Shown here piece after piece: positions 1 through 64,000 of a stretch of DNA of 64,000 bases. The position numbers and the translations under genes are program-made. Below the pieces are notes generated by a model. The model was not told the origin of the DNA and ran no database searches. It worked only from the letters and a program-made list of their open reading frames with translations. The DNA comes from Neorhizobium sp. NCHU2750 (GTDB taxonomy: Bacteria > Pseudomonadota > Alphaproteobacteria > Rhizobiales > Rhizobiaceae), in NCBI RefSeq assembly GCF_003597675.1, contig NZ_CP030827.1, forward strand, positions 310,001 through 374,000. The letters run 5' to 3'. Positions within the stretch are counted from its first letter, which is position 1; every line of letters begins with the position of its first letter.

Positions 1-3000
1 CAGATAGGCACGCTTTCGACCGACATTCTGGCCGCCTTCTCCACGGCGCAGGTCGTTTCCCTGTCGACGGCTGCCGTCGCCAATCTGACAACCGAACAGG
101 TCGGAACCCTGTCCTCCGCCCAGATTGCCGCCCTGTCCACGGCGCAGGTCGCATCGCTGACCTCCACGCAGATGGAAGCGCTGGATGCCGATACGATCAC
201 CGGCTTCTCTGCAGCCCGCATATCCGTTTTGAGCGCTTCCGCGGTCTCCGCCCTCTCGACGGAAGTCATCGCGGCTCTTTCGACGACGCAGATCGCGGCG
301 CTGAGCACGTCCGGCGTAGCAAATCTCACGACCGATCAGATTGCTGCTCTTTCGACGGCACAGGTCGATGCTCTGTCGACACTGCAGATCAGCGTTCTGA
401 AGACGGCGCAACTGTCGGCGCTTTCCAGCGATGACCTTGCAACCTTCTCGACTGCGGACATGGCGGCAATCGGCACCAAGGCGATTTCCGGCCTGAGCAC
501 CAGCACGATCGCTTCCCTGTCGACCGCACAGATTGCCGTTCTGAGCGCAAGTTCCGTTGCCAATCTGACGTCGGACCAGATCGAGGCGCTGTCGTCTTCG
601 CAGATCGCGGGCCTTTCGACGAAACAGATTTCCTCACTCACCTCCACGCAGATGGCGGCGATGAGTGCCTCCACCTTGTCGGATCTCGGCTCCGATCAGA
701 TCGCAGCCATAAGTACGAGTGCTGTCCGCGGCCTTTCCGACGATCAGTTGTCGACGCTGACGACAGCTCAGGTCGCGGCAATGTCGACGAACCAGATGGC
801 GGTGCTGACTTCGGCACAGATATCTGCGTTCGGCACCGACGACATGGCGGCGCTTTCCTCCGACCAGATCGCGGCATTGAGCACGGCGGGCGTGGCCGGT
901 CTTTCCACAAGACAGGTCGCCGCTCTCTCGACCACGCAGGTCGCGGCCCTGACCTCGACACAGGTCGCCGTCCTCAACGCCGACCAGCTGGAAACGCTGG
1001 ATGCGTCCGATCTGGCGACTTTCACCACCAAGGAAATGGCAGCGCTCACATCGAGCGCCGTTTCCGGCTTGACGACTGCCGTCATCGCAAGCCTCTCGAC
1101 TGACCAGGTTGCTGCCCTGAGTGCCACTGGCGTAAAGGGCCTCAGCACCAGCCAGATCTCTGCCCTGTCGACAAGCCAGACCTCGGTCATGACGACCAAG
1201 CAGATTGCGGCGCTCAGCTCCGATCAGTCCAATGCGCTTGGCACGGACGACATCGCGAGCTTCTCCACGGCTCAGATTGCCGCATTCAGCACCGCCGGCA
1301 TCACCGGTCTGACGACGAAGCAGGTGGCGGTACTCTCGACCGCTCAGGCCGCGGCGCTGACCTCCGTCCAGGTCGCCGCATTGAGTTCGGCGCAGATCGC
1401 CGTCATCGGCACGCAGAACATCACGACATTCTCGACCGCCGACGTTGCGTCTATCAATACTGATGCGGTTTCCAGCCTGACCACCGACGCGATTGCGGCA
1501 CTGTCGACAAGCCAGATTGCGTCGCTCAGCACCAGTGCCGTTGCATCTCTGACGACCAAGCAGATTGCCGCCTTGAGCACCGGCCAGGTTGCGGCCTTGT
1601 CGAGCAAGCAGGCTGCGGCGCTCACCTCGCAGCAGATTGCGGCGCTGACTGCCGATGATCTTGAATCCATGTCGACCCTGGCACTGGCAGCCATCAGCTC
1701 CAGCGCCATCGCCGGCCTGTCGACGACAACCCTGGCATCGCTCTCGACCGAGATGATCTCCGATCTCGGTACAGCGGCTATAGCCGGCATGACGACCAAG
1801 CAGATCGCGGCACTCAGCTCCGATCAGGTCGAGGCGCTGACCACCAAGCAGGTCGCCAAGCTGACCTCGGCGCAGGTTGGTGCCATGACCACCGGTGAAA
1901 TCGCCGCTCTGTCCACGCTGCAGATCTCCGCTATCGGCACGGCGGGCATATCGGGCCTGTCGAGCACGCAGGTGCAGGCGCTTTCGACGGCTCAGACAGA
2001 AGCTTTGACCAGCACCCAGGTGGCCGCGTTCTCGTCGAAGCAGGTGGCGGCACTCGGCACCGACGACCTGGCGCTTTTCTCGACGAAGGAAATTTCGGTC
2101 CTGAGTTCGGCCGCCGTTGTCGGTCTCTCGACGGACACGATCGCCTCGCTCTCGACCGATATCGTTGCAGCGCTGAGCACGGCTGCGATCACCGCCCTGT
2201 CGACGACGCAGATGGCGGCTTTCTCCTCGACCCAGCTTGCCGCCCTGACCAGCAGCCAGGTCAGCGCCCTCAATTCGAAACAGCTGGAGACACTTGGAAC
2301 CAGTTATATCGCGTCTCTCTCCACTGATGAGATCGCGACATTGTCCACCGCCGTCATCGCCGGCCTGTCGACCGCCCAGATCGCGGCCATGAGCACGGCC
2401 CAGGCCGAGGCGCTCACCAGTACCCAGATCGCGGTCCTGAGTTCGAACCAGATCGGCGCCCTCGGAAGCGATGATCTCGCGCTCTTCTCCACGCGTGAAA
2501 TCGCGGCATTGGGTTCGTCGGCGATTGCCGGCCTGTCGACCTCGATCCTGCAGTCGCTTTCGAGCGATCAGGTGCAGGCGCTGAGCACGGATGCGATCGT
2601 CGGTCTTTCGACCACCCAGGTTGCCGCCCTGACCAGCGACCAGCTGGAAGCTCTGACCACGCTGCAGTTCGGTGCGCTGACCTCGCGGCAGATCACGGCA
2701 CTCGGCACGACCGGGGCTTCGGTCCTTGCAACCGAGCAGGTCGCCGCCATCAGCACGGCGGCCTTGGCAGGCCTGTCCTCCGCCCAGGTGGCTGCCCTCT
2801 CCACATCTCAGGTCGAAGCACTGACGAGCACGCAGATCGCAGCGCTCAGCTCGACGCAGGTCGCAGCGCTCGGTTCCGACGATCTGGCCGTCCTCACGAC
2901 GAAAGAACTGTCGACGCTGAGTTCCAGTGCGATCACCGGCATCTCCGCCTCCATCCTTGCGTCCTTCACGACGGAACAGGTGTCATCGCTGGGTTCCGCC

Positions 3001-4767
3001 GCAATCGCGGCGCTGACGACGACACAGGTGGCGGCTCTCAGCAGCACGCAGATCGACTCGTTGACGACCGCTCAGGTCAGCGCCTTGAGTTCCAAGCAGA
3101 TTGCCGTCCTCAGCACCGATACGATTGCGGGTCTTTCGACGGATCAGATCGCATCCTTCGGCACGGCCGGCATTGCCGGGCTGACCACCGCCCAGATCAC
3201 GGCGATGTCGACAAGCCAGGTCGAAGCGTTGACCACGGCGCAGGTCGGGGCATTGAAATCGGCACAGGTGGCGGTCCTCGGAACGGACGATATCGCGGTC
3301 TTCTCCACCGCCGATATTGCCGCCCTGAGTTCCAGCGGCGTCGCCGGCCTGTCGAGCGCGGCTTTGGCGGCCATGACCACCGAACAGGTTGCATCTCTCG
3401 GAACTGCCGGGCTTGTCGGCCTGACCAGCGCCCAGATCGCAGCGTTCACCACCGTTCAGATCGAGGCACTGACGGCGACCCAGATTGCTGCATTCAGCTC
3501 CAGGCAGATGAGCGCCTTCGATCTCGACGACCTCCAGACGTTTACGACCGAGGAATTTGCGGCCATCAGCTCGACCGGTATTTCCGGCCTGTCGACCGCC
3601 ACCTTTGCGGCACTGACGACCGACCAGATCGAGGCGCTTTCCACCGCCGCCATGTCGGGCCTCACCACCGCACAGGTTGCGGCTCTGACCGTCGATCAGT
3701 TCGAGAACCTTTCCACCGCCCAGATCGGCGCGCTCTCCTCAACCCAGGTCGCCGCCATTCAGACCGCGGAAATCCTGGCGTTGACCAATGAACAGGTTGC
3801 CGCGATCAGCACCGCGGGCATTGCCGGCCTGACCAGCAGCCAGGTCGCGGCGCTGAGCCTCGACCAGATTTCGGCCCTGTCCACCTTGCAGATCGCAGCC
3901 CTCACATCGACCGGGATAACCGGGTTGAGCGCCGAGGACCTGGAGACCTTCTCGACCGAAGAACTGGCCGCGATCAATTCCAGCGCGATCGCGGGATTGC
4001 CCACCGACTTCATTGCCGCCCTGTCGACACAGGAACTTGCTGCGCTCGGCACCAAGGGCATCGCCGGCCTGACAAGCGCCCAGGTCAACGCCCTGACATC
4101 CGACCAGCTGGGCTCGCTGACGACGACCCAGATCGCCGCCTTCAGCTCCGCGGGTCTCACGGGCCTGTCGACGGACGACATGGACGCATTCTCGACCGAG
4201 GATCTCGCCGCCATCGGCACCGTCGCGATCAAGGGCCTGTCGACCGCGATCATCGCGGCCATGACGACCGACGAACTGGCGGCACTTTCGGCAAGCCAGG
4301 TCGGCGGCCTGAACTACAACCAGATCGTCGCGCTTTCGACCTCCCAGGTCGCATCGCTCTCGACGGAGCAACTGCATGCGCTCAACGCCCTGCAGGCCGC
4401 AGCGCTAGGCACCGACGACGTGGCGGTCCTCACGACCGACGATATCGTGGCGCTCAGCACCGGTGCGATCTCCGGCCTCACGACCGCAGCCATCGCCTCG
4501 CTCACGACCGAGCAGGCCGAGGCGCTGACCGTGGAACAGGTCGCCGCACTGACTTCGGATCAGCTCGCCGTGCTTTCGGACGACGATCTGGCAACCTTCT
4601 CGACCGACGATATCGCCGCCTTCAGCACCACGGCGCTGCCGGGCCTGTCGACGGAAAGCATTGCCGCCATGACGAGCGAGCAGCGCGACACGCTGATCGA
4701 TACGCATATGGCCGCACTGAGCTCCGCCCAGGTCTCGACGATCATCTCGCTCTATCTGGCGGCATAA
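1..4767 (+). CDS. Giant Ser/Thr-rich octapeptide-repeat protein (5' end outside window)
   Basis: The reading frame is open from base 1, so the N-terminus lies outside the window; 1588 residues are visible. From base 13 to the stop every residue belongs to an 8-residue unit of the form L-[ST]-[ST]-x-[QDA]-[IVL]-x-[AGS], about 198 units without a gap. There is no Cys or Trp and there are few charged residues. Marker units carrying Asp-Asp (LGTDDLAL, LSSDDLAT), followed by an FST unit and a unit ending AISG or AIAG, recur every 7 or 10 octads and give a dominant 408-bp period. I see no membrane segment, RTX nonapeptide or sorting motif at the C-terminus (ends ISLYLAA). Ser at position 2 and Gln at position 5 could form a helix N-capping box, so a short-helix solenoid is possible (inference). 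Function unknown; a secreted or surface structural protein is the simplest guess. It converges on a GT41 glycosyltransferase. Confidence 0.85.
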   Translation, partial: QIGTLSTDILAAFSTAQVVSLSTAAVANLTTEQVGTLSSAQIAALSTAQVASLTSTQMEALDADTITGFSAARISVLSASAVSALSTEVIAALSTTQIAALSTSGVANLTTDQIAALSTAQVDALSTLQISVLKTAQLSALSSDDLATFSTADMAAIGTKAISGLSTSTIASLSTAQIAVLSASSVANLTSDQIEALSSSQIAGLSTKQISSLTSTQMAAMSASTLSDLGSDQIAAISTSAVRGLSDDQLSTLTTAQVAAMSTNQMAVLTSAQISAFGTDDMAALSSDQIAALSTAGVAGLSTRQVAALSTTQVAALTSTQVAVLNADQLETLDASDLATFTTKEMAALTSSAVSGLTTAVIASLSTDQVAALSATGVKGLSTSQISALSTSQTSVMTTKQIAALSSDQSNALGTDDIASFSTAQIAAFSTAGITGLTTKQVAVLSTAQAAALTSVQVAALSSAQIAVIGTQNITTFSTADVASINTDAVSSLTTDAIAALSTSQIASLSTSAVASLTTKQIAALSTGQVAALSSKQAAALTSQQIAALTADDLESMSTLALAAISSSAIAGLSTTTLASLSTEMISDLGTAAIAGMTTKQIAALSSDQVEALTTKQVAKLTSAQVGAMTTGEIAALSTLQISAIGTAGISGLSSTQVQALSTAQTEALTSTQVAAFSSKQVAALGTDDLALFSTKEISVLSSAAVVGLSTDTIASLSTDIVAALSTAAITALSTTQMAAFSSTQLAALTSSQVSALNSKQLETLGTSYIASLSTDEIATLSTAVIAGLSTAQIAAMSTAQAEALTSTQIAVLSSNQIGALGSDDLALFSTREIAALGSSAIAGLSTSILQSLSSDQVQALSTDAIVGLSTTQVAALTSDQLEALTTLQFGALTSRQITALGTTGASVLATEQVAAISTAALAGLSSAQVAALSTSQVEALTSTQIAALSSTQVAALGSDDLAVLTTKELSTLSSSAITGISASILASFTTEQVSSLGSAAIAALTTTQVAALSSTQIDSLTTAQVSALSSKQIAVLSTDTIAGLSTDQIASFGTAGIAGLTTAQITAMSTSQVEALTTAQVGALKSAQVAVLGTDDIAVFSTADIAALSSSGVAGLSSAALAAMTTEQVASLGTAGLVGLTSAQIAAFTTVQIEALTATQIAAFSSRQMSAFDLDDLQTFTTEEFAAISSTGISGLSTATFAALTTDQIEALSTAAMSGLTTAQVAALTVDQFENLSTAQIGALSSTQVAAIQTAEILALTNEQVAAISTAGIAGLTSSQVAALSLDQISALSTLQIAALTSTGITGLSAEDLETFSTEELAAINSSAIAGLPTDFIAALSTQELAALGTKGIAGLTSAQVNALTSDQLGSLTTTQIAAFSSAGLTGLSTDDMDAFSTEDLAAIGTVAIKGLSTAIIAAMTTDELAALSASQVGGLNYNQIVALSTSQVASLSTEQLHALNALQAAALGTDDVAVLTTDDIVALSTGAISGLTTAAIASLTTEQAEALTVEQVAALTSDQLAVLSDDDLATFSTDDIAAFSTTALPGLSTESIAAMTSEQRDTLIDTHMAALSSAQVSTIISLYLAA

Positions 4768-4782
4768 CGGATTACCGATAGC

Positions 4783-4803
4783 GCGGGGCAGTCTCTGCCC
4801 CGC
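4783..4803. terminator. Hairpin between convergent genes
   Basis: A perfect 8-bp stem (GCGGGGCA / TGCCCCGC) with a 5-nt loop lies in the 42-bp gap between the stop of the repeat protein and the stop of the convergent glycosyltransferase gene. There is no clear T-run on either side. Its position suggests a shared bidirectional terminator. Confidence 0.6.
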
Positions 4804-4809
4804 CCGTTC

Positions 4810-6879
4810 CTATGCAGCGGGTTCCGACCAGAGGCGGCTATCGGCAGCGATCGGCGCGATCGCGTGCCACTCGGCAAGCTTCTCGCGATAATGCGCGCGA
4901 TAGCTCGCCTCGTCGAAGAACGCGCTGTGAGCCTGAACCAGTTCCGCGCCGATCTCGTAATAGACATCGAGATTGGCAAGATCCGGCACCGGCGTTTCGC
5001 CCCGCTCGCATTCGCCCTGCATCTCCCAGAAGATCTCCTCCAGCCGGCGGGCAAGGCCGGGTATGTCGCGCAGCACGCTCGTCTCGCGCCTGGCCTGCAG
5101 GGCATCCCTGATCGTCTTCAGGCTGGCCGGGCTTTTCGCAAAACCGACAGCCTTCGCAACATAGTCGGCCGGCCCCTCGCAGATCAGCTCCGGCACGCCG
5201 GCCGCATGCACGATGCTGGCGCAGAACCGTGCGGCGAAGCTGCGGCCGGGGAAGGTGAGGACCGGCAGGCCCATCGTCAATGCATCGGCGCCGGTGGAAT
5301 GAGCGCCGTAAGGGAAGGTGTCGAGGAACAGATCGGCCAGTGCAATGCGCGCCAGATGGGCGGCATTCGCTGCCTTGGGGGCAAAGATGATCCGATCGCC
5401 GCTGATCCCGGCCTTCTCGGCGATGTCGCGCAGCCGTTGGTCCACCTTGTCGCCACCGGTCAGCAGCCAGAGCACGCTGTCCGGCGCCTGCCGCAGGATC
5501 TCTATCCACTGGCCATAGGTCGCCTCGGTGATCTTCTGCATGCCGTTGAAGCAGGCAAGCACGAACTTCTCCTTCGGCAGTCCCGCCTGCTCACGCGTCG
5601 GCCTGTCGGCGATCACCCGCTTGCGGTCGATCGGCTGGTCGCAGGCGATGCGGAACACCTTTTCCGAATAATAGATCTCGCTTGTCGCCGGAACGATATG
5701 ATCGTCGCTGATCATGTACTGGTGGAACGGGCTGCCCATCGAACCCGGATAACCGCAGAAATTGACGATGATCGGGGCAGGGCGATAAGCGAAGATCTTC
5801 GTGCGGGCATGCTTTGTATAGCCGTTGACGTCGACCAGCACGTCGATCTCGTCGTCATGGATCAGCTTGGCGGCATCGAGGTCAGTGAGCGTGGCAATGT
5901 CGCGCCAGCAGTCCACCGCAGCCTTCATCCGCGTCTGTGTCGGGTCGTTCACCACCGGATCGCCGCAGTAATAGGCATAGATCTCGACGCTTTTTTTGTC
6001 ATGCAGTTCGAGCACTTCCCTGAGCGCGAAGCCGACGGCATGGTCGCGCAGGTCGGAAGACACATAGCCCACCCGCAGGCGCTTGCCGGTGCCCGTCTTC
6101 TGCTTTGCCTTGCGGCGCTCGAGTGCGCGTGTTTCCACCCGCCCGACCAGGGACTTGTTGTAGCGGTGCGCCTTGGCCAGCTGGAACATCGGATCGTCCG
6201 AATAGCAGGCGAGCGTCAGCGGCGACATGGAATCGATCAGCTGCCGCAGCGTCACATGCGTCGAAGGCGTCAGGATCGGCCATTTGCACTGCCGCTGGCG
6301 CAACGCGCTCCAGTGCTGGCCGGATTCCGGCTTGTCCGGGCGAAGCTCGATGGCCTGCCACAGCGCCGCCTCGGCCTCCTCCATCAGGCCCGCATTTTCC
6401 ATCACCCGGCCGATATGCTGCAGCGTCATCAGCCGGTGGCCGGCGCGCTCGGCGGTCGTTTCCGCCGTCATCGCCGTATAGCTCTGCCATTGCTGGATCG
6501 CCTGCACGGCAAGCCCGCCATCCTCGAAGGCGCGCCCAAGGTTGATATGCGCCGGGCCGAAGGCAGGGTCGAGTTTCAGGCAGGCTCTCAATGCATTGAT
6601 CGAGCCGGCGAGATCGTTGAGCTGCCGCAGCGTCACCGAATAGTTGAAATACACGAGATGAAGAAACGGATTGCTGTCGTTGAAGGCGATCCACGCCTTG
6701 TAGATCTCCGCCGCATCCGCCTTCCGCCCGACTGCGCTGCGGCTCTCGGCCACCGTGAACAGATCGGTGAAGGCGAGCTTCTGGGTGCGTGCCAGTTCGA
6801 GGATTTCGGCAAGCGGGGTATCGGCGGCTAAACTCATGTTCTCGACCATCGCATCCGTAGGATTTGCAGCGACCTGCAT
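4810..6879 (-). CDS. SPINDLY/OGT-type glycosyltransferase (GT41) with N-terminal TPRs
   Basis: About 689 residues. Residues roughly 60-200 are TPR-like helical repeats. Residues about 240-620 match the O-linked N-acetylglucosamine transferase catalytic region: GYVSSDLRDHAVGF at its start, GYPGSMGSP near residue 376, and DTFPYGAHSTGADALTMG near 520, the motif that in OGT contacts the nucleotide-sugar. Known family members move GlcNAc, fucose or other sugars to Ser/Thr of proteins in the cytoplasm; bacterial members often modify adhesins or flagellins. There is no signal peptide, so it probably acts in the cytosol. The start is uncertain: ATG at 6879 is used here, ATG at 6849 or 6834 is possible, and no strong ribosome site is seen. 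It is convergent with, and 42 bp from, a Ser/Thr-repeat protein, which is a plausible acceptor (inference). Confidence 0.85.
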   Translation of the reverse strand: MQVAANPTDAMVENMSLAADTPLAEILELARTQKLAFTDLFTVAESRSAVGRKADAAEIYKAWIAFNDSNPFLHLVYFNYSVTLRQLNDLAGSINALRACLKLDPAFGPAHINLGRAFEDGGLAVQAIQQWQSYTAMTAETTAERAGHRLMTLQHIGRVMENAGLMEEAEAALWQAIELRPDKPESGQHWSALRQRQCKWPILTPSTHVTLRQLIDSMSPLTLACYSDDPMFQLAKAHRYNKSLVGRVETRALERRKAKQKTGTGKRLRVGYVSSDLRDHAVGFALREVLELHDKKSVEIYAYYCGDPVVNDPTQTRMKAAVDCWRDIATLTDLDAAKLIHDDEIDVLVDVNGYTKHARTKIFAYRPAPIIVNFCGYPGSMGSPFHQYMISDDHIVPATSEIYYSEKVFRIACDQPIDRKRVIADRPTREQAGLPKEKFVLACFNGMQKITEATYGQWIEILRQAPDSVLWLLTGGDKVDQRLRDIAEKAGISGDRIIFAPKAANAAHLARIALADLFLDTFPYGAHSTGADALTMGLPVLTFPGRSFAARFCASIVHAAGVPELICEGPADYVAKAVGFAKSPASLKTIRDALQARRETSVLRDIPGLARRLEEIFWEMQGECERGETPVPDLANLDVYYEIGAELVQAHSAFFDEASYRAHYREKLAEWHAIAPIAADSRLWSEPAA

Positions 6880-7082
6880 TGCGGGCAATCATTGCCTCAA
6901 ACCGTCATATCGCCTGCGGCGGACGATGGGCAAGCGTGGGCCAATCTGTGCATCTGTTGGATTCACAGGAACCTGCTCCGGTGACGCATAGTTGAGCAAA
7001 GGTGGCATTTTAACGTTTTGATTCAGCCCATGGAGACGACGCGCTGTTATGAGATCTGACAGCGGAATTTTCCGCGTGAGAG

Positions 7083-7733
7083 ATGGCGATGCACGCGTTG
7101 CAAAAGGCAGTTTCCGGTCGGCAGAACGTCACCGTGTTCGGCATGGACATAGCGGATCTCGATTGGAATTCCGCGCTTGCCCGCGCCGAAACCCTGGCCT
7201 CGACCAGGGTTGGCTCGGCAACGCTCGCCTTTGTCGATGAGAGCAGGCTGGTCGCCGCACTGTTTGCCTCTTCCGCAACCGCCATGCTGAGGCAGCGCTC
7301 CCTGCTTCTGTCGACGGGCGGCATTCTCGTACGGCTACTGCTGAGAGCGATGGGCGGCAAAGGGGCCTTCCAGGCACGTTTTCCGGCCGATCTTTTCGTT
7401 TCTGCGCTGATCACCTATCTGCCGGGGCACCGGCGGATCGCCATTGCGGGAACCGATACAGCAAGGATCGATGCCCTGACGGCCCATTTCGCACGCCACG
7501 CTCCCTGGCATGATGTCATGCCCTTCTCATCGGCTGGCAATCTCTCCGGTCGCTTCGACATCCTGATCGTCGATGCCGTCGATCGGATGGCTGAACGCCG
7601 GGTCATGGAACAGATCGCCGGGGCGGATGCGAGTCTCGTCATTCTCGCCGGAAGCGGACTTTCCCGCTACGTGAACGGCAATCCCGCCTCGGTCGAGCCG
7701 CCGAAGCAGATCTCCACGCCCGCTGCCGCCTGA
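7083..7733 (+). CDS. Degenerate WecG/TagA/CpsF-like glycosyltransferase
   Basis: 216 residues. The fold order resembles the WecG/TagA/CpsF family: an N-terminal VTVFGMDI strand, a central LAFVDESRLVAAL segment where the family has an Asn-containing strand, and RFPADLF in the place of the family's R-x-x-G-x-DL motif. The family Asp-Gly motif, whose Asp is proposed as catalytic base, reads STGG here. The protein is also shorter than typical members (about 240 residues). Family members add N-acetylmannosamine(uronic acid) or glucose to lipid-linked intermediates. Given the changed residues it may be inactive or have shifted function. It lies 87 bp upstream of a Wzz-like gene in the same direction, which supports a role in polysaccharide export or synthesis. 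ATG 7089 is an alternative start. Confidence 0.5.
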   Translation: MAMHALQKAVSGRQNVTVFGMDIADLDWNSALARAETLASTRVGSATLAFVDESRLVAALFASSATAMLRQRSLLLSTGGILVRLLLRAMGGKGAFQARFPADLFVSALITYLPGHRRIAIAGTDTARIDALTAHFARHAPWHDVMPFSSAGNLSGRFDILIVDAVDRMAERRVMEQIAGADASLVILAGSGLSRYVNGNPASVEPPKQISTPAAA

Positions 7734-7820
7734 CGGTTAACCTTTTGTTTGCCACGAAAATTTAGACTGCGTTAATCAACGCGGGCAAATCAGCCTCGCT
7801 GCGCGCAGGGGTGGTGGATC

Positions 7821-9665
7821 ATGTACGGGCCGATGGACGCCGATCGAGACGACGGAGAGCTGCAGGGGGTTCTGCCTGAAGCACGACCGTCGATCCTGCG
7901 CCGATTGAGCCCGGCCTTCCTCGTCATCGGCATCACGGCCGGCCTGGGCGCAGGCGTGCCGCTGGCCGCCACCCAGTTTCTCGACGTGACCTACAGGGCG
8001 CAGGCGCAGATCTCGGCAGGCGAGGGCGATCGCGACCATGTCGCAACAGCCATCCATGACCTCCAGTCCCGCGCCACGCTGGACAATGTCATCCGCGCGC
8101 TCAACCTCGGGCGCGGTGACGAGTTTTCTGCGAACCGTCCGACGGTGACAAAGGTGATTTCCGACGTCCTGTCCGGCGACGTGACCACGGTCTCCGAGGC
8201 GGAGGATGCGGTGCGCCAGCGGCTGCGCAATGCCATCTCCGTCGATTACTCTGCCGATGATCAGAAGATCGAACTCGACGCCGTGGCAGCAAACCCGGCC
8301 AAGGCGGCCACGCTCGCCAACCGCCTTGCAGACGAGTTGCGCCGCCTGCTCGCCACAGGCAGCGGCCCCGCACGTGATCCGCAGCTTGACAAAATGCGCG
8401 CCGCCGCCGACCGGGCCGATGCCGCACTGGCAGGCTTCGCGGCCAAGCTTGACGGCGATACGCGGACAAGGCTGAAGACCTTCGAGGACGACCGCAGCTC
8501 GGTCGAGGCAGGTCTCGGCGAGGCCGAGCAACAGGTGAAGGATCTCACCGCCAAGCAGGCGCTTGCGGCATCGATGACCCTCTCCGACGTGCTGACCAAG
8601 CCATTGCCCGACAGCTTGGAATTCACCGGCCTCGAATATGCGCGGCAGCGATATGTGCAGGCCGATCTGGTGCTGCAGCAGCTCTCCGTCACGCTCGGGC
8701 CTCTTCATCCAAGACGAGCGGCCGCCCAGTCCGTCGTCGATGGCGCCCGGCGCGACATCGGCAGCGCCCTGAGCAAGCTCTCCGTCTCGCTGAAGGATGA
8801 GGTCGCTTCGGCGACGACATCCCTTGCCGATCTCAAGAACCATCAGGCCGCCCTGTTGGCCGACACGCAGCTGAACGACATCTCGAAGCAGCTGACCACG
8901 CTCCAGAACGCCGCCGACGAGGCCCGCAGCAATCTGGAAAAGCTGCAGGCTTCCGCGCCCGTCTCGAAACCGGCCGTGCTTGCTCTCCCGCCCGTGCTGA
9001 TGCCGGCCACCGCTGCCTCGGTGACCCGGCTCGGACCGGACATGACGATGCTCGCCGGTATCGGCGCGGCGACCGGCCTGGTCATCGGCCTTGCTTTGTC
9101 GGCGCTGGGCTATCGTCGCCAATCGCGCCTTGCGGACGAACTGGACGACATGCCGATCGAGCTTGAGATCCCTGATGCGGACATCCTGCCGCAAAGGCAG
9201 CAGCAGGCGTATCCGCATGTGCCGGCCGCCATGCTGGTCGAGCCTGTCATCATGCAGGACATGGCGCAGGATGAGGATGCCGATGATCGCGTCATCGACA
9301 TCGATCATCTCCTGCTCGAACCCGGTCATGGCCGTCCCGTTGCCGCGAACGACCTTGTGCAAGATGACGACCTCGAGCCGCGCTTTGCCGCCAATGACAC
9401 AACCTCGTTCGGTGATCGGATGAGGTCGCTTCTGGTCGAGCACCAGAGACTTGCCGAACAGGCGGACCTTCCGGCACTGCTTGCCGCCGCCGTCGATCAT
9501 GCCCGCCGCCGCCTGGCGGAAGCCGACGGGCAGTCGCTTGTCGCCGCACAGCTGAGCGAGACAGGCCACGATATCGACGAACTTCTGGAATTCCAGCGCG
9601 AGCTTTCGGAATTGCGGGAACTGATCCGCCTCCATTCCACCAGCGATCTCAAGGCAACCGGCTGA
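7821..9665 (+). CDS. Wzz/GumC-like polysaccharide co-polymerase without kinase domain
   Basis: 614 residues. A first membrane segment spans about residues 31-54, followed by a long periplasmic region rich in Ala, Glu and Lys with coiled-coil character (residues about 60-395), and a second membrane segment at about 412-433 (LAGIGAATGLVIGLALSALG). This is the topology of chain-length determinant proteins of Wzx/Wzy pathways. The cytoplasmic tail (about 180 residues) has no Walker A/B motifs, so it is not a BY-kinase; it is acidic and probably partly disordered. The preceding WecG-like gene and nearby glycosyltransferase suggest a surface polysaccharide locus, although no polymerase or flippase is in view. 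Start ATG 7821 is preceded by a GGTGG-type ribosome site. Confidence 0.65.
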   Translation: MYGPMDADRDDGELQGVLPEARPSILRRLSPAFLVIGITAGLGAGVPLAATQFLDVTYRAQAQISAGEGDRDHVATAIHDLQSRATLDNVIRALNLGRGDEFSANRPTVTKVISDVLSGDVTTVSEAEDAVRQRLRNAISVDYSADDQKIELDAVAANPAKAATLANRLADELRRLLATGSGPARDPQLDKMRAAADRADAALAGFAAKLDGDTRTRLKTFEDDRSSVEAGLGEAEQQVKDLTAKQALAASMTLSDVLTKPLPDSLEFTGLEYARQRYVQADLVLQQLSVTLGPLHPRRAAAQSVVDGARRDIGSALSKLSVSLKDEVASATTSLADLKNHQAALLADTQLNDISKQLTTLQNAADEARSNLEKLQASAPVSKPAVLALPPVLMPATAASVTRLGPDMTMLAGIGAATGLVIGLALSALGYRRQSRLADELDDMPIELEIPDADILPQRQQQAYPHVPAAMLVEPVIMQDMAQDEDADDRVIDIDHLLLEPGHGRPVAANDLVQDDDLEPRFAANDTTSFGDRMRSLLVEHQRLAEQADLPALLAAAVDHARRRLAEADGQSLVAAQLSETGHDIDELLEFQRELSELRELIRLHSTSDLKATG

Positions 9666-9841
9666 AGCTTGCATCCCGGCCTCGGCCCGACGTCGCGGCG
9701 CCCCCGTTGGATAGGCTCGTCTACGGTCAGCCCCGCCGACAAATTCCTTGCATTTGCCTGATCGGGACAGCATAGGGCGTTCACGGGCAATCGGGCTTTT
9801 GCCGATCCCCTAATTTGACGCTGAGAAGCGAGGAGTTCACC

Positions 9842-10741
9842 GTGGCATTTGTGATTGATGGCAAGGAAGCAGCAGCTTCCGTCATTTCCGCTGTAACCGC
9901 AGCATCCGCATCGCTGAAGGAAAGAACCGGCATCGCCCCCGGTCTCGCCGTCGTCATCGTTGGCAACGATCCGGCAAGCCACGCCTATGTCAATTCCAAG
10001 GGCAAGATGGCCAAGCAATGCGGCTTCAACTCCATCCAGCACACGCTGCCGGAAGAGACGACGCAGGAAGATCTGCAGGCGCTGGTCGACACGCTGAATG
10101 CCGATCCGGCCGTCCACGGTATCCTCGTCCAGCTGCCGCTGCCGAAGCATTTCGACAGCGACGTCATCATCCAGTCTATCCTGCCGCAAAAGGATGTCGA
10201 CGGGTTGAGCATCGCCAATGCCGGCAAGATCGCCACCGGTGACCTTGAAACCGGCCTGATCTCCTGCACCCCTGCCGGCGCTATGCTGCTGGTCAAGCGC
10301 GTCCATGGCGAGGATCTCTCGGGCCTCAACGCCGTCGTCATCGGCCGTTCCAACCTGTTCGGCAAGCCGATGGGTCTTCTGCTTCTCGCCGCCAACGCCA
10401 CCGTCACCATGGCGCATTCGAGGACGAAGGATCTCGCTTCCGTCTGCCGCAATGCCGATATTCTGGTCGCCGCCGTCGGCCGTGCGGAAATGGTCCGGCG
10501 CGATTGGGTGAAGCCCGGTGCCACCGTCATCGATGTCGGCATCAATCGCGTCCCGGCACCGGAAAAGGGAGAAGGCAAGACCAAGCTCGTTGGCGACGTC
10601 GCCTTTGCCGAAGCCTCCGAAGTGGCGAAGTCGATTACTCCGGTTCCCGGCGGCGTCGGACCGATGACGATCGCCATGCTGATGGCCAACACGGTCATCG
10701 CCGCGCACCGTGCCTGCAGCCTTTCCGTGCCGAAATTCTGA
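9842..10741 (+). CDS. folD: Methylenetetrahydrofolate dehydrogenase/cyclohydrolase FolD
   Basis: 299 residues. It catalyses NADP-dependent oxidation of 5,10-methylene-THF and hydrolysis of methenyl-THF in cytosolic one-carbon metabolism. Visible hallmarks are the Y-V-N-S-K substrate-site segment (catalytic Lys), PQKDVDGLS, the [11 protein letters not shown] nucleotide-binding loop and the C-terminal [11 protein letters not shown] signature. The start is placed at GTG 9842 because AGGAG lies 6 nt upstream and the protein then begins MAFVIDGK, as FolD proteins usually do; an upstream in-frame TTG at 9815 has no such support. It lies 144 bp upstream of aglE, where S. meliloti has the aglR regulator (from memory). 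Confidence 0.95.
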
Positions 10742-10885
10742 CTTTGGAACATTTGTCGCGCCTTGGTTGCGACGGCGCCTCTTGATTCCTCTGCTGGCGC
10801 GTTAAATCATCTCTCCGGTTGCCGTCCCATCAAGGCGGCAACTCTTCGGATCGACTTAAACGATTTTGAGAGGGAGGAGGATTTG

Positions 10886-12247
10886 ATGAGGGCTTCCATA
10901 GTCATAGGCACCGCCCTGGCGGCCATGATCGCGGGCATGGCAAACGCGCAGGAACTGAAGTTTCCGCCCGGCCAGGACGCCAAGTTCAACTGGAAGAGCT
11001 ACGAGGATTTCAAGGCGGCCCATGCCGACCTGAAGGGCCAGAGCCTGACGCTGTTCGGCCCCTGGCGCGGCGAGGACGAAGTGCTGTTCAACAGCGTGCT
11101 CGCCTATTTCAATGCGGCCACCGGCATTAACGGCAAATATTCCTCGTCGGAAAACTACGAGCAGCAGATCGTCATCGATACCCAGGCGGGCTCCCCACCG
11201 AATATCGCCATCATGCCCCAGCCCGGCCTTCTCGCCGACCTCGCGCCCAAGGGCTATCTCGCGCCGCTCGGCAAGGAGACGGAGGATTGGGTCCGGACCA
11301 ATTACGGCTCCGGCGAAGACTGGATCCGTTACGGCACCTACAAGGGCAAGGACGGCAAGCAAGGCTATTTCGGCTTTCCCTTCAAGGCCGACCTGAAATC
11401 GATCGTCTGGTACGTGCCGGAAAACTTCGAGGAAGCCGGTTACGAGGTCCCGAAGACGATGGAGGACCTGATCAAGCTCTCCGACCAGATCGTCAAGGAC
11501 GGCGGCGTGCCGTGGTGCATCGGTCTCGGTTCGGGCGGCGCCACCGGCTGGCCGGCGACCGACTGGGTCGAGGACATGATGCTGCGCACCCAGAAGCCAG
11601 AGGTCTACGACAAGTGGATCACCAACGAAGTGAAGTTCAACGATCCGGCCGTCGTCGGTGCGATCGAGGAATTCGGCCGCTTCGCCAAGAATGACAAATA
11701 TGTCGCCGGTGGCGTCCCGGCCGTCGCCTCCACTGATTTCCGCGACAGCCCGAAGGGTCTCTTCGACATTCCGCCGAAATGCTACATGCATCATCAGGCG
11801 TCCTTCGTGCCCTCCTTCTTCCCGCCGGACAAGAAGCTCGGCGTCGATGCCGATTTCTTCTATCTGCCGACCTTCGCCTCCAAGCCGGAACTCGGCACGC
11901 CGGTTCTGGGCGCCGGCACGCTCTTCACCATCACCAAGGATAGTCCTGCCGCGCGCGCCTTCATCGAGTTCCTGAAGACGCCGATCGCCCATGAAGTGTG
12001 GATGGCGCAGACCTCCTTCCTCACCCCCTACAAGGGCGTCAATCTCGATGCCTATGCCAATGACATCATGAAGAAGGAGGGCGATCTCCTGACCAAGGCC
12101 ACCACCTTCCGCTTCGATGCCTCCGACCTGATGCCCGGCAAGATCGGCGCCGGTGCCTTCTGGACCGGCATGATCGACTATGTCGGCGGCAAGGACGCCA
12201 AGGCCTCGGCCGACGAGATCCAGAAGGCCTGGGACGGGTTGAAGTAG
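10886..12247 (+). CDS. aglE: Alpha-glucoside ABC transporter, periplasmic binding protein
   Basis: 453 residues with a Sec signal peptide (MRASIVIGTALAAMIAGMAN, cleavage near AQA/QEL). It is a family 1 extracellular solute-binding protein; the ordered neighbours aglF, aglG, aglA and aglK identify it as the binding protein for sucrose, maltose, trehalose and related alpha-glucosides described in S. meliloti. The start ATG 10886 follows a strong GGGAGGAGG ribosome site; in-frame codons upstream would destroy the signal peptide. The gene heads an operon running to aglK. A RIME-like repeat separates it from aglF, which could lower downstream expression relative to the binding protein (inference). 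Confidence 0.9.
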   Translation: MRASIVIGTALAAMIAGMANAQELKFPPGQDAKFNWKSYEDFKAAHADLKGQSLTLFGPWRGEDEVLFNSVLAYFNAATGINGKYSSSENYEQQIVIDTQAGSPPNIAIMPQPGLLADLAPKGYLAPLGKETEDWVRTNYGSGEDWIRYGTYKGKDGKQGYFGFPFKADLKSIVWYVPENFEEAGYEVPKTMEDLIKLSDQIVKDGGVPWCIGLGSGGATGWPATDWVEDMMLRTQKPEVYDKWITNEVKFNDPAVVGAIEEFGRFAKNDKYVAGGVPAVASTDFRDSPKGLFDIPPKCYMHHQASFVPSFFPPDKKLGVDADFFYLPTFASKPELGTPVLGAGTLFTITKDSPAARAFIEFLKTPIAHEVWMAQTSFLTPYKGVNLDAYANDIMKKEGDLLTKATTFRFDASDLMPGKIGAGAFWTGMIDYVGGKDAKASADEIQKAWDGLK

Positions 12248-12262
12248 GGGTTCGGCGCTCCG

Positions 12263-12397
12263 AATACCCCCTCTGGCCTGCCGGCCATCTCCCCCACAAG
12301 GGGGGAGAAGACCCAGCCGCTTTCTCCTCGCCCGGTCTCTGACACCGAGGGCACGGCTGGGTTAGGCCCTCCCCCTTGTGGGGAGGGTGGGGAGGGG
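12263..12397. repeat. RIME-like rhizobial intergenic mosaic element, copy 1
   Basis: About 135 bp between aglE and aglF. It contains palindromic modules: CTGGCCTGCCGGCCATCT followed by TCCCCCACAAGGGGGGAGA, and near the other end CCCTCCCCCTTGTGGGGAGGG. The same module order occurs at 30227-30350. This matches the two-palindrome layout of RIME repeats known from Rhizobiaceae. It probably folds into stable hairpins in the agl mRNA. Confidence 0.75.
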
Positions 12398-12452
12398 ACT
12401 TTCTTGAAAAGCGGCGATCCAGCCAAATAATAAAACAACAGGGAGGGGCAGA

Positions 12453-13466
12453 ATGGCATCGCAGATCGTAACAGCCTTCGGGGCCGTCATTGCCGGCGTC
12501 TTCGCCTGTGCCTTCTATTACTGGTTCTCCGACAAGCTGCTGCAGATCGCCTTTCCGGTGCGCGGCGGGGATGCGCGGCGGGCTTCGGCGAACCTGCGTA
12601 TCCATGCCGCGATCCGCCCCTGGCTGTTCCTCGGCCCGGCGCTGATCCTTCTCGCCGTCTATCTCGTCTATCCGGTCATCGCCACCTTCATTCTGTCCTT
12701 CTACGATCGCTCCGGCGGCAATTTCGTCGGGCTTGCCAACTATCGCTGGGCGGCAACCGACGATCAGTTCCGCCAGTCGATCTTCAACAATATCCTCTGG
12801 CTCGCCGTCGTTCCCGCCGCCTGCACCTTCTTCGGCCTCGTCATCGCCGTACTGACCGACCGCATCTGGTGGGGCAATATCGCCAAGAGCCTGATCTTCA
12901 TGCCGATGGCGATCTCCTTCGTCGGCGCCTCGGTGATCTGGAAATTCATCTACGAATATCGCGGTGCCGAAGGCCCGCAGATCGGCCTCCTCAACGCCAT
13001 CGTGCAATATTTCGGCGGCGATCCGCAGGTCTGGATCGCGCTGCCGCTGTGGAACAACTTCTTCCTGATGGCGATCCTGATCTGGATCCAGACCGGCTTT
13101 GCCATGGTCATCCTGTCTGCGGCACTGCGCGGCATTCCCGAAGAGACGATCGAGGCCGCCGTCATCGATGGCGCCAATGGCTGGCAGATCTTCTGGAAGA
13201 TCATGGTACCGCAGATCTGGGGCACCATCGCCGTCGTCTGGACGACGATCACCATTCTCGTTCTGAAGGTCTTCGACATCGTTTTGACCATGACCAACGG
13301 CCAGTGGAATACGATGGTTCTCGCCAACCTGATGTTCGACTGGATGTTCCGCGGCGGCGGCGACAGTGGCCGAAGCGCCGTCATCGCGCTGGTCATCATG
13401 GCGGCCGTCACACCGATCATGATCTGGAATATCCGCCAGGTGAAGGATGAAGGGGGCGAGCACTGA
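12453..13466 (+). CDS. aglF: Alpha-glucoside ABC transporter permease
   Basis: 337 residues of MalF type. An N-terminal membrane segment (about residues 5-27) precedes the main permease region beginning with PWLFLGPALILLAVYLVYP. The cytoplasmic EAA loop that contacts the ATPase reads IEAAVIDGANGWQIFWKIMVPQI. The gene starts with GGGAGGGGCAG ahead of ATG 12453 and ends 1 bp before aglG, so the two are probably translationally coupled. It forms the inner-membrane channel with AglG, powered by AglK. Confidence 0.9.
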   Translation: MASQIVTAFGAVIAGVFACAFYYWFSDKLLQIAFPVRGGDARRASANLRIHAAIRPWLFLGPALILLAVYLVYPVIATFILSFYDRSGGNFVGLANYRWAATDDQFRQSIFNNILWLAVVPAACTFFGLVIAVLTDRIWWGNIAKSLIFMPMAISFVGASVIWKFIYEYRGAEGPQIGLLNAIVQYFGGDPQVWIALPLWNNFFLMAILIWIQTGFAMVILSAALRGIPEETIEAAVIDGANGWQIFWKIMVPQIWGTIAVVWTTITILVLKVFDIVLTMTNGQWNTMVLANLMFDWMFRGGGDSGRSAVIALVIMAAVTPIMIWNIRQVKDEGGEH

Positions 13467-13467
13467 G

Positions 13468-14637
13468 ATGACCATCACAGCCCTCCGCCGCATCGGCCTT
13501 CCACGTCTCATCGTTCATATTTCGGTTCTGGCGATCTGCATTCTCTGGCTGATCCCGACGATCGGCATCTTCGTCACATCGTTCCGCGATCCCGGCCAGA
13601 TCGCCTCGTCCGGCTGGTGGACGGCCTTCTCCGGCGCCACGGAAACCAGTGCGGCGCGCCTCGGCGAACCCTCGACGGCGAGACAGGACGGAGCAAACTA
13701 TGTGATCTCCGGCTCGGTCTTCGACGGCGGCCAGGAGGCGGCGAAGAAGGGCGATGTCCGCGCCTTCGGCACCAAGGTCGCGGCCCCCACCGAATTTTCA
13801 GCCGGTGAAACGGCCGATCTCGGCGATGGCGAGACGCTCACCGTCAACGAAGACGGCACTTATACCTATCTGAAGAACGCCCCCTTCACCGACAAGCGCG
13901 GCAGGCGGGTCTATCTCTCGGTCGCCCAGCCGCCCCATTTCACCCTTGATAATTACCGCACCGTTTTGACCTCGCAGGGCATCGGCCAGGCCTTCGTCAA
14001 TTCGCTGACAGTCGCGGTCCCCGCTACCATCATCCCGATCCTGATCGCCGCCTTTGCCGCCTATGCCCTGTCCTGGATGCATTTTCCCGGCCGCGCGATC
14101 CTGATTGCCGTCGTCGTCGGCCTGATCGTCGTGCCCTTGCAGATGTCGCTGATCCCGCTTCTGACGATGTATAACGAGATCGGCAGCTTCTTCGGCGTCG
14201 CCTCGCGCAGCTATGTCGGCATCTGGCTGGCGCATGCGGCCTTCGGCATGCCGCTCGCCATCTATCTCCTGCGCAACTATATCGCCGGCCTGCCCAAGGA
14301 GGTGATCGAATCAGCCCGTGTCGATGGTGCCAGCGATTTCGAAATCTTCGTGCGTATTGTGCTGCCGCTCTCGTTTCCGGCGCTCGCATCGTTTTCCATC
14401 TTCCAGTTCCTTTGGACCTGGAACGATCTTCTCGTCGCCATGGTCTTCCTCGGCACCGGCAAGGACCAACTGGTCCTGACGGGAGCATTGAACGCACTTT
14501 TGGGCTCCATGGGCGGCAAATGGGAAATCCTCACCGCTTCGGCCTTCATTACCATCCTCGTCCCGATTATCGTCTTTTTTGCGCTGCAGCGTTATCTCGT
14601 CCGCGGCCTGCTTGCAGGCTCCGTCAAGGGCGGCTGA
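13468..14637 (+). CDS. aglG: Alpha-glucoside ABC transporter permease with large periplasmic insert
   Basis: 389 residues, MalG type. After the first membrane segment (IVHISVLAICILWLIPTIG) comes a periplasmic stretch of about 100 residues, including a Gly/Asp-rich part (GDGETLTVNEDGTYTY), before the usual permease core. The EAA loop reads ESARVDGASDFEIFVRIVLP. ATG 13468 lies 1 bp after the aglF stop; an alternative ATG at 13447 would overlap aglF by 20 bp and add seven residues. It partners AglF. Confidence 0.9.
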   Translation: MTITALRRIGLPRLIVHISVLAICILWLIPTIGIFVTSFRDPGQIASSGWWTAFSGATETSAARLGEPSTARQDGANYVISGSVFDGGQEAAKKGDVRAFGTKVAAPTEFSAGETADLGDGETLTVNEDGTYTYLKNAPFTDKRGRRVYLSVAQPPHFTLDNYRTVLTSQGIGQAFVNSLTVAVPATIIPILIAAFAAYALSWMHFPGRAILIAVVVGLIVVPLQMSLIPLLTMYNEIGSFFGVASRSYVGIWLAHAAFGMPLAIYLLRNYIAGLPKEVIESARVDGASDFEIFVRIVLPLSFPALASFSIFQFLWTWNDLLVAMVFLGTGKDQLVLTGALNALLGSMGGKWEILTASAFITILVPIIVFFALQRYLVRGLLAGSVKGG

Positions 14638-14687
14638 GGTCGTGGCCATCCGTTTGAACCCGTCACAATAACCCACAAGGATATTGA

Positions 14688-16355
14688 ATGAGCATTCCCG
14701 CAGAAGCCGGCGCGACACCCGACAAGGTCATCGATCGGGACTGGTGGCGCGGTGCCGTCATCTACCAGATCTACCCGCGCTCCTTCCAGGATTCCAATGG
14801 CGACGGCATCGGCGACATGAAGGGCATCACCGCCCGTCTGCCGCATGTGGCAGCGCTTGGTGCCGATGCGGTGTGGATCTCGCCCTTCTTCCCGTCGCCG
14901 ATGAAGGATTTCGGCTACGACGTGTCGAACTATACCGATGTCGATCCGATGTTCGGCACGCTGTCGGATTTCGACGGCATGATCGCCGAGGCGCACCGGC
15001 TTGGCATCAAGGTGATGATCGATCTGGTCATGTCGCATACGTCCGACCAGCACCCATGGTTCGTCGAGAGCCGCTCCTCGCGCTTCAATCCCAAGGCCGA
15101 CTGGTATGTCTGGACGGATGCCAGGCCCGATGGCACGCCGCCCAACAACTGGCTGTCGATCTTCGGCGGGTCAGCCTGGCACTGGGATCCGACGCGCATG
15201 CAATATTACATGCACAACTTCCTCACCTCGCAGCCGGACCTCAATCTGCACAATCCGGAAGTCCAGGACGCGCTGCTCGACATGACCCGCTTCTGGCTGA
15301 AGCGCGGCGTCGACGGCTTTCGTCTCGACACGATCAACTTCTACTTCCACGACAAGGAATTGCGCGACAACCCGGCGCTCGCCCCGGAAAGACGCAACGC
15401 CTCCACCGCGCCCGCGGTCAATCCCTATAACTTCCAGGAGCATCTCTACGACAAGAACCGCCCGGAAAATCTCGATTTCCTCAAGCGTTTCCGCGCCGTC
15501 CTCAACGAGTTCCCGGCAATTGCCGCCGTCGGCGAGGTGGGCGACAGCCAGCGCGGGCTCGAAATCGTCGGCGAATACACATCCGGCGATGACAAGATGC
15601 AGATGTGCTACGCCTTCGAATTTCTGGCACCCGATGCCCTGACGCCGTCGCGCGTCAGCGAGGTGCAGAAGGCTTTCTCTGCAGCGGCCCCGGAAGGCTG
15701 GGCCTGCTGGGCCTTCTCCAACCACGATGTGGTGCGCCATGTCAGCCGCTGGGGCCAGGAGGTTCTCGACCGCGATGGTTTCGCCAAGATGCTGTCGGCC
15801 ATCCTTCTGTCGCAGCGCGGTTCCGTCTGCCTCTATCAGGGCGAGGAACTGGGCCTGACGGAAGCCGACATCGCCTATGCCGACCTGCAGGACCCTTACG
15901 GCATCCAGTTCTGGCCCGAATTCAAGGGCCGCGACGGTTGCCGTACCCCGATGCCCTGGGATGCGCAGGCACTGCAGGCGGGTTTCTCGACCGCCGAGCG
16001 CACCTGGCTGCCGATCCCGGTGGAACACCAGTTGAAGGCCGTCAGCGCGCAATATGGCGACCCGTCTTCCGTGCTGGAGCAGTATCGGCGCTTCCTCGCT
16101 TTCCGTAAGGCACATCCGGCCTTCGCCAAGGGCGAGATCGCTTTCCGGCCCATGGACGAACCGCTTCTGGCCTATGAGCGGCAATATGGCAATGAAACCA
16201 TCCTGTGCCTGTTCAACATGAGCCCCAATCCCGTATCAGGCACCCTGCCGTTGGGCGAGTGGGAGGCGCTGGAAGGACATGGTTTCGAGGCCGCGCGCGA
16301 TGGAAAGAGGGTCGAATTGACCGCCTGGGGCGCATTTTTCGCCCGGCGGCTCTGA
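14688..16355 (+). CDS. aglA: Cytoplasmic alpha-glucosidase, GH13
   Basis: 555 residues, no signal peptide. It should hydrolyse imported disaccharides (sucrose, maltose, trehalose type) to monosaccharides in the cytosol. The four GH13 regions are visible: region I DLVMSHTSDQHPW, region II GFRLDTINF with the nucleophile Asp, region III AVGEVGDS with the acid/base Glu, and region IV FSNHDVVRH with the transition-state Asp. The opening WWRGAVIYQIYPRSFQDSNGDGIGD is typical of oligo-1,6-glucosidase/alpha-glucosidase members. It sits between the permeases and the ATPase, as in the S. meliloti agl operon. AAGGATATTGA precedes ATG 14688. Confidence 0.93.
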   Translation: MSIPAEAGATPDKVIDRDWWRGAVIYQIYPRSFQDSNGDGIGDMKGITARLPHVAALGADAVWISPFFPSPMKDFGYDVSNYTDVDPMFGTLSDFDGMIAEAHRLGIKVMIDLVMSHTSDQHPWFVESRSSRFNPKADWYVWTDARPDGTPPNNWLSIFGGSAWHWDPTRMQYYMHNFLTSQPDLNLHNPEVQDALLDMTRFWLKRGVDGFRLDTINFYFHDKELRDNPALAPERRNASTAPAVNPYNFQEHLYDKNRPENLDFLKRFRAVLNEFPAIAAVGEVGDSQRGLEIVGEYTSGDDKMQMCYAFEFLAPDALTPSRVSEVQKAFSAAAPEGWACWAFSNHDVVRHVSRWGQEVLDRDGFAKMLSAILLSQRGSVCLYQGEELGLTEADIAYADLQDPYGIQFWPEFKGRDGCRTPMPWDAQALQAGFSTAERTWLPIPVEHQLKAVSAQYGDPSSVLEQYRRFLAFRKAHPAFAKGEIAFRPMDEPLLAYERQYGNETILCLFNMSPNPVSGTLPLGEWEALEGHGFEAARDGKRVELTAWGAFFARRL

Positions 16356-16378
16356 GGAACGAGGGGAGGAGGACGATC

Positions 16379-17467
16379 ATGACCGGCGTTACATTGAAGG
16401 ACATCCGCAAGACCTATGGCCAGGTCAAGGTGCTGCTCGGCATCGACCTGGAGATAGAACAGGGCGAGTTCATCGTCTTCGTCGGCCCGTCCGGCTGCGG
16501 CAAGTCGACCTTGCTGCGCATGATCGCGGGGCTGGAAAGCGTCACCGCCGGTGAGCTTTCCATCGACGGCGAGGTCGTCAATGACGTGCCTCCCTCGCGC
16601 CGTGGCATCGCCATGGTGTTCCAGTCCTATGCGCTCTACCCGCATATGACGGTCTACGATAACATGGCCTTCGGCATGAAGATCGCGCGGGAAAGCAAGA
16701 CCGAGATCGACCGCCGTGTGCGCGCGGCGGCCGATATCCTGCAGCTCACGCCCTATCTCGACCGCCTGCCCAAGGCACTGTCCGGCGGCCAGCGTCAGCG
16801 CGTCGCCATCGGCCGCGCCATCTGCCGCAACCCGAAGGTCTTCCTCTTCGACGAACCCCTGTCGAACCTCGATGCCGCCCTGCGCGTGGCGACCCGCATC
16901 GAGATAGCCAGGCTGAAGGAGAAGATGGCCGACACGACGATGATCTACGTCACCCATGACCAGGTGGAGGCGATGACGCTCGCCGATCGCATCGTCGTGC
17001 TTTCCGCCGGAAAGATCGAGCAGGTCGGCCCGCCGCTCGAACTCTACGAGCGTCCCGCCAATCTCTTTGTCGCCCGCTTTATCGGCTCGCCAGCGATGAA
17101 CATCCTGCCCGCCACAATTTCCGAAGCGGGCCAGAACACCGTGGTCGCTCTTAAGGGCGGCCGGTCGGCTTCGGTGCCGATCCCGGTCCCGGCGGAAGCG
17201 AAAGGCAAGGCGGCCAGCCTCGGCATTCGCCCGGAAGACCTGATCATCTCGGTCACCGACGACTATCTTTTCGAAGGACGAGTTCTTCTGGTGGAAGCGC
17301 TCGGCGAAGTGACGCTGCTCTATCTCGAATCCGGTCCGGGGGAGGAGCCTGTCATCGCCAAAATGCCGGGCACGACGGACGTTGCCAAGGGCGATATCGT
17401 GCGCCTCAAGGCTCAGCCAGAAAAGCTCCATCTCTTCGATTCCGATGGCCGGACATATCGGCGCTGA
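16379..17467 (+). CDS. aglK: Alpha-glucoside ABC transporter ATPase
   Basis: 362 residues, MalK/UgpC type. Walker A GPSGCGKS near residues 36-43, signature LSGGQRQR, Walker B VFLFDEP and the switch His in YVTHDQ are all intact. The C-terminal 120 residues form the TOBE/regulatory region (LGIRPEDL). The start ATG 16379 follows GAGGGGAGGAGG; an in-frame upstream extension would run back into aglA. Last gene of the agl operon, 23 bp after aglA. Confidence 0.93.
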   Translation: MTGVTLKDIRKTYGQVKVLLGIDLEIEQGEFIVFVGPSGCGKSTLLRMIAGLESVTAGELSIDGEVVNDVPPSRRGIAMVFQSYALYPHMTVYDNMAFGMKIARESKTEIDRRVRAAADILQLTPYLDRLPKALSGGQRQRVAIGRAICRNPKVFLFDEPLSNLDAALRVATRIEIARLKEKMADTTMIYVTHDQVEAMTLADRIVVLSAGKIEQVGPPLELYERPANLFVARFIGSPAMNILPATISEAGQNTVVALKGGRSASVPIPVPAEAKGKAASLGIRPEDLIISVTDDYLFEGRVLLVEALGEVTLLYLESGPGEEPVIAKMPGTTDVAKGDIVRLKAQPEKLHLFDSDGRTYRR

Positions 17468-17590
17468 CCGGTAAGCCTCCGTTCACCACATTGGAGGGAT
17501 CGCCGCAATCTCCCGTCCTCAAATGGGACGCGCCAACCCATTGTTAAACTTCGTCCCCTAGCGTCCATATGCAAGTATAGGAGAATTGTT

Positions 17591-18001
17591 GTGGGTGCGG
17601 CGACATTTAACAAAAATCATTATCTGAACAAGGAAGAGTCTTTCATGTATGACCGCGAACAGCGGTTCAAGATGGAAGATACGATGAATGCCGGCCGCAT
17701 CGAATACACGGAAAAGGCCATCCTCAACATGGCGCAGCGCCGCTGCGACGTGGTGCAGATCTCCCAGAGCGGTGCCGTCCTTGCGCTCCTGACGCAATAT
17801 AATCTTCCCCAGCAGTTCTATCTCGATATTCCCGATGCCCGCATCAACAAGGTCGGCTGCATGCTGATGCGCATCAATATGAACAACACGATCGATGTCC
17901 GCTTCCTGCGCCTGCTGACGGACAAGGAAATGAACCGCATCTTCGTGTTCTCCACCCATCCGCGCCATCGCGACCACAAGATGGATATCCGCACCTGGTA
18001 A
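17591..18001 (+). CDS. Small PilZ-like protein
   Basis: 136 residues from GTG 17591 (AGGAG 7 nt upstream) or 118 from ATG 17645 (AAGGAAG upstream); I cannot decide between them. The middle resembles a PilZ beta-barrel: RRCDVVQISQSGAVL, then LPQQFYLDIP, then DVRFLRL. In canonical PilZ domains the second motif is D/N-x-S-x-x-G; here the first residue is Gln and the arginine motif is weak, so cyclic-di-GMP binding is doubtful. Lies between the agl operon and DUF982. Function unknown. Confidence 0.6.
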   Translation: MGAATFNKNHYLNKEESFMYDREQRFKMEDTMNAGRIEYTEKAILNMAQRRCDVVQISQSGAVLALLTQYNLPQQFYLDIPDARINKVGCMLMRINMNNTIDVRFLRLLTDKEMNRIFVFSTHPRHRDHKMDIRTW

Positions 18002-18142
18002 AGGCCTGCGGCACCTGACGCTTCTGCTTCTGTAAAATGCGGTCTCGGTGGCGCCTTTCTGCGCCTCGAGAACTTTCTTCGTCTCGCCTTGGCTCTCGAT
18101 TGCCGATAAGACACCGGCCAATCGAATCTCGGAGAAGAAGAC

Positions 18143-18388
18143 GTGGGCAAGAGCTGGAACAAAGGCGTCACCCTGGCCCTGGAAGAACCGGGCAAGTTCA
18201 CCACCATCAGCACGCTCGAAGAGGCCTCCTGGGCCATGATCGAGGACTGGCCGCTGGAAGAGGGCGAGGCGCTGGACAAGGCGCTGCTCATCTTCGAGGC
18301 CGTCATGAAGGGCAAGAAGCCGCTCGAAGCCGCAAGGCTCGCCTTCATTGCCGCCGCGATCGAGGCGGGCATCGAGATCAAGGATTAA
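18143..18388 (+). CDS. DUF982 family small protein
   Basis: 81 residues starting at GTG 18143 with GGAGAAGAAG upstream. The sequence (VTLALEEPGKFTTISTLEEASWAMIEDWP and an EAARLAFIAAAIEAGI helix) matches the DUF982 family, which is nearly confined to rhizobia and relatives and has no assigned biochemical role. No membrane segment. The gene stands alone between the PilZ-like and Imm26-like genes. Confidence 0.75.
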   Translation: MGKSWNKGVTLALEEPGKFTTISTLEEASWAMIEDWPLEEGEALDKALLIFEAVMKGKKPLEAARLAFIAAAIEAGIEIKD

Positions 18389-18518
18389 AGAAGTTTGACC
18401 GACGGGCAAAAGATTGCTGTCGAGACATCCCGTTGGCAATACGAGTCGAGGGCCTTTGTCGGACCTATGCGGAGTTCTCGAAACTCGTTAAACGTGTTGC
18501 TGGAGCGGCGAGGGTGCG

Positions 18519-18983
18519 ATGGGCAGAGGCAGAAAGCAGAAGCGGGGCGATATCGTTAGGATTGATATTGGAGGCGGGAAGCAATTCTACGCCGTCGCCC
18601 TAACGCCTCCACTTTTCGCATTTCTGGACGGTATTTCGGAACATGGGGAACCGGTCCAAGACGTGCAAGATCGAGGGGTTCTCTTCAAGCTATGGGTAAT
18701 GGACCGCGCTGCAAAGTCCGGGCGATGGCCCATCGTTGGAACGGTTGAGCCATCCGCGGTATCCGCGTTGGACGGTGCAGTGTTCTTCAAGCAGGACCTG
18801 ATTGCCGGGAGTATTACGGCCTATGATACTAAGGTAAGTACTGAATCTCCGCTCAGCTTTGAAGATGCGGACCGCTTGGAATGCGCTGCTGTTTGGAGCG
18901 CTGAGCATGTCGAAGACAGGCTTCGTGATCATGTGAACGGCATTTCGAACAAGTGGTGGGCATCAATGCGGCCTCGGAGATAG
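18519..18983 (+). CDS. Imm26-family immunity protein, orphan
   Basis: 154 residues. KRGDIVRIDIGGGKQFYAV at the start and LECAAVWSAEHVEDRLRDHV near the end match the pattern of Imm26, a family of cytosolic immunity proteins paired with polymorphic or contact-dependent toxins. RWPIVGTVEP and FFKQD in the middle fit as well. No toxin gene is adjacent: upstream is DUF982 and downstream the convergent edd. Codon choice is looser (more A/T in third positions) than in its neighbours, consistent with acquisition. Start ATG 18519 with a GGAG-rich leader. Family call by eye only. Confidence 0.6.
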   Translation: MGRGRKQKRGDIVRIDIGGGKQFYAVALTPPLFAFLDGISEHGEPVQDVQDRGVLFKLWVMDRAAKSGRWPIVGTVEPSAVSALDGAVFFKQDLIAGSITAYDTKVSTESPLSFEDADRLECAAVWSAEHVEDRLRDHVNGISNKWWASMRPRR

Positions 18984-19049
18984 CGTTGATCGCCGCCGCC
19001 CCACCTTCACGAAAAGGCTTCGAAACGATGAAGCCGCATGCATAAGGAG

Positions 19050-19080
19050 CGGCCGTGGATCTTGTGTGATTCCACGGCCG
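19050..19080. terminator. Hairpin between convergent genes
   Basis: A 10-bp perfect stem (CGGCCGTGGA / TCCACGGCCG) with an 11-nt loop lies between the Imm26-like gene and edd. There is no T-run, so intrinsic termination is uncertain, but location and strength suggest a shared 3' structure. Confidence 0.45.
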
Positions 19081-19104
19081 ACAGGTCTGCATTGTAGTCT
19101 GCCC

Positions 19105-20922
19105 TCAGGCGAAAACGCTGGCCCCCTGGTCCGCCCGGCCGACATTGCGGCGGAAGGCGGAGAAGAGTTCGCGGCCCATGCCGAAATCGTTTTCGGAAAG
19201 GTCGGCTTCTGCCGGCACGCGGGCGGCAAATTCGGCGGCGTCCACCAGCACTTCCAGCGTGCCCGCAACCGCGTCGAGACGGATCATGTCGCCTTCGCGG
19301 ATTTTTGCGATCGCGCCGCCATCACAGGCTTCCGGCGTCATATGGATCGCCGCCGGCACCTTGCCGGATGCGCCAGACATGCGCCCGTCGGTGACGAGCG
19401 CCACCTTGAAACCGCGGTCCTGCAGCACGCCGAGCGATGGGGTCAGCCGGTGCAGTTCCGGCATGCCGTTCGCCTTCGGGCCCTGGAAGCGCACGACGGC
19501 GATGAAGTCGCGGTTCAGCTCGCCGCGCTTGAATGCATCCTGCAGGCCCTGCTGGTCGTGGAAGATGATCGCCGGCGCCTCGATGATATGACGCTCCGGC
19601 TTCACCGCCGAGATCTTGATGACGCCATGGCCGATATTGCCGGCCAGCATCTTCAACCCGCCGGTCTTCTGGAACGGCTGGTCGACGGTCGTCAGCACCT
19701 TCGCGTCGCCGCTCACGTCCGGCACGCTTTCGCGCGTCACCTGGCCATCCGCGCCAAGCTTGGCCTCGACCGTATAGGCTTCAAGCCCGTGGCCGAAGAC
19801 GGTGCGCACGTCCTCATGCACATAGCCTTCGCGCAGCAACTGCTTGATCAGGAAGCCCATGCCGCCGGCGGCATGGAAATGGTTCACGTCGGCAAGCCCG
19901 TTCGGATAGACGCGGGCGAGAAGCGGCACGGCATCCGAAAGCTCGGAAATATCCTGCCATGTCAGGTGAATGCCGGCAGCCCGCGCCATCGCGACGAGAT
20001 GCATCGTATGATTGGTCGAGCCGCCCGTCGCATGCAGGCCGACGACGCCGTTGACGATCGAGCGTTCGTCGATCATCTCGCCGGCCGGCGTGAATTCGTT
20101 GCCCATGGCGGTAATCGCGAGCGCCCGCTTGGCGGCCTCGCGGGTCAAAGCTTCGCGCAGCGGCGTGCCCGGATTGACGAAGGAGGCGCCGGGCATGTGG
20201 AAGCCCATGATCTCCATCAGCATCTGGTTGGAATTGGCCGTGCCGTAGAAGGTGCAGGTGCCCGGGCCGTGATAGGACTTGGATTCGGCTTCGAGAAGCT
20301 CGGCGCGACCGACCTTGCCCTCGGCATAAAGCTGGCGGATGCGCGACTTCTCGTCGTTTGGCAGGCCGGACGTCATCGGCCCGGCCGGAATGAACACGGC
20401 CGGCAGATGCCCGAAGGTCAAGGCTGCAATGACGAGGCCCGGTACGATCTTGTCGCAGATGCCGAGATAGACCGAGGCATCGAACATGTTGTGCGACAGG
20501 CCGATGCCAGCCGCCATGGCGATCGTATCGCGCGAGAAGAGCGACAGTTCCATGCCCGGCTGGCCCTGGGTCACGCCATCGCACATGGCCGGCACGCCGC
20601 CAGCCACTTGGGCGATGCCGCCGGCTTCGCGGGCTGCGTCACGGATGATCTGCGGAAATGTCTCATAGGGCTGGTGGGCCGAGAGCATGTCGTTATAGGC
20701 GGTGATGATGCCGAGGTTCGGGACGACGTCTCCGGCGAGCGCGTCCTTCTCGGCGGGGGAACAGACCGCAAATCCATGCGCAAGGTTGCCGCAGGAGAGA
20801 ACGGTCCTGTGCGGACCCTTCTCGACCGCCCGGTTCAACCGGTCGAGATAGGCTTCGCGCCGCGGCTTGGATCGTTCGACGATCCTCGCCGTAATTGCTT
20901 CGATGCTGGAATGCGCCGCCAT
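19105..20922 (-). CDS. edd: 6-phosphogluconate dehydratase
   Basis: 605 residues, the usual Edd length. It dehydrates 6-phosphogluconate to KDPG, the first committed Entner-Doudoroff step. It belongs to the IlvD/Edd iron-sulfur dehydratases; conserved cysteines are seen in [24 protein letters not shown] and [15 protein letters not shown]. The start at 20922 has GGAG upstream and yields [11 protein letters not shown]; farther upstream residues belong to the intergenic region. It follows pgl by 112 bp in the order zwf-pgl-edd, the same as in S. meliloti, and is presumably cotranscribed. The KDPG aldolase gene is not in the window. Confidence 0.95.
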
Positions 20923-21034
20923 GTTCAATACTCCTTCGGTCAATCCCGGTTTGGGAGAGGCCGAAGCCACCGGGGTCGCAGGTGCCACGAATAGACCGGC
21001 GCCCTTTGCACGCTGGGGCGCCGGGATGAGCGCC

Positions 21035-21733
21035 TTATGGCGCCCAGTAGATCTTGAGCGGTGATGCCGCGCGGTTGAGGACGGCGCGGATCGGCATCTC
21101 GGTTTCGTCCGATCCTGCTTCTGCCTTAGCCAGCACGTCCTTCTTTTCCTGCCCCTCGATATGCAGCACCAGCAGGCGCGCATCCGAAAGCGCAGAGAAG
21201 GTGAAGGTCAGGCGCTCTTCGCCCGCACCCGCCGCCGCCATCGTCATCACGCCGCGCGGCGTCGAAAGATCGAGCGCCTTGGCAAGGTGATTGCCGTGCG
21301 GGAAGAAGGATGCGGTATGCCCGTCTCCGCCCATGCCGAGGATCGCGACGTCGAACGGCCTGCCGATCGATGCGGTTGCCACCGTGGCAATCTCGGCCGC
21401 AGCGTCTATTGTCGCCGCCTCGTGGTAAAGGGGAATAAAGGTCGCAGCCTGAGCCTTGTCCTTCAGCAGATGGGTCGCGACCAGAAGATGGTTGGAGCGT
21501 GGGCTGTCGGCCGGCACGAACCGTTCGTCCACCAGCGTCACGGTCACCTTGGTCCAGTCGATATCCTTCTCCGAAAGCACCTCGAAGAACCGCTTTGGCG
21601 TCGATCCGCCGGAGACGGCAAATGACGCCGTCCCCTTTTCGGAAATCGCTGCCGAAAGCCGTGTCGCAACCTCGTCCGCAAGGGCGTTGGCGAGTGCTGC
21701 TCCATCGGCAAAGCTATGATAAGTCGATGCCAT
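21035..21733 (-). CDS. pgl: 6-phosphogluconolactonase
   Basis: 232 residues, DevB/Pgl type. It hydrolyses 6-phosphogluconolactone to 6-phosphogluconate. [14 protein letters not shown] and LVDERFVP motifs and the [15 protein letters not shown] catalytic loop are visible. Its start is 5 bp from the zwf stop, so the two are almost certainly one transcript and translationally linked. Confidence 0.95.
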
Positions 21734-21738
21734 GTCGA

Positions 21739-23217
21739 TCAGCCTTCGTGCCAGGTGCGGCCGTCACGTTCGATGAGCGCGATGGCCTGGCTCGGACCCC
21801 AGGTGCCGGCGGTATAACCCTGCGCCACCTGTCCGGTTTCTTCCCAGCCCTTGAGGATCGGATCGACCCACTGCCATGCGGCTTCCACTTCGTCGCGGCG
21901 CATGAACAGCGTCTGGTTGGCGCGAATCGTATCCATCAGCAGGCGTTCATAGGCATCCGGGCTGCGGACCGAAAAGGCCTCGGCAAAGCTCATGTCGAGC
22001 GAGACGTTGCGCAGGCGCATGCCGCCCGGACCGGGGTCCTTGATCATCAGCGACTGCTTGACGCCTTCGTCCGGCTGCAGGCGGATGATCAGCTGGTTTG
22101 CCGAAATGCGGCCCGCTGCCGTGTCGAAAATGTTGTGCGGCACCGGCTTGAAGGTGATGACGATTTCCGACATGCGCTCCGTCAGGCGCTTGCCCGTGCG
22201 GATGTAGAAGGGCACGCCCGCCCAGCGCCAGTTGCCGATCTCGGCCTTGATGGCGACGAAGGTCTCGGTGTTGGAAACGCCGCCTTCCAGCTCTTCCAGA
22301 TAGCCCTTGACCGGGCCGCCTGCGGAAGCGCCGGCGCGATACTGGCCGCGCACGGTCATCGTCTCGCAATTGTCGGCGGTGATCGGCTTCAAAGCGCGAA
22401 GAACCTTGAGCTTTTCGTCGCGCACGGCTTCGGAATCCATCGACGACGGGGTTTCCATCGCAACGAGGCAAAGCAGCTGCATGATGTGGTTCTGAACCAT
22501 GTCGCGCAATGCGCCGGCCGTGTCGTAATAACCGGCACGACCTTCGAGGCCGACGGCTTCGGCAACCGTGATCTGCACGTGGTCGATATAGTTGGCGTTC
22601 CACAAGGGCTCATAGAGCGCGTTGGCAAAACGCAGCGCCATCAGATTCTGGACCGTTTCCTTGCCCAGGTAATGGTCGATACGGTAGATCTGTTCTTCCT
22701 TGAATACCTTGCCGATCGTGTCGTTCAGCTCCAAGGCCGAGGCGAGGTCGCGGCCGATCGGCTTTTCAACGACGATGCGGGTCTTCGGCGTGATCATCTT
22801 GTGGTCGCGGATCTTTTCCGAGATCGCGCCGAAAATGCCCGGTGCTACGGCGAGGTAGAAGGCACGCACGCGATCCTTGCCATTGCCCTCGTCGAGCAGC
22901 TTCTTCAGCTTGTCCCAGCCATTGTCGGACTTGGCATCGACCGGAATGTAATAGATGCGTTCGCAGAAGGCCTTGACCTGGGCCTCGTCATATTCGCCCT
23001 TCTTCAGGTGCTCTTTCAGAGCGTCCTCGGCAAACTTGCGGTATTCCTCGTGGGAAAGGCCGCTGCGCGAGGCGCCGATGATGCGGGTCGGCTCCGTGAA
23101 CTGACCTTCGATCTGCCGGTGATACAGGGCCGGCAGAAGCTTGCGCTCGGCAAGGTCTCCGGTCCCGCCGAAGACGATGCAATCGAATGGTTCCACTGGA
23201 ATGATCTGGCTGCTCAT
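21739..23217 (-). CDS. zwf: Glucose-6-phosphate 1-dehydrogenase
   Basis: 492 residues. It oxidises glucose-6-phosphate with NAD(P)+. The coenzyme loop FGGTGDLAERKLLPALY (about residues 16-32) and the active-site signature RIDHYLGKE with the catalytic His are intact. First gene of the zwf-pgl-edd unit. The agl operon delivers glucose and fructose that would feed this enzyme after phosphorylation. Confidence 0.97.
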   Translation of the reverse strand: MSSQIIPVEPFDCIVFGGTGDLAERKLLPALYHRQIEGQFTEPTRIIGASRSGLSHEEYRKFAEDALKEHLKKGEYDEAQVKAFCERIYYIPVDAKSDNGWDKLKKLLDEGNGKDRVRAFYLAVAPGIFGAISEKIRDHKMITPKTRIVVEKPIGRDLASALELNDTIGKVFKEEQIYRIDHYLGKETVQNLMALRFANALYEPLWNANYIDHVQITVAEAVGLEGRAGYYDTAGALRDMVQNHIMQLLCLVAMETPSSMDSEAVRDEKLKVLRALKPITADNCETMTVRGQYRAGASAGGPVKGYLEELEGGVSNTETFVAIKAEIGNWRWAGVPFYIRTGKRLTERMSEIVITFKPVPHNIFDTAAGRISANQLIIRLQPDEGVKQSLMIKDPGPGGMRLRNVSLDMSFAEAFSVRSPDAYERLLMDTIRANQTLFMRRDEVEAAWQWVDPILKGWEETGQVAQGYTAGTWGPSQAIALIERDGRTWHEG

Positions 23218-23294
23218 CGCTCAACTTTCATCGTGTGTGGTTGGGGTGTGTCTTATGCTAATCGATTTAAAAAGGCTAGTCCGAAATCGCGCTC

Positions 23295-24584
23295 TCAGGT
23301 GCGGTCTCTTAGCGCAAACCAGGTGAGTGCGAGAAAAAGCAAGGGTTTACGCATGGCGTGTCCTCCTGGGAAGGCGGAAATATTGAGATCTGCAAGAGCA
23401 TCGAGTTCGCTCTTACGTCCGGCAACCATTTCAGCATAAAGCTTGCCGCAGTAATTTGACAGCATGACGCCATGGCCGGAATAACCGCCGATTGCGGTTA
23501 CGCCGGGCATGACTTGCCGCACGAAGGGACGCCGCGGCAGGGTTATCCCCACATTGCCGCCCCAGGCATGGGTGATTCGCGCAGCCTTCAGCGCCGGATA
23601 GGTGGCGATGATCTGCTGGTGAATCGCTTCCGCCGTGTCCTTGGGATCTTTCGAGGAATAGACCTCGCGCCCGCCGAACAGCAGCCGGTTGTCCTTCGAC
23701 TTGCGGAAATAGCGCACCACGAAACGGCTGTCGCAGACAGCCTCCATGCCGGGAATGACATGCGGGAACGCATCGAGCGGTTCGGTTGCCGCAATGAAGG
23801 AGCCGATCGGCATGACATGCGCCGAGGTAACCGGCTCGAGATTGCCGATATAGGCATTGGTGGCGATCAGCAGCCGGTCGGATGTCAGCGTGCCCTTCGC
23901 CGTCTCGACCTTGATCTTGCCGCCCTCGCGGCGGATTGCCGTGGCCCTGGTGTTCTCGTGGATTGCCGCACCCGCAGCCCTGGCCACCTTCGCCAGCCCG
24001 ACCAGCAGTTTCAGCGGATGGATATGGCCGGTGCCGGTATCGCGCACGCCGCAATAGTAATCCTTGGTGCCGACACGCTCCTCCGTCTCCGCCTTGTCCA
24101 TGAAGGTCATGTGCGGATAGTCGTAGCGTTCGGCGGCGATGTCCGCATTGGCGCGGTAATCGCGCTCATATCCCGGCTTGTGCGACACGTTGAGCTGGCC
24201 CGGCATGTAGTCGATATCGATGCCATGCACTGTCGCAAAATCGAGGAGATGCCGCTTGGCGTTTTCTGCCATGGCAAACAGCAGTTTCGAGCGTTCGTAG
24301 CCGAGTTCCTTTTCGGCCTCTTCCGGCCACCAGCGCTGCCCGGTGCCGAGCTGACCGCCATTGCGCCCGGAGGCACCGTCGCCGAAATGCTCCGCTTCGA
24401 TCAGCGCCACCGACACGCCGGCCTTCGCCAGATTGTAGGCTGCCTGCAGGCCGGTATAACCGCCGCCGATGATCGCCACGTCGACTGATTTCGATCCGTC
24501 GAGCGCCGGATAGGTCGGGCGGTCGTCTACGCTTGCCTGGTACCAGGAAAGACCGGGCGCGATCGGGCTCTGCCAATTGTCCAT
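23295..24584 (-). CDS. FAD-dependent oxidoreductase, PuuB/OrdL type
   Basis: 429 residues in the DAO/OrdL family. FAD-binding VDVAIIGGGYTGLQAAYNLAK near residue 35, ASGRNGGQ, and the C-terminal GYSGHGVMLSNYCGKL are typical of gamma-glutamylputrescine oxidase-like enzymes. It is directly downstream of a glutamine-synthetase-like gene. An in-frame ATG at 24599 would overlap that gene's stop in an ATGA arrangement; ATG 24584 was chosen because GAGG lies at a better distance. Likely oxidises a gamma-glutamylated amine made by the upstream enzyme (family knowledge plus inference); substrate unproven. Confidence 0.75.
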   Translation of the reverse strand: MDNWQSPIAPGLSWYQASVDDRPTYPALDGSKSVDVAIIGGGYTGLQAAYNLAKAGVSVALIEAEHFGDGASGRNGGQLGTGQRWWPEEAEKELGYERSKLLFAMAENAKRHLLDFATVHGIDIDYMPGQLNVSHKPGYERDYRANADIAAERYDYPHMTFMDKAETEERVGTKDYYCGVRDTGTGHIHPLKLLVGLAKVARAAGAAIHENTRATAIRREGGKIKVETAKGTLTSDRLLIATNAYIGNLEPVTSAHVMPIGSFIAATEPLDAFPHVIPGMEAVCDSRFVVRYFRKSKDNRLLFGGREVYSSKDPKDTAEAIHQQIIATYPALKAARITHAWGGNVGITLPRRPFVRQVMPGVTAIGGYSGHGVMLSNYCGKLYAEMVAGRKSELDALADLNISAFPGGHAMRKPLLFLALTWFALRDRT

Positions 24585-24595
24585 GCTTGCAGCCC

Positions 24596-26035
24596 TCATA
24601 CGTTGAGCAGCAGGAACTCGCGCTCCCACGGGCTGATCACCTGCATGAAGGTCTCGAACTCGCCGCGCTTGACGCCGGCATAGATGCCGATGAATTCCTT
24701 GCTGAACACCTTCATCAGTTCCGGCTCCTCTTCGAGCAGCGAAACAGCATTGAGCAGGTCGCGCGGCAGGTCGATTGCGCCTTCATTGGCGGATTCGTCG
24801 GTCGGCGGCGTCGGCTCGATCCCGTTCATGATCCCGAGAAGACCGCAGCCGAGCGAGGCGGCAAGCGCCAGATAGGGATTGGCATCCGAGCTCGGCAGCC
24901 GGTTCTCGACACGCCGGGCGACGGGATCGGAAACCGGCACGCGGAAAGCGGTCGTGCGGTTGTCGTAACCCCAGGCGGTGTTGACCGGAGCCGCCATGTC
25001 CGGCGTAAGGCGGCGATAGGAGTTCACGTAGGGCGCCATCATCACCAGCGTCTTCGGGATATAGCTCTGCATCCCGCCGATGAACTGGAAGAACTCCTTT
25101 GACGGCGATCCGTCCTTGTTGGAAAAGATGTTGGCTCCGGTCTCGATATCCACCACCGACTGATGGATATGCATGGCCGATCCCGCCTGGCCCTGCATCG
25201 GCTTGGCCATGAACGTGGCATAGATACCGTGTTTCATCGCCGCTTCGCGGATCGTCCGCTTGAACATGAACACCTGATCGGCAAGCTCCACCGGGTCGCC
25301 GTGGCGAAGGTTGATCTCGAGTTGTGCCGGACCTTCCTCATGGATCAGCGTGTCGATCTCCAGTCCCTGCTTTTCGGAGAAGTGATAGATGTCGTCGATC
25401 AACTCGTCGAATTCGTTGATGCCGGCGATCGAATAGCCCTGGCCACCCAGGATGGAACGGCCCGAGCGGCCTTTCGGCGGATGCAGCGGATAGTCCGGGT
25501 CGTCATTCTTGGCGACCAGATAGAATTCGATTTCCGGCGCCACGACCGGTTTCCAGCCGCGCTCGGTATAGAGCCGGACGACATTCTTCAACACATTGCG
25601 CGGCGTATAGCTCACCGCATCGCCCTCCGTATTGACGATGTCGCAGATCACCTGTGCCGTCGGGTCGGTTTCCCATGGCACGACGGAGAGCGTCGAAAGA
25701 TCCGGCGTCAGTTTCAGGTCGCTGTCGCGCGGCTCGTAGCGGAAGCTCTCCGTCTCCTCCGGATACTCGCCTGATATCGTATGCCGGTAGAGCGCCGAAG
25801 GCAGTGCCAGCGACGTGTTGGAGGTGAATTTCGACGACGGCATCATCTTGCCGCGCGGCACGCCGGCAAGGTCGGGCGTGATGCATTCGATATCCTCGAT
25901 CCCGCGGGCACGAAGCCATGCCGCAGCTTCCGCCCAGTCCGACACGCCGCGAAGCGAGGTCAGCGTTGGCTGTGCAACGGCGGCTTTTGCGACCGTACCG
26001 ACTTTCGCAACGGGATTGGCTTTCTTCGTGGGCAT
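24596..26035 (-). CDS. Glutamine synthetase-like gamma-glutamyl-amine synthetase
   Basis: 479 residues of the glutamine synthetase superfamily, closest in pattern to PuuA-type enzymes. Metal and substrate motifs are seen in APEIEFYLV, EEGPAQLEINLRHGDP, MHIHQSV, NSYRRLTPDMAAPVN and SSDANPYLALAAS. PuuA joins glutamate to putrescine or another amine with ATP. The start ATG 26035 is preceded by no strong ribosome site. The following oxidoreductase overlaps or abuts its stop, so both form one unit. A second pair of this kind lies at 59740-62491. Confidence 0.8.
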   Translation of the reverse strand: MPTKKANPVAKVGTVAKAAVAQPTLTSLRGVSDWAEAAAWLRARGIEDIECITPDLAGVPRGKMMPSSKFTSNTSLALPSALYRHTISGEYPEETESFRYEPRDSDLKLTPDLSTLSVVPWETDPTAQVICDIVNTEGDAVSYTPRNVLKNVVRLYTERGWKPVVAPEIEFYLVAKNDDPDYPLHPPKGRSGRSILGGQGYSIAGINEFDELIDDIYHFSEKQGLEIDTLIHEEGPAQLEINLRHGDPVELADQVFMFKRTIREAAMKHGIYATFMAKPMQGQAGSAMHIHQSVVDIETGANIFSNKDGSPSKEFFQFIGGMQSYIPKTLVMMAPYVNSYRRLTPDMAAPVNTAWGYDNRTTAFRVPVSDPVARRVENRLPSSDANPYLALAASLGCGLLGIMNGIEPTPPTDESANEGAIDLPRDLLNAVSLLEEEPELMKVFSKEFIGIYAGVKRGEFETFMQVISPWEREFLLLNV

Positions 26036-26173
26036 GACACACCGGGGTGAGGTTGATCGAATGTTCCCATCATAGCCACCGATCGGCAATTGGCGAGGGG
26101 GGAGGCGTTGACTTTGGATGAACTATGGCGAACAGCGGAGGCGGCAACCGCCTGTAGCCGAAGGAGTGAAGGA

Positions 26174-27358
26174 TTGGCGCGGAAATTCGATGTGGTGATC
26201 CTTGGCGCAGGCGCGGCCGGCATGATGTGCGCCATTCGCGCCGGTGCGCGGGGCCGTTCCGTGCTGGTCCTCGACCATGCGAAGACACCGGGGGAGAAGA
26301 TTCGCATCTCCGGCGGCGGGCGCTGCAATTTCACCAATATCCACGCCGGACCGAAGAATTATCTTTCGGCCAATCCGCATTTCGTCAAATCGGCGCTCGC
26401 TCGCTATTCGGCGCAGGATTTCATCGATCTCGTCAATCGTCACGGCATCGCCTTTCACGAAAAGACGCTCGGGCAACTGTTCTGCGATGACAGCGCCAGG
26501 GATATCATCCGCATGCTGCTTGCCGAGATGGAAGCGGCAGGCGCCAAGCTCGAACTGCAGACCGGCGTCACGTCCGTCGAAAAATCCGGCAACGGGTTCC
26601 GCATCGCCACGGCCAGCGGCGAGGCGATCGAGGCAGGCGCTGTCGTCGTCGCCACCGGCGGCAAGTCGATCCCCAAAATGGGCGCGACCGGTCTTGCCTA
26701 TGACATTGCCCGGCAGTTCGGCCTGAAGCTTGTCGAAACCCGCCCCGGCCTCGTGCCCCTGACGCTCGATCCCGCGCTGCTGGAAAAGCTGTCGCCGCTC
26801 TCCGGCATCGCCGTGCCTGCCGAAATCCGCCACGGCAAGGCCGCCTTCCGCGAAGCCTTGCTCTTCACCCATCGCGGCCTGAGCGGCCCCGCCATCCTGC
26901 AGATTTCCTCCTATTGGCGCGAGGGCGACGAGATCACCGTCGTCATCGAGCCCGATCGCCGCATTTCCGACGACCTGAAGGTGGCCCGCAAGGCAAACGG
27001 CAAGCAGGCCATCCAGACAGCACTTTCCGAAATCCTGCCCAAGCGGCTGGCGCAATTCTTTGCCGAGAAACATCCTGCGGCCGCCAAACTTGCCGATTGT
27101 TCCGACAAGCTGTTCGAGGCGATTGCCGCGTCTATCCAGGATTGGCGCATTCGCCCCGCCGGCTCTGAAGGCTATCGCACGGCGGAAGTCACGCTTGGCG
27201 GCATCGACACCTCGGAACTGGATTCGAAGACCATGCAGGCGAAGACCATGCCCGGTCTTTATTTCATCGGCGAGTGCGTCGACGTCACCGGCTGGCTCGG
27301 CGGTTACAATTTCCAATGGGCCTGGGCATCCGGCCATGTCTGCGGCGAAGCGCTCTGA
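26174..27358 (+). CDS. BaiN/HI0933-type flavoprotein
   Basis: 394 residues. Rossmann motif VVILGAGAAGMMCAIRAG at the N-terminus, then GEKIRISGGGRCNFTN, the family hallmark, and C-terminal GLYFIGECVDVTGWLGGYNFQWAWASG. Members are NAD(P)/FAD-binding oxidoreductases, some of unknown substrate. The start is TTG 26174 with AAGGAG 7 nt upstream, giving MARKFDVVILGAG; upstream in-frame codons lack a ribosome site. Transcribed away from the GS-like gene. No pathway can be assigned from context. Confidence 0.8.
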   Translation: MARKFDVVILGAGAAGMMCAIRAGARGRSVLVLDHAKTPGEKIRISGGGRCNFTNIHAGPKNYLSANPHFVKSALARYSAQDFIDLVNRHGIAFHEKTLGQLFCDDSARDIIRMLLAEMEAAGAKLELQTGVTSVEKSGNGFRIATASGEAIEAGAVVVATGGKSIPKMGATGLAYDIARQFGLKLVETRPGLVPLTLDPALLEKLSPLSGIAVPAEIRHGKAAFREALLFTHRGLSGPAILQISSYWREGDEITVVIEPDRRISDDLKVARKANGKQAIQTALSEILPKRLAQFFAEKHPAAAKLADCSDKLFEAIAASIQDWRIRPAGSEGYRTAEVTLGGIDTSELDSKTMQAKTMPGLYFIGECVDVTGWLGGYNFQWAWASGHVCGEAL

Positions 27359-27450
27359 TTATAAGCTTCGGCTGTCGATCGAGGGTTGCAATTGCTGCAT
27401 GCCTCCATCGATTGATTCAGCACTTGTTAATGTGCCTGACAGATGCTGCC

Positions 27451-27499
27451 ATATTGACAGCTAATTTTTGTGTTCAAGACACCGATAGGCTGTCAATAT
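27451..27499. repeat. 11-bp inverted repeat upstream of a micro-ORF
   Basis: ATATTGACAGC at 27451-27461 and its exact complement GCTGTCAATAT at 27489-27499, separated by 27 bp, end 29 bp before the start of a 44-residue reading frame. It could be an operator pair or a long-loop hairpin in the leader. The region is AT-rich compared with its surroundings. Confidence 0.5.
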
Positions 27500-27528
27500 C
27501 AGTCGATCATCGTCTGGGAGTTCGATAT

Positions 27529-27663
27529 ATGCCGAATGCTCGCCGTGCCCGCGCCATCGCCATTGCCAAGGCTGACGACAGTGCCGCCTTGTTCCGTTTT
27601 CGCCTGCTGATGATCGCTGTCGGCGCCACGGCTGCACTTCTGGCTCTTCCCGCTCTGTTTTAA
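27529..27663 (+). CDS. 44-residue predicted single-span membrane protein
   Basis: ATG 27529 follows GGGAG at 8 nt. The peptide starts MPNARRARAIAIAKADDS (basic, then Asp-Asp) and ends in a hydrophobic stretch LLMIAVGATAALLALPALF that could span the membrane with the C-terminus at its far end. No homologue recognised. Support is the ribosome site and topology only. Confidence 0.4.
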   Translation: MPNARRARAIAIAKADDSAALFRFRLLMIAVGATAALLALPALF

Positions 27664-27811
27664 TCGAGCAAGCTAATATTGTTCTGAATGCCTGTAGTTG
27701 CAGGCCGGAACTCCGCGTGTGCGCGGCCAATTTCCTTACCATTTGTCAAATTCAGCAATTTTTCACACCTGTCACGGATGATCGCGGAGGTTTTTCCCGC
27801 TAGAGTCGTCC

Positions 27812-29656
27812 ATGATGAAGAACATCCTGCCTTCCTCCGTTGTTTCGAAAATCGTTTTTCTTTGCCTTTTCCTGATTACGGTTGCCGTTTCCGCGGTTGC
27901 GGGCCTCGCCTACAGCTATTACCGCAGTGACATCATGGCGGCTGCCCTGGAAGACGCCAACAATTCCATCCGAACCATGGGCTTGCTTTACGAAGCCGAA
28001 CTGCCGGGCGCCAGCGCTTCGCTGAAGGACGGCAATCTCGACAGGGTAGCTGCAGGCGAGGGGACCCTGAAGGGCCACGATCTCGTCGACCGTACCGCCA
28101 ACGCCATCGGCGGCGTTGCGACGGTCTTCGAAAAGCAGGGCGGCGATTACGTCCGCATCTCCACCAACGTGAAGAACGAAAAGGGCGAGCGTGCCATCGG
28201 CACCAAGCTTGCCGCCGATCACCCGGCGCAGGCAGCCCTTGCCAAGGGACAGCCCTATGTCGGCCCGGCCGTCCTGTTCGGGCGCGATTTCATGACCGCC
28301 TATTTCCCGATCGTCAATGCGTCCGGTGCCGTCAGCGGCGTGCTGTTCATCGGCATCCCGATGCAGGTCTATTTCAGCCATATCGCCTCGGTCGGCCTTG
28401 CCCTGACGATCACCTCTCTCATCGCGCTGCTGGTCATTGCTGTGGCAAGCTACTTCGTCATCCGCGCCCTCATCCGCCCGCTCGGCGTGTTGACGGGCTC
28501 GGTCCGGACGATCGCTGCCGGCGGCAACAGTGCCGACATTCCCTACACCGCCCGCACCGACGAATTCGGCAATATCGCCCGTGCACTCCAGGTCTTCCGC
28601 GACAATGCGCTGGAAAAGCTGCGCATCGAGCAGCAGAGCGCCACCCATCGCGCCGAGGCGGAAGCAGAACGCGAACGCAGCGATAGCGACAAGCGCATGG
28701 TCGACGGCCAAATCGATCAGGCGGTGACGGCACTCGGCGCCGCCCTGTCGCGACTGTCGAACGGCGATCTTTCGGTTACCATCGACCAGCCCTTCTCCGG
28801 CAAGCTCGAACCGCTGCGCACCGATTTCAACGGTTCGATCATCCGCCTGCGCGACACGCTTGCCCATATTCGCCAGAGCACCATGGCGATCCAGAAGAGC
28901 AGCGCCGATCTGAGCCATTCCTCCGCCGATCTGTCTCGCCGCACTGAAAGCCAGGCGGCCTCGCTCGAAGAGACGGCTGCGGCCGTCGACGAGATCACCG
29001 CAACCGTGCGCTCCTCCGCCGATCGTGCTCGCGAGGCCAACGATGCCGTCTCGCAGACGAAGAAGAGCGCCGACAATTCCGGCACCGTCGTCAAGAATGC
29101 CGTCGAGGCCATGAGCCGGATCGAAGACGCCTCGCAGAAGATCGAGCTGATCATCGAAGTGATCGACGACATCGCCTTCCAGACCAATCTCCTGGCGCTC
29201 AACGCCGGTATCGAGGCCGCCCGCGCCGGCGACGCCGGCAAGGGTTTTGCCGTGGTTGCCCAGGAAGTGCGCGAACTCGCCCAGCGTTCCGCCGATGCGG
29301 CCAAGGAGATCAAGGGCCTGATCAACCAGTCGACCCACGAGGTGGGTGCCGGCGCCTCGCTCGTCCAGCAGGCCGGCGAAGTTCTCGCAACCATCAGCAG
29401 CGAGATCGTCGTCATCAGCCACCATGTCGAGACGATTGCCACCGCAAGCCGCGACCAGTCGGCGGCGCTGCAGAACATCAACCAGTCCGTCAACCAGATG
29501 GACCAGATGACCCAGCAGAACGGCGCCATGGTGGCCGAGACCAGCGATGCGAGCCGTCGTCTGGCGGAAGAGACCGAGGCGCTCTTCGACCTGCTGCAGC
29601 AGTTCCGCATCGATGCCGCGGCACGCGTCTCCAGCCGCTTCGGGCAGGCTGCCTGA
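27812..29656 (+). CDS. Methyl-accepting chemotaxis protein with periplasmic Cache domain
   Basis: 614 residues. First membrane segment about residues 12-34, a periplasmic region (about 35-185) with the look of a single Cache domain (GVATVFEKQGGDYVRISTNV, GRDFMTAYFPI), second membrane segment about 190-215, HAMP (ALIRPLGVLTGSVRTIAAG) and the cytoplasmic signalling helices. The invariant hairpin tip reads IAFQTNLLALNAGIEAARAG. It lacks a CheR-docking pentapeptide at the C-terminus. Ligand unknown; stands alone, followed by a strong terminator. Confidence 0.92.
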   Translation: MMKNILPSSVVSKIVFLCLFLITVAVSAVAGLAYSYYRSDIMAAALEDANNSIRTMGLLYEAELPGASASLKDGNLDRVAAGEGTLKGHDLVDRTANAIGGVATVFEKQGGDYVRISTNVKNEKGERAIGTKLAADHPAQAALAKGQPYVGPAVLFGRDFMTAYFPIVNASGAVSGVLFIGIPMQVYFSHIASVGLALTITSLIALLVIAVASYFVIRALIRPLGVLTGSVRTIAAGGNSADIPYTARTDEFGNIARALQVFRDNALEKLRIEQQSATHRAEAEAERERSDSDKRMVDGQIDQAVTALGAALSRLSNGDLSVTIDQPFSGKLEPLRTDFNGSIIRLRDTLAHIRQSTMAIQKSSADLSHSSADLSRRTESQAASLEETAAAVDEITATVRSSADRAREANDAVSQTKKSADNSGTVVKNAVEAMSRIEDASQKIELIIEVIDDIAFQTNLLALNAGIEAARAGDAGKGFAVVAQEVRELAQRSADAAKEIKGLINQSTHEVGAGASLVQQAGEVLATISSEIVVISHHVETIATASRDQSAALQNINQSVNQMDQMTQQNGAMVAETSDASRRLAEETEALFDLLQQFRIDAAARVSSRFGQAA

Positions 29657-29684
29657 GCCTCCGAACATCCCATCAAGGAAAGTG

Positions 29685-29712
29685 AGAAAGGGCGGCTGCA
29701 GCCGCCCTTTCT
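29685..29712 (+). terminator. Terminator of the chemoreceptor gene
   Basis: A perfect 28-nt palindrome centred on GGCTGCAGCC (14-bp half, AGAAAGGGCGGCTG), whose 3' side runs through CCCTTTCTCTTT, 28 bp after the chemoreceptor stop. Confidence 0.85.
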
Positions 29713-29904
29713 CTTTGCGGGGTTCAGGAAGGTATCCCGGCCGGCATTACGCCACATGCGCATGGAGCGGTCGGCATGAACCCGGCTCTTGTGGGCAGGC
29801 GCCCGGCCGGTGTTGGCATTGCTCCGGCGGCAGGCTGGGGGGCTGCCTGGGCAATCGCGCAAGCCGCAGCCTCGTGGCTCAGCGCCACGATGGCGTGACC
29901 GCGG

Positions 29905-30156
29905 TCAAGAGAGCCTGTTGGTCATGACGACGGGAACCATGAGGTCGCCCCAGTGGCCATCGCCGCCGTGATGCCGGGCCGAGCGGATCAATTCGACCGA
30001 GACGCCGGCCTCGACCGCCTTCATGACGGCATGGTTCAGCCGGTGCAGGTCGTTGGCCAGCGCCCGGATTGCGGTCTGCTGGTCAGCGGTCATGGCGCTC
30101 GCCTGTTCCTCGGCGCGTTCCTTGACATGGGTCTTGATCGGGGTCTGGATCGTCAT
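29905..30156 (-). CDS. Hypothetical 83-residue protein
   Basis: Starts MTIQTPIKTHVKERAEEQ and continues with a helical segment (TAIRALANDLHRLNHAVMKAVEAG), then RHHGGDGHWGDLMVPVV. AAAGGAGACC lies upstream of the ATG. It follows aceA on the same strand after a 211-bp gap holding a RIME-like repeat, so it may be a separate unit. No domain recognised. The 188 bp between it and the chemoreceptor terminator show no gene. Confidence 0.55.
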   Translation of the reverse strand: MTIQTPIKTHVKERAEEQASAMTADQQTAIRALANDLHRLNHAVMKAVEAGVSVELIRSARHHGGDGHWGDLMVPVVMTNRLS

Positions 30157-30226
30157 TTCGGGGTCTCCTTTCGTTGGTTTCTGATAGTCAATCCGTTGGT
30201 TTGCATAGGCTTTCTTCCGGTGGCAA

Positions 30227-30350
30227 AATCCCCCTCTGCCCTGCCGGGCATCTCCCCCACAAGGGGGGAGAGGACCTGTGGCTACCGCCCATTTCTGTCT
30301 TTGAGCACTGCCGGGAAAGCTTGGTTAAGCCCTCCCCCTTGTGGGGAGGG
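30227..30350. repeat. RIME-like element, copy 2
   Basis: About 124 bp with the same two palindrome modules as 12263-12397: CTGCCCTGCCGGGCATCT plus TCCCCCACAAGGGGGGAGA at the left and CCCTCCCCCTTGTGGGGAGGG at the right; the spacer between modules differs. It lies just downstream of aceA. Confidence 0.75.
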
Positions 30351-30367
30351 GTCTTTCTTCGGCCCAA

Positions 30368-31657
<1,290 letters not shown>

Positions 31658-31708
31658 AGTCTCTCTCTCCCGTTCGTTTCGGTCATCCGCCTCCAAGCAA
31701 ATGTCCTG

Positions 31709-31721
31709 TGTAATATTTACA
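31709..31721. promoter_or_regulatory. Candidate operator between aceA and its regulator
   Basis: TGTAA-TAT-TTACA, a 5-bp inverted repeat with a 3-bp spacer, 52 bp upstream of the aceA start codon, in an AT-rich divergent promoter region. Related half sites (TTGTAAAAAT, GTAAAGATTTG) occur closer to the regulator gene. Assignment to the regulator is inference. Confidence 0.4.
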
Positions 31722-31856
31722 GAATTGATGATTATCATTCCATAAGTCTGTGATATAAAACGAGTTATGTTGTCATGACTTACACAAGGCTGCGTGTGAC
31801 GAAGTAAAAATTGTAAAAATCGAACCGCGTAAAGATTTGACAGGAGGAGGTCGATC

Positions 31857-33272
31857 GTGGAGCGGAAAGTATTCGCAGGCGGCCGTGTCCGGCGCGTCCG
31901 GCAGGGGATGGGCCTGACCCAGACGGCGATGGCGGGGGCGTTGGATATCTCGCCCTCCTATCTCAATCTGATCGAGCGCAACCAGCGGCCCCTGACCGTG
32001 CAGTTGCTGTTGAAGCTCGCCGCCACCTACAAGTTGGATCTCGATGCGCTGCAGGGAGAGGGCGGCGGACTGTCGGGGCAATTGCGCGAAGTCTTTGCCG
32101 ATCCGCTTCTGGCCGGAGAAATCCCCGGTGACCAGGAAATCGTCGAGGTGGCGGAGGCCGCACCCAATGCAGCGCTCGCCACCGTCAAGCTCTACCGTGC
32201 CTATCGCGAACAGGCCGGCCGTCTGTCCGATCTCGCCACACTGCTTGCCAGCGAAGGTCGTGAAATGGCCTCCGCCGGCAGCCACATGCCGATCGACGAG
32301 GTTCGCCAGGCCTTCGAGCGACGCCCGAATTTTTTCGCTGGTATCGAAGACGCCGCCGAGATACTCGGCAAGGGCTTTGCGGCGGGTGACGACCCGCCCT
32401 CGGCGCTGCGCAACTGGCTGAAGACCGAGCGCGGCATCACGGTTCGCACACTGCCGACCCATGTCATGCCGAGCCTGCGCCGCCGCTACGACCGCCACAG
32501 CATGCGGCTCTTCCTCTCCGAGCGCCTGTCACCCTTCGATCGCAACCGCGAACTGGCGATGGAAGTGGCGCTGCTGGCGATCGGGCCGGCAATCGACGCC
32601 GAGCTCCACACCCTCTCGCTGCAGACGGCGGAAGCCCGCCGCATCGCCCGCTTCGAGCTTGCCCGCTATGCGGCCCACGCGCTGCTCATGCCCTATGGCA
32701 GCTTTCTCGCTGCCGCCGTCAGGGCGCGCTATGACATCGATATCCTGCGCTCACGCTTCGATGTGTCTTTCGAACAGGCCGCAAACCGCCTGACCTCGCT
32801 CTGTCGACCGGATGCCGCAGGCATTCCGTTCTTCCTGATGGAAATCGACCATGCCGGCCATGTCGTACGCCGTGCCGGGGCGCAGGGCTTTCCCCGCGCG
32901 CGGTTCGGCGGCCAGTGTCCGAAGCTCAACATCCATTCCGCCTTTGCCGAGCCCGGCCGCATCCTGGTCGATCGGGTGGACATGCCGGAAGGCGATGCCT
33001 TTCTCGCGGTCGCCAGAACGCTGGAAGGACCGCAGGCCGATTTCGGCGAAAGGATCAGGCGCACGGCGATCCTCATCGGTTGCGACATGGCCCATGCCGG
33101 CGAGGTGGTCTATACCGCAGCCTTGCCGGCCTCGGGCTTTTCGGTCGCTGCCGGCCCCGCCTGCAGGATCTGCGAGCGCAAGGCCTGCCTTTCGAGAGCC
33201 GAGCCGCCGATCACCCGCCCGCTCGGTCTGGACGAAATGGTGACCGGATTGAGCGCGTTCGATTTCCAATAG
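31857..33272 (+). CDS. ScfR/RamB-type short-chain fatty acid regulator
   Basis: 471 residues. N-terminal XRE-type helix-turn-helix ([29 protein letters not shown], about residues 18-48), then an IrrE/peptidase-M78-like region ([15 protein letters not shown], where the metal-binding HExxH is not preserved), and a C-terminal domain with a Cys cluster [13 protein letters not shown]. Relatives such as RamB control glyoxylate-cycle and propionate genes. Divergence from aceA supports that role. The start, GTG 31857, follows AGGAGGAGG. Confidence 0.85.
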
Positions 33273-33416
33273 AAAGACAGAAGCTTTGCGGCACTGCACA
33301 TTACCACTTGTGGCTCGCAAAAATCCTTTCTACTCTACTTAAAAATAAAGAGGGAATGGCATGCGGAAAAGAGGTCGCGAACCTCTCGCAATGTCGGAGC
33401 TGGAACAGGAGAAATC

Positions 33417-34511
33417 ATGCGAAACCATATACTTGGCCTTGCAGCAGCATTTGCTGCTACGGTCTTTTCGACCGCTGTGATGGCGCAGGAGAAGGAAGTC
33501 CACGTCTATAACTGGTCCGACTATATTGATGAATCCATCCTGACGGATTTCACCAAGGAGACGGGCATCAAGGTCGTCTATGACGTGTTCGATTCCAACG
33601 ACATTCTTGAGACCAAGCTTCTTGCCGGTGGCTCCGGCTATGATGTCGTCGTTCCGACCGGTCCGTTCCTCGCCCGCCAGATCCAGGCCGGTGTCTTCCA
33701 GAAACTCGACAAGTCCAAGCTTCCGAACCTGAAGAACATGTGGCCGCAGGTCATGGACCGCCTCGCCAAGTATGATCCCGGCAACCAGTATGCCGTCAAC
33801 TACATGTGGGGCACGACCGGCATCGGCTTCAATGTCGACAAGGTCAAGAAGGTGCTGGGGGATGTTCCGATCGACAGCTGGGATGTCCTCTTCAAGCCCG
33901 AAAATGCCAAGAAGCTGAAGGCCTGCGGCGTCAACATTCTCGATGCCTCCGACGAAACCTTCGCGATTGCCCTCAACTATCTGGGCAAGGACCCGGACAG
34001 CAAGAAGACCGCCGATCTCGAGGCAGCCGGCGAAGTCTACAAGAAGATCCGCCCCTATGCGAAGACCTTCAACTCCGCCGCCTATATCAACGATCTCGCC
34101 AATGGCGACATCTGCATGACGATCGGCTGGTCGGGCGACGTGCTGCAGGCCAAGACCCGCGCCGAGGAAGCCAAGAACGGCGTCAACATCCAGTTCATCA
34201 TCCCCAAGGAAGGCACCTATATGTGGTTCGACAACCTCGCCATCCCTGCGGATGCGAAGAATGTCGACGAGGCCCATGCCTTCATCAACTACCTGATGAA
34301 GCCCGAGGTGATCGCCAAGGCGTCGAACTACGTCCAGTATGCCAACGGCAACCTCGCTTCGCAGCAGTTCGTCGACAAGGAAATCCTCGACAACCCGAAC
34401 GTCTATCCGCCCGAAGAGGTCGCCAAGCACCTCTTCACCATCTCGCCCTACGATCCCAAGTCGCAGCGCGTACTGAACCGGCTCTGGACCCAGATCAAGA
34501 CCGGCAAGTAA
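33417..34511 (+). CDS. potF: Putrescine/polyamine-binding periplasmic protein
   Basis: 364 residues with a signal peptide (cleavage after AVMAQ). PotD/PotF family: VHVYNWSDYIDESIL at the mature N-terminus and SAAYINDLANGDICMTIGWSGDV in the binding cleft. GGAGAAATC precedes ATG 33417. First gene of potFGHI; a terminator-like hairpin separates it from potG and may make the binding protein more abundant than the transporter parts. Exact ligand (putrescine or spermidine) cannot be set by eye. Confidence 0.9.
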   Translation: MRNHILGLAAAFAATVFSTAVMAQEKEVHVYNWSDYIDESILTDFTKETGIKVVYDVFDSNDILETKLLAGGSGYDVVVPTGPFLARQIQAGVFQKLDKSKLPNLKNMWPQVMDRLAKYDPGNQYAVNYMWGTTGIGFNVDKVKKVLGDVPIDSWDVLFKPENAKKLKACGVNILDASDETFAIALNYLGKDPDSKKTADLEAAGEVYKKIRPYAKTFNSAAYINDLANGDICMTIGWSGDVLQAKTRAEEAKNGVNIQFIIPKEGTYMWFDNLAIPADAKNVDEAHAFINYLMKPEVIAKASNYVQYANGNLASQQFVDKEILDNPNVYPPEEVAKHLFTISPYDPKSQRVLNRLWTQIKTGK

Positions 34512-34523
34512 TCACCGATCGGC

Positions 34524-34548
34524 AAGGGCGGGCATTCGACCCGCCCTT
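34524..34548 (+). terminator. Intra-operon hairpin between potF and potG
   Basis: A perfect 9-bp stem AAGGGCGGG / CCCGCCCTT with a 7-nt loop followed by TT and a pyrimidine-rich tail, 13 bp after potF and 53 bp before potG. Probably a partial terminator or an mRNA-stabilising structure. Confidence 0.7.
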
Positions 34549-34600
34549 TTCATTTCAAACGACGCTGAGACTAGAAGACAAGCTGGGGCAAGGCATCCGC

Positions 34601-35758
34601 ATGGCGAAATCTCTCGGACCGGTTAAGCGCAAATTCTCTCCCTGGACCGACCCTGATGCGGTCCCCTTCATCCGTTTCGAAAATATCACCAAGCGCTTCG
34701 GCACATTCACCGCCGTCGACAATCTGACGCTTGATATCTACGAGAAGGAATTCTTCTCCCTGCTTGGCCCTTCCGGCTGCGGCAAGACCACCCTGATGCG
34801 CATGCTGGCCGGTTTCGAGGAGCCGACCGAAGGCCGCATTCTCCTGCAGGGGCAGGATATCCGCGGCGTGCCGCCCTATCGCCGCCCCACCAACATGATG
34901 TTCCAGTCCTATGCGCTTTTCCCGCATATGACGGTGGAGAAGAACATCGCCTTCGGCCTGCAGCAGGACAATCTCCCCAAGGGCGAGATCTTGGCCCGCG
35001 TCGAGGAGATGCTGAAACTCGTCAAGCTCGAACAGTTCGCCAAGCGCAAGCCCAACCAGCTTTCCGGCGGCCAGCGCCAGCGTGTCGCGCTTGCCCGCTC
35101 GCTCGCCAAGCGCCCCAAGGTGCTGCTGCTCGACGAACCGCTCGGCGCGCTCGACAAGAAGCTGCGCGAGGAAACCCAGTTCGAGCTGATGGACCTGCAG
35201 CACACGCTCGGCCTCACCTTCCTGATCGTCACCCATGACCAGGAAGAGGCGATGACCGTGTCCGACCGCATCGCCGTGATGGACAAGGGCGTCATCGTGC
35301 AGGTGGCGACGCCATCGGAAATCTACGAGGCGCCGAACAGCCGCTACGTGGCGGATTTCATCGGCGACATCAACATTCTCGAGGGCAAGATCACCGAGAC
35401 GGCGAGCGCGCTCGGTGCCCCCGGTGTCGTCAAGCTGGATTGCGACGGCCTCGCCGTTGCTGTCGATCAGGAATGCCAGGCAGTCAGGGGAGACGCGGTT
35501 GCCTTCGCCATCCGCCCGGAAAAGGTGCGCATCTCGCTCGATGCGCCGGCCGACACCACGGTCAACAGCTTCTATGGCGAAGTCTGGGATATCGGCTATC
35601 TCGGCGATTTCTCGCTCTTTCTCGTCCGCGCGGAGGACGGCCGCATCCTGCGCGCCGCCCAGGCCAATGTCTCGCGCCTCGTCGACCGGCCGATCACCTT
35701 CGGCGACATGGTCTGGCTCACCTGGTCGCATGACGCCGGCCTGGTTCTGACGCGCTAG
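34601..35758 (+). CDS. potG: Polyamine ABC transporter ATPase
   Basis: 385 residues. Walker A LGPSGCGKTT, signature LSGGQRQR, Walker B VLLLDEP, and VTHDQEEAMT are intact; the C-terminal TOBE region (FAIRPEKVRI) follows. The start ATG 34601 gives MAKSLGPVKRKF; longer in-frame readings run back through potF in another frame and are not real. Energises PotH/PotI. Confidence 0.93.
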   Translation: MAKSLGPVKRKFSPWTDPDAVPFIRFENITKRFGTFTAVDNLTLDIYEKEFFSLLGPSGCGKTTLMRMLAGFEEPTEGRILLQGQDIRGVPPYRRPTNMMFQSYALFPHMTVEKNIAFGLQQDNLPKGEILARVEEMLKLVKLEQFAKRKPNQLSGGQRQRVALARSLAKRPKVLLLDEPLGALDKKLREETQFELMDLQHTLGLTFLIVTHDQEEAMTVSDRIAVMDKGVIVQVATPSEIYEAPNSRYVADFIGDINILEGKITETASALGAPGVVKLDCDGLAVAVDQECQAVRGDAVAFAIRPEKVRISLDAPADTTVNSFYGEVWDIGYLGDFSLFLVRAEDGRILRAAQANVSRLVDRPITFGDMVWLTWSHDAGLVLTR

Positions 35759-35770
35759 GGGAGGGTGACC

Positions 35771-36703
35771 ATGGCCAATATCGCGGCAACCAGCCCGTCC
35801 GATGTAAAGCCTGCGAGCGGTCCCTCCTGGACCCGCTGGTTCGTCGTCCTCGTGCCCTATATCTGGCTGCTCCTGTTCTTTGCAGCGCCGTTTCTGATCA
35901 TCTTCAAGATCTCGCTATCCGACACGGCGATCGCCATGCCGCCCTATACGCCGGTTTTCGACGGCTTTGGCGCGATCGGCGATTTCATCTCGCAGCTCGA
36001 TTTCGAAAACTACTTCTTCCTCACCGACGACCCGCTCTACATCGACAGCTACCTCTCGTCGCTGAGGATCGCCTTCATCTCGACCGCGCTTCTCCTGCTG
36101 ATCGGCTATCCGATGGCGCTCGCCATGGCGCGGGCATCGAACAATATCCGCCCGACGCTGGTGATGATGGTCATCCTGCCCTTCTGGACCTCCTTCCTCA
36201 TCCGCGTCTACGCCTGGATCGGCATCCTCAAGCCCGACGGACTGCTGACGCTTCTGTTGCAGACATTGCATCTGATGGGGCCGGACCAGCAGGTGGAGAT
36301 CTTCCACACCGACACGGCCGTCTTCATCGGCATCGTCTATTCCTATCTGCCCTTCATGGTCCTGCCGCTTTATTCCGCGCTGGAAAAGATGGACCATACG
36401 CTTCTAGAGGCCGCCGCCGATCTCGGCTGCACGCCCTTCAAGGCCTTCTGGAAAATCACCTTTCCGCTCTCGCTTCCGGGCGTCATCGCCGGCGCGCTGA
36501 TCTGCTTCATCCCGATCACCGGCGAATTCGTCATCCCCGATCTTCTCGGCGGCGCCGACACGCTGATGATCGGCAAGACGCTCTGGACCGAGTTCTTCGG
36601 CAATCGCGACTGGCCGCTGGCATCTGCGGTGGCTGTCGTGCTGCTCGTGCTGCTCGTCGTGCCGATTGCGCTGTTCCAGAACATGCAGAAGAAGGTGGCC
36701 TGA
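35771..36703 (+). CDS. potH: Polyamine ABC transporter permease
   Basis: 310 residues, six predicted membrane segments beginning WFVVLVPYIWLLLFFAAPFLIIF. The EAA loop reads EAAADLGCTPFKAFWKITFPLS. ATG 35771 follows GGGGAGGG; the GTG two codons earlier is less well placed. 12 bp after potG and 1 bp before potI. Confidence 0.92.
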   Translation: MANIAATSPSDVKPASGPSWTRWFVVLVPYIWLLLFFAAPFLIIFKISLSDTAIAMPPYTPVFDGFGAIGDFISQLDFENYFFLTDDPLYIDSYLSSLRIAFISTALLLLIGYPMALAMARASNNIRPTLVMMVILPFWTSFLIRVYAWIGILKPDGLLTLLLQTLHLMGPDQQVEIFHTDTAVFIGIVYSYLPFMVLPLYSALEKMDHTLLEAAADLGCTPFKAFWKITFPLSLPGVIAGALICFIPITGEFVIPDLLGGADTLMIGKTLWTEFFGNRDWPLASAVAVVLLVLLVVPIALFQNMQKKVA

Positions 36704-36704
36704 C

Positions 36705-37526
36705 ATGAAGTCCTCACGCTTCGACATCACCATCCTGACGCTCGGCTTCGCCTTCCTCTACATCCCGATCGTCATTCTCGTCGTCTATTCCTTCAACGCC
36801 TCGCGGCTGGTGACGGTCTGGGGCGGCTTCTCGCTGCAATGGTATGGCACCATGTGGTCCAATCAGGGCCTGATGGATGCCGCCTGGGTGACCGCCCGCG
36901 TCGGCGTCATCAGCGCCACCGTCGCCACCGTGCTCGGCACGCTGGCAGCACTCGCTTTGGTCCGCTTCGAGAAATTCTTCGGCCGCATCCTGTTCTCGGG
37001 CATGATCTATGCCCCGCTGGTCATGCCGGATGTCATCACCGGCCTCTCGATGCTGCTTCTCTTCGTGGCGCTCAATGTCGATCGCGGCTTCTGGACCGTC
37101 ATAATCGCCCACACGACCTTCACCATGTGCTACGTGGCGATCGTTGTGCAGTCGCGTCTTTTGACCTTCGACCGCAGCCTGGAAGAGGCTGCACTCGATC
37201 TCGGCTGCCCGCCGGTCAAGACCTTCTTCAAGATCACGCTGCCGCTCATCCTGCCCGCAGTGCTGGCCGGCTGGATGCTGGCCTTCACCCTGTCGCTCGA
37301 TGACCTTGTCCTGGCGAGCTTCAACACCGGTCCGGGCGCTACGACCTTGCCGATCAAGATCTATTCGCAGGTTCGCCTCGGCGTGACACCGGAAATCAAT
37401 GCGATCTGCACGATCCTCATCGCGCTCGTCACCGTGGGTGTGATCATCGCCTCGCTGATGACCAAGCGGGCCGAGATCAAGCGCATCCGCGATGAACATC
37501 TGGCCATTCGCGGCGCGTCGGCCTGA
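36705..37526 (+). CDS. potI: Polyamine ABC transporter permease
   Basis: 273 residues. PotC/PotI-type permease with EAALDLGCPPVKTFFKITLP as EAA loop and the conserved FTLSLDDLVLASF segment. It starts 1 bp after the potH stop, consistent with coupled translation. Last gene of the pot operon. Confidence 0.92.
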   Translation: MKSSRFDITILTLGFAFLYIPIVILVVYSFNASRLVTVWGGFSLQWYGTMWSNQGLMDAAWVTARVGVISATVATVLGTLAALALVRFEKFFGRILFSGMIYAPLVMPDVITGLSMLLLFVALNVDRGFWTVIIAHTTFTMCYVAIVVQSRLLTFDRSLEEAALDLGCPPVKTFFKITLPLILPAVLAGWMLAFTLSLDDLVLASFNTGPGATTLPIKIYSQVRLGVTPEINAICTILIALVTVGVIIASLMTKRAEIKRIRDEHLAIRGASA

Positions 37527-37549
37527 GGCCGTTGACCGGGTTCGGCGCT

Positions 37550-39436
37550 CTATTCGCTGGCTTTTTGCTGAGGCGCTGCCGTTGGCCAGAGGATGGGGCT
37601 CGGCCATGCGCCGCCGATGAAAAAGCCGAGCGGCGCGCCGCCATCCTTCGACAGGACCGAAGCCGAAAGCGCCAGGCTGCGGGTGGCAAGCGGCACAGCC
37701 CCCTTCATCGAGATCGTCTCGTTTCGTCCGGCAATCTCGGCCTTGTCGAAATTGGCGATCCCGTCGCGGATCACCGCCGACGCATTGATGCTGTCGAAAT
37801 CCACCGCGCCGGTGGCTGCGGCGCCGAGCGGGAAATAGGGTTTCTGCCCGGCCAGTTGGCGGATCACCGCCATGTCTACTCCGGTCAACCTGCCGGGACC
37901 GGCCTGGAAGCTCAGCGAGCCAGTCGCGGCGTTCCAGGCACCCTCGTTGATCGGCTGAGGCACGTCGAGCGCGATGTCGAGTGATCCCTGCGCCTGCGGT
38001 ATCGGTCCCGCAAGCTGCAATTGCTGCGCAAGCGCAGCGAAATCGGCGCCGCGGATCGACGCGCGGAAGGCAACCGCCCGCCGCTTGTCGTCCTTCCCGG
38101 ACGCTTCGCTGCCGGCCGGTTCCACGCCCTTGGTTTCCTTGATCGTGCTGATCCTGCCGGTCAGGCGCCCCGGCTGCAGGTCGCTGTCGAGTATGTCGAG
38201 ACGGAACTGGTCGGACACGTTCATCAGCCCGAGCGCAATGTCATGGATCTGGACTGCGCCGAGCGTCGCAATCTGCGAAGAGAGCCTGAGATCGAGTTCC
38301 AGATCGGTCATCAGCGAGGGAAGCGCATGCGGCTCCTTCATGATCGTCGGTTCGAGTGCTGCAAGCAGGCGCAGGAGATCGATACGGTCGAAGGCCAGCG
38401 TGCCGGACAGTTTCGAGCGGCCGGCATCGGGTATGTCGACTTCCATCAATCCGGTGGCATGCTCGTCATTGAGCCCGAGGGATAGATTTTCAAACCGCAA
38501 TTCCTGTCGGTCGGCAATCAGCTTGGCGCTGAAGGAGGCCGATTGCAGCCCGTCCACCAGCGCGGGATTGAACCCGGCCCAGCGCATCAGCGCCGGCATG
38601 TCGGAAGCCTGCAATTCGGCATCGCCGGAGAAATAGCCTCGTCGGGTCAGGCTGGCGATGCCATCGAATGTCGCCTGGCCGAAATCCGAGTTCGCCCGCC
38701 CCTGAAATTCGCCGCTTCGCCCGTCGAGAAGCAGAAGCGGCTGGGTGCTGCGCAGGTCGAGCTCGATCTTCTTGCCGCGCAGCATCGCTTCCATTCGCCC
38801 CGAAGCAGGCGCAGAAAGGTGTGGCCAACCCATTCTGCCGTCGATCGCGTCGATGCGCAGCGCTGCCTCGCCGGGGCCGGCGGCGATCTCGATTACCCCG
38901 TTTATCACCTGCATCTCGCCGACCGGAGCATCGAGCCCGGCGGGAAGCGTCTGGTGGTCGCCATTGGCCGTGACTTTCGTCATCGCGTCCATCAGCAGGC
39001 CACCCTGCGCCCAGCGCAGATGGCCATCAGCGTCGCGGTCGAGATAGACACGCGGATGGACGAGCCTGAAGTCCTTGAATACCGGGCGATCCAGCAAGGC
39101 CTCCATCAGGTCGAACGACGCCGATAGTGAATCGATCTTCGCCAGCACCTTCTGGTCTTCGGTTCCGCTGCGCTGAATGGTGATATCGGAAAGCGTCACC
39201 TTCGGATGCGGCCAGAAGCGGATCGTAGACACGCCGCCGATCGTCGCTTCGTGTCCGGTCCATTGTTCGACGGATTGCTCGATATGCTCCCTGATCATTT
39301 TCTCCGAGATCAGGAAGGGTGTGACGATCCGGAAAATCGCAACCGCCAGGATCACCAGCGCAGCCGCGATCAGCAGCACTCGGCCATAGGGCCGGCTGGC
39401 ATGCCTGCGGATGGTGTGGGCGGCTTTTGTGAACAT
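37550..39436 (-). CDS. AsmA family protein
   Basis: 628 residues. One N-terminal membrane anchor (RVLLIAAALVILAVAIFRIV, about residues 19-38), then a large extracytoplasmic part with the AsmA pattern: a first domain with GHEATIGGVSTIRFWPHPKV and a C-terminal GAVDFDSINASAVIRDGIAN domain. AsmA-like proteins are linked to lipid transport and outer-membrane homeostasis. Convergent with potI (24 bp between stops). From memory an AsmA-type gene holds the same place in S. meliloti. Confidence 0.8.
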   Translation of the reverse strand: MFTKAAHTIRRHASRPYGRVLLIAAALVILAVAIFRIVTPFLISEKMIREHIEQSVEQWTGHEATIGGVSTIRFWPHPKVTLSDITIQRSGTEDQKVLAKIDSLSASFDLMEALLDRPVFKDFRLVHPRVYLDRDADGHLRWAQGGLLMDAMTKVTANGDHQTLPAGLDAPVGEMQVINGVIEIAAGPGEAALRIDAIDGRMGWPHLSAPASGRMEAMLRGKKIELDLRSTQPLLLLDGRSGEFQGRANSDFGQATFDGIASLTRRGYFSGDAELQASDMPALMRWAGFNPALVDGLQSASFSAKLIADRQELRFENLSLGLNDEHATGLMEVDIPDAGRSKLSGTLAFDRIDLLRLLAALEPTIMKEPHALPSLMTDLELDLRLSSQIATLGAVQIHDIALGLMNVSDQFRLDILDSDLQPGRLTGRISTIKETKGVEPAGSEASGKDDKRRAVAFRASIRGADFAALAQQLQLAGPIPQAQGSLDIALDVPQPINEGAWNAATGSLSFQAGPGRLTGVDMAVIRQLAGQKPYFPLGAAATGAVDFDSINASAVIRDGIANFDKAEIAGRNETISMKGAVPLATRSLALSASVLSKDGGAPLGFFIGGAWPSPILWPTAAPQQKASE

Positions 39437-39584
39437 GCAAGGCGCATATAGGAAATGCAGTTGAGGCGCAATTCAGGCAGTCCATCGAGAAATGGGCTTG
39501 CACGACCGCAGCCTGCGACATCTTATACACATCCGCGTGTGCCGGCAGGGGGAGGCCGGACACAAAGCGATGAAAGGGAGGATT

Positions 39585-41546
<1,962 letters not shown>

Positions 41547-41548
41547 TC

Positions 41549-41565
41549 TTGCTGCGATGCAGCAA
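41549..41565 (+). terminator. Short hairpin just after acetoacetyl-CoA synthetase
   Basis: TTGCTGC-GAT-GCAGCAA, a 7-bp perfect stem directly after the stop codon, without a T-run. It may be a 3'-end stabiliser rather than a terminator. Confidence 0.4.
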
Positions 41566-41599
41566 TACATGGACCCGTCTCATTTCGGGACATGTTTAA

Positions 41600-41750
41600 G
41601 CGGTTGTTGAGTGACGTTCGTCAAATGCGGGGCGTAACGGCCCGAACCGGTGTATCAATACCGTCATGCGATGAAGCTTGAGGCGCACCCCGCACCCCGT
41701 CGTCGTTGAACAGCACAATTTCTAAAGGCAGCCCCGGCTGCCTTCTTTTT
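41600..41750 (+). ncRNA. Candidate small RNA or 3'UTR ending in a strong terminator
   Basis: The 341-bp gap between acetoacetyl-CoA synthetase and the cbrA-like gene has no convincing reading frame. It ends, on the plus strand, in AAGGCAGCC / GGCTGCCTT followed by CTTTTT (41725-41750), 179 bp past the stop of the synthetase. Either the mRNA has a long 3' tail or a separate transcript of about 100-150 nt ends here. No known family recognised; the 5' end is a guess. Confidence 0.3.
41725..41750 (+). terminator. Rho-independent terminator
   Basis: 9-bp GC-rich stem AAGGCAGCC / GGCTGCCTT followed by C and five T on the plus strand; the reverse strand lacks a good T-run. Confidence 0.8.
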
Positions 41751-41887
41751 AAACCCGGATACATGCATAGCGCGAAAAATGTGATATTTAGTCACGTTAT
41801 GGAGCCGCTCTTCCATCATGTCGCAACCGCGCATCATGGATGGGAGAGGACGCATGGGGACGGGAGGCAAGCCCCCGCCTTTTGATC

Positions 41888-44800
41888 TCAGCTCGCCAGA
41901 ACCCGTTGCGAGGGGAAGGTGATCTCCACCAGCGTGCCCTCGTTCGGCGCCGACGAAATCGAGAAATTCGCCCGGTTGGCATCCACCATCGCCTTCGTCA
42001 GCGGCAGGCCGAGGCCTGTGCCGTCACCGCGCTTGCGCGAGGCACCAGCCACCTGACGGAACGGCTTCATCGCGAGCTCAAGCTCGGCGCGGGTCATGCC
42101 GATGCCGGTATCGCGGATCCGCAACACAACGCTGCCATTCGCCTCATAGGCCGTCGATACGACGATCTGGCCGCCGGACGGGGTGAAGCGGATGGCGTTC
42201 GACAGGATGTTGAGCACGATCTGCTTGATCGAGCGCAAATCCGCCACCACCTGCGGCACGGTCTGCGAGAGCGAGGTGCGGATGATCACGCGCTGGCCAT
42301 TGGCCTGCGGCTGCACCAGCGACACCGCTTCCGACACGGTCTCGTTGAGGCCGACCGAGACGAAGTCGAGATCCAGCTCGCCGGCTTCGATCTTGGAAAT
42401 GTCGAGAAGGTCGTTGACGATATCGAGCACATGCCGTCCCGAGCGGCCGATATCGTTGGAATATTCGATATAGCGCGGATGGCCGACAGGCCCGAGCCGT
42501 TCGGAGGCCATCATGTCGGCAAAGCCGATGATTGCATTGAGCGGCGTACGGATCTCGTGGCTCACATGCGCCAGGAACTCGCTCTTGTGTGCATTGGCCG
42601 TCTCGGCGGCACGCTTGGCGGTGCGCAACTCCTCTTCGGTCCGCTTCCACTGGGTAATGTCGCGGATCACGGCGCAATAGCCGTTGGACGAGGTCAGCCG
42701 GCCGATCGTCATGAACAGCGGAATGAAGCCGCCGGATGCCTCGCGACCGATCACCTCGCGCCCGTCGTTCAGCACGCTCGCAACGCCGTGGCCGGACAGG
42801 CCTGCCAGATAGTCGATGATTGCCCGCTGGCTCTCATGGGCAAACAGCGTGACGAAGGGCTTGCCGTTGATTTCTTCGGCATCGAAATTGAACAGCGCGC
42901 TCGCCGCCCGGTTCAGCGAGCGGATCTCGCCGTCCGCCCCGATGATCACCACGCCATCGGTCGCCGTCTCCAGAATGGCCCGCATCTCGTCGACTTCGAC
43001 CTGCAGCTTGGCCAATTGGTCGGCGGTGCGAAGCGGCCTGAGCGGCAGCACGTTGGCGCCGGATGTTTCCGGATGTTCCGGCTCTGCGGCCGCCACCGGC
43101 ATCAGCGCCAGCATCAGCGCCGAAGCGTCATTCCAGCGGATCGACTGCAGCCGCGCCGTGACCGGCACGATCACGTCATCGGCGCGCACCACCACCATGC
43201 CGCCGGCATGGGTGGTCTTGTCTTCCAGTTCCTGCCGCTGCAGCAGCGCATCGAGCCCGCCGATATCGGCAAGAGCCTCGAGCGTCGAATAGCCGGTCAT
43301 CTTGAGGAATTCGCCATTGGCATGGATCAGCCGGTCGCCGGCATGCACCAGCAGGGCCACCGGCATCTGGTCGATGATCTCTTCCGAAAGCCCGATCCGG
43401 TCGCGCCCCGGCATCATCGCCGCAAGCGCTGCCGCATCTGCCGGCGAGGGGAGGTGGTCTGTCTCTGCCTGCTCCCGCTCGTAGCCTTCGCCATGCCCGA
43501 CACTGCTCTCATCGGCGGCATCGTGCCCGGCGAAATCGTCACCGGACACCGCGTCGGATAGCTCTTCCACGCCATGCGTCTCAGGCTCGGCGATCTCGCC
43601 AGCAGCCTGCAATGTGTCTGCCCCGGTCTCTTCGACTTCAGCCTGTTGCGAACCAGTCTGTTCCAAACCAGCCTCGGGAGCCGGGGCCGAATCATCCTCG
43701 GCCTCGTACGCTTCGACTTCACTATCGAAGGTGGACGCATCGGCCGTCGCGATATGGTCGTCGCCGTGCGCTACGTCTGAACCATCGCTCTCATTTTCGG
43801 TCGCCTGCGAGGGCTGATGATCGTGATCATCCGTCGCCGCCATCGAGGGTGTGGTAGCCGCCTGATGCTCGTCCTCGGTCACGATAGCGGCCGGTTCGGC
43901 CTTGCGGCCTGCTTCCGCATCCTCCGTCGATCTGACGAATGTATCGAGCCGGCGCGCGATCTCCTGGAAATTCGCCTGTTCGCCGGGGCTCAGCCGCGAA
44001 CGATGTTCCTCCAGATGGATCACCTTGTCGGAGATCCGACGGCCGGGATTGTCGACCAGCCTCAGGGCCGGGGGCTCGCCCGCCGGCCATTCATGCGCAG
44101 CTTCGTCGATGACCGCCGGCTGTTCCTCGGGCTGGTGGTCCGCATCTGCTTCGTCCGCCGCCGCATGTTCGGCGCCATCGTCTGCCGTTGCGTGAACGGC
44201 AGCCTCGTCTTCCACTTCGTGGCTTGCAGGCCTCGTCTGTTGCAGGTCGTCCGTGGACTGATGGTCCTGTGGCAGAGTATCCCGAGCGGCTTCATTGCCG
44301 GTATCTTCCGGCATATCGTCGGCGACGCCGGTGTTATCTGCCACCACCTCGGCGGCAGGCTCGCTCGCCTCAGGTGCCTCAGCCTCCATCAGGCCATGGC
44401 CTTCCCCGGCCGTGGCAGGAGCCTCCGCTGTATCGTCGACATGAGCGGTGTCGCCCGCCACATCGTCATTGTCCAAATGCGGATTGCCGAGCGACAGTCC
44501 CGCCGCATTCGGATCCTCTGCCGCATCGCCCATGCGAACGATGCCGAAGCCGCGGAAACCGTCGAATTCGCGCGCCCGCGTATAGGTCGGCAGGGCTGCG
44601 AGATCGACCGGAACGACCAGAGACGTGCCCTCCACCGGCCACCAGATCGTCCGGCCGGACCAGGTGTCGCGGCGGCTGAGAAGTTCGGCGATCTTGCCGT
44701 CCGGATCGAGGTTGAAAAGTGCGGCAAGGTCGGAAAATGCCATGCCGGAAATATCCGCTGCATGCGGCCCGACGGCATCGGCAAATTCCCGCGACACTTC

Positions 44801-46438
44801 GCTGAACCGGCCGGAAGCGTCGATCTTCCAGACGAAGCGCACGGTCTTCATCAGCAGCTGCGGCTCGAATTTCTCGTCCGCCACGGGCGCAAGCTCGGCG
44901 TCGTCATCGACGAGAACCGGCGCTTGTTCGGGCACCGCCTCGGGCGCAACCTCGGACATTGCCTCGGATGTATCCGCAGAAGCTTCGTCGCTCACGCCAT
45001 GGGCTGTCTGCTCCAACGCAGCGCCGTCGTCTTCCGCAGCGGTTTCGCTCGAGTGATGCGCCTCGACGGGCTCGTTTCCTTGATCGTGAGCCTCAGCGGC
45101 CTGATCGGCCGCCACGTCATCCAAGACCACGTCGTCCGAGGCCGTGTCATCCACAATGGCCGTCTCGCCGGCATGCTGAAGCGTCGCGTCCTGCTCTTCG
45201 GCCGGCTCTCCACCCGTCGCATCTGCGAAATGCGTCTTCTCAGCCTCGCCGACGACGATGGACTCTTCCGGAGCGACCATCTCGCCAGCCGGCTCCGGCG
45301 CATCATCCATCTCCGCCTCGGCATCGTCTGCCGCATGCATCGTCTCGTCCGGGAGTGGGATCACATCGTCGGCCGGAAGGTTTTCGCCATGCGGTTCGTC
45401 TTCGCCGGCGTTCTCCGGCTGCAGCGCATGCTCGCCGATACCGTCCGCTGCAGGCTCGTCCCGTGCCAAAAGATCCGCCGCATCGCTCGCGGCAGCCAAG
45501 GCATCCGGCTCTTCGCCGGTTGCCATGTCATCTGCCGGCTCGGCTGCATCCGGCGTACCCTCGAGCGAAATCTCTTCCTCGATCTCCGGATTGTCCTCGA
45601 TCGCGGCCACCGCGCTGAGCGCATCCTCATAGTCCGGCGTCTCGCCGGACGAGATCTCTGCCGTCTCGATCGCAGCCGGCATGGCATTGGCCATCAGTAC
45701 CGGTGCAACGATCGCAGGCGCTTCCGGCACCACCGCCTCGGTGGACGCAGGCGCGGTTACGGCTGTATCCTGGCTGCGGGTCGCGCCGACGACGAAGAGA
45801 AGGTTGAGCGCCGGATCTTCCGACACCTGGCCGATCGCAGCCGGCAGATAACCGCCGGAGGTCGAGACTGGCCGCTTGATCAGCCGGTGGCGATCATTGC
45901 CGACCATCGACACCAGCATGCGCGTCGTCTGCACGGAAATTGCCAGTGCCGGAAACTGGCCGGATTGCGCCAGCACCGCGCCCTGCTCGTCGAGCACGGC
46001 CATATGCGTTTCGGGGTCGTCGAACCCTTCGATCAGTCGCGCTGCCCGTTCGGCAAGCGAAAGCTTCTGGTTGTCGACCGGCACGCAGAGCAGGATGCAG
46101 GATTTGTTCTGCACCGTGATCATCTCGCAGCGCGCCTGCACGGCGACCCTGAGGAACCCGGAGGCGATGCGCACGGTAAATGTGCGGCGATCGCCGACGG
46201 CGCTGAGCGAACGGGCCACCGGCTCCACCTGGCGGAACATCAGTTCTCCGCGGTCGAGGCCCTGGTCGAGGAAATCATAGATCGAGGCAAAGCCGAACAG
46301 CGCCGCTCCGCGACCGTTCGCCCAGGAAACCGAGCGCAGGTCGGCGGAAAAAAGCACGACCGCCATACCCGCAGCAAAGGCTTCGCTGACACGGTCGTGT
46401 ACGGCGACGTCGATGAAAGGATATTGCACGTCAGACAT
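41888..46438 (-). CDS. cbrA: CbrA/PdhS-type multi-PAS sensor histidine kinase with long acidic linkers
   Basis: 1516 residues, no membrane segment seen. N-terminal PAS-like part (about 1-240), an acidic, low-complexity stretch (about 262-520), a middle PAS-like domain (FVWKIDASGRFSEVSREF, about 530-670), a second acidic stretch (about 675-1000) broken by a basic conserved island RRISDKVIHLEEHRSRLSP near 800, two PAS domains (about 1005-1120 and 1150-1270), then HisKA (HVSHEIRTPLNAIIGF, phospho-His near 1290) and HATPase (NILSNAIRFT, DTGIGM, GTGLGL). The kinase end matches the DivJ/PleC/PdhS family that controls DivK and cell-cycle progression; synteny with acsA2 and a phasin points to S. meliloti CbrA, but that protein is about 850 residues (from memory). 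Start ATG 46438 (MSDVQYPF). Confidence 0.8.
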   Translation of the reverse strand: MSDVQYPFIDVAVHDRVSEAFAAGMAVVLFSADLRSVSWANGRGAALFGFASIYDFLDQGLDRGELMFRQVEPVARSLSAVGDRRTFTVRIASGFLRVAVQARCEMITVQNKSCILLCVPVDNQKLSLAERAARLIEGFDDPETHMAVLDEQGAVLAQSGQFPALAISVQTTRMLVSMVGNDRHRLIKRPVSTSGGYLPAAIGQVSEDPALNLLFVVGATRSQDTAVTAPASTEAVVPEAPAIVAPVLMANAMPAAIETAEISSGETPDYEDALSAVAAIEDNPEIEEEISLEGTPDAAEPADDMATGEEPDALAAASDAADLLARDEPAADGIGEHALQPENAGEDEPHGENLPADDVIPLPDETMHAADDAEAEMDDAPEPAGEMVAPEESIVVGEAEKTHFADATGGEPAEEQDATLQHAGETAIVDDTASDDVVLDDVAADQAAEAHDQGNEPVEAHHSSETAAEDDGAALEQTAHGVSDEASADTSEAMSEVAPEAVPEQAPVLVDDDAELAPVADEKFEPQLLMKTVRFVWKIDASGRFSEVSREFADAVGPHAADISGMAFSDLAALFNLDPDGKIAELLSRRDTWSGRTIWWPVEGTSLVVPVDLAALPTYTRAREFDGFRGFGIVRMGDAAEDPNAAGLSLGNPHLDNDDVAGDTAHVDDTAEAPATAGEGHGLMEAEAPEASEPAAEVVADNTGVADDMPEDTGNEAARDTLPQDHQSTDDLQQTRPASHEVEDEAAVHATADDGAEHAAADEADADHQPEEQPAVIDEAAHEWPAGEPPALRLVDNPGRRISDKVIHLEEHRSRLSPGEQANFQEIARRLDTFVRSTEDAEAGRKAEPAAIVTEDEHQAATTPSMAATDDHDHQPSQATENESDGSDVAHGDDHIATADASTFDSEVEAYEAEDDSAPAPEAGLEQTGSQQAEVEETGADTLQAAGEIAEPETHGVEELSDAVSGDDFAGHDAADESSVGHGEGYEREQAETDHLPSPADAAALAAMMPGRDRIGLSEEIIDQMPVALLVHAGDRLIHANGEFLKMTGYSTLEALADIGGLDALLQRQELEDKTTHAGGMVVVRADDVIVPVTARLQSIRWNDASALMLALMPVAAAEPEHPETSGANVLPLRPLRTADQLAKLQVEVDEMRAILETATDGVVIIGADGEIRSLNRAASALFNFDAEEINGKPFVTLFAHESQRAIIDYLAGLSGHGVASVLNDGREVIGREASGGFIPLFMTIGRLTSSNGYCAVIRDITQWKRTEEELRTAKRAAETANAHKSEFLAHVSHEIRTPLNAIIGFADMMASERLGPVGHPRYIEYSNDIGRSGRHVLDIVNDLLDISKIEAGELDLDFVSVGLNETVSEAVSLVQPQANGQRVIIRTSLSQTVPQVVADLRSIKQIVLNILSNAIRFTPSGGQIVVSTAYEANGSVVLRIRDTGIGMTRAELELAMKPFRQVAGASRKRGDGTGLGLPLTKAMVDANRANFSISSAPNEGTLVEITFPSQRVLAS

Positions 46439-46674
46439 GGGCCAGCCTGTGAATTTACCTGTCGGCCCATAAGGCCATGGAATTAACCTCTTGTTAATAT
46501 CCCGCCCCCTTCGAAGGGTCCACAAGGGAGGCGAGGAACGCGTAAACAGGGTTAACGCCGGCCGGTTGTTCACTGCTTCATGTTGCAATGCACAATGGCA
46601 TCGACTATATTTACGGCAGAGGAGGCCCGGCGCTGCCTGTTTTTTCGCCGGACCGGATTTTGGAGGACCTGGAT

Positions 46675-47118
46675 ATGGCTTTTACCGACGATATTTTCTC
46701 TTTTTCCGCTTTCGATCCGGCCAAGCTCACGCAAGGCTGGCGCGAATTTGCCGAACAAGGCACGACCAGTTCCCGCGATGCCTACGGTAGGATGAAAAAC
46801 GCCGCCGAGGAAGCCACCCAGACCATGCAATCCACAATCCATTCGGCCCAGGCGGGCACGATGGAATTCGGCCTGAAGGCGATGGACGCGCTGCGCACCA
46901 ATACGGAAATGTCGCTCTCCCACATGGAGCAGCTGATCAGCGCCAAGTCCTTTTCCGAGGTTGTCGAACTGCAGACCGCTTTCGTGCGCAAGCAGGCGGA
47001 ATTTACCGTCGAGCAGGCAAGGACGATGCAGGAAGCGGCCCGGAAAATGGCCGATGATGTTGCAAAGCCCGGTAAGGAAGCCGCCGAAAAGGTGATGGGC
47101 GCCTTCAAGGGCGCCTGA
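46675..47118 (+). CDS. Phasin family protein
   Basis: 147 residues, no Cys or Pro-rich parts, mostly amphipathic helix: FDPAKLTQGWREFAEQG, then AEEATQTMQSTIHSAQAGT and FSEVVELQTAFVRKQAEF, the phasin core pattern. Phasins coat polyhydroxybutyrate granules. GGAGG lies 9 nt before ATG 46675; a longer reading from 46588 lacks a ribosome site. Divergent from the cbrA-like kinase. Confidence 0.85.
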   Translation: MAFTDDIFSFSAFDPAKLTQGWREFAEQGTTSSRDAYGRMKNAAEEATQTMQSTIHSAQAGTMEFGLKAMDALRTNTEMSLSHMEQLISAKSFSEVVELQTAFVRKQAEFTVEQARTMQEAARKMADDVAKPGKEAAEKVMGAFKGA

Positions 47119-47290
47119 GCTGAAAAGAGCCGCGCCGCCGGAAGGCTTCAAAGCATGCTTTCCGCGCGCCATCGTCGCGTAGCGGTGATCCCACCACGAT
47201 CCGGGATAGCTCGAATTTGTGCCTGCAAGGGACTTGCAATCTTCATGCGATGGCCGTATGTGACCGGTCAGCGTCGCTTCGGCGACCTAT

Positions 47291-47367
47291 GCGGTTGTAG
47301 CTCAGTTGGTTAGAGCGCAGGTTTGTGGCACCTGAGGTCGGTGGTTCGACCCCACTCAACCGTACCA
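47291..47367 (+). tRNA. tRNA-His (GTG), CCA encoded
   Basis: 77 nt cloverleaf: acceptor GCGGTTG pairs with CAACCGT, D arm GCTCAGTTGGTTAGAGC, anticodon arm CAGGT-TTGTGGC-ACCTG with anticodon GTG, T arm GGTGGTTCGACCCCACT, discriminator A73, then CCA. Position 1 is G opposite U72 with A73, and no G-1 is paired; this is the known alphaproteobacterial tRNA-His form. Confidence 0.95.
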
Positions 47368-47428
47368 TCCCGCCACCCAGAAAGTTCGATAATCACAAGG
47401 ACTTACTGGGTGGCGGGAGAATTCTCCC
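47368..47428. repeat. Inverted repeats immediately after tRNA-His
   Basis: TCCCGCCACCCAG at 47368-47380 and its exact complement at 47406-47418 form a 13-bp stem with a 25-nt loop, beginning at the base after the tRNA CCA. The right arm overlaps a second perfect palindrome GGGAGAATTCTCCC (47415-47428), so the two stems exclude each other. It may be a tRNA 3' processing/termination structure or the edge of an insertion. Bases 47429-47701 hold no gene I can support. Confidence 0.6.
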
Positions 47429-47701
47429 AGGCCGTATCATGTTGTCCCGTTAAATTTGAGACAAAGCCCGGTATCCGCTCAGGATGTTGTTTCCTGCGGC
47501 TTCGATTGCGCCGTTTCGGTCCTGTTTCTCGCCCTGAATACCCAGCCCCTCCCGGCAAACGTGCTCCAGCCTTTCAGGGATCAGCCTCGCGCCAGTTTGC
47601 ACGGCGACAATGTGGCCGATATGCAAGGTAGCGCTGCCTTGCGCGCGTGGGCCTTGCTCGACGCAAGGAACGCGGCACTGGTCGCCTTTGGGGGTATGTT
47701 T

Positions 47702-48097
47702 ATGAAGACGGTGATCACGTTCGGTACGTTCGATATGCTGCATGTCGGCCATATCCGGATACTTGAACGTGCCAAGAGGCTTGGCGACCGGCTTCTGGTC
47801 GGTGTGTCGAGCGACGAGCTCAATTTCCGCAAGAAGCAGAAGAGCGCGATCTACAACGAGCAGGATCGCATGGAGATCATCCGTTCGATCGCTTTTGTCG
47901 ATGACGTTTTCCTCGAGGAATCTCTTGAGCTGAAGGGCGAATACATCAAGCAGTTTTCCGCCGACATCCTCGTCATGGGTGATGACTGGGAAGGCCGGTT
48001 CGATATGTTCAACGACCTGTGCCAGGTCGTCTATCTCCCCCGCACGTTGGGAATATCGACGACGGAAACGCTCGAATACATAAGGGTAGGCGCCTGA
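47702..48097 (+). CDS. Glycerol-3-phosphate cytidylyltransferase (TagD-like)
   Basis: 131 residues, the standard TagD length. It makes CDP-glycerol from CTP and sn-glycerol-3-phosphate. The nucleotidyltransferase motif GTFDMLHVGH is at residues 8-17 and the C-terminal RTLGISTTE signature is intact. The start ATG 47702 has GGGGG upstream. It is followed by a CDP-glycerol transferase-like gene, so the two form a donor-plus-transferase pair for a glycerol-phosphate-decorated surface polymer. Such teichoic-acid-type chemistry is uncommon but known in Gram-negative capsules and LPS. Confidence 0.9.
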   Translation: MKTVITFGTFDMLHVGHIRILERAKRLGDRLLVGVSSDELNFRKKQKSAIYNEQDRMEIIRSIAFVDDVFLEESLELKGEYIKQFSADILVMGDDWEGRFDMFNDLCQVVYLPRTLGISTTETLEYIRVGA

Positions 48098-48223
48098 GGG
48101 CACCTCCTTCGAAGCGGAGGCCGTCTCAAGCCAGATATGCCTCAACGGTTTTGGTCTTGATATCTCTCGGCGGGGAAACGTGGTCCGGCCGATGGCAGGG
48201 CGCTGGCGGGTAAAGGTCTTGCA

Positions 48224-49363
48224 ATGACGCAAAAGAAAATCGTCTTCTACGGATGGAACCCGTTCCAGCTTCTGCATTTCCGCAGGCTGATCAAGGCCAT
48301 TCCGGGTGCCTGCTTCATCCTGGAGAATCGGGAAAACTCGATCAAGGATTTTGCCCCCGAACTGCTCAACGACCCCCTGGTTCCGGTCATCGTGATCGAA
48401 TCGGCCAAGGTGCCGGCGCTGAACGCCATCGCCGATGTCGTGGTATGCCAGAACGAATTCCCGCTGATCGAGACGTTCACCAGAGCCAAGATCGCCATGG
48501 TCCAATATGGCTATGCGAAGGAACCGCACAATTATGGCCCCTGGCGCGTCTTTGCCGATCTCAACCTCGCCTATGGTCCCTACGCAGTCGAGCGCATGGC
48601 CTATTTCGCCCCGAGCGTCGATGTCGGCAACCCGCAATATGACGACTGGTTCGACGAGAGTTTTCACCAGCGGGCCCGCGCGAAATATGGTCCACGCCTC
48701 GATCCGGCCCGCAAGACCATTCTCTATGCACCGACCTGGGGCGATCTGAGCAGCATCGACCGGTTTCTCGGGGCCGTCCAGGCGCTTTCCGGCGACTATA
48801 ACGTCCTCCTCAAGATACACCACAATACCCAGCGCAGAGAGGCCGGCCGCCGCGATGCCGTCACCAATCTCAATACGCATCACTTCGGCGCCAGCGACGC
48901 TCTGCTCGATCTGATCAGCGTCTCGGACGTTGTCATCTCGGATTATAGCGGCGCGATTTTCGATGCGGTGTTCTGCTCCAGGCCGATTGTTCTTCTCAAT
49001 GACCAGAAGTCGTCGTCAAGCGACAAGATGGATGACTACAGCATCGAGTTCTCGCGACGCGGCGAACTCGGCCTGCAGGTCGATCATCCCGGCGATCTGA
49101 AGGCCGTGGTCGACCGGGCTGCGTCCGATCCGAACGCCGTGATGGCGTTGAGCGAGGCTCTGCGAAACGAACTCTTCACCGATCGGCCCGATGCGACGGA
49201 AGAGGCGGCGAAGGCCATCCTCGATCTCGCCAACGGCAAGTACCAGCCCTCCCAGATGCAAACCTATCTCCGCAAGGAGATCAGGGCCTTTCGCGAAACC
49301 AGCAGGCAGCTCGGCGTTGCGGTCTATCGCATGCGGCAGATGCAGATGTCGTCTGCCAGGTAA
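48224..49363 (+). CDS. CDP-glycerol glycerophosphotransferase-like protein
   Basis: 379 residues. ILYAPTWGD, LLKIHHNT and SDYSGAIFDAVFCSRPIVLL are the motifs of the CDP-glycerol glycerophosphotransferase (TagB/TagF) family, in the right order and spacing. No membrane segment; probably peripheral at the cytoplasmic membrane. It should transfer glycerol-phosphate from CDP-glycerol to a glycan or lipid acceptor, unknown here. Start ATG 48224 after AAAGG. 126 bp after the cytidylyltransferase. Confidence 0.8.
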   Translation: MTQKKIVFYGWNPFQLLHFRRLIKAIPGACFILENRENSIKDFAPELLNDPLVPVIVIESAKVPALNAIADVVVCQNEFPLIETFTRAKIAMVQYGYAKEPHNYGPWRVFADLNLAYGPYAVERMAYFAPSVDVGNPQYDDWFDESFHQRARAKYGPRLDPARKTILYAPTWGDLSSIDRFLGAVQALSGDYNVLLKIHHNTQRREAGRRDAVTNLNTHHFGASDALLDLISVSDVVISDYSGAIFDAVFCSRPIVLLNDQKSSSSDKMDDYSIEFSRRGELGLQVDHPGDLKAVVDRAASDPNAVMALSEALRNELFTDRPDATEEAAKAILDLANGKYQPSQMQTYLRKEIRAFRETSRQLGVAVYRMRQMQMSSAR

Positions 49364-49370
49364 ACGAAAA

Positions 49371-49392
49371 CGCCCCCTTTTTGAGGGAGGCG
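49371..49392 (-). terminator. Terminator of the phosphoketolase gene
   Basis: On the minus strand CGCCTCCCT / AGGGGGCG forms a stem followed by TTTTCGTTT, 43 bp past the phosphoketolase stop and directly after the convergent CDP-glycerol transferase gene. Confidence 0.6.
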
Positions 49393-49434
49393 CATCGCCG
49401 TCCGGGATGGTTCCGGTTACAATCGACCGGAGGC

Positions 49435-51888
49435 CTACTTGCCTGCCGACCACATCCAGTCGCGGATTTCCGGCATGTCCTCGCCATATTCGCAGACATA
49501 GGCCTTATGCTCTGCAAGCTTGGCATTCAGCATCTCGACCACATGCGGAACCTTTTCCTTCAGTTCCGGCACCCATTCGATGACGTCGAGCGCCAGATGG
49601 TAGCGGTCGAGCTGGTTCAGGACCGTCATGTCGAAAGGCGTCGTCGTCGTGCCTTCCTCGATGAAGCCGTGAACATGCATGTTGCGGTGGTTGTTGCGCT
49701 TGTAGGTCAGCCGGTGGATCAGATACGGGTAGCCGTGATAGGCGAAGATCACCGGCCGTTCGGTGGTGAACATCCGGTCGAAATCCTCGTCGGTCAGGCC
49801 GTGCGAATGTTCTTCCTTGGCCTGCAGCGTCATCAGGTCGACGACGTTGACGACACGGATTTTCAGGTCCGGGATCGCTTCGCGCAGGATGGAGACCGCA
49901 GCCAGCGTTTCCATCGTCGGCACGTCGCCGGCGCAGACCATCACCACGTCGGGTGAGATCGTGTCCTCTTCATTGCCGGCCCAGTCCCAGATGCCGATAC
50001 CGGCCTGGCAATGCTTGGCCGCATCCTCGATGCCCAGCCATTGCGGCTCCGGCTGCTTGCCGGCGACGATGACGTTGATCCGGTCCCAGGTGTTGAGGCA
50101 ATGGTTGGCCACCCAAAGAAGCGTATTGGCATCCGGCGGCAGGTAGATGCGCACCACGTCGGCCTTCTTGTTGGCGACGAGATCGACGAAACCGGGATCC
50201 TGGTGCGAGAAGCCGTTATGGTCCTGCCGCCACACATGCGAGGTGAGCAGGTAGTTGAGCGACGAGACCGGCTTTCTCCATTCCAGCTCGCGCGTCACCT
50301 TCAGCCACTTGGCATGCTGGTTGAACATCGAATCGATGATGTGGATGAAGGCCTCGTAGCATGAGAACAGGCCGTGCCGGCCGGTCAGCAGATAGCCTTC
50401 CAGCCATCCCTGGCAAAGATGCTCCGAAAGCACTTCCATCACCCGGCCGTCGGGCGACAGATGCACGTCGTAAGGCTCGATCTTCTCCATCCACACGCGG
50501 TCTGTCACGTCGAACACGGCGCCCAGCCGGTTCGATTCCGTCTCATCCGGCCCGAAGATGCGGAAATTCTTTTCCTCGTCGTTGAGCGTCAGGATATCGC
50601 GCAGATATTTGCCGAGGATCTCCGTCGTCTGCACGATCGTCTTACCGGGCTCCGGCACGTCGATCGCATAGTCGGAAAGTGGCGGGCATTTCAGCTCCTT
50701 GCGCAGCAGCCCGCCATTGGCATGCGGGTTGGCGCCCATGCGCCGTTCGCCGGTCGGCGCGAGCGCCTTCAGTTCCGGCTTCAGTCCACCGTCGAGATCG
50801 AACAGGTCTTCCGGATTGTAGGACCGCAGCCATTCTTCCAGCACTCTGCGGTGGTCTGAATTTTCGCGGCAATTGGCGACCGGCACCTGGTGCGCGCGCC
50901 AGAAGTCCTCGACCTTCTTGCCGTCCACTTCCTTCGGTCCCGTCCAGCCCTTGGGGCTGCGCAGCACGATCATCGGCCAGCGCGGCAGTTCGGCATGTGA
51001 GGGATTGGAGCGGGCCTTGTCTTGAATTGCCCGGATCGTATCGGTGGCGGCATCCATGGCGCCTGCCATCAGCCGGTGCATCGCCTCCGGCTCGTGGCCT
51101 TCGACGAAGATCGGCTCGTAGCCATAGCCTTCAAACAGCTTTCTGAGGTCTTCGTCGGGAATGCGTGACAGCAGCGTCGGATTGGCGATCTTGTAGCCGT
51201 TGAGGTGCAGGATCGGCAGGACTGCACCGTCGCGGGCGGGGTTTAGGAACTTGTTGGAATGCCAGCTTGCGGCGAGCGGCCCGGTCTCGGCCTCGCCGTC
51301 ACCCACCACGCAGGCGACGATCAGGTCCGGATTGTCGAAGGCCGCGCCATAGGCATGCACAAGCGCATAACCGAGCTCGCCGCCTTCATGGATCGATCCG
51401 GGCGTTTCCGGCGCCGCATGGCTCGGAATGCCGCCGGGGAAGGAGAACTGCCGGAACAGCCGGTGCATGCCCTCGGCGTTTTCCGCAACCTCCGGATAGA
51501 TCTCGCTATAGATGCCCTCAAGCCAGGTATTGGCCACCATGCCCGGTCCGCCATGGCCCGGTCCGCAAATATAGATGACGTTGAGATCGCGCTTTTTGAT
51601 CACCCGGTTGAGATGCGTATAGATGAAGTTCAGCCCCGGCGTCGTGCCCCAGTGGCCGAGCAGGCGCGGCTTGATATGCTGGGGCTGCAGCGGCTCGCGC
51701 AGGAGCGGATTGTCGAGAAGATAGATCTGCCCCACGGACAGGTAGTTTGCGGCCCGCCAGTAGCGGTCCATCAGCTTCAGTTCGGCATCCGGAAGCTCGC
51801 TCTGCGACGCTTTGGGTGCCATGACGGGTGCCGCTTCGCCTTCGGATGGCTGAAGGGCTGCGTGCTGGACTGGACGTGTCGTCGGCAT
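49435..51888 (-). CDS. xfp: Phosphoketolase
   Basis: 817 residues, full length. Thiamine-diphosphate enzyme cleaving xylulose-5-phosphate (and often fructose-6-phosphate) to acetyl phosphate plus an aldose phosphate. [48 protein letters not shown] (diphosphate/Mg site) and [17 protein letters not shown] are all present. The start at 51888 follows GAGGAGAG; upstream codons are not needed. No acetate kinase or phosphotransacetylase is adjacent; an alcohol dehydrogenase gene lies upstream on the same strand. Confidence 0.95.
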
Positions 51889-52211
51889 GAATCTCTCCTC
51901 AAGGTTTGGCGCAGGCCGGGCAGGGGTGCAACCAGGCTGCTTCTGGCGTTGGAATCGGCGAAGTGGCGACGGGCTCGGGCACGTCCAGGCATTCGCCGTT
52001 GGTCTCCCCGTCAGGTCAGGCGGACTGGCGGCGCAGGCAGCCGGGGGAGCCGGCCTTCCTGCGCGTCTTGCGGATGCATCGGGAGGATCATGTCGCATCC
52101 CGCATGCCAGTCCAAGTCGTGAAATCGGTAAGTCGTGAATGCGATGAAAGGCGGATTGTCGGGTGAGCGGAGAACGGCACGGCCTCCGCCGCGCCGCCCT
52201 CCAGCCGCCGC
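51889..52211. other. 323-bp gap upstream of phosphoketolase
   Basis: No reading frame with a ribosome site is convincing. The only structure noticed is a direct repeat AAGTCGTGAA at 52114-52123 and 52130-52139. It presumably holds the promoter of the phosphoketolase gene. Confidence 0.4.
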
Positions 52212-53249
52212 TCAGGCCGATGCGGCGAAATCGAGCACCATGCGGCCCTCGACGGTGCCGTTTTTCAATCGCTCGAAGATATCATTGATATCCTCCAGCG
52301 GTGCGGTGTTGATCTCAGCCTTCACCTTGCCTTCGGCGGCAAACGCGAGCGCCTCGTCGAGGTCGCGCCGTGTTCCGACGATCGAGCCCCGAACGGTGAT
52401 GCGTTTCAACACGACGTCGAAGATCGGCGTCGGAAAATTGCCGGGCGGCAGGCCGACAAGGCTTACCGTGCCCTTGGCACGCGTCAGCGCGATCGCCTGG
52501 GAGAAAGCCGGTGGCGAGACGGCGGTGACAAGCACCCCATGGGCGCCGCCGCTGGTGGCCTTGATCGCCTGCTCGACCGCATCCGGGTCGCGCGCATTGA
52601 TCGCTGCGTCCGCGCCGAGCGAGCGGGCAAGCTTCAGCTTCTCCTCGCCGACATCGAGTGCCAGCACATGCAGGCCCATTGCCTTGGCATATTGCACGGC
52701 CACGTGCCCAAGCCCGCCAATGCCGGAGATCGCCACCCATTCGCCGGGCCGGGCTTCGGTTTCCTTCAGACCCTTGTAGGTCGTCACCCCGGCGCAGAGG
52801 ATCGGCGAGATCGCCGCGAAATCGACGCCGGCAGGAAGCTTGGCCGCGAATGCCGCATCGGCGATCACATATTCGGCGAACCCGCCATCGACGCTGTAGC
52901 CGCTATTGTGCTGCCTCGGGCAAAGCGTTTCCCAGCCGGTCTGGCAATATTCGCAGCGCCCGCAGGCATCATGCAGCCAGGCAACGCCCACCGCATCGCC
53001 TTCCTTGAGGTCCGTCACACCGGGGCCAACTTGGACGACGATGCCGGCAGCCTCGTGACCGGGAATGAAGGGCGGGTTGGGCTTGACCGGCCAGTCGCCG
53101 TCGGCGGCATGCAGGTCGGTATGGCATACGCCGCAAGCGGAAACCTTCACCAGCACTTCGCCGGGTCCCGGAACGGGCACAGGCACGCATTCGATCGTAA
53201 GGGGCTTGCCGAACTGCTTGACGACGGCGGCTTTCATGGTCTGAGGCAT
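52212..53249 (-). CDS. Zinc-dependent alcohol dehydrogenase, AdhP type
   Basis: 345 residues. Catalytic zinc ligands in [15 protein letters not shown] and PGHEAAG, structural-zinc cysteines in [15 protein letters not shown], and the NAD loop [17 protein letters not shown] are intact. It resembles ethanol-active AdhP enzymes. The start at 53249 has AAGGAG 7 nt upstream ([10 protein letters not shown]); ATG 53237 is a weaker alternative. With phosphoketolase next door it may serve C2 metabolism (inference). Confidence 0.9.
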
Positions 53250-53458
53250 GCGGGGTCTCCTTGTCCGGCACATCCACCCGAAAACCGCTTTGACGGTCTT
53301 CGCAAAGTCCGATGTGCACCCTCCAAAAATGTCACAGCGTCCTGTCGCGCCTCATGGCGCAGGGCCTGTCGAGCCCACGGGTCTGGAGGCTAGGAGATTT
53401 GCGGACGACTTCATTGATCCAGCGCAATCTTTTCATTTAAACGATTAGCATCTGTTTC

Positions 53459-53956
53459 TCAGGCGTCTTGGCGCGGCTTGTGCTCGGCAATTTCGGAGGC
53501 ATGACGGAATATATGGACCAGCCGGTTTTGATCTTTGCCAAGCTGCATCAAGGCTTTGTCGAACCTGCGCAATTCGCTTGCTGCCGGGCGGCGCGAACCG
53601 GCATTGCCTGCCTGGGTCTGGCCTGCTTGGGCCCGGAAGCCATGAATTGCCGGCCTGACGGAAATTCGTGGCCCCACATTGTCCTGGAACTGCGCAAGCC
53701 TCATTCCCGCCTTCACCAGCAACGCGCGCACACCGGGCCTGCTTTCCGTCGCGATCACCACCCGGAAGGCGTTGATCAGCGCTTCCTTGCCGACGGGCAG
53801 TTCCTCCGTGTCGAAAAGGTCGCCGCCCATCTCATGTTCCCTGATGTGGATGAGGAATAGGTCGACCAGATGATGGGCCGCCTGAAGTAACTGTGCATCC
53901 GTTCCGCGCGGGATCTCGCCGCCTCGCATCGTGCTGGCAAAATCGTGATAGGGCAT
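53459..53956 (-). CDS. Hypothetical protein, 165 residues
   Basis: Begins MPYHDFASTMRGGEIPRGTD with GGGAGG upstream. The first 100 residues look helical and soluble (LLQAAHHLVDLFLIHIREHE, GVRALLVKAGMRLAQF); the rest (about 105-165) is rich in Gln, Ala and Arg and probably flexible. No known domain recognised. Same strand as the alcohol dehydrogenase but 209 bp upstream, so it may be a separate transcript. Confidence 0.5.
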   Translation of the reverse strand: MPYHDFASTMRGGEIPRGTDAQLLQAAHHLVDLFLIHIREHEMGGDLFDTEELPVGKEALINAFRVVIATESRPGVRALLVKAGMRLAQFQDNVGPRISVRPAIHGFRAQAGQTQAGNAGSRRPAASELRRFDKALMQLGKDQNRLVHIFRHASEIAEHKPRQDA

Positions 53957-54065
53957 GCTCTCATCCTCCCTTGCGGAGGGAAACGCATGAAACTCCGCTT
54001 TGTTCTGCTCCCATAATGCCGTCAAGAAATACGGAGGGGCCACCGTTTTTTATCTTTCGGCTTGT

Positions 54066-54151
54066 GCAATGCAGCATTGCCTCTTGCACATCGGCGCCGA
54101 TGGCCTATGTTCACTGCGCGACAGTGTGTCGCAGTCTGGGTCTTTAGACCC
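54066..54151 (+). promoter_or_regulatory. Cluster of four palindromes upstream of a small HTH gene
   Basis: Within 86 bp: GCAATGCAGCATTGC (54066-54080), CATCGGCGCCGATG (54089-54102), ACTGCGCGACA with TGTCGCAGT (54113-54135, one unpaired base) and GGGTCTTTAGACCC (54138-54151). The last ends 46 bp before the start codon. They may be operators or a structured RNA leader. Confidence 0.5.
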
Positions 54152-54197
54152 CCTTCACCCGCATTATTTGGTGGGTCGCGATAAGAAGGATGAAACC

Positions 54198-54443
54198 ATG
54201 ACAGTCTCAATCAGCACTATCAAAGCGTCTCAGTCCGGTGCCGTTATTTCCGGCCAGGTGGCCCGTGCCGTAGCCGAAGCGCGCGTTGCCGCCGGCTACA
54301 GCATCGACGATCTGGCCGTGACCACAGGCCTCGTCCACGATGAGATCCTCCGTGTCGAGGACGGCTCGAATGCCGATCCTGCAAAGGTCCGCCGCATTGC
54401 CGCGGCCTTGAAGATCCCGTCTTCGGCCTTCCTGGTCGCATGA
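54198..54443 (+). CDS. Small helix-turn-helix protein
   Basis: 81 residues from ATG 54198 with AAGGATGAAACC upstream. The segment VAAGYSIDDLAVTTGLVHDEILRVEDGSNADPAKVRRIAAAL fits a compact XRE-type HTH: two helices, a recognition turn and a closing helix. No effector domain. A palindrome-rich leader and its own terminator suggest an independent, probably autoregulated unit. Target unknown. Confidence 0.65.
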   Translation: MTVSISTIKASQSGAVISGQVARAVAEARVAAGYSIDDLAVTTGLVHDEILRVEDGSNADPAKVRRIAAALKIPSSAFLVA

Positions 54444-54448
54444 CAAAG

Positions 54449-54475
54449 AGCCCGGGTTGATCCCGGGCTTTTTCT
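54449..54475 (+). terminator. Terminator of the small HTH gene
   Basis: AGCCCGGG / CCCGGGCT stem with a 5-nt loop followed by TTTTTCTTTT, directly after the stop codon. Confidence 0.9.
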
Positions 54476-54493
54476 TTTGCGGGCCTTTGGCCG

Positions 54494-55381
54494 TCATCCC
54501 GCAACGAAGATGTTGCTCTCCGCGGCGATCAGTTCGCGGATATAGTCCACGACGGTGCGCAGCCTCACGAGATCCCGCGAGGTCTCGTGATAGGTCGTCC
54601 AGTAGGACCGGCGGATCGCCACCTCGGGCATGATCCGCACCAGTTCTCGATGCTGGCGCGCCACATAGTCGTGCAGGATGCCGATACCGGCGCCGGATCT
54701 GACCGCCTCGACCTGCCCGATAGCACTCGATACCTCGAACCCGGCATCCCAGTCGCGCATCACCTCTCCGGTGAAATTCAGTGACGGCGAGAAGATCAGA
54801 TCCTCCACATAGCCCACCCGCGCATGTGCCCTCAGTTCGTCGGCGCTTTTCGGTTCGCCGGCGATAGCGAGATAACTGCGCGCGGCATAAAGCCCGAGCG
54901 TGTAATCGGTCAGCTTCGAGGATACGAGCCGTCCCTGGTCGGGCCGCTCGATGGTGATGGCGATATCGGCCTCCCGCTGCGACAGCGAGAAATGCCGCGG
55001 CACCGGCACGAGCTGGATCTTCAACAGCGGGTGCCGCCGCGTCAGCCGCCCCATCCGCGAGGCAAGGAAGGAGACCCCGAAGCCGTCCGGCGCGCCGATC
55101 CGCACCGTGCCGGCAATCACGCTGTCGGGGCTTGAGGCAAGCACCTGTGCCGACAGCATCTCGGTTTCCATCCGCTCGGCTGCCGCAAGCAGGGCCTCGC
55201 CCTCCGCCGTCAGCGTGCAGCCATTGGTGCGGCGGATCAGAAGCCGCGTCTTCAGCGCATCCTCCAGCGCCGTCATCCGCCGCCCGAGTGTCGCATGGTT
55301 GATGCCGAGCCGCCGTGAGGCCGAAAGCAACTGCCCGGTGCGTGCCACTGCCAGGAACATCCTCACGTCATCCCAATCCAC
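54494..55381 (-). CDS. LysR-family transcriptional regulator
   Basis: 295 residues from GTG 55381, which has GGAG 6 nt upstream and gives the usual LysR opening MDWDDVRMFLAVARTGQLLSAS. HTH in residues about 14-60 (RRLGINHATLGRRMTALE); effector domain from about residue 90. Divergent from mmsA with a 124-bp gap, the classic layout for a LysR activator of its neighbour. Ligand unknown, perhaps a valine/propanal-type intermediate (inference). Confidence 0.88.
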   Translation of the reverse strand: MDWDDVRMFLAVARTGQLLSASRRLGINHATLGRRMTALEDALKTRLLIRRTNGCTLTAEGEALLAAAERMETEMLSAQVLASSPDSVIAGTVRIGAPDGFGVSFLASRMGRLTRRHPLLKIQLVPVPRHFSLSQREADIAITIERPDQGRLVSSKLTDYTLGLYAARSYLAIAGEPKSADELRAHARVGYVEDLIFSPSLNFTGEVMRDWDAGFEVSSAIGQVEAVRSGAGIGILHDYVARQHRELVRIMPEVAIRRSYWTTYHETSRDLVRLRTVVDYIRELIAAESNIFVAG

Positions 55382-55403
55382 GGACCGCTCCACTCTGTTA
55401 TGT

Positions 55404-55455
55404 CGAATTTTGCACAATGGTTGCGTAAACTATCGCGTTGAATTGCGCAAATTCG
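55404..55455. promoter_or_regulatory. Candidate LysR binding region
   Basis: Divergent LysR/mmsA promoter region with nested inverted repeats: CGAATTT (55404-55410) with AAATTCG (55449-55455), and TTGCG (55421-55425) with CGCAA (55446-55450). LysR proteins bind such interrupted dyads. Weak evidence. Confidence 0.35.
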
Positions 55456-55505
55456 AGTGACATTCTGTCCGCCAGATCAATAGGTCGAACAGCAGGAGGA
55501 AAACC

Positions 55506-57002
55506 ATGAAGGAAATCGGTCATTTCATCGGCGGCAAGCACGTCGCCGGCACCAGCGGACGTACCGCCGACGTCTTCAACCCGGCGACGGGAGAGGTCCA
55601 GGCCAAGGTCGCACTCGCCAGCGTCTCGGAGATCCGCGCCGCCGTCGAGAATGCCAAGGAAGCCCAGCCGAAATGGGCTGCTACCAACCCGCAGCGCCGC
55701 GCCCGCGTGTTCATGAAATTCGTCGACCTGTTGAACCAGAATATGGATGAACTGGCGACGCTCCTGTCGAGCGAGCATGGCAAGACGGTCGAGGATTCCA
55801 AGGGCGATATCGTCCGCGGCCTGGAAGTCTGCGAATTCGTCATCGGCATCCCGCACCTGTCCAAGGGCGAGTTCACCGAAGGCGCCGGCCCGCAGATCGA
55901 CATGTATTCGATCCGCCAGCCGGTCGGCATCGGTGCCGGCATCACGCCGTTCAACTTCCCCGGCATGATCCCGATGTGGATGTTCGCGCCTGCCATCGCC
56001 TGCGGCAACGCCTTCATCCTCAAGCCGTCGGAGCGGGATCCGTCACTGCCGCTGCGTCTTGCCGAACTGATGATCGAGGCGGGTCTGCCGGCCGGCGTCC
56101 TCAATGTCATCAACGGCGACAAGGCGGCCGTCGACGCGATCCTCACCGATCCCGATATCGGCGCCGTCTCCTTCGTCGGCTCCACCCCGATCGCCCGCTA
56201 TGTCTATGGAACGGCGGCGTCGAACGGCAAGCGTGCCCAGTGCTTCGGCGGCGCCAAGAACCACATGATCATCATGCCCGATGCCGATATGGATCAGGCC
56301 GTCAACGCCCTGATGGGCGCCGGCTACGGCTCGGCCGGCGAACGCTGCATGGCCGTCTCCGTTGCCGTTCCGGTCGGCGAGGAGACCGCCAACCGCCTGG
56401 TGGAAAAGCTGGTGCCCAAGATCGAAAGCCTGCGCATCGGCCCCTATACCGATGACAAGGCCGACATGGGCCCGGTCGTCACCAAGGCCGCCCAGGAGCG
56501 CATCAATGGCCTGATCGACAAGGGTGTGGAAGAAGGCGCCAAGCTCGTCGTCGATGGCCGCGGCTTCAAGCTGCAGGGTTACGAGAACGGCTATTTCGTC
56601 GGTGGCACGCTGTTCGACAACGTCACGCCCGACATGGAGATCTACAAGCAGGAAATCTTCGGTCCGGTTCTCTCCGTCGTCCGCGCAGCCAATTACGAGG
56701 ATGCCCTGTCGCTGCCGATGAAGCACGAATATGGCAATGGCGTTGCGATCTTCACCCGCGATGGTGATGCCGCCCGCGATTTCGCATCCCGCATCAATAT
56801 CGGCATGATCGGCATCAACGTGCCGATCCCGGTGCCGCTCGCCTATCATTCCTTCGGCGGCTGGAAGGCCTCCTCCTTCGGCGACCTCAACCAGCATGGC
56901 ACGGATTCGATCAAGTTCTGGACCAAGACCAAGACGGTCACCGCGCGCTGGCCGTCCGGCATCAAGGACGGCGCCGAGTTCGTCATGCCCGTCATGAAAT
57001 AG
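55506..57002 (+). CDS. mmsA: Methylmalonate-semialdehyde dehydrogenase (CoA-acylating)
   Basis: 498 residues. It converts methylmalonate or malonate semialdehyde, CoA and NAD+ to propionyl- or acetyl-CoA in valine, beta-alanine or inositol breakdown. Signatures: ITPFNFPGMIPMWMFAPAIACGN, KPSERDPS, FGGAKNHMIIMPDAD and the catalytic Cys in GSAGERCMAVS. GGAGGAAAACC precedes ATG 55506. Divergent LysR gene probably controls it. No iol or other mms genes are adjacent. Confidence 0.94.
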   Translation: MKEIGHFIGGKHVAGTSGRTADVFNPATGEVQAKVALASVSEIRAAVENAKEAQPKWAATNPQRRARVFMKFVDLLNQNMDELATLLSSEHGKTVEDSKGDIVRGLEVCEFVIGIPHLSKGEFTEGAGPQIDMYSIRQPVGIGAGITPFNFPGMIPMWMFAPAIACGNAFILKPSERDPSLPLRLAELMIEAGLPAGVLNVINGDKAAVDAILTDPDIGAVSFVGSTPIARYVYGTAASNGKRAQCFGGAKNHMIIMPDADMDQAVNALMGAGYGSAGERCMAVSVAVPVGEETANRLVEKLVPKIESLRIGPYTDDKADMGPVVTKAAQERINGLIDKGVEEGAKLVVDGRGFKLQGYENGYFVGGTLFDNVTPDMEIYKQEIFGPVLSVVRAANYEDALSLPMKHEYGNGVAIFTRDGDAARDFASRINIGMIGINVPIPVPLAYHSFGGWKASSFGDLNQHGTDSIKFWTKTKTVTARWPSGIKDGAEFVMPVMK

Positions 57003-57043
57003 GCCAGTCATGAAATAGGCCGCAGACGACAATCCCGAGCGAT

Positions 57044-57072
57044 GACCGCAGCCATCATCTGTGGCTGCGGTC
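57044..57072 (+). terminator. Hairpin after mmsA
   Basis: GACCGCAGCCA / TGGCTGCGGTC, an 11-bp perfect stem with a 7-nt loop, 41 bp after the stop. No T-run follows, so it may be a factor-dependent end. Confidence 0.5.
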
Positions 57073-57146
57073 GTCATGTGTCATCACGAACCATTGACCT
57101 TGAGCCCACGCGGTATAACTTAACCGTGAGTAGGAGTGGGAGTTCA

Positions 57147-57269
57147 TGGTTTACGAGTGGGACGAAAAGCGGGCTCGGTACGCCAAGCTCAGCCGGTGGG
57201 GCGCCACATTGGCCGTGGCGTTGGTATTTTCCGGAATATCCGTGGCAGCCATGGCCTGGCTGGCCTGAT
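57147..57269 (+). CDS. 40-residue membrane micro-protein
   Basis: ATG 57147 preceded by GTAGGAGTGGGAG. The peptide opens MVYEWDEKRARYAKLSRWG and ends in a hydrophobic span GATLAVALVFSGISVAAMAWLA. The opening resembles the first residues of BrnT toxins, but the remainder is unlike them. A real single-span protein or a chance frame cannot be told apart by eye. Confidence 0.4.
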
Positions 57270-57730
57270 ATCGAGGCGGCGCCTCGGTGGCTCCGCCGCA
57301 ACGTTGACTTCCCGACGAACGGCCTGAAAATCAAAGTGATTTTCCGGCCCGTCTGATTTTTTTGCCGCAATCGGTGCCCGTCCGGCCTGCCGCCGACGCG
57401 GCTGTCGCGCTCTCCTGCGATGCGCGCGTGGCCTTATGCGTCGAATAGCCCTAATCGAATGATCATATTGTCATGGACAGCCCCCGCCACAGGAATAAGA
57501 CGGTTTCGCGTGCAGGCACTTTGCCGGCGCGGTAGTGACTAATGCGGGCTTTCCGTCTATATCCTGATCCTAATCCTCAGGATTCGGGAGGCGCGGGGGA
57601 TCATCCTGCAAAAATGCCTGACGGCAGCCGGTAGGTCACGACGCGGAATTCGGCGGAGAATGTGTAATTTGGAATTGTTCAAAACTAGCTGACGCTATAT
57701 ACAGGGATAAACACCCCTCGGGAGAATGAA
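57270..57730. other. 461-bp gap upstream of rirA
   Basis: No gene supported. It contains a palindrome AATCCTCAGGATT (57572-57584) and an Irr-box-like palindrome at 57668-57684, so it probably holds a long promoter/leader region for rirA. Confidence 0.5.
57668..57684. promoter_or_regulatory. Candidate Irr-type iron control element upstream of rirA
   Basis: TTTGGAA-TTG-TTCAAAA. The Irr iron control element consensus is TTTAGAA-N3-TTCTAAA; only the central A and T of each arm differ. It ends 46 bp before the rirA start. In Agrobacterium Irr is reported to repress rirA at low iron, which would fit. Confidence 0.5.
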
Positions 57731-58201
57731 ATGCGTTTGACGAAGCAGACAAATTACGCCGTGCGAATGCTGATGTATTGTGCGGCCAATGAAGGGCATC
57801 TCAGCAGAATTCCCGAAATCGCCAGGGCCTATGGCGTATCCGAACTGTTCCTCTTCAAGATCCTCCAGCCGCTCAACAAGGCAGGTCTCGTGGAAACCGT
57901 TCGTGGCCGCAATGGCGGCGTGAAGCTTGGCCGTGCGGCCGACAAGATCACCCTGTTCGATGTCGTTCGTGTCACCGAAGATAGTTTCGCCATGGCGGAG
58001 TGCTTCGAAGACGGCGTCGTCGAATGTCCGCTGGTCGATAGCTGCGGCCTCAACTCGGCGCTGCGCAAGGCCCTGAACGCCTTCTTCGACGTTCTGGCCG
58101 ACTACACGATCGACGACCTCGTCAAGGCACGCCCGCAGATCAGCTTCCTGCTTGGTATCGATATTGCAGACACGCCGAAGGCTGTTGCCCCGGCCGCCTG
58201 A
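57731..58201 (+). CDS. rirA: Rhizobial iron regulator RirA (Rrf2 family)
   Basis: 156 residues, near identical in pattern to known RirA: MRLTKQTNYAVRMLMYCAAN and SELFLFKILQPLNKAGLVET form the winged helix, and Cys91, Cys99 and Cys105 bind the iron-sulfur cluster that senses iron. RirA represses iron-uptake genes when iron is plentiful. GGGAGAATGAA precedes ATG 57731. A terminator follows, so it is a single-gene unit. Confidence 0.95.
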   Translation: MRLTKQTNYAVRMLMYCAANEGHLSRIPEIARAYGVSELFLFKILQPLNKAGLVETVRGRNGGVKLGRAADKITLFDVVRVTEDSFAMAECFEDGVVECPLVDSCGLNSALRKALNAFFDVLADYTIDDLVKARPQISFLLGIDIADTPKAVAPAA

Positions 58202-58239
58202 TCTGCCTTTTCGAAAGAGCCAGATCGATTTTGAGAAAG

Positions 58240-58262
58240 CGCCGGCAGAGCCCGGCGTTTTT
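58240..58262 (+). terminator. Terminator of rirA
   Basis: CGCCGG / CCGGCG stem with a 6-nt loop followed by five T, 38 bp past the stop codon. Confidence 0.85.
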
Positions 58263-58374
58263 CGTTTCCGCGCTCCTCTCGATCCCGCCAGTGCCAGCCG
58301 CTCCAGGGGGCTACACATCTCCCGCCGAAATGCTATGTCTTCGCCGCATCGCATGTCAGGGCAGGGAGAACACT

Positions 58375-58899
58375 ATGTCGAAAGCGATCATCGTGATGGG
58401 TGTAAGCGGTGCCGGGAAGTCATCGGTCGCCGAGCTTCTGGCAACGCGCATCGGCTCGAAATTCGTCGAGGGAGACCGACTTCATCCCGAAGCGAATGTG
58501 AAGAAGATGGCGGAAGGTACGCCGCTGACCGACGAGGATCGCTGGCCGTGGCTGGACATCATCGGCCGGAAACTCAAGTCCTCGCGCGAAGCCGGTGAGG
58601 ATATCGTCCTGACATGCTCGTCGTTGAAGAAGATCTATCGCGACAGGCTTCGCTCTGCCGGCGGCGAGCCGCTCTATTTCGTCTTTCTGAAGGGCACTCC
58701 CGAATTGCTGGCCGAGCGCATGGGGGCGCGCAAGGGCCATTTCATGCCGACCGCCTTGCTTCAAAGTCAGTTGGCCACTCTGGAGAGTCCGGAAGGCGAG
58801 CCCGGTGTCGTTACCGTGAATATTGACGCGGAGGTCAGCGATATTGTTGCTGATTCTATCGCAAAACTTGAAACGCTATGGGCGAGCAACCGTGAATAG
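58375..58899 (+). CDS. gntK: Gluconokinase
   Basis: 174 residues, typical length. P-loop GVSGAGKS at residues 9-16, FVEGDRLHPEANVKKMAEGTPLTDEDRWPWL (substrate region) and LTCSSLKKIYRDRLR. It phosphorylates gluconate to 6-phosphogluconate, the substrate of Edd encoded at 19105-20922. ATG 58375 follows AGGGAGAACACT; upstream in-frame codons are not supported. Stands alone here; no gluconate transporter is next to it. Confidence 0.93.
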   Translation: MSKAIIVMGVSGAGKSSVAELLATRIGSKFVEGDRLHPEANVKKMAEGTPLTDEDRWPWLDIIGRKLKSSREAGEDIVLTCSSLKKIYRDRLRSAGGEPLYFVFLKGTPELLAERMGARKGHFMPTALLQSQLATLESPEGEPGVVTVNIDAEVSDIVADSIAKLETLWASNRE

Positions 58900-58987
58900 C
58901 TGATTTCGATTGGATTTATATCAATATTAAACGTTTTTTCGTGTTTTTTGCTTGCGCAGGTGATCCGAAGCAACCCTTTCTACGTAT

Positions 58988-59042
58988 AACGCTCAATTAG
59001 CGTTGCCGGTTAGGCCGGCGGTGCTTCGTCTAATGAGCGTTA
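58988..59042. promoter_or_regulatory. Candidate operator of the TetR-family gene
   Basis: AACGCT-CAATT-AGCGTT (58988-59004) is a 6-bp inverted repeat; 27 bp later TAATGAGCGTTA (59031-59042) carries the same AACGCTCA half-site core on the other strand. Both lie just upstream of the TetR start, a typical autoregulatory position. Confidence 0.5.
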
Positions 59043-59059
59043 GTGGGAAAAGGGATCGT

Positions 59060-59716
59060 ATGCAGGAGTCGAGCCAGGGGGCGGGACGCGCCGCGCTTCG
59101 CCGGGTGCCGAAACAGGAAAGAAGTCGCGAGCGTATCGGCGAGATCCTGAAAGTTGCAAAGGAACTGATCGGGCAAAAGGGCATCGATGCGGTTACGATG
59201 AAGGAGATCGCGGCATTGTCCGGCGGTCCCATCGCGTCCGTCTATCAATACTTTCCCAACAAGTCGGCCATCATCGCAATGCTCTACGAGCTTTACGTCG
59301 AAGAGGTTCGTGGCCTGATCGGTGAACAGCTCTCCCGCATCGAAACCGCCGACGACGCCCTGCGCGCCACCGACGGCCTGTTCGACATGTATTACGAGCG
59401 CATGCGTCAGGAACCTTCGACCCAGGACCTGTTGAATGCCATCCAGGCCGACAAGGCGCTTGCCGATCTCGATATCGCCGAAACCCGCGATCAGGCTGAG
59501 GGATTTTTCCAGATCACGCAGCATTTCGTTGCAGAACCGCTGCGCGAAAACTACGCCCAGACTTTGTTCGTCATGTTCCATATGGCCGGCGCTACGCTGC
59601 GCCTCGCCCTGATGGTGCCGGCGGAAGCAGCCCAGATCTCGGCGCAGTTCAAGTCGATCGTACGCACCCACGCGACTTATTATCTCAAGGGCCATTTCCC
59701 TGAGGCGGTCGTCTGA
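59060..59716 (+). CDS. TetR-family transcriptional regulator
   Basis: 218 residues from ATG 59060 (AAAAGGGA upstream). HTH in residues about 20-65: RSRERIGEILKVAKELIG, then VTMKEIAALSGGPIASVYQYFPNKSAI, the TetR signature. The C-terminal ligand domain is unassigned. Convergent with the PuuB-like gene at 59740, so it may or may not control that cluster. Confidence 0.9.
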   Translation: MQESSQGAGRAALRRVPKQERSRERIGEILKVAKELIGQKGIDAVTMKEIAALSGGPIASVYQYFPNKSAIIAMLYELYVEEVRGLIGEQLSRIETADDALRATDGLFDMYYERMRQEPSTQDLLNAIQADKALADLDIAETRDQAEGFFQITQHFVAEPLRENYAQTLFVMFHMAGATLRLALMVPAEAAQISAQFKSIVRTHATYYLKGHFPEAVV

Positions 59717-59739
59717 GGCCATGGACCAATTGTCTGGCC

Positions 59740-61095
59740 TCAGACCCCAAGCCTGTCCCTGAGGCCGTAATACCATGCGCCAAGCGCGGTGAGCGGCACG
59801 CGGAACATCCGTCCGCCGGGGAAGGGCAGGTTGGGCAGCGATGCCCAGATATCGAAGCGCTCGGCATGGCCGGCTACGGCCTCGCCGAGGATCTTTCCGA
59901 GAAGATGCGTCGTCGTCACCCCATGGCCGCTGTCGCCATGGGAGAAATAGACCGTGTCGGAAAGCTTGCCCATATGCGGGATGCGGGTCAGCGTCAGGGC
60001 GAAATTGCCGCTCCAGGCATAGTCGATCCGGGTACTCTTCAATTGCGGAAATGTCTTCAGCATGTTCGGCCGGATCACGCCGGTCAGGTTCTTCGGGTCC
60101 GTGCCGCCATAGCCGATACCGCCGCCATAGAGCAGCCGGTTGTCTGCGGTGCGGCGATAGTAGTCGAGAATGTAATTGGCATCCTCGACGCAATAGTTTG
60201 CGGGCAACAGGCTCTCGATCAGCGACGCATCGAGCGGTTCCGTCACCATCACCTGGCTCGATACCGGCATCATCCGGCTGTGAATTTCCGGCGCAAGCGG
60301 CGCGAGATAGGCATTGCCGCAGATCAGCACATAGGATGCCGTCACCGATCCCGTCCCCGTGCTGACAACGGGCTTGCTCTTCGCCGTATCGACCGCAATC
60401 GCCCGCGATCCCTCGAAGATCCTGGCGCCAAGGCTTTCGGCAGCCGATGCCTCACCGAGCACGAGATTGAGCGGATGGATATGCCCGCCGAGCTTGTCGA
60501 TCATCCCGCCCGCATAACGGTCGGTCTTCACGTATTTTGACACGTCCGCCTTCGACACCATTTCCAGCCCGGCATGCCCATGGCGTTCCCAGTCGGCCTT
60601 GTGATGCTCCATCTCGCGGATCTGCTTGTCGGTAAAGGCGGCGAAGAAGCCGCCATGTTCGAGGTCGCAGTCGATCGCATATTTCTTGACCCGCTCGCGG
60701 ATGATATTGCCCCCCTCGAGCGACATCCGGCCCAGCGCGATTGCCTTGTCTTTTCCGTAGCGTCCGGCAATCGTTTCCAGATCGCGGCTATAGCCATTGA
60801 CGATTTGCCCGCCATTGCGGCCCGAGGCGCCGAAGCCGATCCGCGTTGCTTCGAGCACGATGACCGAATAGCCGCGCTCGGACAGTTCAAGTGCTGCCGA
60901 AATGCCGGTAAATCCCGCCCCGATGATACAGACATCGGCGGTCAGATCACCGGCGAGCGCTGGGCGCACGGTCTTGTCGTTGGCGCTCGCTGCATACCAG
61001 GATCCGGCATGACCGGGATTGGCCCCGGACCCGGCATAGCCGGTAGTGGCCAAGAACCCGGCATGGCCGGTATTGGCGTTGTCTTGAAACGTCAT
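59740..61095 (-). CDS. FAD-dependent oxidoreductase, PuuB type, with repeat-bearing N-terminus
   Basis: 451 residues. FAD motif VCIIGAGFTGISAALELSERG near residue 55, FGASGRNGGQIVNGYS, and C-terminal HGDSGHGVTTTHLLGK mark the gamma-glutamylputrescine-oxidase-like family. It begins 1 bp after the stop of a GS-like gene, so they are coupled. The first 35 residues are made of three 9-residue repeats (GHAGFLATT, GYAGSGANP, GHAGSW) encoded by a 27-bp tandem repeat; this part is absent from usual family members. A later start would remove it, but no better start is visible. Confidence 0.8.
   Translation of the reverse strand: MTFQDNANTGHAGFLATTGYAGSGANPGHAGSWYAASANDKTVRPALAGDLTADVCIIGAGFTGISAALELSERGYSVIVLEATRIGFGASGRNGGQIVNGYSRDLETIAGRYGKDKAIALGRMSLEGGNIIRERVKKYAIDCDLEHGGFFAAFTDKQIREMEHHKADWERHGHAGLEMVSKADVSKYVKTDRYAGGMIDKLGGHIHPLNLVLGEASAAESLGARIFEGSRAIAVDTAKSKPVVSTGTGSVTASYVLICGNAYLAPLAPEIHSRMMPVSSQVMVTEPLDASLIESLLPANYCVEDANYILDYYRRTADNRLLYGGGIGYGGTDPKNLTGVIRPNMLKTFPQLKSTRIDYAWSGNFALTLTRIPHMGKLSDTVYFSHGDSGHGVTTTHLLGKILGEAVAGHAERFDIWASLPNLPFPGGRMFRVPLTALGAWYYGLRDRLGV
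61004..61084. repeat. 27-bp tandem repeat within the PuuB-like gene
   Basis: Three copies: 61004-61030, 61031-61057 and 61058-61084. Each begins CCGGCAT, followed by a CCGG(G/T)A core and a TGGC segment. Copies differ at several positions, mostly at the right end. The unit is 9 codons, so copy-number change keeps the reading frame. Confidence 0.8.
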
Positions 61096-61096
61096 C

Positions 61097-62491
61097 TCAC
61101 ACCGTCCTTATGTAAGCGTCGTACTCCACGTCGGTAACGCGCAGCGAAAACTCGGCGAGTTCCTGCGCCTTGCAGGCACTATAGAGCGAGCGGTATTTCG
61201 GGCCGAGTGTGGCATAGGCGAATGTGGATCTGGCAAACTGCCGCAGCGCATAGTCCCAATTGGTCGGCAAAGGATCGTGGTTGATCGCATGGTCGTCGCC
61301 GGTGATCGCCCCGCCCGGATGACGCTTCTCCTTGATGCCGGAAAGCGCTGCATTGAGGATCATCGCCAGCGCCAGATAGGGATTGACGTCGGCGCCGGCG
61401 ACACGATGCTCGATGCGGGTCGCGGGCTTCGACGCGGTGATGACGCGCACCGCCGCCGAGCGGTTGTCGAACCCCCATGAGGCATAGGTCGGCGCATGTT
61501 CGGATGGCCGAAGCCGCCGGTAGGAATTGGCATGCGGCGCAAACACCGCCATGCTCTCGCCCATATATTCCAGAAGCCCGCCGACCGAATGGAAAAGCGC
61601 CTCCGAGGGCCCGTCCTCGCCGGCATAGATATTGCGGCCTGTGGCATCGATCAGCGAGAAATGCGCATGCATGCCGCTGCCTGCCTGCATGCCATAGGGC
61701 TTTGCCATGAAGGTGGCATCGAGATCGTTGGCCCGCGCCACGCCCTTGACGATCCGCTTCAATAGCACCGCATAGTCGGCGGCTTTCAGCGCATCCGGCA
61801 CATGGTTGAGATTGATCTCGTATTGGCCGGGACCGTTTTCGCGCACCACCATGTCGGCCGGTATGCCCTGCGCCCGCGCTGCACTCGCAATGCCGTGGAA
61901 CACGTCCTCGAAATCCTGCAGTTCGGAAATCGAAAGCACCTGCGTCTGGCCCGTATGCCAGCGCCCCTCGCGGGAATTCGGCGGCCTGACCGGATCGATC
62001 GCCGAACGCACGGGATCGATCAGGTAGAATTCCAGCTCGGTCGCCACGACCGGCGTCAGCCCGATCCTTGAAAAACCGTTGACGACATTGGCCAGCACCT
62101 GCCGCGGATCGCCGTAAAAGCCGGTACCGTCGGGATCGCGCATGGCAAGCAGAACCTGCGCCGTTGGCCGGTTCAGCCAGGTAACGCGCGACAGCGTGCC
62201 GGGAACGGGAAAGCACAGGCCATCCGGATCGCCGGTTCCCTGCGCCAGTCCCGCGGAATTGACGTCACGGCCCCAGACGTCGAGCGCATAGACGGAACGC
62301 GGCATCGCCATGCCCTTGGACAGCACGTCGAGCGCCCGTTCGCGCGGCACCCACTTGCCGCGCGGCACGCCATTGACGTCGATCACGAAGGCTTCGAGAA
62401 CCTCGATATCCGGATTGGCACCGAAGAAGGCTTGCGCATCGAAGAGCGCCTGATTGTCGAGAGAGGAATTCGGATTGGCAATATCATCCAT
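61097..62491 (-). CDS. Glutamine synthetase-like gamma-glutamyl-amine synthetase (second copy)
   Basis: 464 residues. Superfamily motifs: ATELEFYLI, ENGPGQYEINLNHVPD, SGMHAHFSL, NSYRRLRPSEHAPTYASWG and GADVNPYLALAMIL. It is shorter and clearly diverged from the gene at 24596-26035. Followed at 1 bp by a PuuB-like oxidase. Probably glutamylates an amine; substrate unknown. A MITE-like element lies 198 bp upstream of its start. Confidence 0.8.
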   Translation of the reverse strand: MDDIANPNSSLDNQALFDAQAFFGANPDIEVLEAFVIDVNGVPRGKWVPRERALDVLSKGMAMPRSVYALDVWGRDVNSAGLAQGTGDPDGLCFPVPGTLSRVTWLNRPTAQVLLAMRDPDGTGFYGDPRQVLANVVNGFSRIGLTPVVATELEFYLIDPVRSAIDPVRPPNSREGRWHTGQTQVLSISELQDFEDVFHGIASAARAQGIPADMVVRENGPGQYEINLNHVPDALKAADYAVLLKRIVKGVARANDLDATFMAKPYGMQAGSGMHAHFSLIDATGRNIYAGEDGPSEALFHSVGGLLEYMGESMAVFAPHANSYRRLRPSEHAPTYASWGFDNRSAAVRVITASKPATRIEHRVAGADVNPYLALAMILNAALSGIKEKRHPGGAITGDDHAINHDPLPTNWDYALRQFARSTFAYATLGPKYRSLYSACKAQELAEFSLRVTDVEYDAYIRTV

Positions 62492-62688
62492 GAAACACCA
62501 GAAATTCGCTTCGCCGCTGGACGCCTGCGCGCCCGCCCGTACTGTCGAAACAGCGTGCTAACGGTCGAGGAATCTGGCGTCGTAGATGAGATATCGTGCC
62601 ATGATCGCAATCCCCGGTCGGTTCCGGGCATCGTCCCTTCTGGTTGTGGAACAAGCCTAACCCGGCTTTGAGGCAAAAGCCAGCTTTA

Positions 62689-62952
62689 GGGTCAAAACTC
62701 AATCAGGATAGGGGTTCTGCAAGCTGTATTTTGTTCCTGAGTAGGAGGAAAGGTGCAGGAAATGCTCATCATTTTCAAACCTTTCCGACGCCCGCAGGGA
62801 CAAAATGCAGCTTGTCCGAAGGATTGGTTCTGATGGGCCGCCTGATCGCAAACAATGCTCGACAAGACCCAAAGGTCTTGCCTTGCGCTTGTTTGCTTCC
62901 ATTCAATCCCATCAGAACCAACAGAACCCCTATCCTGATTGAGTTTTGACCA
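62689..62952. mobile_element. MITE-like element with 30-bp perfect inverted ends
   Basis: GGTCAAAACTCAATCAGGAT... at 62690-62719 is matched exactly, inverted, at 62922-62951 (30 of 30). TA dinucleotides flank it (62687-62688 and 62953-62954), as for IS630/Tc1-type insertions. Inside are further hairpins: TTGGTTCTGATGGG with CCCATCAGAACCAA, AAGACC-CAAA-GGTCTT, and an imperfect 22-bp pair near the left side. It encodes no transposase. Confidence 0.8.
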
Positions 62953-62970
62953 TAAGGCCGCGATCACCAC

Positions 62971-64000
62971 TTAGGCGTTGAACCGCTCCGGCCGATAGGC
63001 CGAAATGTCGATCAGCGTCCTGGCGCCTGTCATCGCCTCGGCGATCAGCTGGCCGGTCACCGCGCCGAGCGTCAGGCCGTGATGGGCGTGGCCGAAGGCG
63101 AACCACAATCCCTCGTGCCGCGGCGCCTTGCCGATGGCGGGCATCATGTCCGGCGTGCAGGGCCGCGCACCCATCCACGGTTCTGCGTCCAGCCTCTCGC
63201 CAAGCGGGAATATGGTTTTCGCCACGGCCTCGGCACGGGCAAGCTGGACTGGCGTCTTCGGCGCATCGCGCCTGGCGAACTCCGCTCCCGTCGTCAGCCT
63301 GATCCCCTGGTTCATCGGCGCAAGCAGGTAGCCGCGCTCGGCATCGAGGATCCAGCCGTTCAGCACCGCATTGCCCTTCGGCGCGTAATGCATGTGATAA
63401 CCGCGCTTCACCCCGACGAGAAAGTCATAGCCGAGTGGCTTGGTGACGACTTCCGACCACGGCCCGAGCGCCACCACCACATCCTTGGCCTCGACATCGC
63501 CGTCGGCGGTTTTCACCCGCCAGCCCGTCGCGGTCTTCGAAAGGCTGCGCGCATCGCCCTTCAGCACCTGCCCGCCAAGTTTTTCGAACAGCCGCACATA
63601 GGCCTGCGTCAGCGCCAGCGGGTCCTTGACCGACCACGGATCCTCCCAGCGCAATGCGCCTGTAAAATCCTTTGAAAGATGCGGCTCGCGGGCGGCCAGT
63701 TCGTCTGCCGACAGTGCCTCGAAGGCCACGCCATGCTCCCGCTTCAGCCTTTCTGCCTCGCGCAGTTCATGGTCACGCTTGGCATTGGTGCGAAACACCT
63801 CGCTCCAGCCATGCTTGGAAATCAGCGCCTGCGCGCCGGCCTCCTCGATCAGTTCGGCATGGGTGGAAACCGAATGCTCGATCAGGGGCGCATAGGCCCG
63901 CGCGATGGACTGGTGGCGGGCATGATTGGAATGCCACCAGTATTTCGCCAGGAAGGATGATACGGAGGGAATGGCCCGCCAGTGGAAATGCGCGTCGATG
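62971..64000 (-). CDS. D-amino-acid dehydrogenase/glycine-oxidase-like FAD enzyme (5' end outside window)
   Basis: 343 codons are visible, reading through the window edge, so the N-terminal FAD-binding Rossmann part is missing. Visible parts include FHWRAIPSVSSFLAKYWWHS, FTGALRWEDPWSVKDPLAL, VVVALGPWS, GVKRGYHMHYAPKG and the C-terminal GARPCTPDMMPAIGKAP followed by GHAHHGLTLGAVTGQLIAE, the pattern of DadA-type D-amino-acid dehydrogenases. It is downstream-most of its strand here, ending 19 bp before the MITE-like element. Confidence 0.8.
   Translation of the reverse strand, partial: IDAHFHWRAIPSVSSFLAKYWWHSNHARHQSIARAYAPLIEHSVSTHAELIEEAGAQALISKHGWSEVFRTNAKRDHELREAERLKREHGVAFEALSADELAAREPHLSKDFTGALRWEDPWSVKDPLALTQAYVRLFEKLGGQVLKGDARSLSKTATGWRVKTADGDVEAKDVVVALGPWSEVVTKPLGYDFLVGVKRGYHMHYAPKGNAVLNGWILDAERGYLLAPMNQGIRLTTGAEFARRDAPKTPVQLARAEAVAKTIFPLGERLDAEPWMGARPCTPDMMPAIGKAPRHEGLWFAFGHAHHGLTLGAVTGQLIAEAMTGARTLIDISAYRPERFNA

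Follow-up and report, generated by a model that had tools for sequence, protein, structure and literature searches.

A giant ALTTAQ repeat protein linked to a GT41 glycosyltransferase in rhizobia: a candidate protein O-glycosylation pair

A candidate glycosylation locus

In Neorhizobium sp. NCHU2750, a giant octad-repeat protein of the ALTTAQ family is encoded tail-to-tail with a GT41 glycosyltransferase, and we consider it likely that the locus is a dedicated protein O-glycosylation pair, with octad position 2 as the acceptor, galactofuranose as the probable donated sugar, and export as a later step. Gene identities, co-occurrence, linkage, octad composition, and the predicted fold were obtained directly. 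The window, the whole 64,000-nucleotide stretch analyzed (C1:310001-374000), contains the following features:

1..4767, + strand: 3′ portion, 1588 codons long, of the gene for the ALTTAQ octad-repeat protein (PF20080, single phase), the proposed glycoprotein acceptor
4681..4764, + strand: C-terminal segment of the ALTTAQ protein
4768..4809, no strand: convergent intergenic gap of 42 bp between the ALTTAQ and GT41 genes
4810..6888, − strand: putative TPR-GT41 protein O-glycosyltransferase (PF13844 and TPR), 692 aa if read from TTG, 689 aa if ATG 6879 is the start
7083..7733, + strand: "WecG-like" ORF, probably outside the system, conserved near GT41 among the closest relatives, in 6 loci of the best 80 of 119
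7821..9665, + strand: "Wzz-like" ORF, probably outside the system, found in the same 6 of the best 80 of 119 loci

The octad-repeat protein

The repeat reading frame is already open at base 1 of the window; its ATG (C1:307448, L003:15448) lies 2553 bp upstream of the window, and the full protein has 2439 aa, or about 305 octads, all in one phase. PF20080, the ALTTAQ repeat, matches with 937.8 bits against a curated cut-off of 26.4 (E 8.6e-291, far beyond chance), and the window part by itself holds 62 matching stretches. Of 257 [LFIM][STGN][ST] motifs, 249 share a single phase out of the eight. The first-pass annotation had described about two hydroxyls per octad, hundreds in total, in a regular array, and this is borne out by the 718 Ser and Thr residues (29.4%) of the full protein, about 2.35 per octad. 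Self-matching peaks at a lag of 136 residues, which is 17 octads. At the DNA level the octad units have diverged, and in the window part of the gene TRF detects a 24-bp period in three short stretches.

The AlphaFold2 model of the residues encoded at 3565-4764 shows a single short helix for each octad (pLDDT 96) and ends in two longer helices, those of the C-terminal segment. Many ALTTAQ homologues terminate in a Q[VI]xA[VI]I.xY-type motif, and the segment is a candidate export signal. Fold searches returned weak solenoid matches only. The protein matches HeliScrew4 (PDB 9zem; E 1.1e-16 across 109 residues), which, judged by its name, is probably a designed or consensus protein. HeliScrew4 has the same octad, but it is 120 aa long and carries mostly proline where GT41-linked proteins have Thr or Ser. 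The position-2 hydroxyl is therefore not needed for the fold.

The GT41 enzyme

The first-pass annotation placed a SPINDLY/OGT-type enzyme 42 bp away, ending at 6879, the ATG listed above, and this description holds. PF13844 matches at E 2.9e-71 (240.8 bits against a curated cut-off of 25), and N-terminal TPRs at residues 79-119 exceed the cut-offs of PF13181 (30.2 versus 25.7 bits) and PF13428 (27.9 versus 23.5). The nearest solved structures are XcOGT (2jlb), human OGT, and SPINDLY; the alignment to XcOGT spans residues 132-611 (E 2.1e-79) and includes H283, K452, H530, and D535, which are invariant in 18 orthologues and which we take to be the His, Lys, and His/Asp functional positions of OGT. 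A simple scan of the 42-bp gap found no terminator-like site.

With these three GT41 enzymes the window protein shares a TPR region and a PF13844 catalytic domain, but unlike them it is linked to a single giant repeat protein as well as to a gene for a nucleotide sugar. A transferase dedicated to a large exported protein is also a feature of HMW1C/NGT adhesin glycosylation, in which a large exported adhesin is reported to receive N-linked hexoses on Asn (PMC2877744, PMC3012730), whereas Ser/Thr is proposed here. The window enzyme scores only 19.5 bits against the NGT model, whose cut-off is 1000.

Co-occurrence and linkage

In a survey of 247 genomes of the family (the best four or fewer GT41 candidates per genome, E<=1e-50), orthologues of the enzyme, at 59-100% identity with the next match at 36%, occur in 24. 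ALTTAQ is present in all 24 of these genomes versus 17 of the 223 without an orthologue (Fisher 1e-22), and lies within 1.9 kb of GT41 in 23 of them. A second set, 80 named loci that are the best 80 of 119 relatives, was found by GT41 alone and overlaps the first; here ALTTAQ lies within 1.6 kb in 73 of 80 and elsewhere in the genome in the remaining 7. The linkage persists through convergent, co-directional, and divergent orientations; Rhizobium wenxiniae DSM 100734 (L101) is arranged like the window. An ALTTAQ ORF is also near GT41 in all six plasmid records examined (of 92), which stand outside the other counts.

The association runs in one direction. ALTTAQ is matched in 41 of the 247 genomes, and 17 of these have no GT41 orthologue; ten of the 17 carry strong arrays, seven of them without any PF13844 match. 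The repeat protein can thus exist without this enzyme. The expectation in the first-pass annotation that the two genes co-occur and stay adjacent therefore holds from the side of the enzyme, and the frequent separation that it named as evidence against the pairing is found only as ALTTAQ without GT41.

Five ALTTAQ genomes come from other families of the class, and PF13844 genes are close by in three of them, from two genera. In G475, GT41 sits between two ALTTAQ genes, with gaps of 43 and 139 bp, and in G447 and G543 it lies about 4 kb from ALTTAQ. G312 has GT41 genes that are not near ALTTAQ, and no GT41 was found in G413. The pairing of substrate and enzyme, originally drawn from adjacency and composition, is strengthened by co-occurrence, linkage, two distant lineages with their own pair, and the position-2 signature described below, while glycosylation itself stays a prediction from sequence.

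Octad position 2 as likely acceptor

Among rows that share ancestry, the fraction of Ser/Thr at octad position 2 is 0.61-0.97 in 26 GT41-linked proteins versus 0.24-0.65 in 13 unlinked ones (p = 8e-7), and the difference holds for genus means (14 linked versus 9 unlinked, p = 1e-4). At position 1 the mean is 0.75 in linked and unlinked proteins alike (p = 0.73). Position 2 is thereby marked as the likely acceptor, since its hydroxyl is the only one of the octad that linkage to GT41 raises in frequency. Linked rows are the nearest copy, one per genome, except for G475, where the longer of the two flanking copies (0.69) was used and a remote copy was entered as unlinked; fragments at contig ends among the rows include L079, L087, and L089. 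The comparison omits G187, whose listed ALTTAQ matches lie on another contig, G413, none of whose ORFs reaches 10 in-phase octads, and a further seven, weak genomes (G035, G070, G086, G159, G200, G220, and G221) with 1-6 ALTTAQ matches each in ORFs of 583-3590 aa. For the 73 named loci with linkage (among the best 80 of 119), the median at the copy closest to GT41 is 0.86 (range 0.51-0.98).

Position-2 hydroxyls could instead be structural or clade-specific and unrelated to the enzyme, with the linkage reflecting joint transfer, a reading that we regard as improbable. The rows are indeed related by descent, and three genomes of one genus without any PF13844 match (G105, G177, and G235) have intermediate values of 0.53-0.64; G062, a strong array without an orthologue, has 0.49. 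The contrast nevertheless holds at the genus level and inside a single genome, G447, where the linked copy has 0.94 and the unlinked copy 0.29. The proline that HeliScrew4 mostly carries at this position likewise speaks against a structural need for the hydroxyl. Where a locus holds more than one distinct copy, the highest value belongs to the one closest to GT41 in 6/6 of the family set and in 6/8 of the named loci (best 80 of 119), one of which shares a contig with the family set. This trend is reversed in L170 (0.51 near, 0.72 far) and in G475, whose copy at 43 bp has 0.59 and whose copy at 139 bp has 0.69; both reversals favor the structural or clade-specific explanation.

Substitution patterns were compared in 11 linked and 5 unlinked hand-chosen pairs. 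Hydroxyls at position 2 are kept at 92.1% in linked versus 76.4% in unlinked pairs, and Ser-Thr swaps make up 0.57 versus 0.14 of the changes, while linked and unlinked pairs are alike at position 1 (90.5% and 93.1% kept) and position 3 (59.6% and 56.6%). Since site composition predicts about those swap shares, the exchange is not separate evidence for an acceptor role and speaks for a structural or clade-specific origin.

The probable sugar donor

A gene for UDP-galactopyranose mutase, glf, is present in all 24 GT41 genomes versus 38 of the 223 others (p = 7e-17), and within 2010 bp of GT41 in 22 of the 24. This suggests UDP-galactofuranose, made through the linked glf, as the probable donor in most rhizobia. 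Without a GT41 orthologue, glf shows no association with ALTTAQ (4 of 17 ALTTAQ genomes versus 34 of 206 others, p = 0.5). Against this, in 20 of the 80 named loci (best 80 of 119) no glf was found in the flank; these represent 19 genomes, 18 of which carry glf elsewhere, while one, a MAG, has no glf at all. In Neorhizobium sp. NCHU2750, too, the gene lies at a distance, 17.7 kb from GT41 and outside the window; its product reaches 305.9 bits for TIGR00031 (cut-off 303.75), and its nearest solved structure is 2bi7 (E 1e-177). In one distant pair, that of the Niveispirillum-type lineage (G447), a UDP-xylose synthase gene beside GT41 replaces glf. Known GT41 donors are UDP-GlcNAc, UDP-Glc, and GDP-Fuc; to our knowledge UDP-galactofuranose is not among them.

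Neighboring genes and alternative targets

The enzyme could alternatively be an FlmG-like glycosyltransferase acting on flagellin or the hook, with the ALTTAQ gene a bystander in a flagellar region. The repeat gene directly follows a flgE-flgK-flgL-flaF-flbT-flgD-fliQ run (the first three identified by Pfam, the others named from sequence), and because 15 of the 80 cassettes (best 80 of 119) match one of 17 flagellar or chemotaxis query genes in their flanks, flagellar targets are possible. In Caulobacter, the flagellin O-glycosyltransferase FlmG is soluble, requires pseudaminic acid, and modifies six flagellins (PMC7591256). It resembles the present enzyme in being soluble and alphaproteobacterial, in its N-terminal substrate-binding and C-terminal transferase parts, and in needing its own unusual sugar pathway. 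The differences are that here the partner is a solenoid of repeats offering candidate sites by the hundred and the sugar gene is glf or UDP-xylose synthase. Flagellins of R. leguminosarum stain as glycoproteins (PMC2936354). However, 65 of the 80 flanks (best 80 of 119) match none of the 17 genes, against 73 of 80 with ALTTAQ, a separate GT41 paralogue (36% identity, C1:273579-275543) adjoins four flagellin-like genes in the same genome, and the hydroxyl signature tracks GT41 linkage. We therefore give a flagellar role little credence.

It is similarly unlikely that a surface polysaccharide or a different glycoprotein is what glf and GT41 work on, with ALTTAQ binding that glycan rather than being the substrate. 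Polysaccharides are the usual destination of glf, the glf of this genome adjoins a GT2 gene and a PF07388 gene, and a Ser/Thr-rich Cadherin-like gene adjoins GT41 in R. oryziradicis, where its product has an autotransporter domain, and in Allorhizobium terrae. Against this, TPR-GT41 enzymes act on proteins, and a lectin role for ALTTAQ would not predict one enriched hydroxyl per octad. Few genes also recur beside the enzyme: with ALTTAQ excluded, the 45 largest neighbor clusters of the best 80 of 119 loci include just three that are repeatedly found 600 bp or less from GT41, namely glf, a PF12248 protein, and, in the closest relatives only, the WecG-like ORF.

The WecG-like and Wzz-like genes had initially been taken to point to the cell surface, and this support falls away, as neither ORF has a confirmed family. 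ORF 7083-7733 has no Pfam or NCBIfam match at E<=1, and all matches of ORF 7821-9665 lie below curated cut-offs, the best polysaccharide-related one being TIGR01006 (E 0.017). ABC/HlyD exporter genes, identified by Pfam, are linked to the repeat gene in G447 and G543; the G447 adaptor passes TIGR01843 (292.4, cut-off 208.65), while its ABC protein falls below TIGR01846 (605.8, cut-off 725.55). Among the same 45 rhizobial clusters, compared by their first 60 residues only, no exporter was recognized.

Proposed mechanism

In the preferred reading, a dedicated O-glycosylation pair, the TPR-GT41 enzyme would bind the giant ALTTAQ solenoid in the cytoplasm and place sugars on the second hydroxyl of octads of the form L-S/T-S/T-x-Q-I/V-A-A, so that one molecule could carry as many as a few hundred. 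The probable donor in most rhizobia, UDP-galactofuranose, would be made by the linked glf. The decorated protein would then be exported, and type I secretion may be the route in the single genus that has such genes between ALTTAQ and GT41. We infer glycosylation, acceptor position, donor, export, and any surface or matrix role from the gene content and composition described above. More tentatively, and with more doubt than confidence, the coating may be modular: GT41 would add galactofuranose in rhizobia or xylose in the Niveispirillum type, depending on which sugar-supply gene accompanies it, on one defined hydroxyl in each of about 300 octads, resulting in a regular lattice.

Implications

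The PF20080 family line gives a name only. Literature searches, with most subscription papers outside their scope, found no paper with the word ALTTAQ or on HeliScrew, none joining UDP-galactopyranose mutase, rhizobium, and O-glycosylation, and, among the titles listed for octapeptide and solenoid terms, for GT41 with galactofuranose, and for the SPINDLY family with rhizobium, none on an ALTTAQ-GT41 pair. The present analysis thus offers a functional lead for the ALTTAQ family where none was found in the literature searched, and it predicts an enzyme, a donor, and an acceptor position, each of which can be tested. If the donor is UDP-galactofuranose, GT41 chemistry would extend to a furanose sugar, and protein glycosylation would be a new role for glf; if the modular coating is also correct, this would be the first GT41 known to us to use that donor and the first function for ALTTAQ repeats. 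Since natural arrays occur both alongside the enzyme and apart from it, in some cases inside a single genome, they would provide a ready system for studying GT41 site choice, a question that also concerns human OGT. Ultimately, if the pairing is true, rhizobia and a few relatives would possess an undescribed way to coat a giant protein.

The Repeat Protein and Its Convergent Neighbor

The octad-repeat protein belongs to Pfam PF20080, the ALTTAQ repeat. The window boundary interrupts its gene, which occupies window positions 1-4767 and extends upstream; with the flanking genome it spans 7320 bp and encodes 2439 aa, comprising about 305 octads and 718 Ser plus Thr residues. The octad consensus is L-[ST]-[ST]-x-Q-[IV]-A-A, positions 1 and 2 being its two hydroxyl sites, and a single phase holds 249 of the 257 [LFIM][STGN][ST] motifs. 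Self-match of the full protein peaks at a lag of 136 residues (17 octads), within a series of peaks at 56, 80, 136, 216, 272, and 352 that describes a super-period of 17 octads (10 + 7). At the DNA level the repeats have decayed, with TRF detecting only three short stretches, and the octad therefore appears to be kept by selection on the protein. A separate tandem repeat (27-bp unit, 2.9 copies) lies at window positions 60999-61077.

AlphaFold2, run on the C-terminal 400 residues together with 28 relatives, predicts a single helix in each octad (about 4-6 residues), followed by two longer C-terminal helices (pLDDT 96, pTM 0.84). The solved HeliScrew4 (9zem) matches the octads by sequence (E 1.1e-16), and its position 2 is mostly proline. 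Convergent to the ALTTAQ gene and 42 bases past it lies the gene for a TPR-GT41 enzyme of 692 aa, whose nearest solved structures are XcOGT, then OGT and SPINDLY.

Co-occurrence and Adjacency

One set of 247 family genomes was searched for both genes, with at most four GT41 candidates scored per genome. GT41 orthologues form a clearly delimited group of 24 genomes at 59-100% identity and >900 bits, and the next match falls to 328 bits and 36%. ALTTAQ matches occur in 41 of the 247 genomes (40 above the cut-off). The first-pass annotation had proposed the two genes as substrate and enzyme, to be checked by their co-occurrence and adjacency across genomes. Co-occurrence stands in one direction, as all 24 orthologue genomes carry ALTTAQ (Fisher 1e-22); the converse fails, since the orthologue is missing from ten family genomes with strong ALTTAQ arrays, of which seven have no PF13844 match whatsoever. 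In 23 of the 24 genomes, GT41 has an ALTTAQ ORF no more than 1.9 kb away, and in the last (G187) the listed ALTTAQ matches sit on a different contig. Among named genomes, where loci were found by GT41 sequence alone and the best 80 of 119 were taken, an ALTTAQ ORF lies within 1.6 kb in 73 of 80, in all three orientations, and all seven remaining genomes carry ALTTAQ elsewhere. In two of these seven, GT41 instead adjoins S/T-rich proteins with Cadherin-like/He_PIG domains (L121:2-2161 and L123:3325-9351), one of which, in L121, has an autotransporter domain; these are possibly a second substrate.

ALTTAQ is found in 5 of 288 other genomes of the class, and PF13844 genes lie near it in three of the five, representing two genera. 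In G475, a GT41 gene (45% identity) is flanked by two ALTTAQ genes with gaps of 43 and 139 bp. G447 and G543 each have two GT41 genes in tandem (43-45% and 32-33%), the end of the pair lying some 4 kb from ALTTAQ. GT41 genes occur away from ALTTAQ in G312, and none was found in ALTTAQ-positive G413.

Flagellar Context

ALTERNATIVES. The main rival explanation is that GT41 is a flagellin enzyme. It draws on the position of the pair after a flgE-to-fliQ run in its own genome, and on flagellar or chemotaxis queries matched in the flank of 15 of the 80 named loci. The own locus (L003; contig C1) contains the following:

L003:2605-8452: GT2, glf (UDP-galactopyranose mutase), PF07388 (polysialyltransferase-like), and DUF707 genes, in the flagellar region, with a fliR-like gene on one side and a response regulator on the other
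L003:9732-15173 (C1:301732-307173): flgE, flgK, flgL, flaF, flbT, flgD, fliQ run, which stops 274 bp short of the start codon of the ALTTAQ gene

However, a separate GT41 of the same genome adjoins four flagellin-like genes, and flagellar genes accompany GT41 far less constantly than ALTTAQ does. This paralogue (36% identity), which together with the flagellin-like genes occupies G000:C1:273579-280482, left of the window, is likely a flagellin glycosyltransferase. The stretch from fliQ to flgL is found on this same side of the ALTTAQ gene in six close relatives (L101-L106), and the ALTTAQ gene may share flagellar regulation.

Hydroxyl Residues at Octad Position 2

Ser/Thr was counted per octad position in one ALTTAQ copy per genome, comparing 26 GT41-linked with 13 unlinked proteins; the p values take related rows as independent. 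Position 1 is alike in both (mean 0.75, p 0.73), and positions 3 to 7 show no difference (p 0.14 or more), whereas position 2 ranges from 0.61 to 0.97 in linked and from 0.24 to 0.65 in unlinked proteins (p 8e-7; at genus level, 14 vs. 9, p 1e-4). Copies nearest GT41 in the 73 named loci, a set overlapping the family set, have a median of 0.86 (range 0.51-0.98). Within G447, the linked copy reaches 0.94 and the unlinked copy 0.29. Where a locus has at least two distinct copies, the nearest is richest at position 2 in 6/6 family-set and 6/8 named loci, omitting L073 (family) and L113 (named), in which the same gene is broken by a run of N; the exceptions are L145 (nearest piece second) and L170 (reversed). 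G475 is also reversed, with 0.59 at 43 bp and 0.69 at 139 bp. Against the trend are G105, G177, and G235 (one genus, no GT41; 0.53-0.64), G062 (0.49), and the remote copy of G475 (0.65). That ALTTAQ is instead a glycan-binding protein would not predict the position-2 enrichment.

Sugar Supply

The glf gene is present in 62 of the 247 family genomes, occurring in 24/24 with the GT41 orthologue vs. 38/223 without (p 7e-17). It lies within 2010 bp of GT41 in 22 of the 24, at 13.3 kb in G204 and 17.8 kb in the own genome (between matched parts). Without the orthologue, glf occurs in 4/17 genomes with ALTTAQ and 34/206 without; the enzyme, not the repeat protein, is what glf tracks. Of the named loci (best 80 of 119), 60 contain glf, 55 of them within 2.5 kb. 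The other 20 loci represent 19 genomes, of which 18 have glf elsewhere and one, a MAG, yielded none. A seven-locus cluster near glf includes a galE, identified in the single member tested (TIGR01179, with 410.5 bits against a cut-off of 262.3). The glf product could also be used by a second transferase. In 18 of the 80 loci (e.g., L009:17043-18296, L174:12973-14226), a PF12248-domain protein some 417 aa long is encoded near GT41, with glf next in 15 of the 18; it is possibly a further transferase.

No glf match was found within the stretches examined at the distant loci (G447, G543, G475). Directly upstream of GT41 in G447 is a protein nearest to UDP-glucuronate decarboxylase, or UDP-xylose synthase (E 2e-128), and close to the G475 pair is an epimerase-family protein that looks similar. 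We infer that the donor varies by lineage, with UDP-Galf in rhizobia and UDP-xylose in the G447 lineage.

Possible Export and Relation to Known Glycosylation

By eye, no signal peptide is seen at the ALTTAQ N-terminus, and both termini look alike with and without GT41. In the 45 largest neighbor clusters of the rhizobial loci, no exporter was recognized from the first 60 residues. In G447 and G543 (one genus), an HlyD-type adaptor and ABC transporter (NCBIfam for G447 only) suggest that the ALTTAQ protein may undergo type I secretion:

L212:6683-10227 and L214:5198-8742: the adaptor and transporter genes, in the interval from GT41 to ALTTAQ

Both families, that of the enzyme and that of the repeat, are already known; their pairing, the linkage to a sugar gene, and the proposed acceptor signature at position 2 were not found in the limited body of literature searched. 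We regard this as a putative protein O-glycosylation system with one giant protein as its dedicated substrate, which would be a variant of known protein O-glycosylation.
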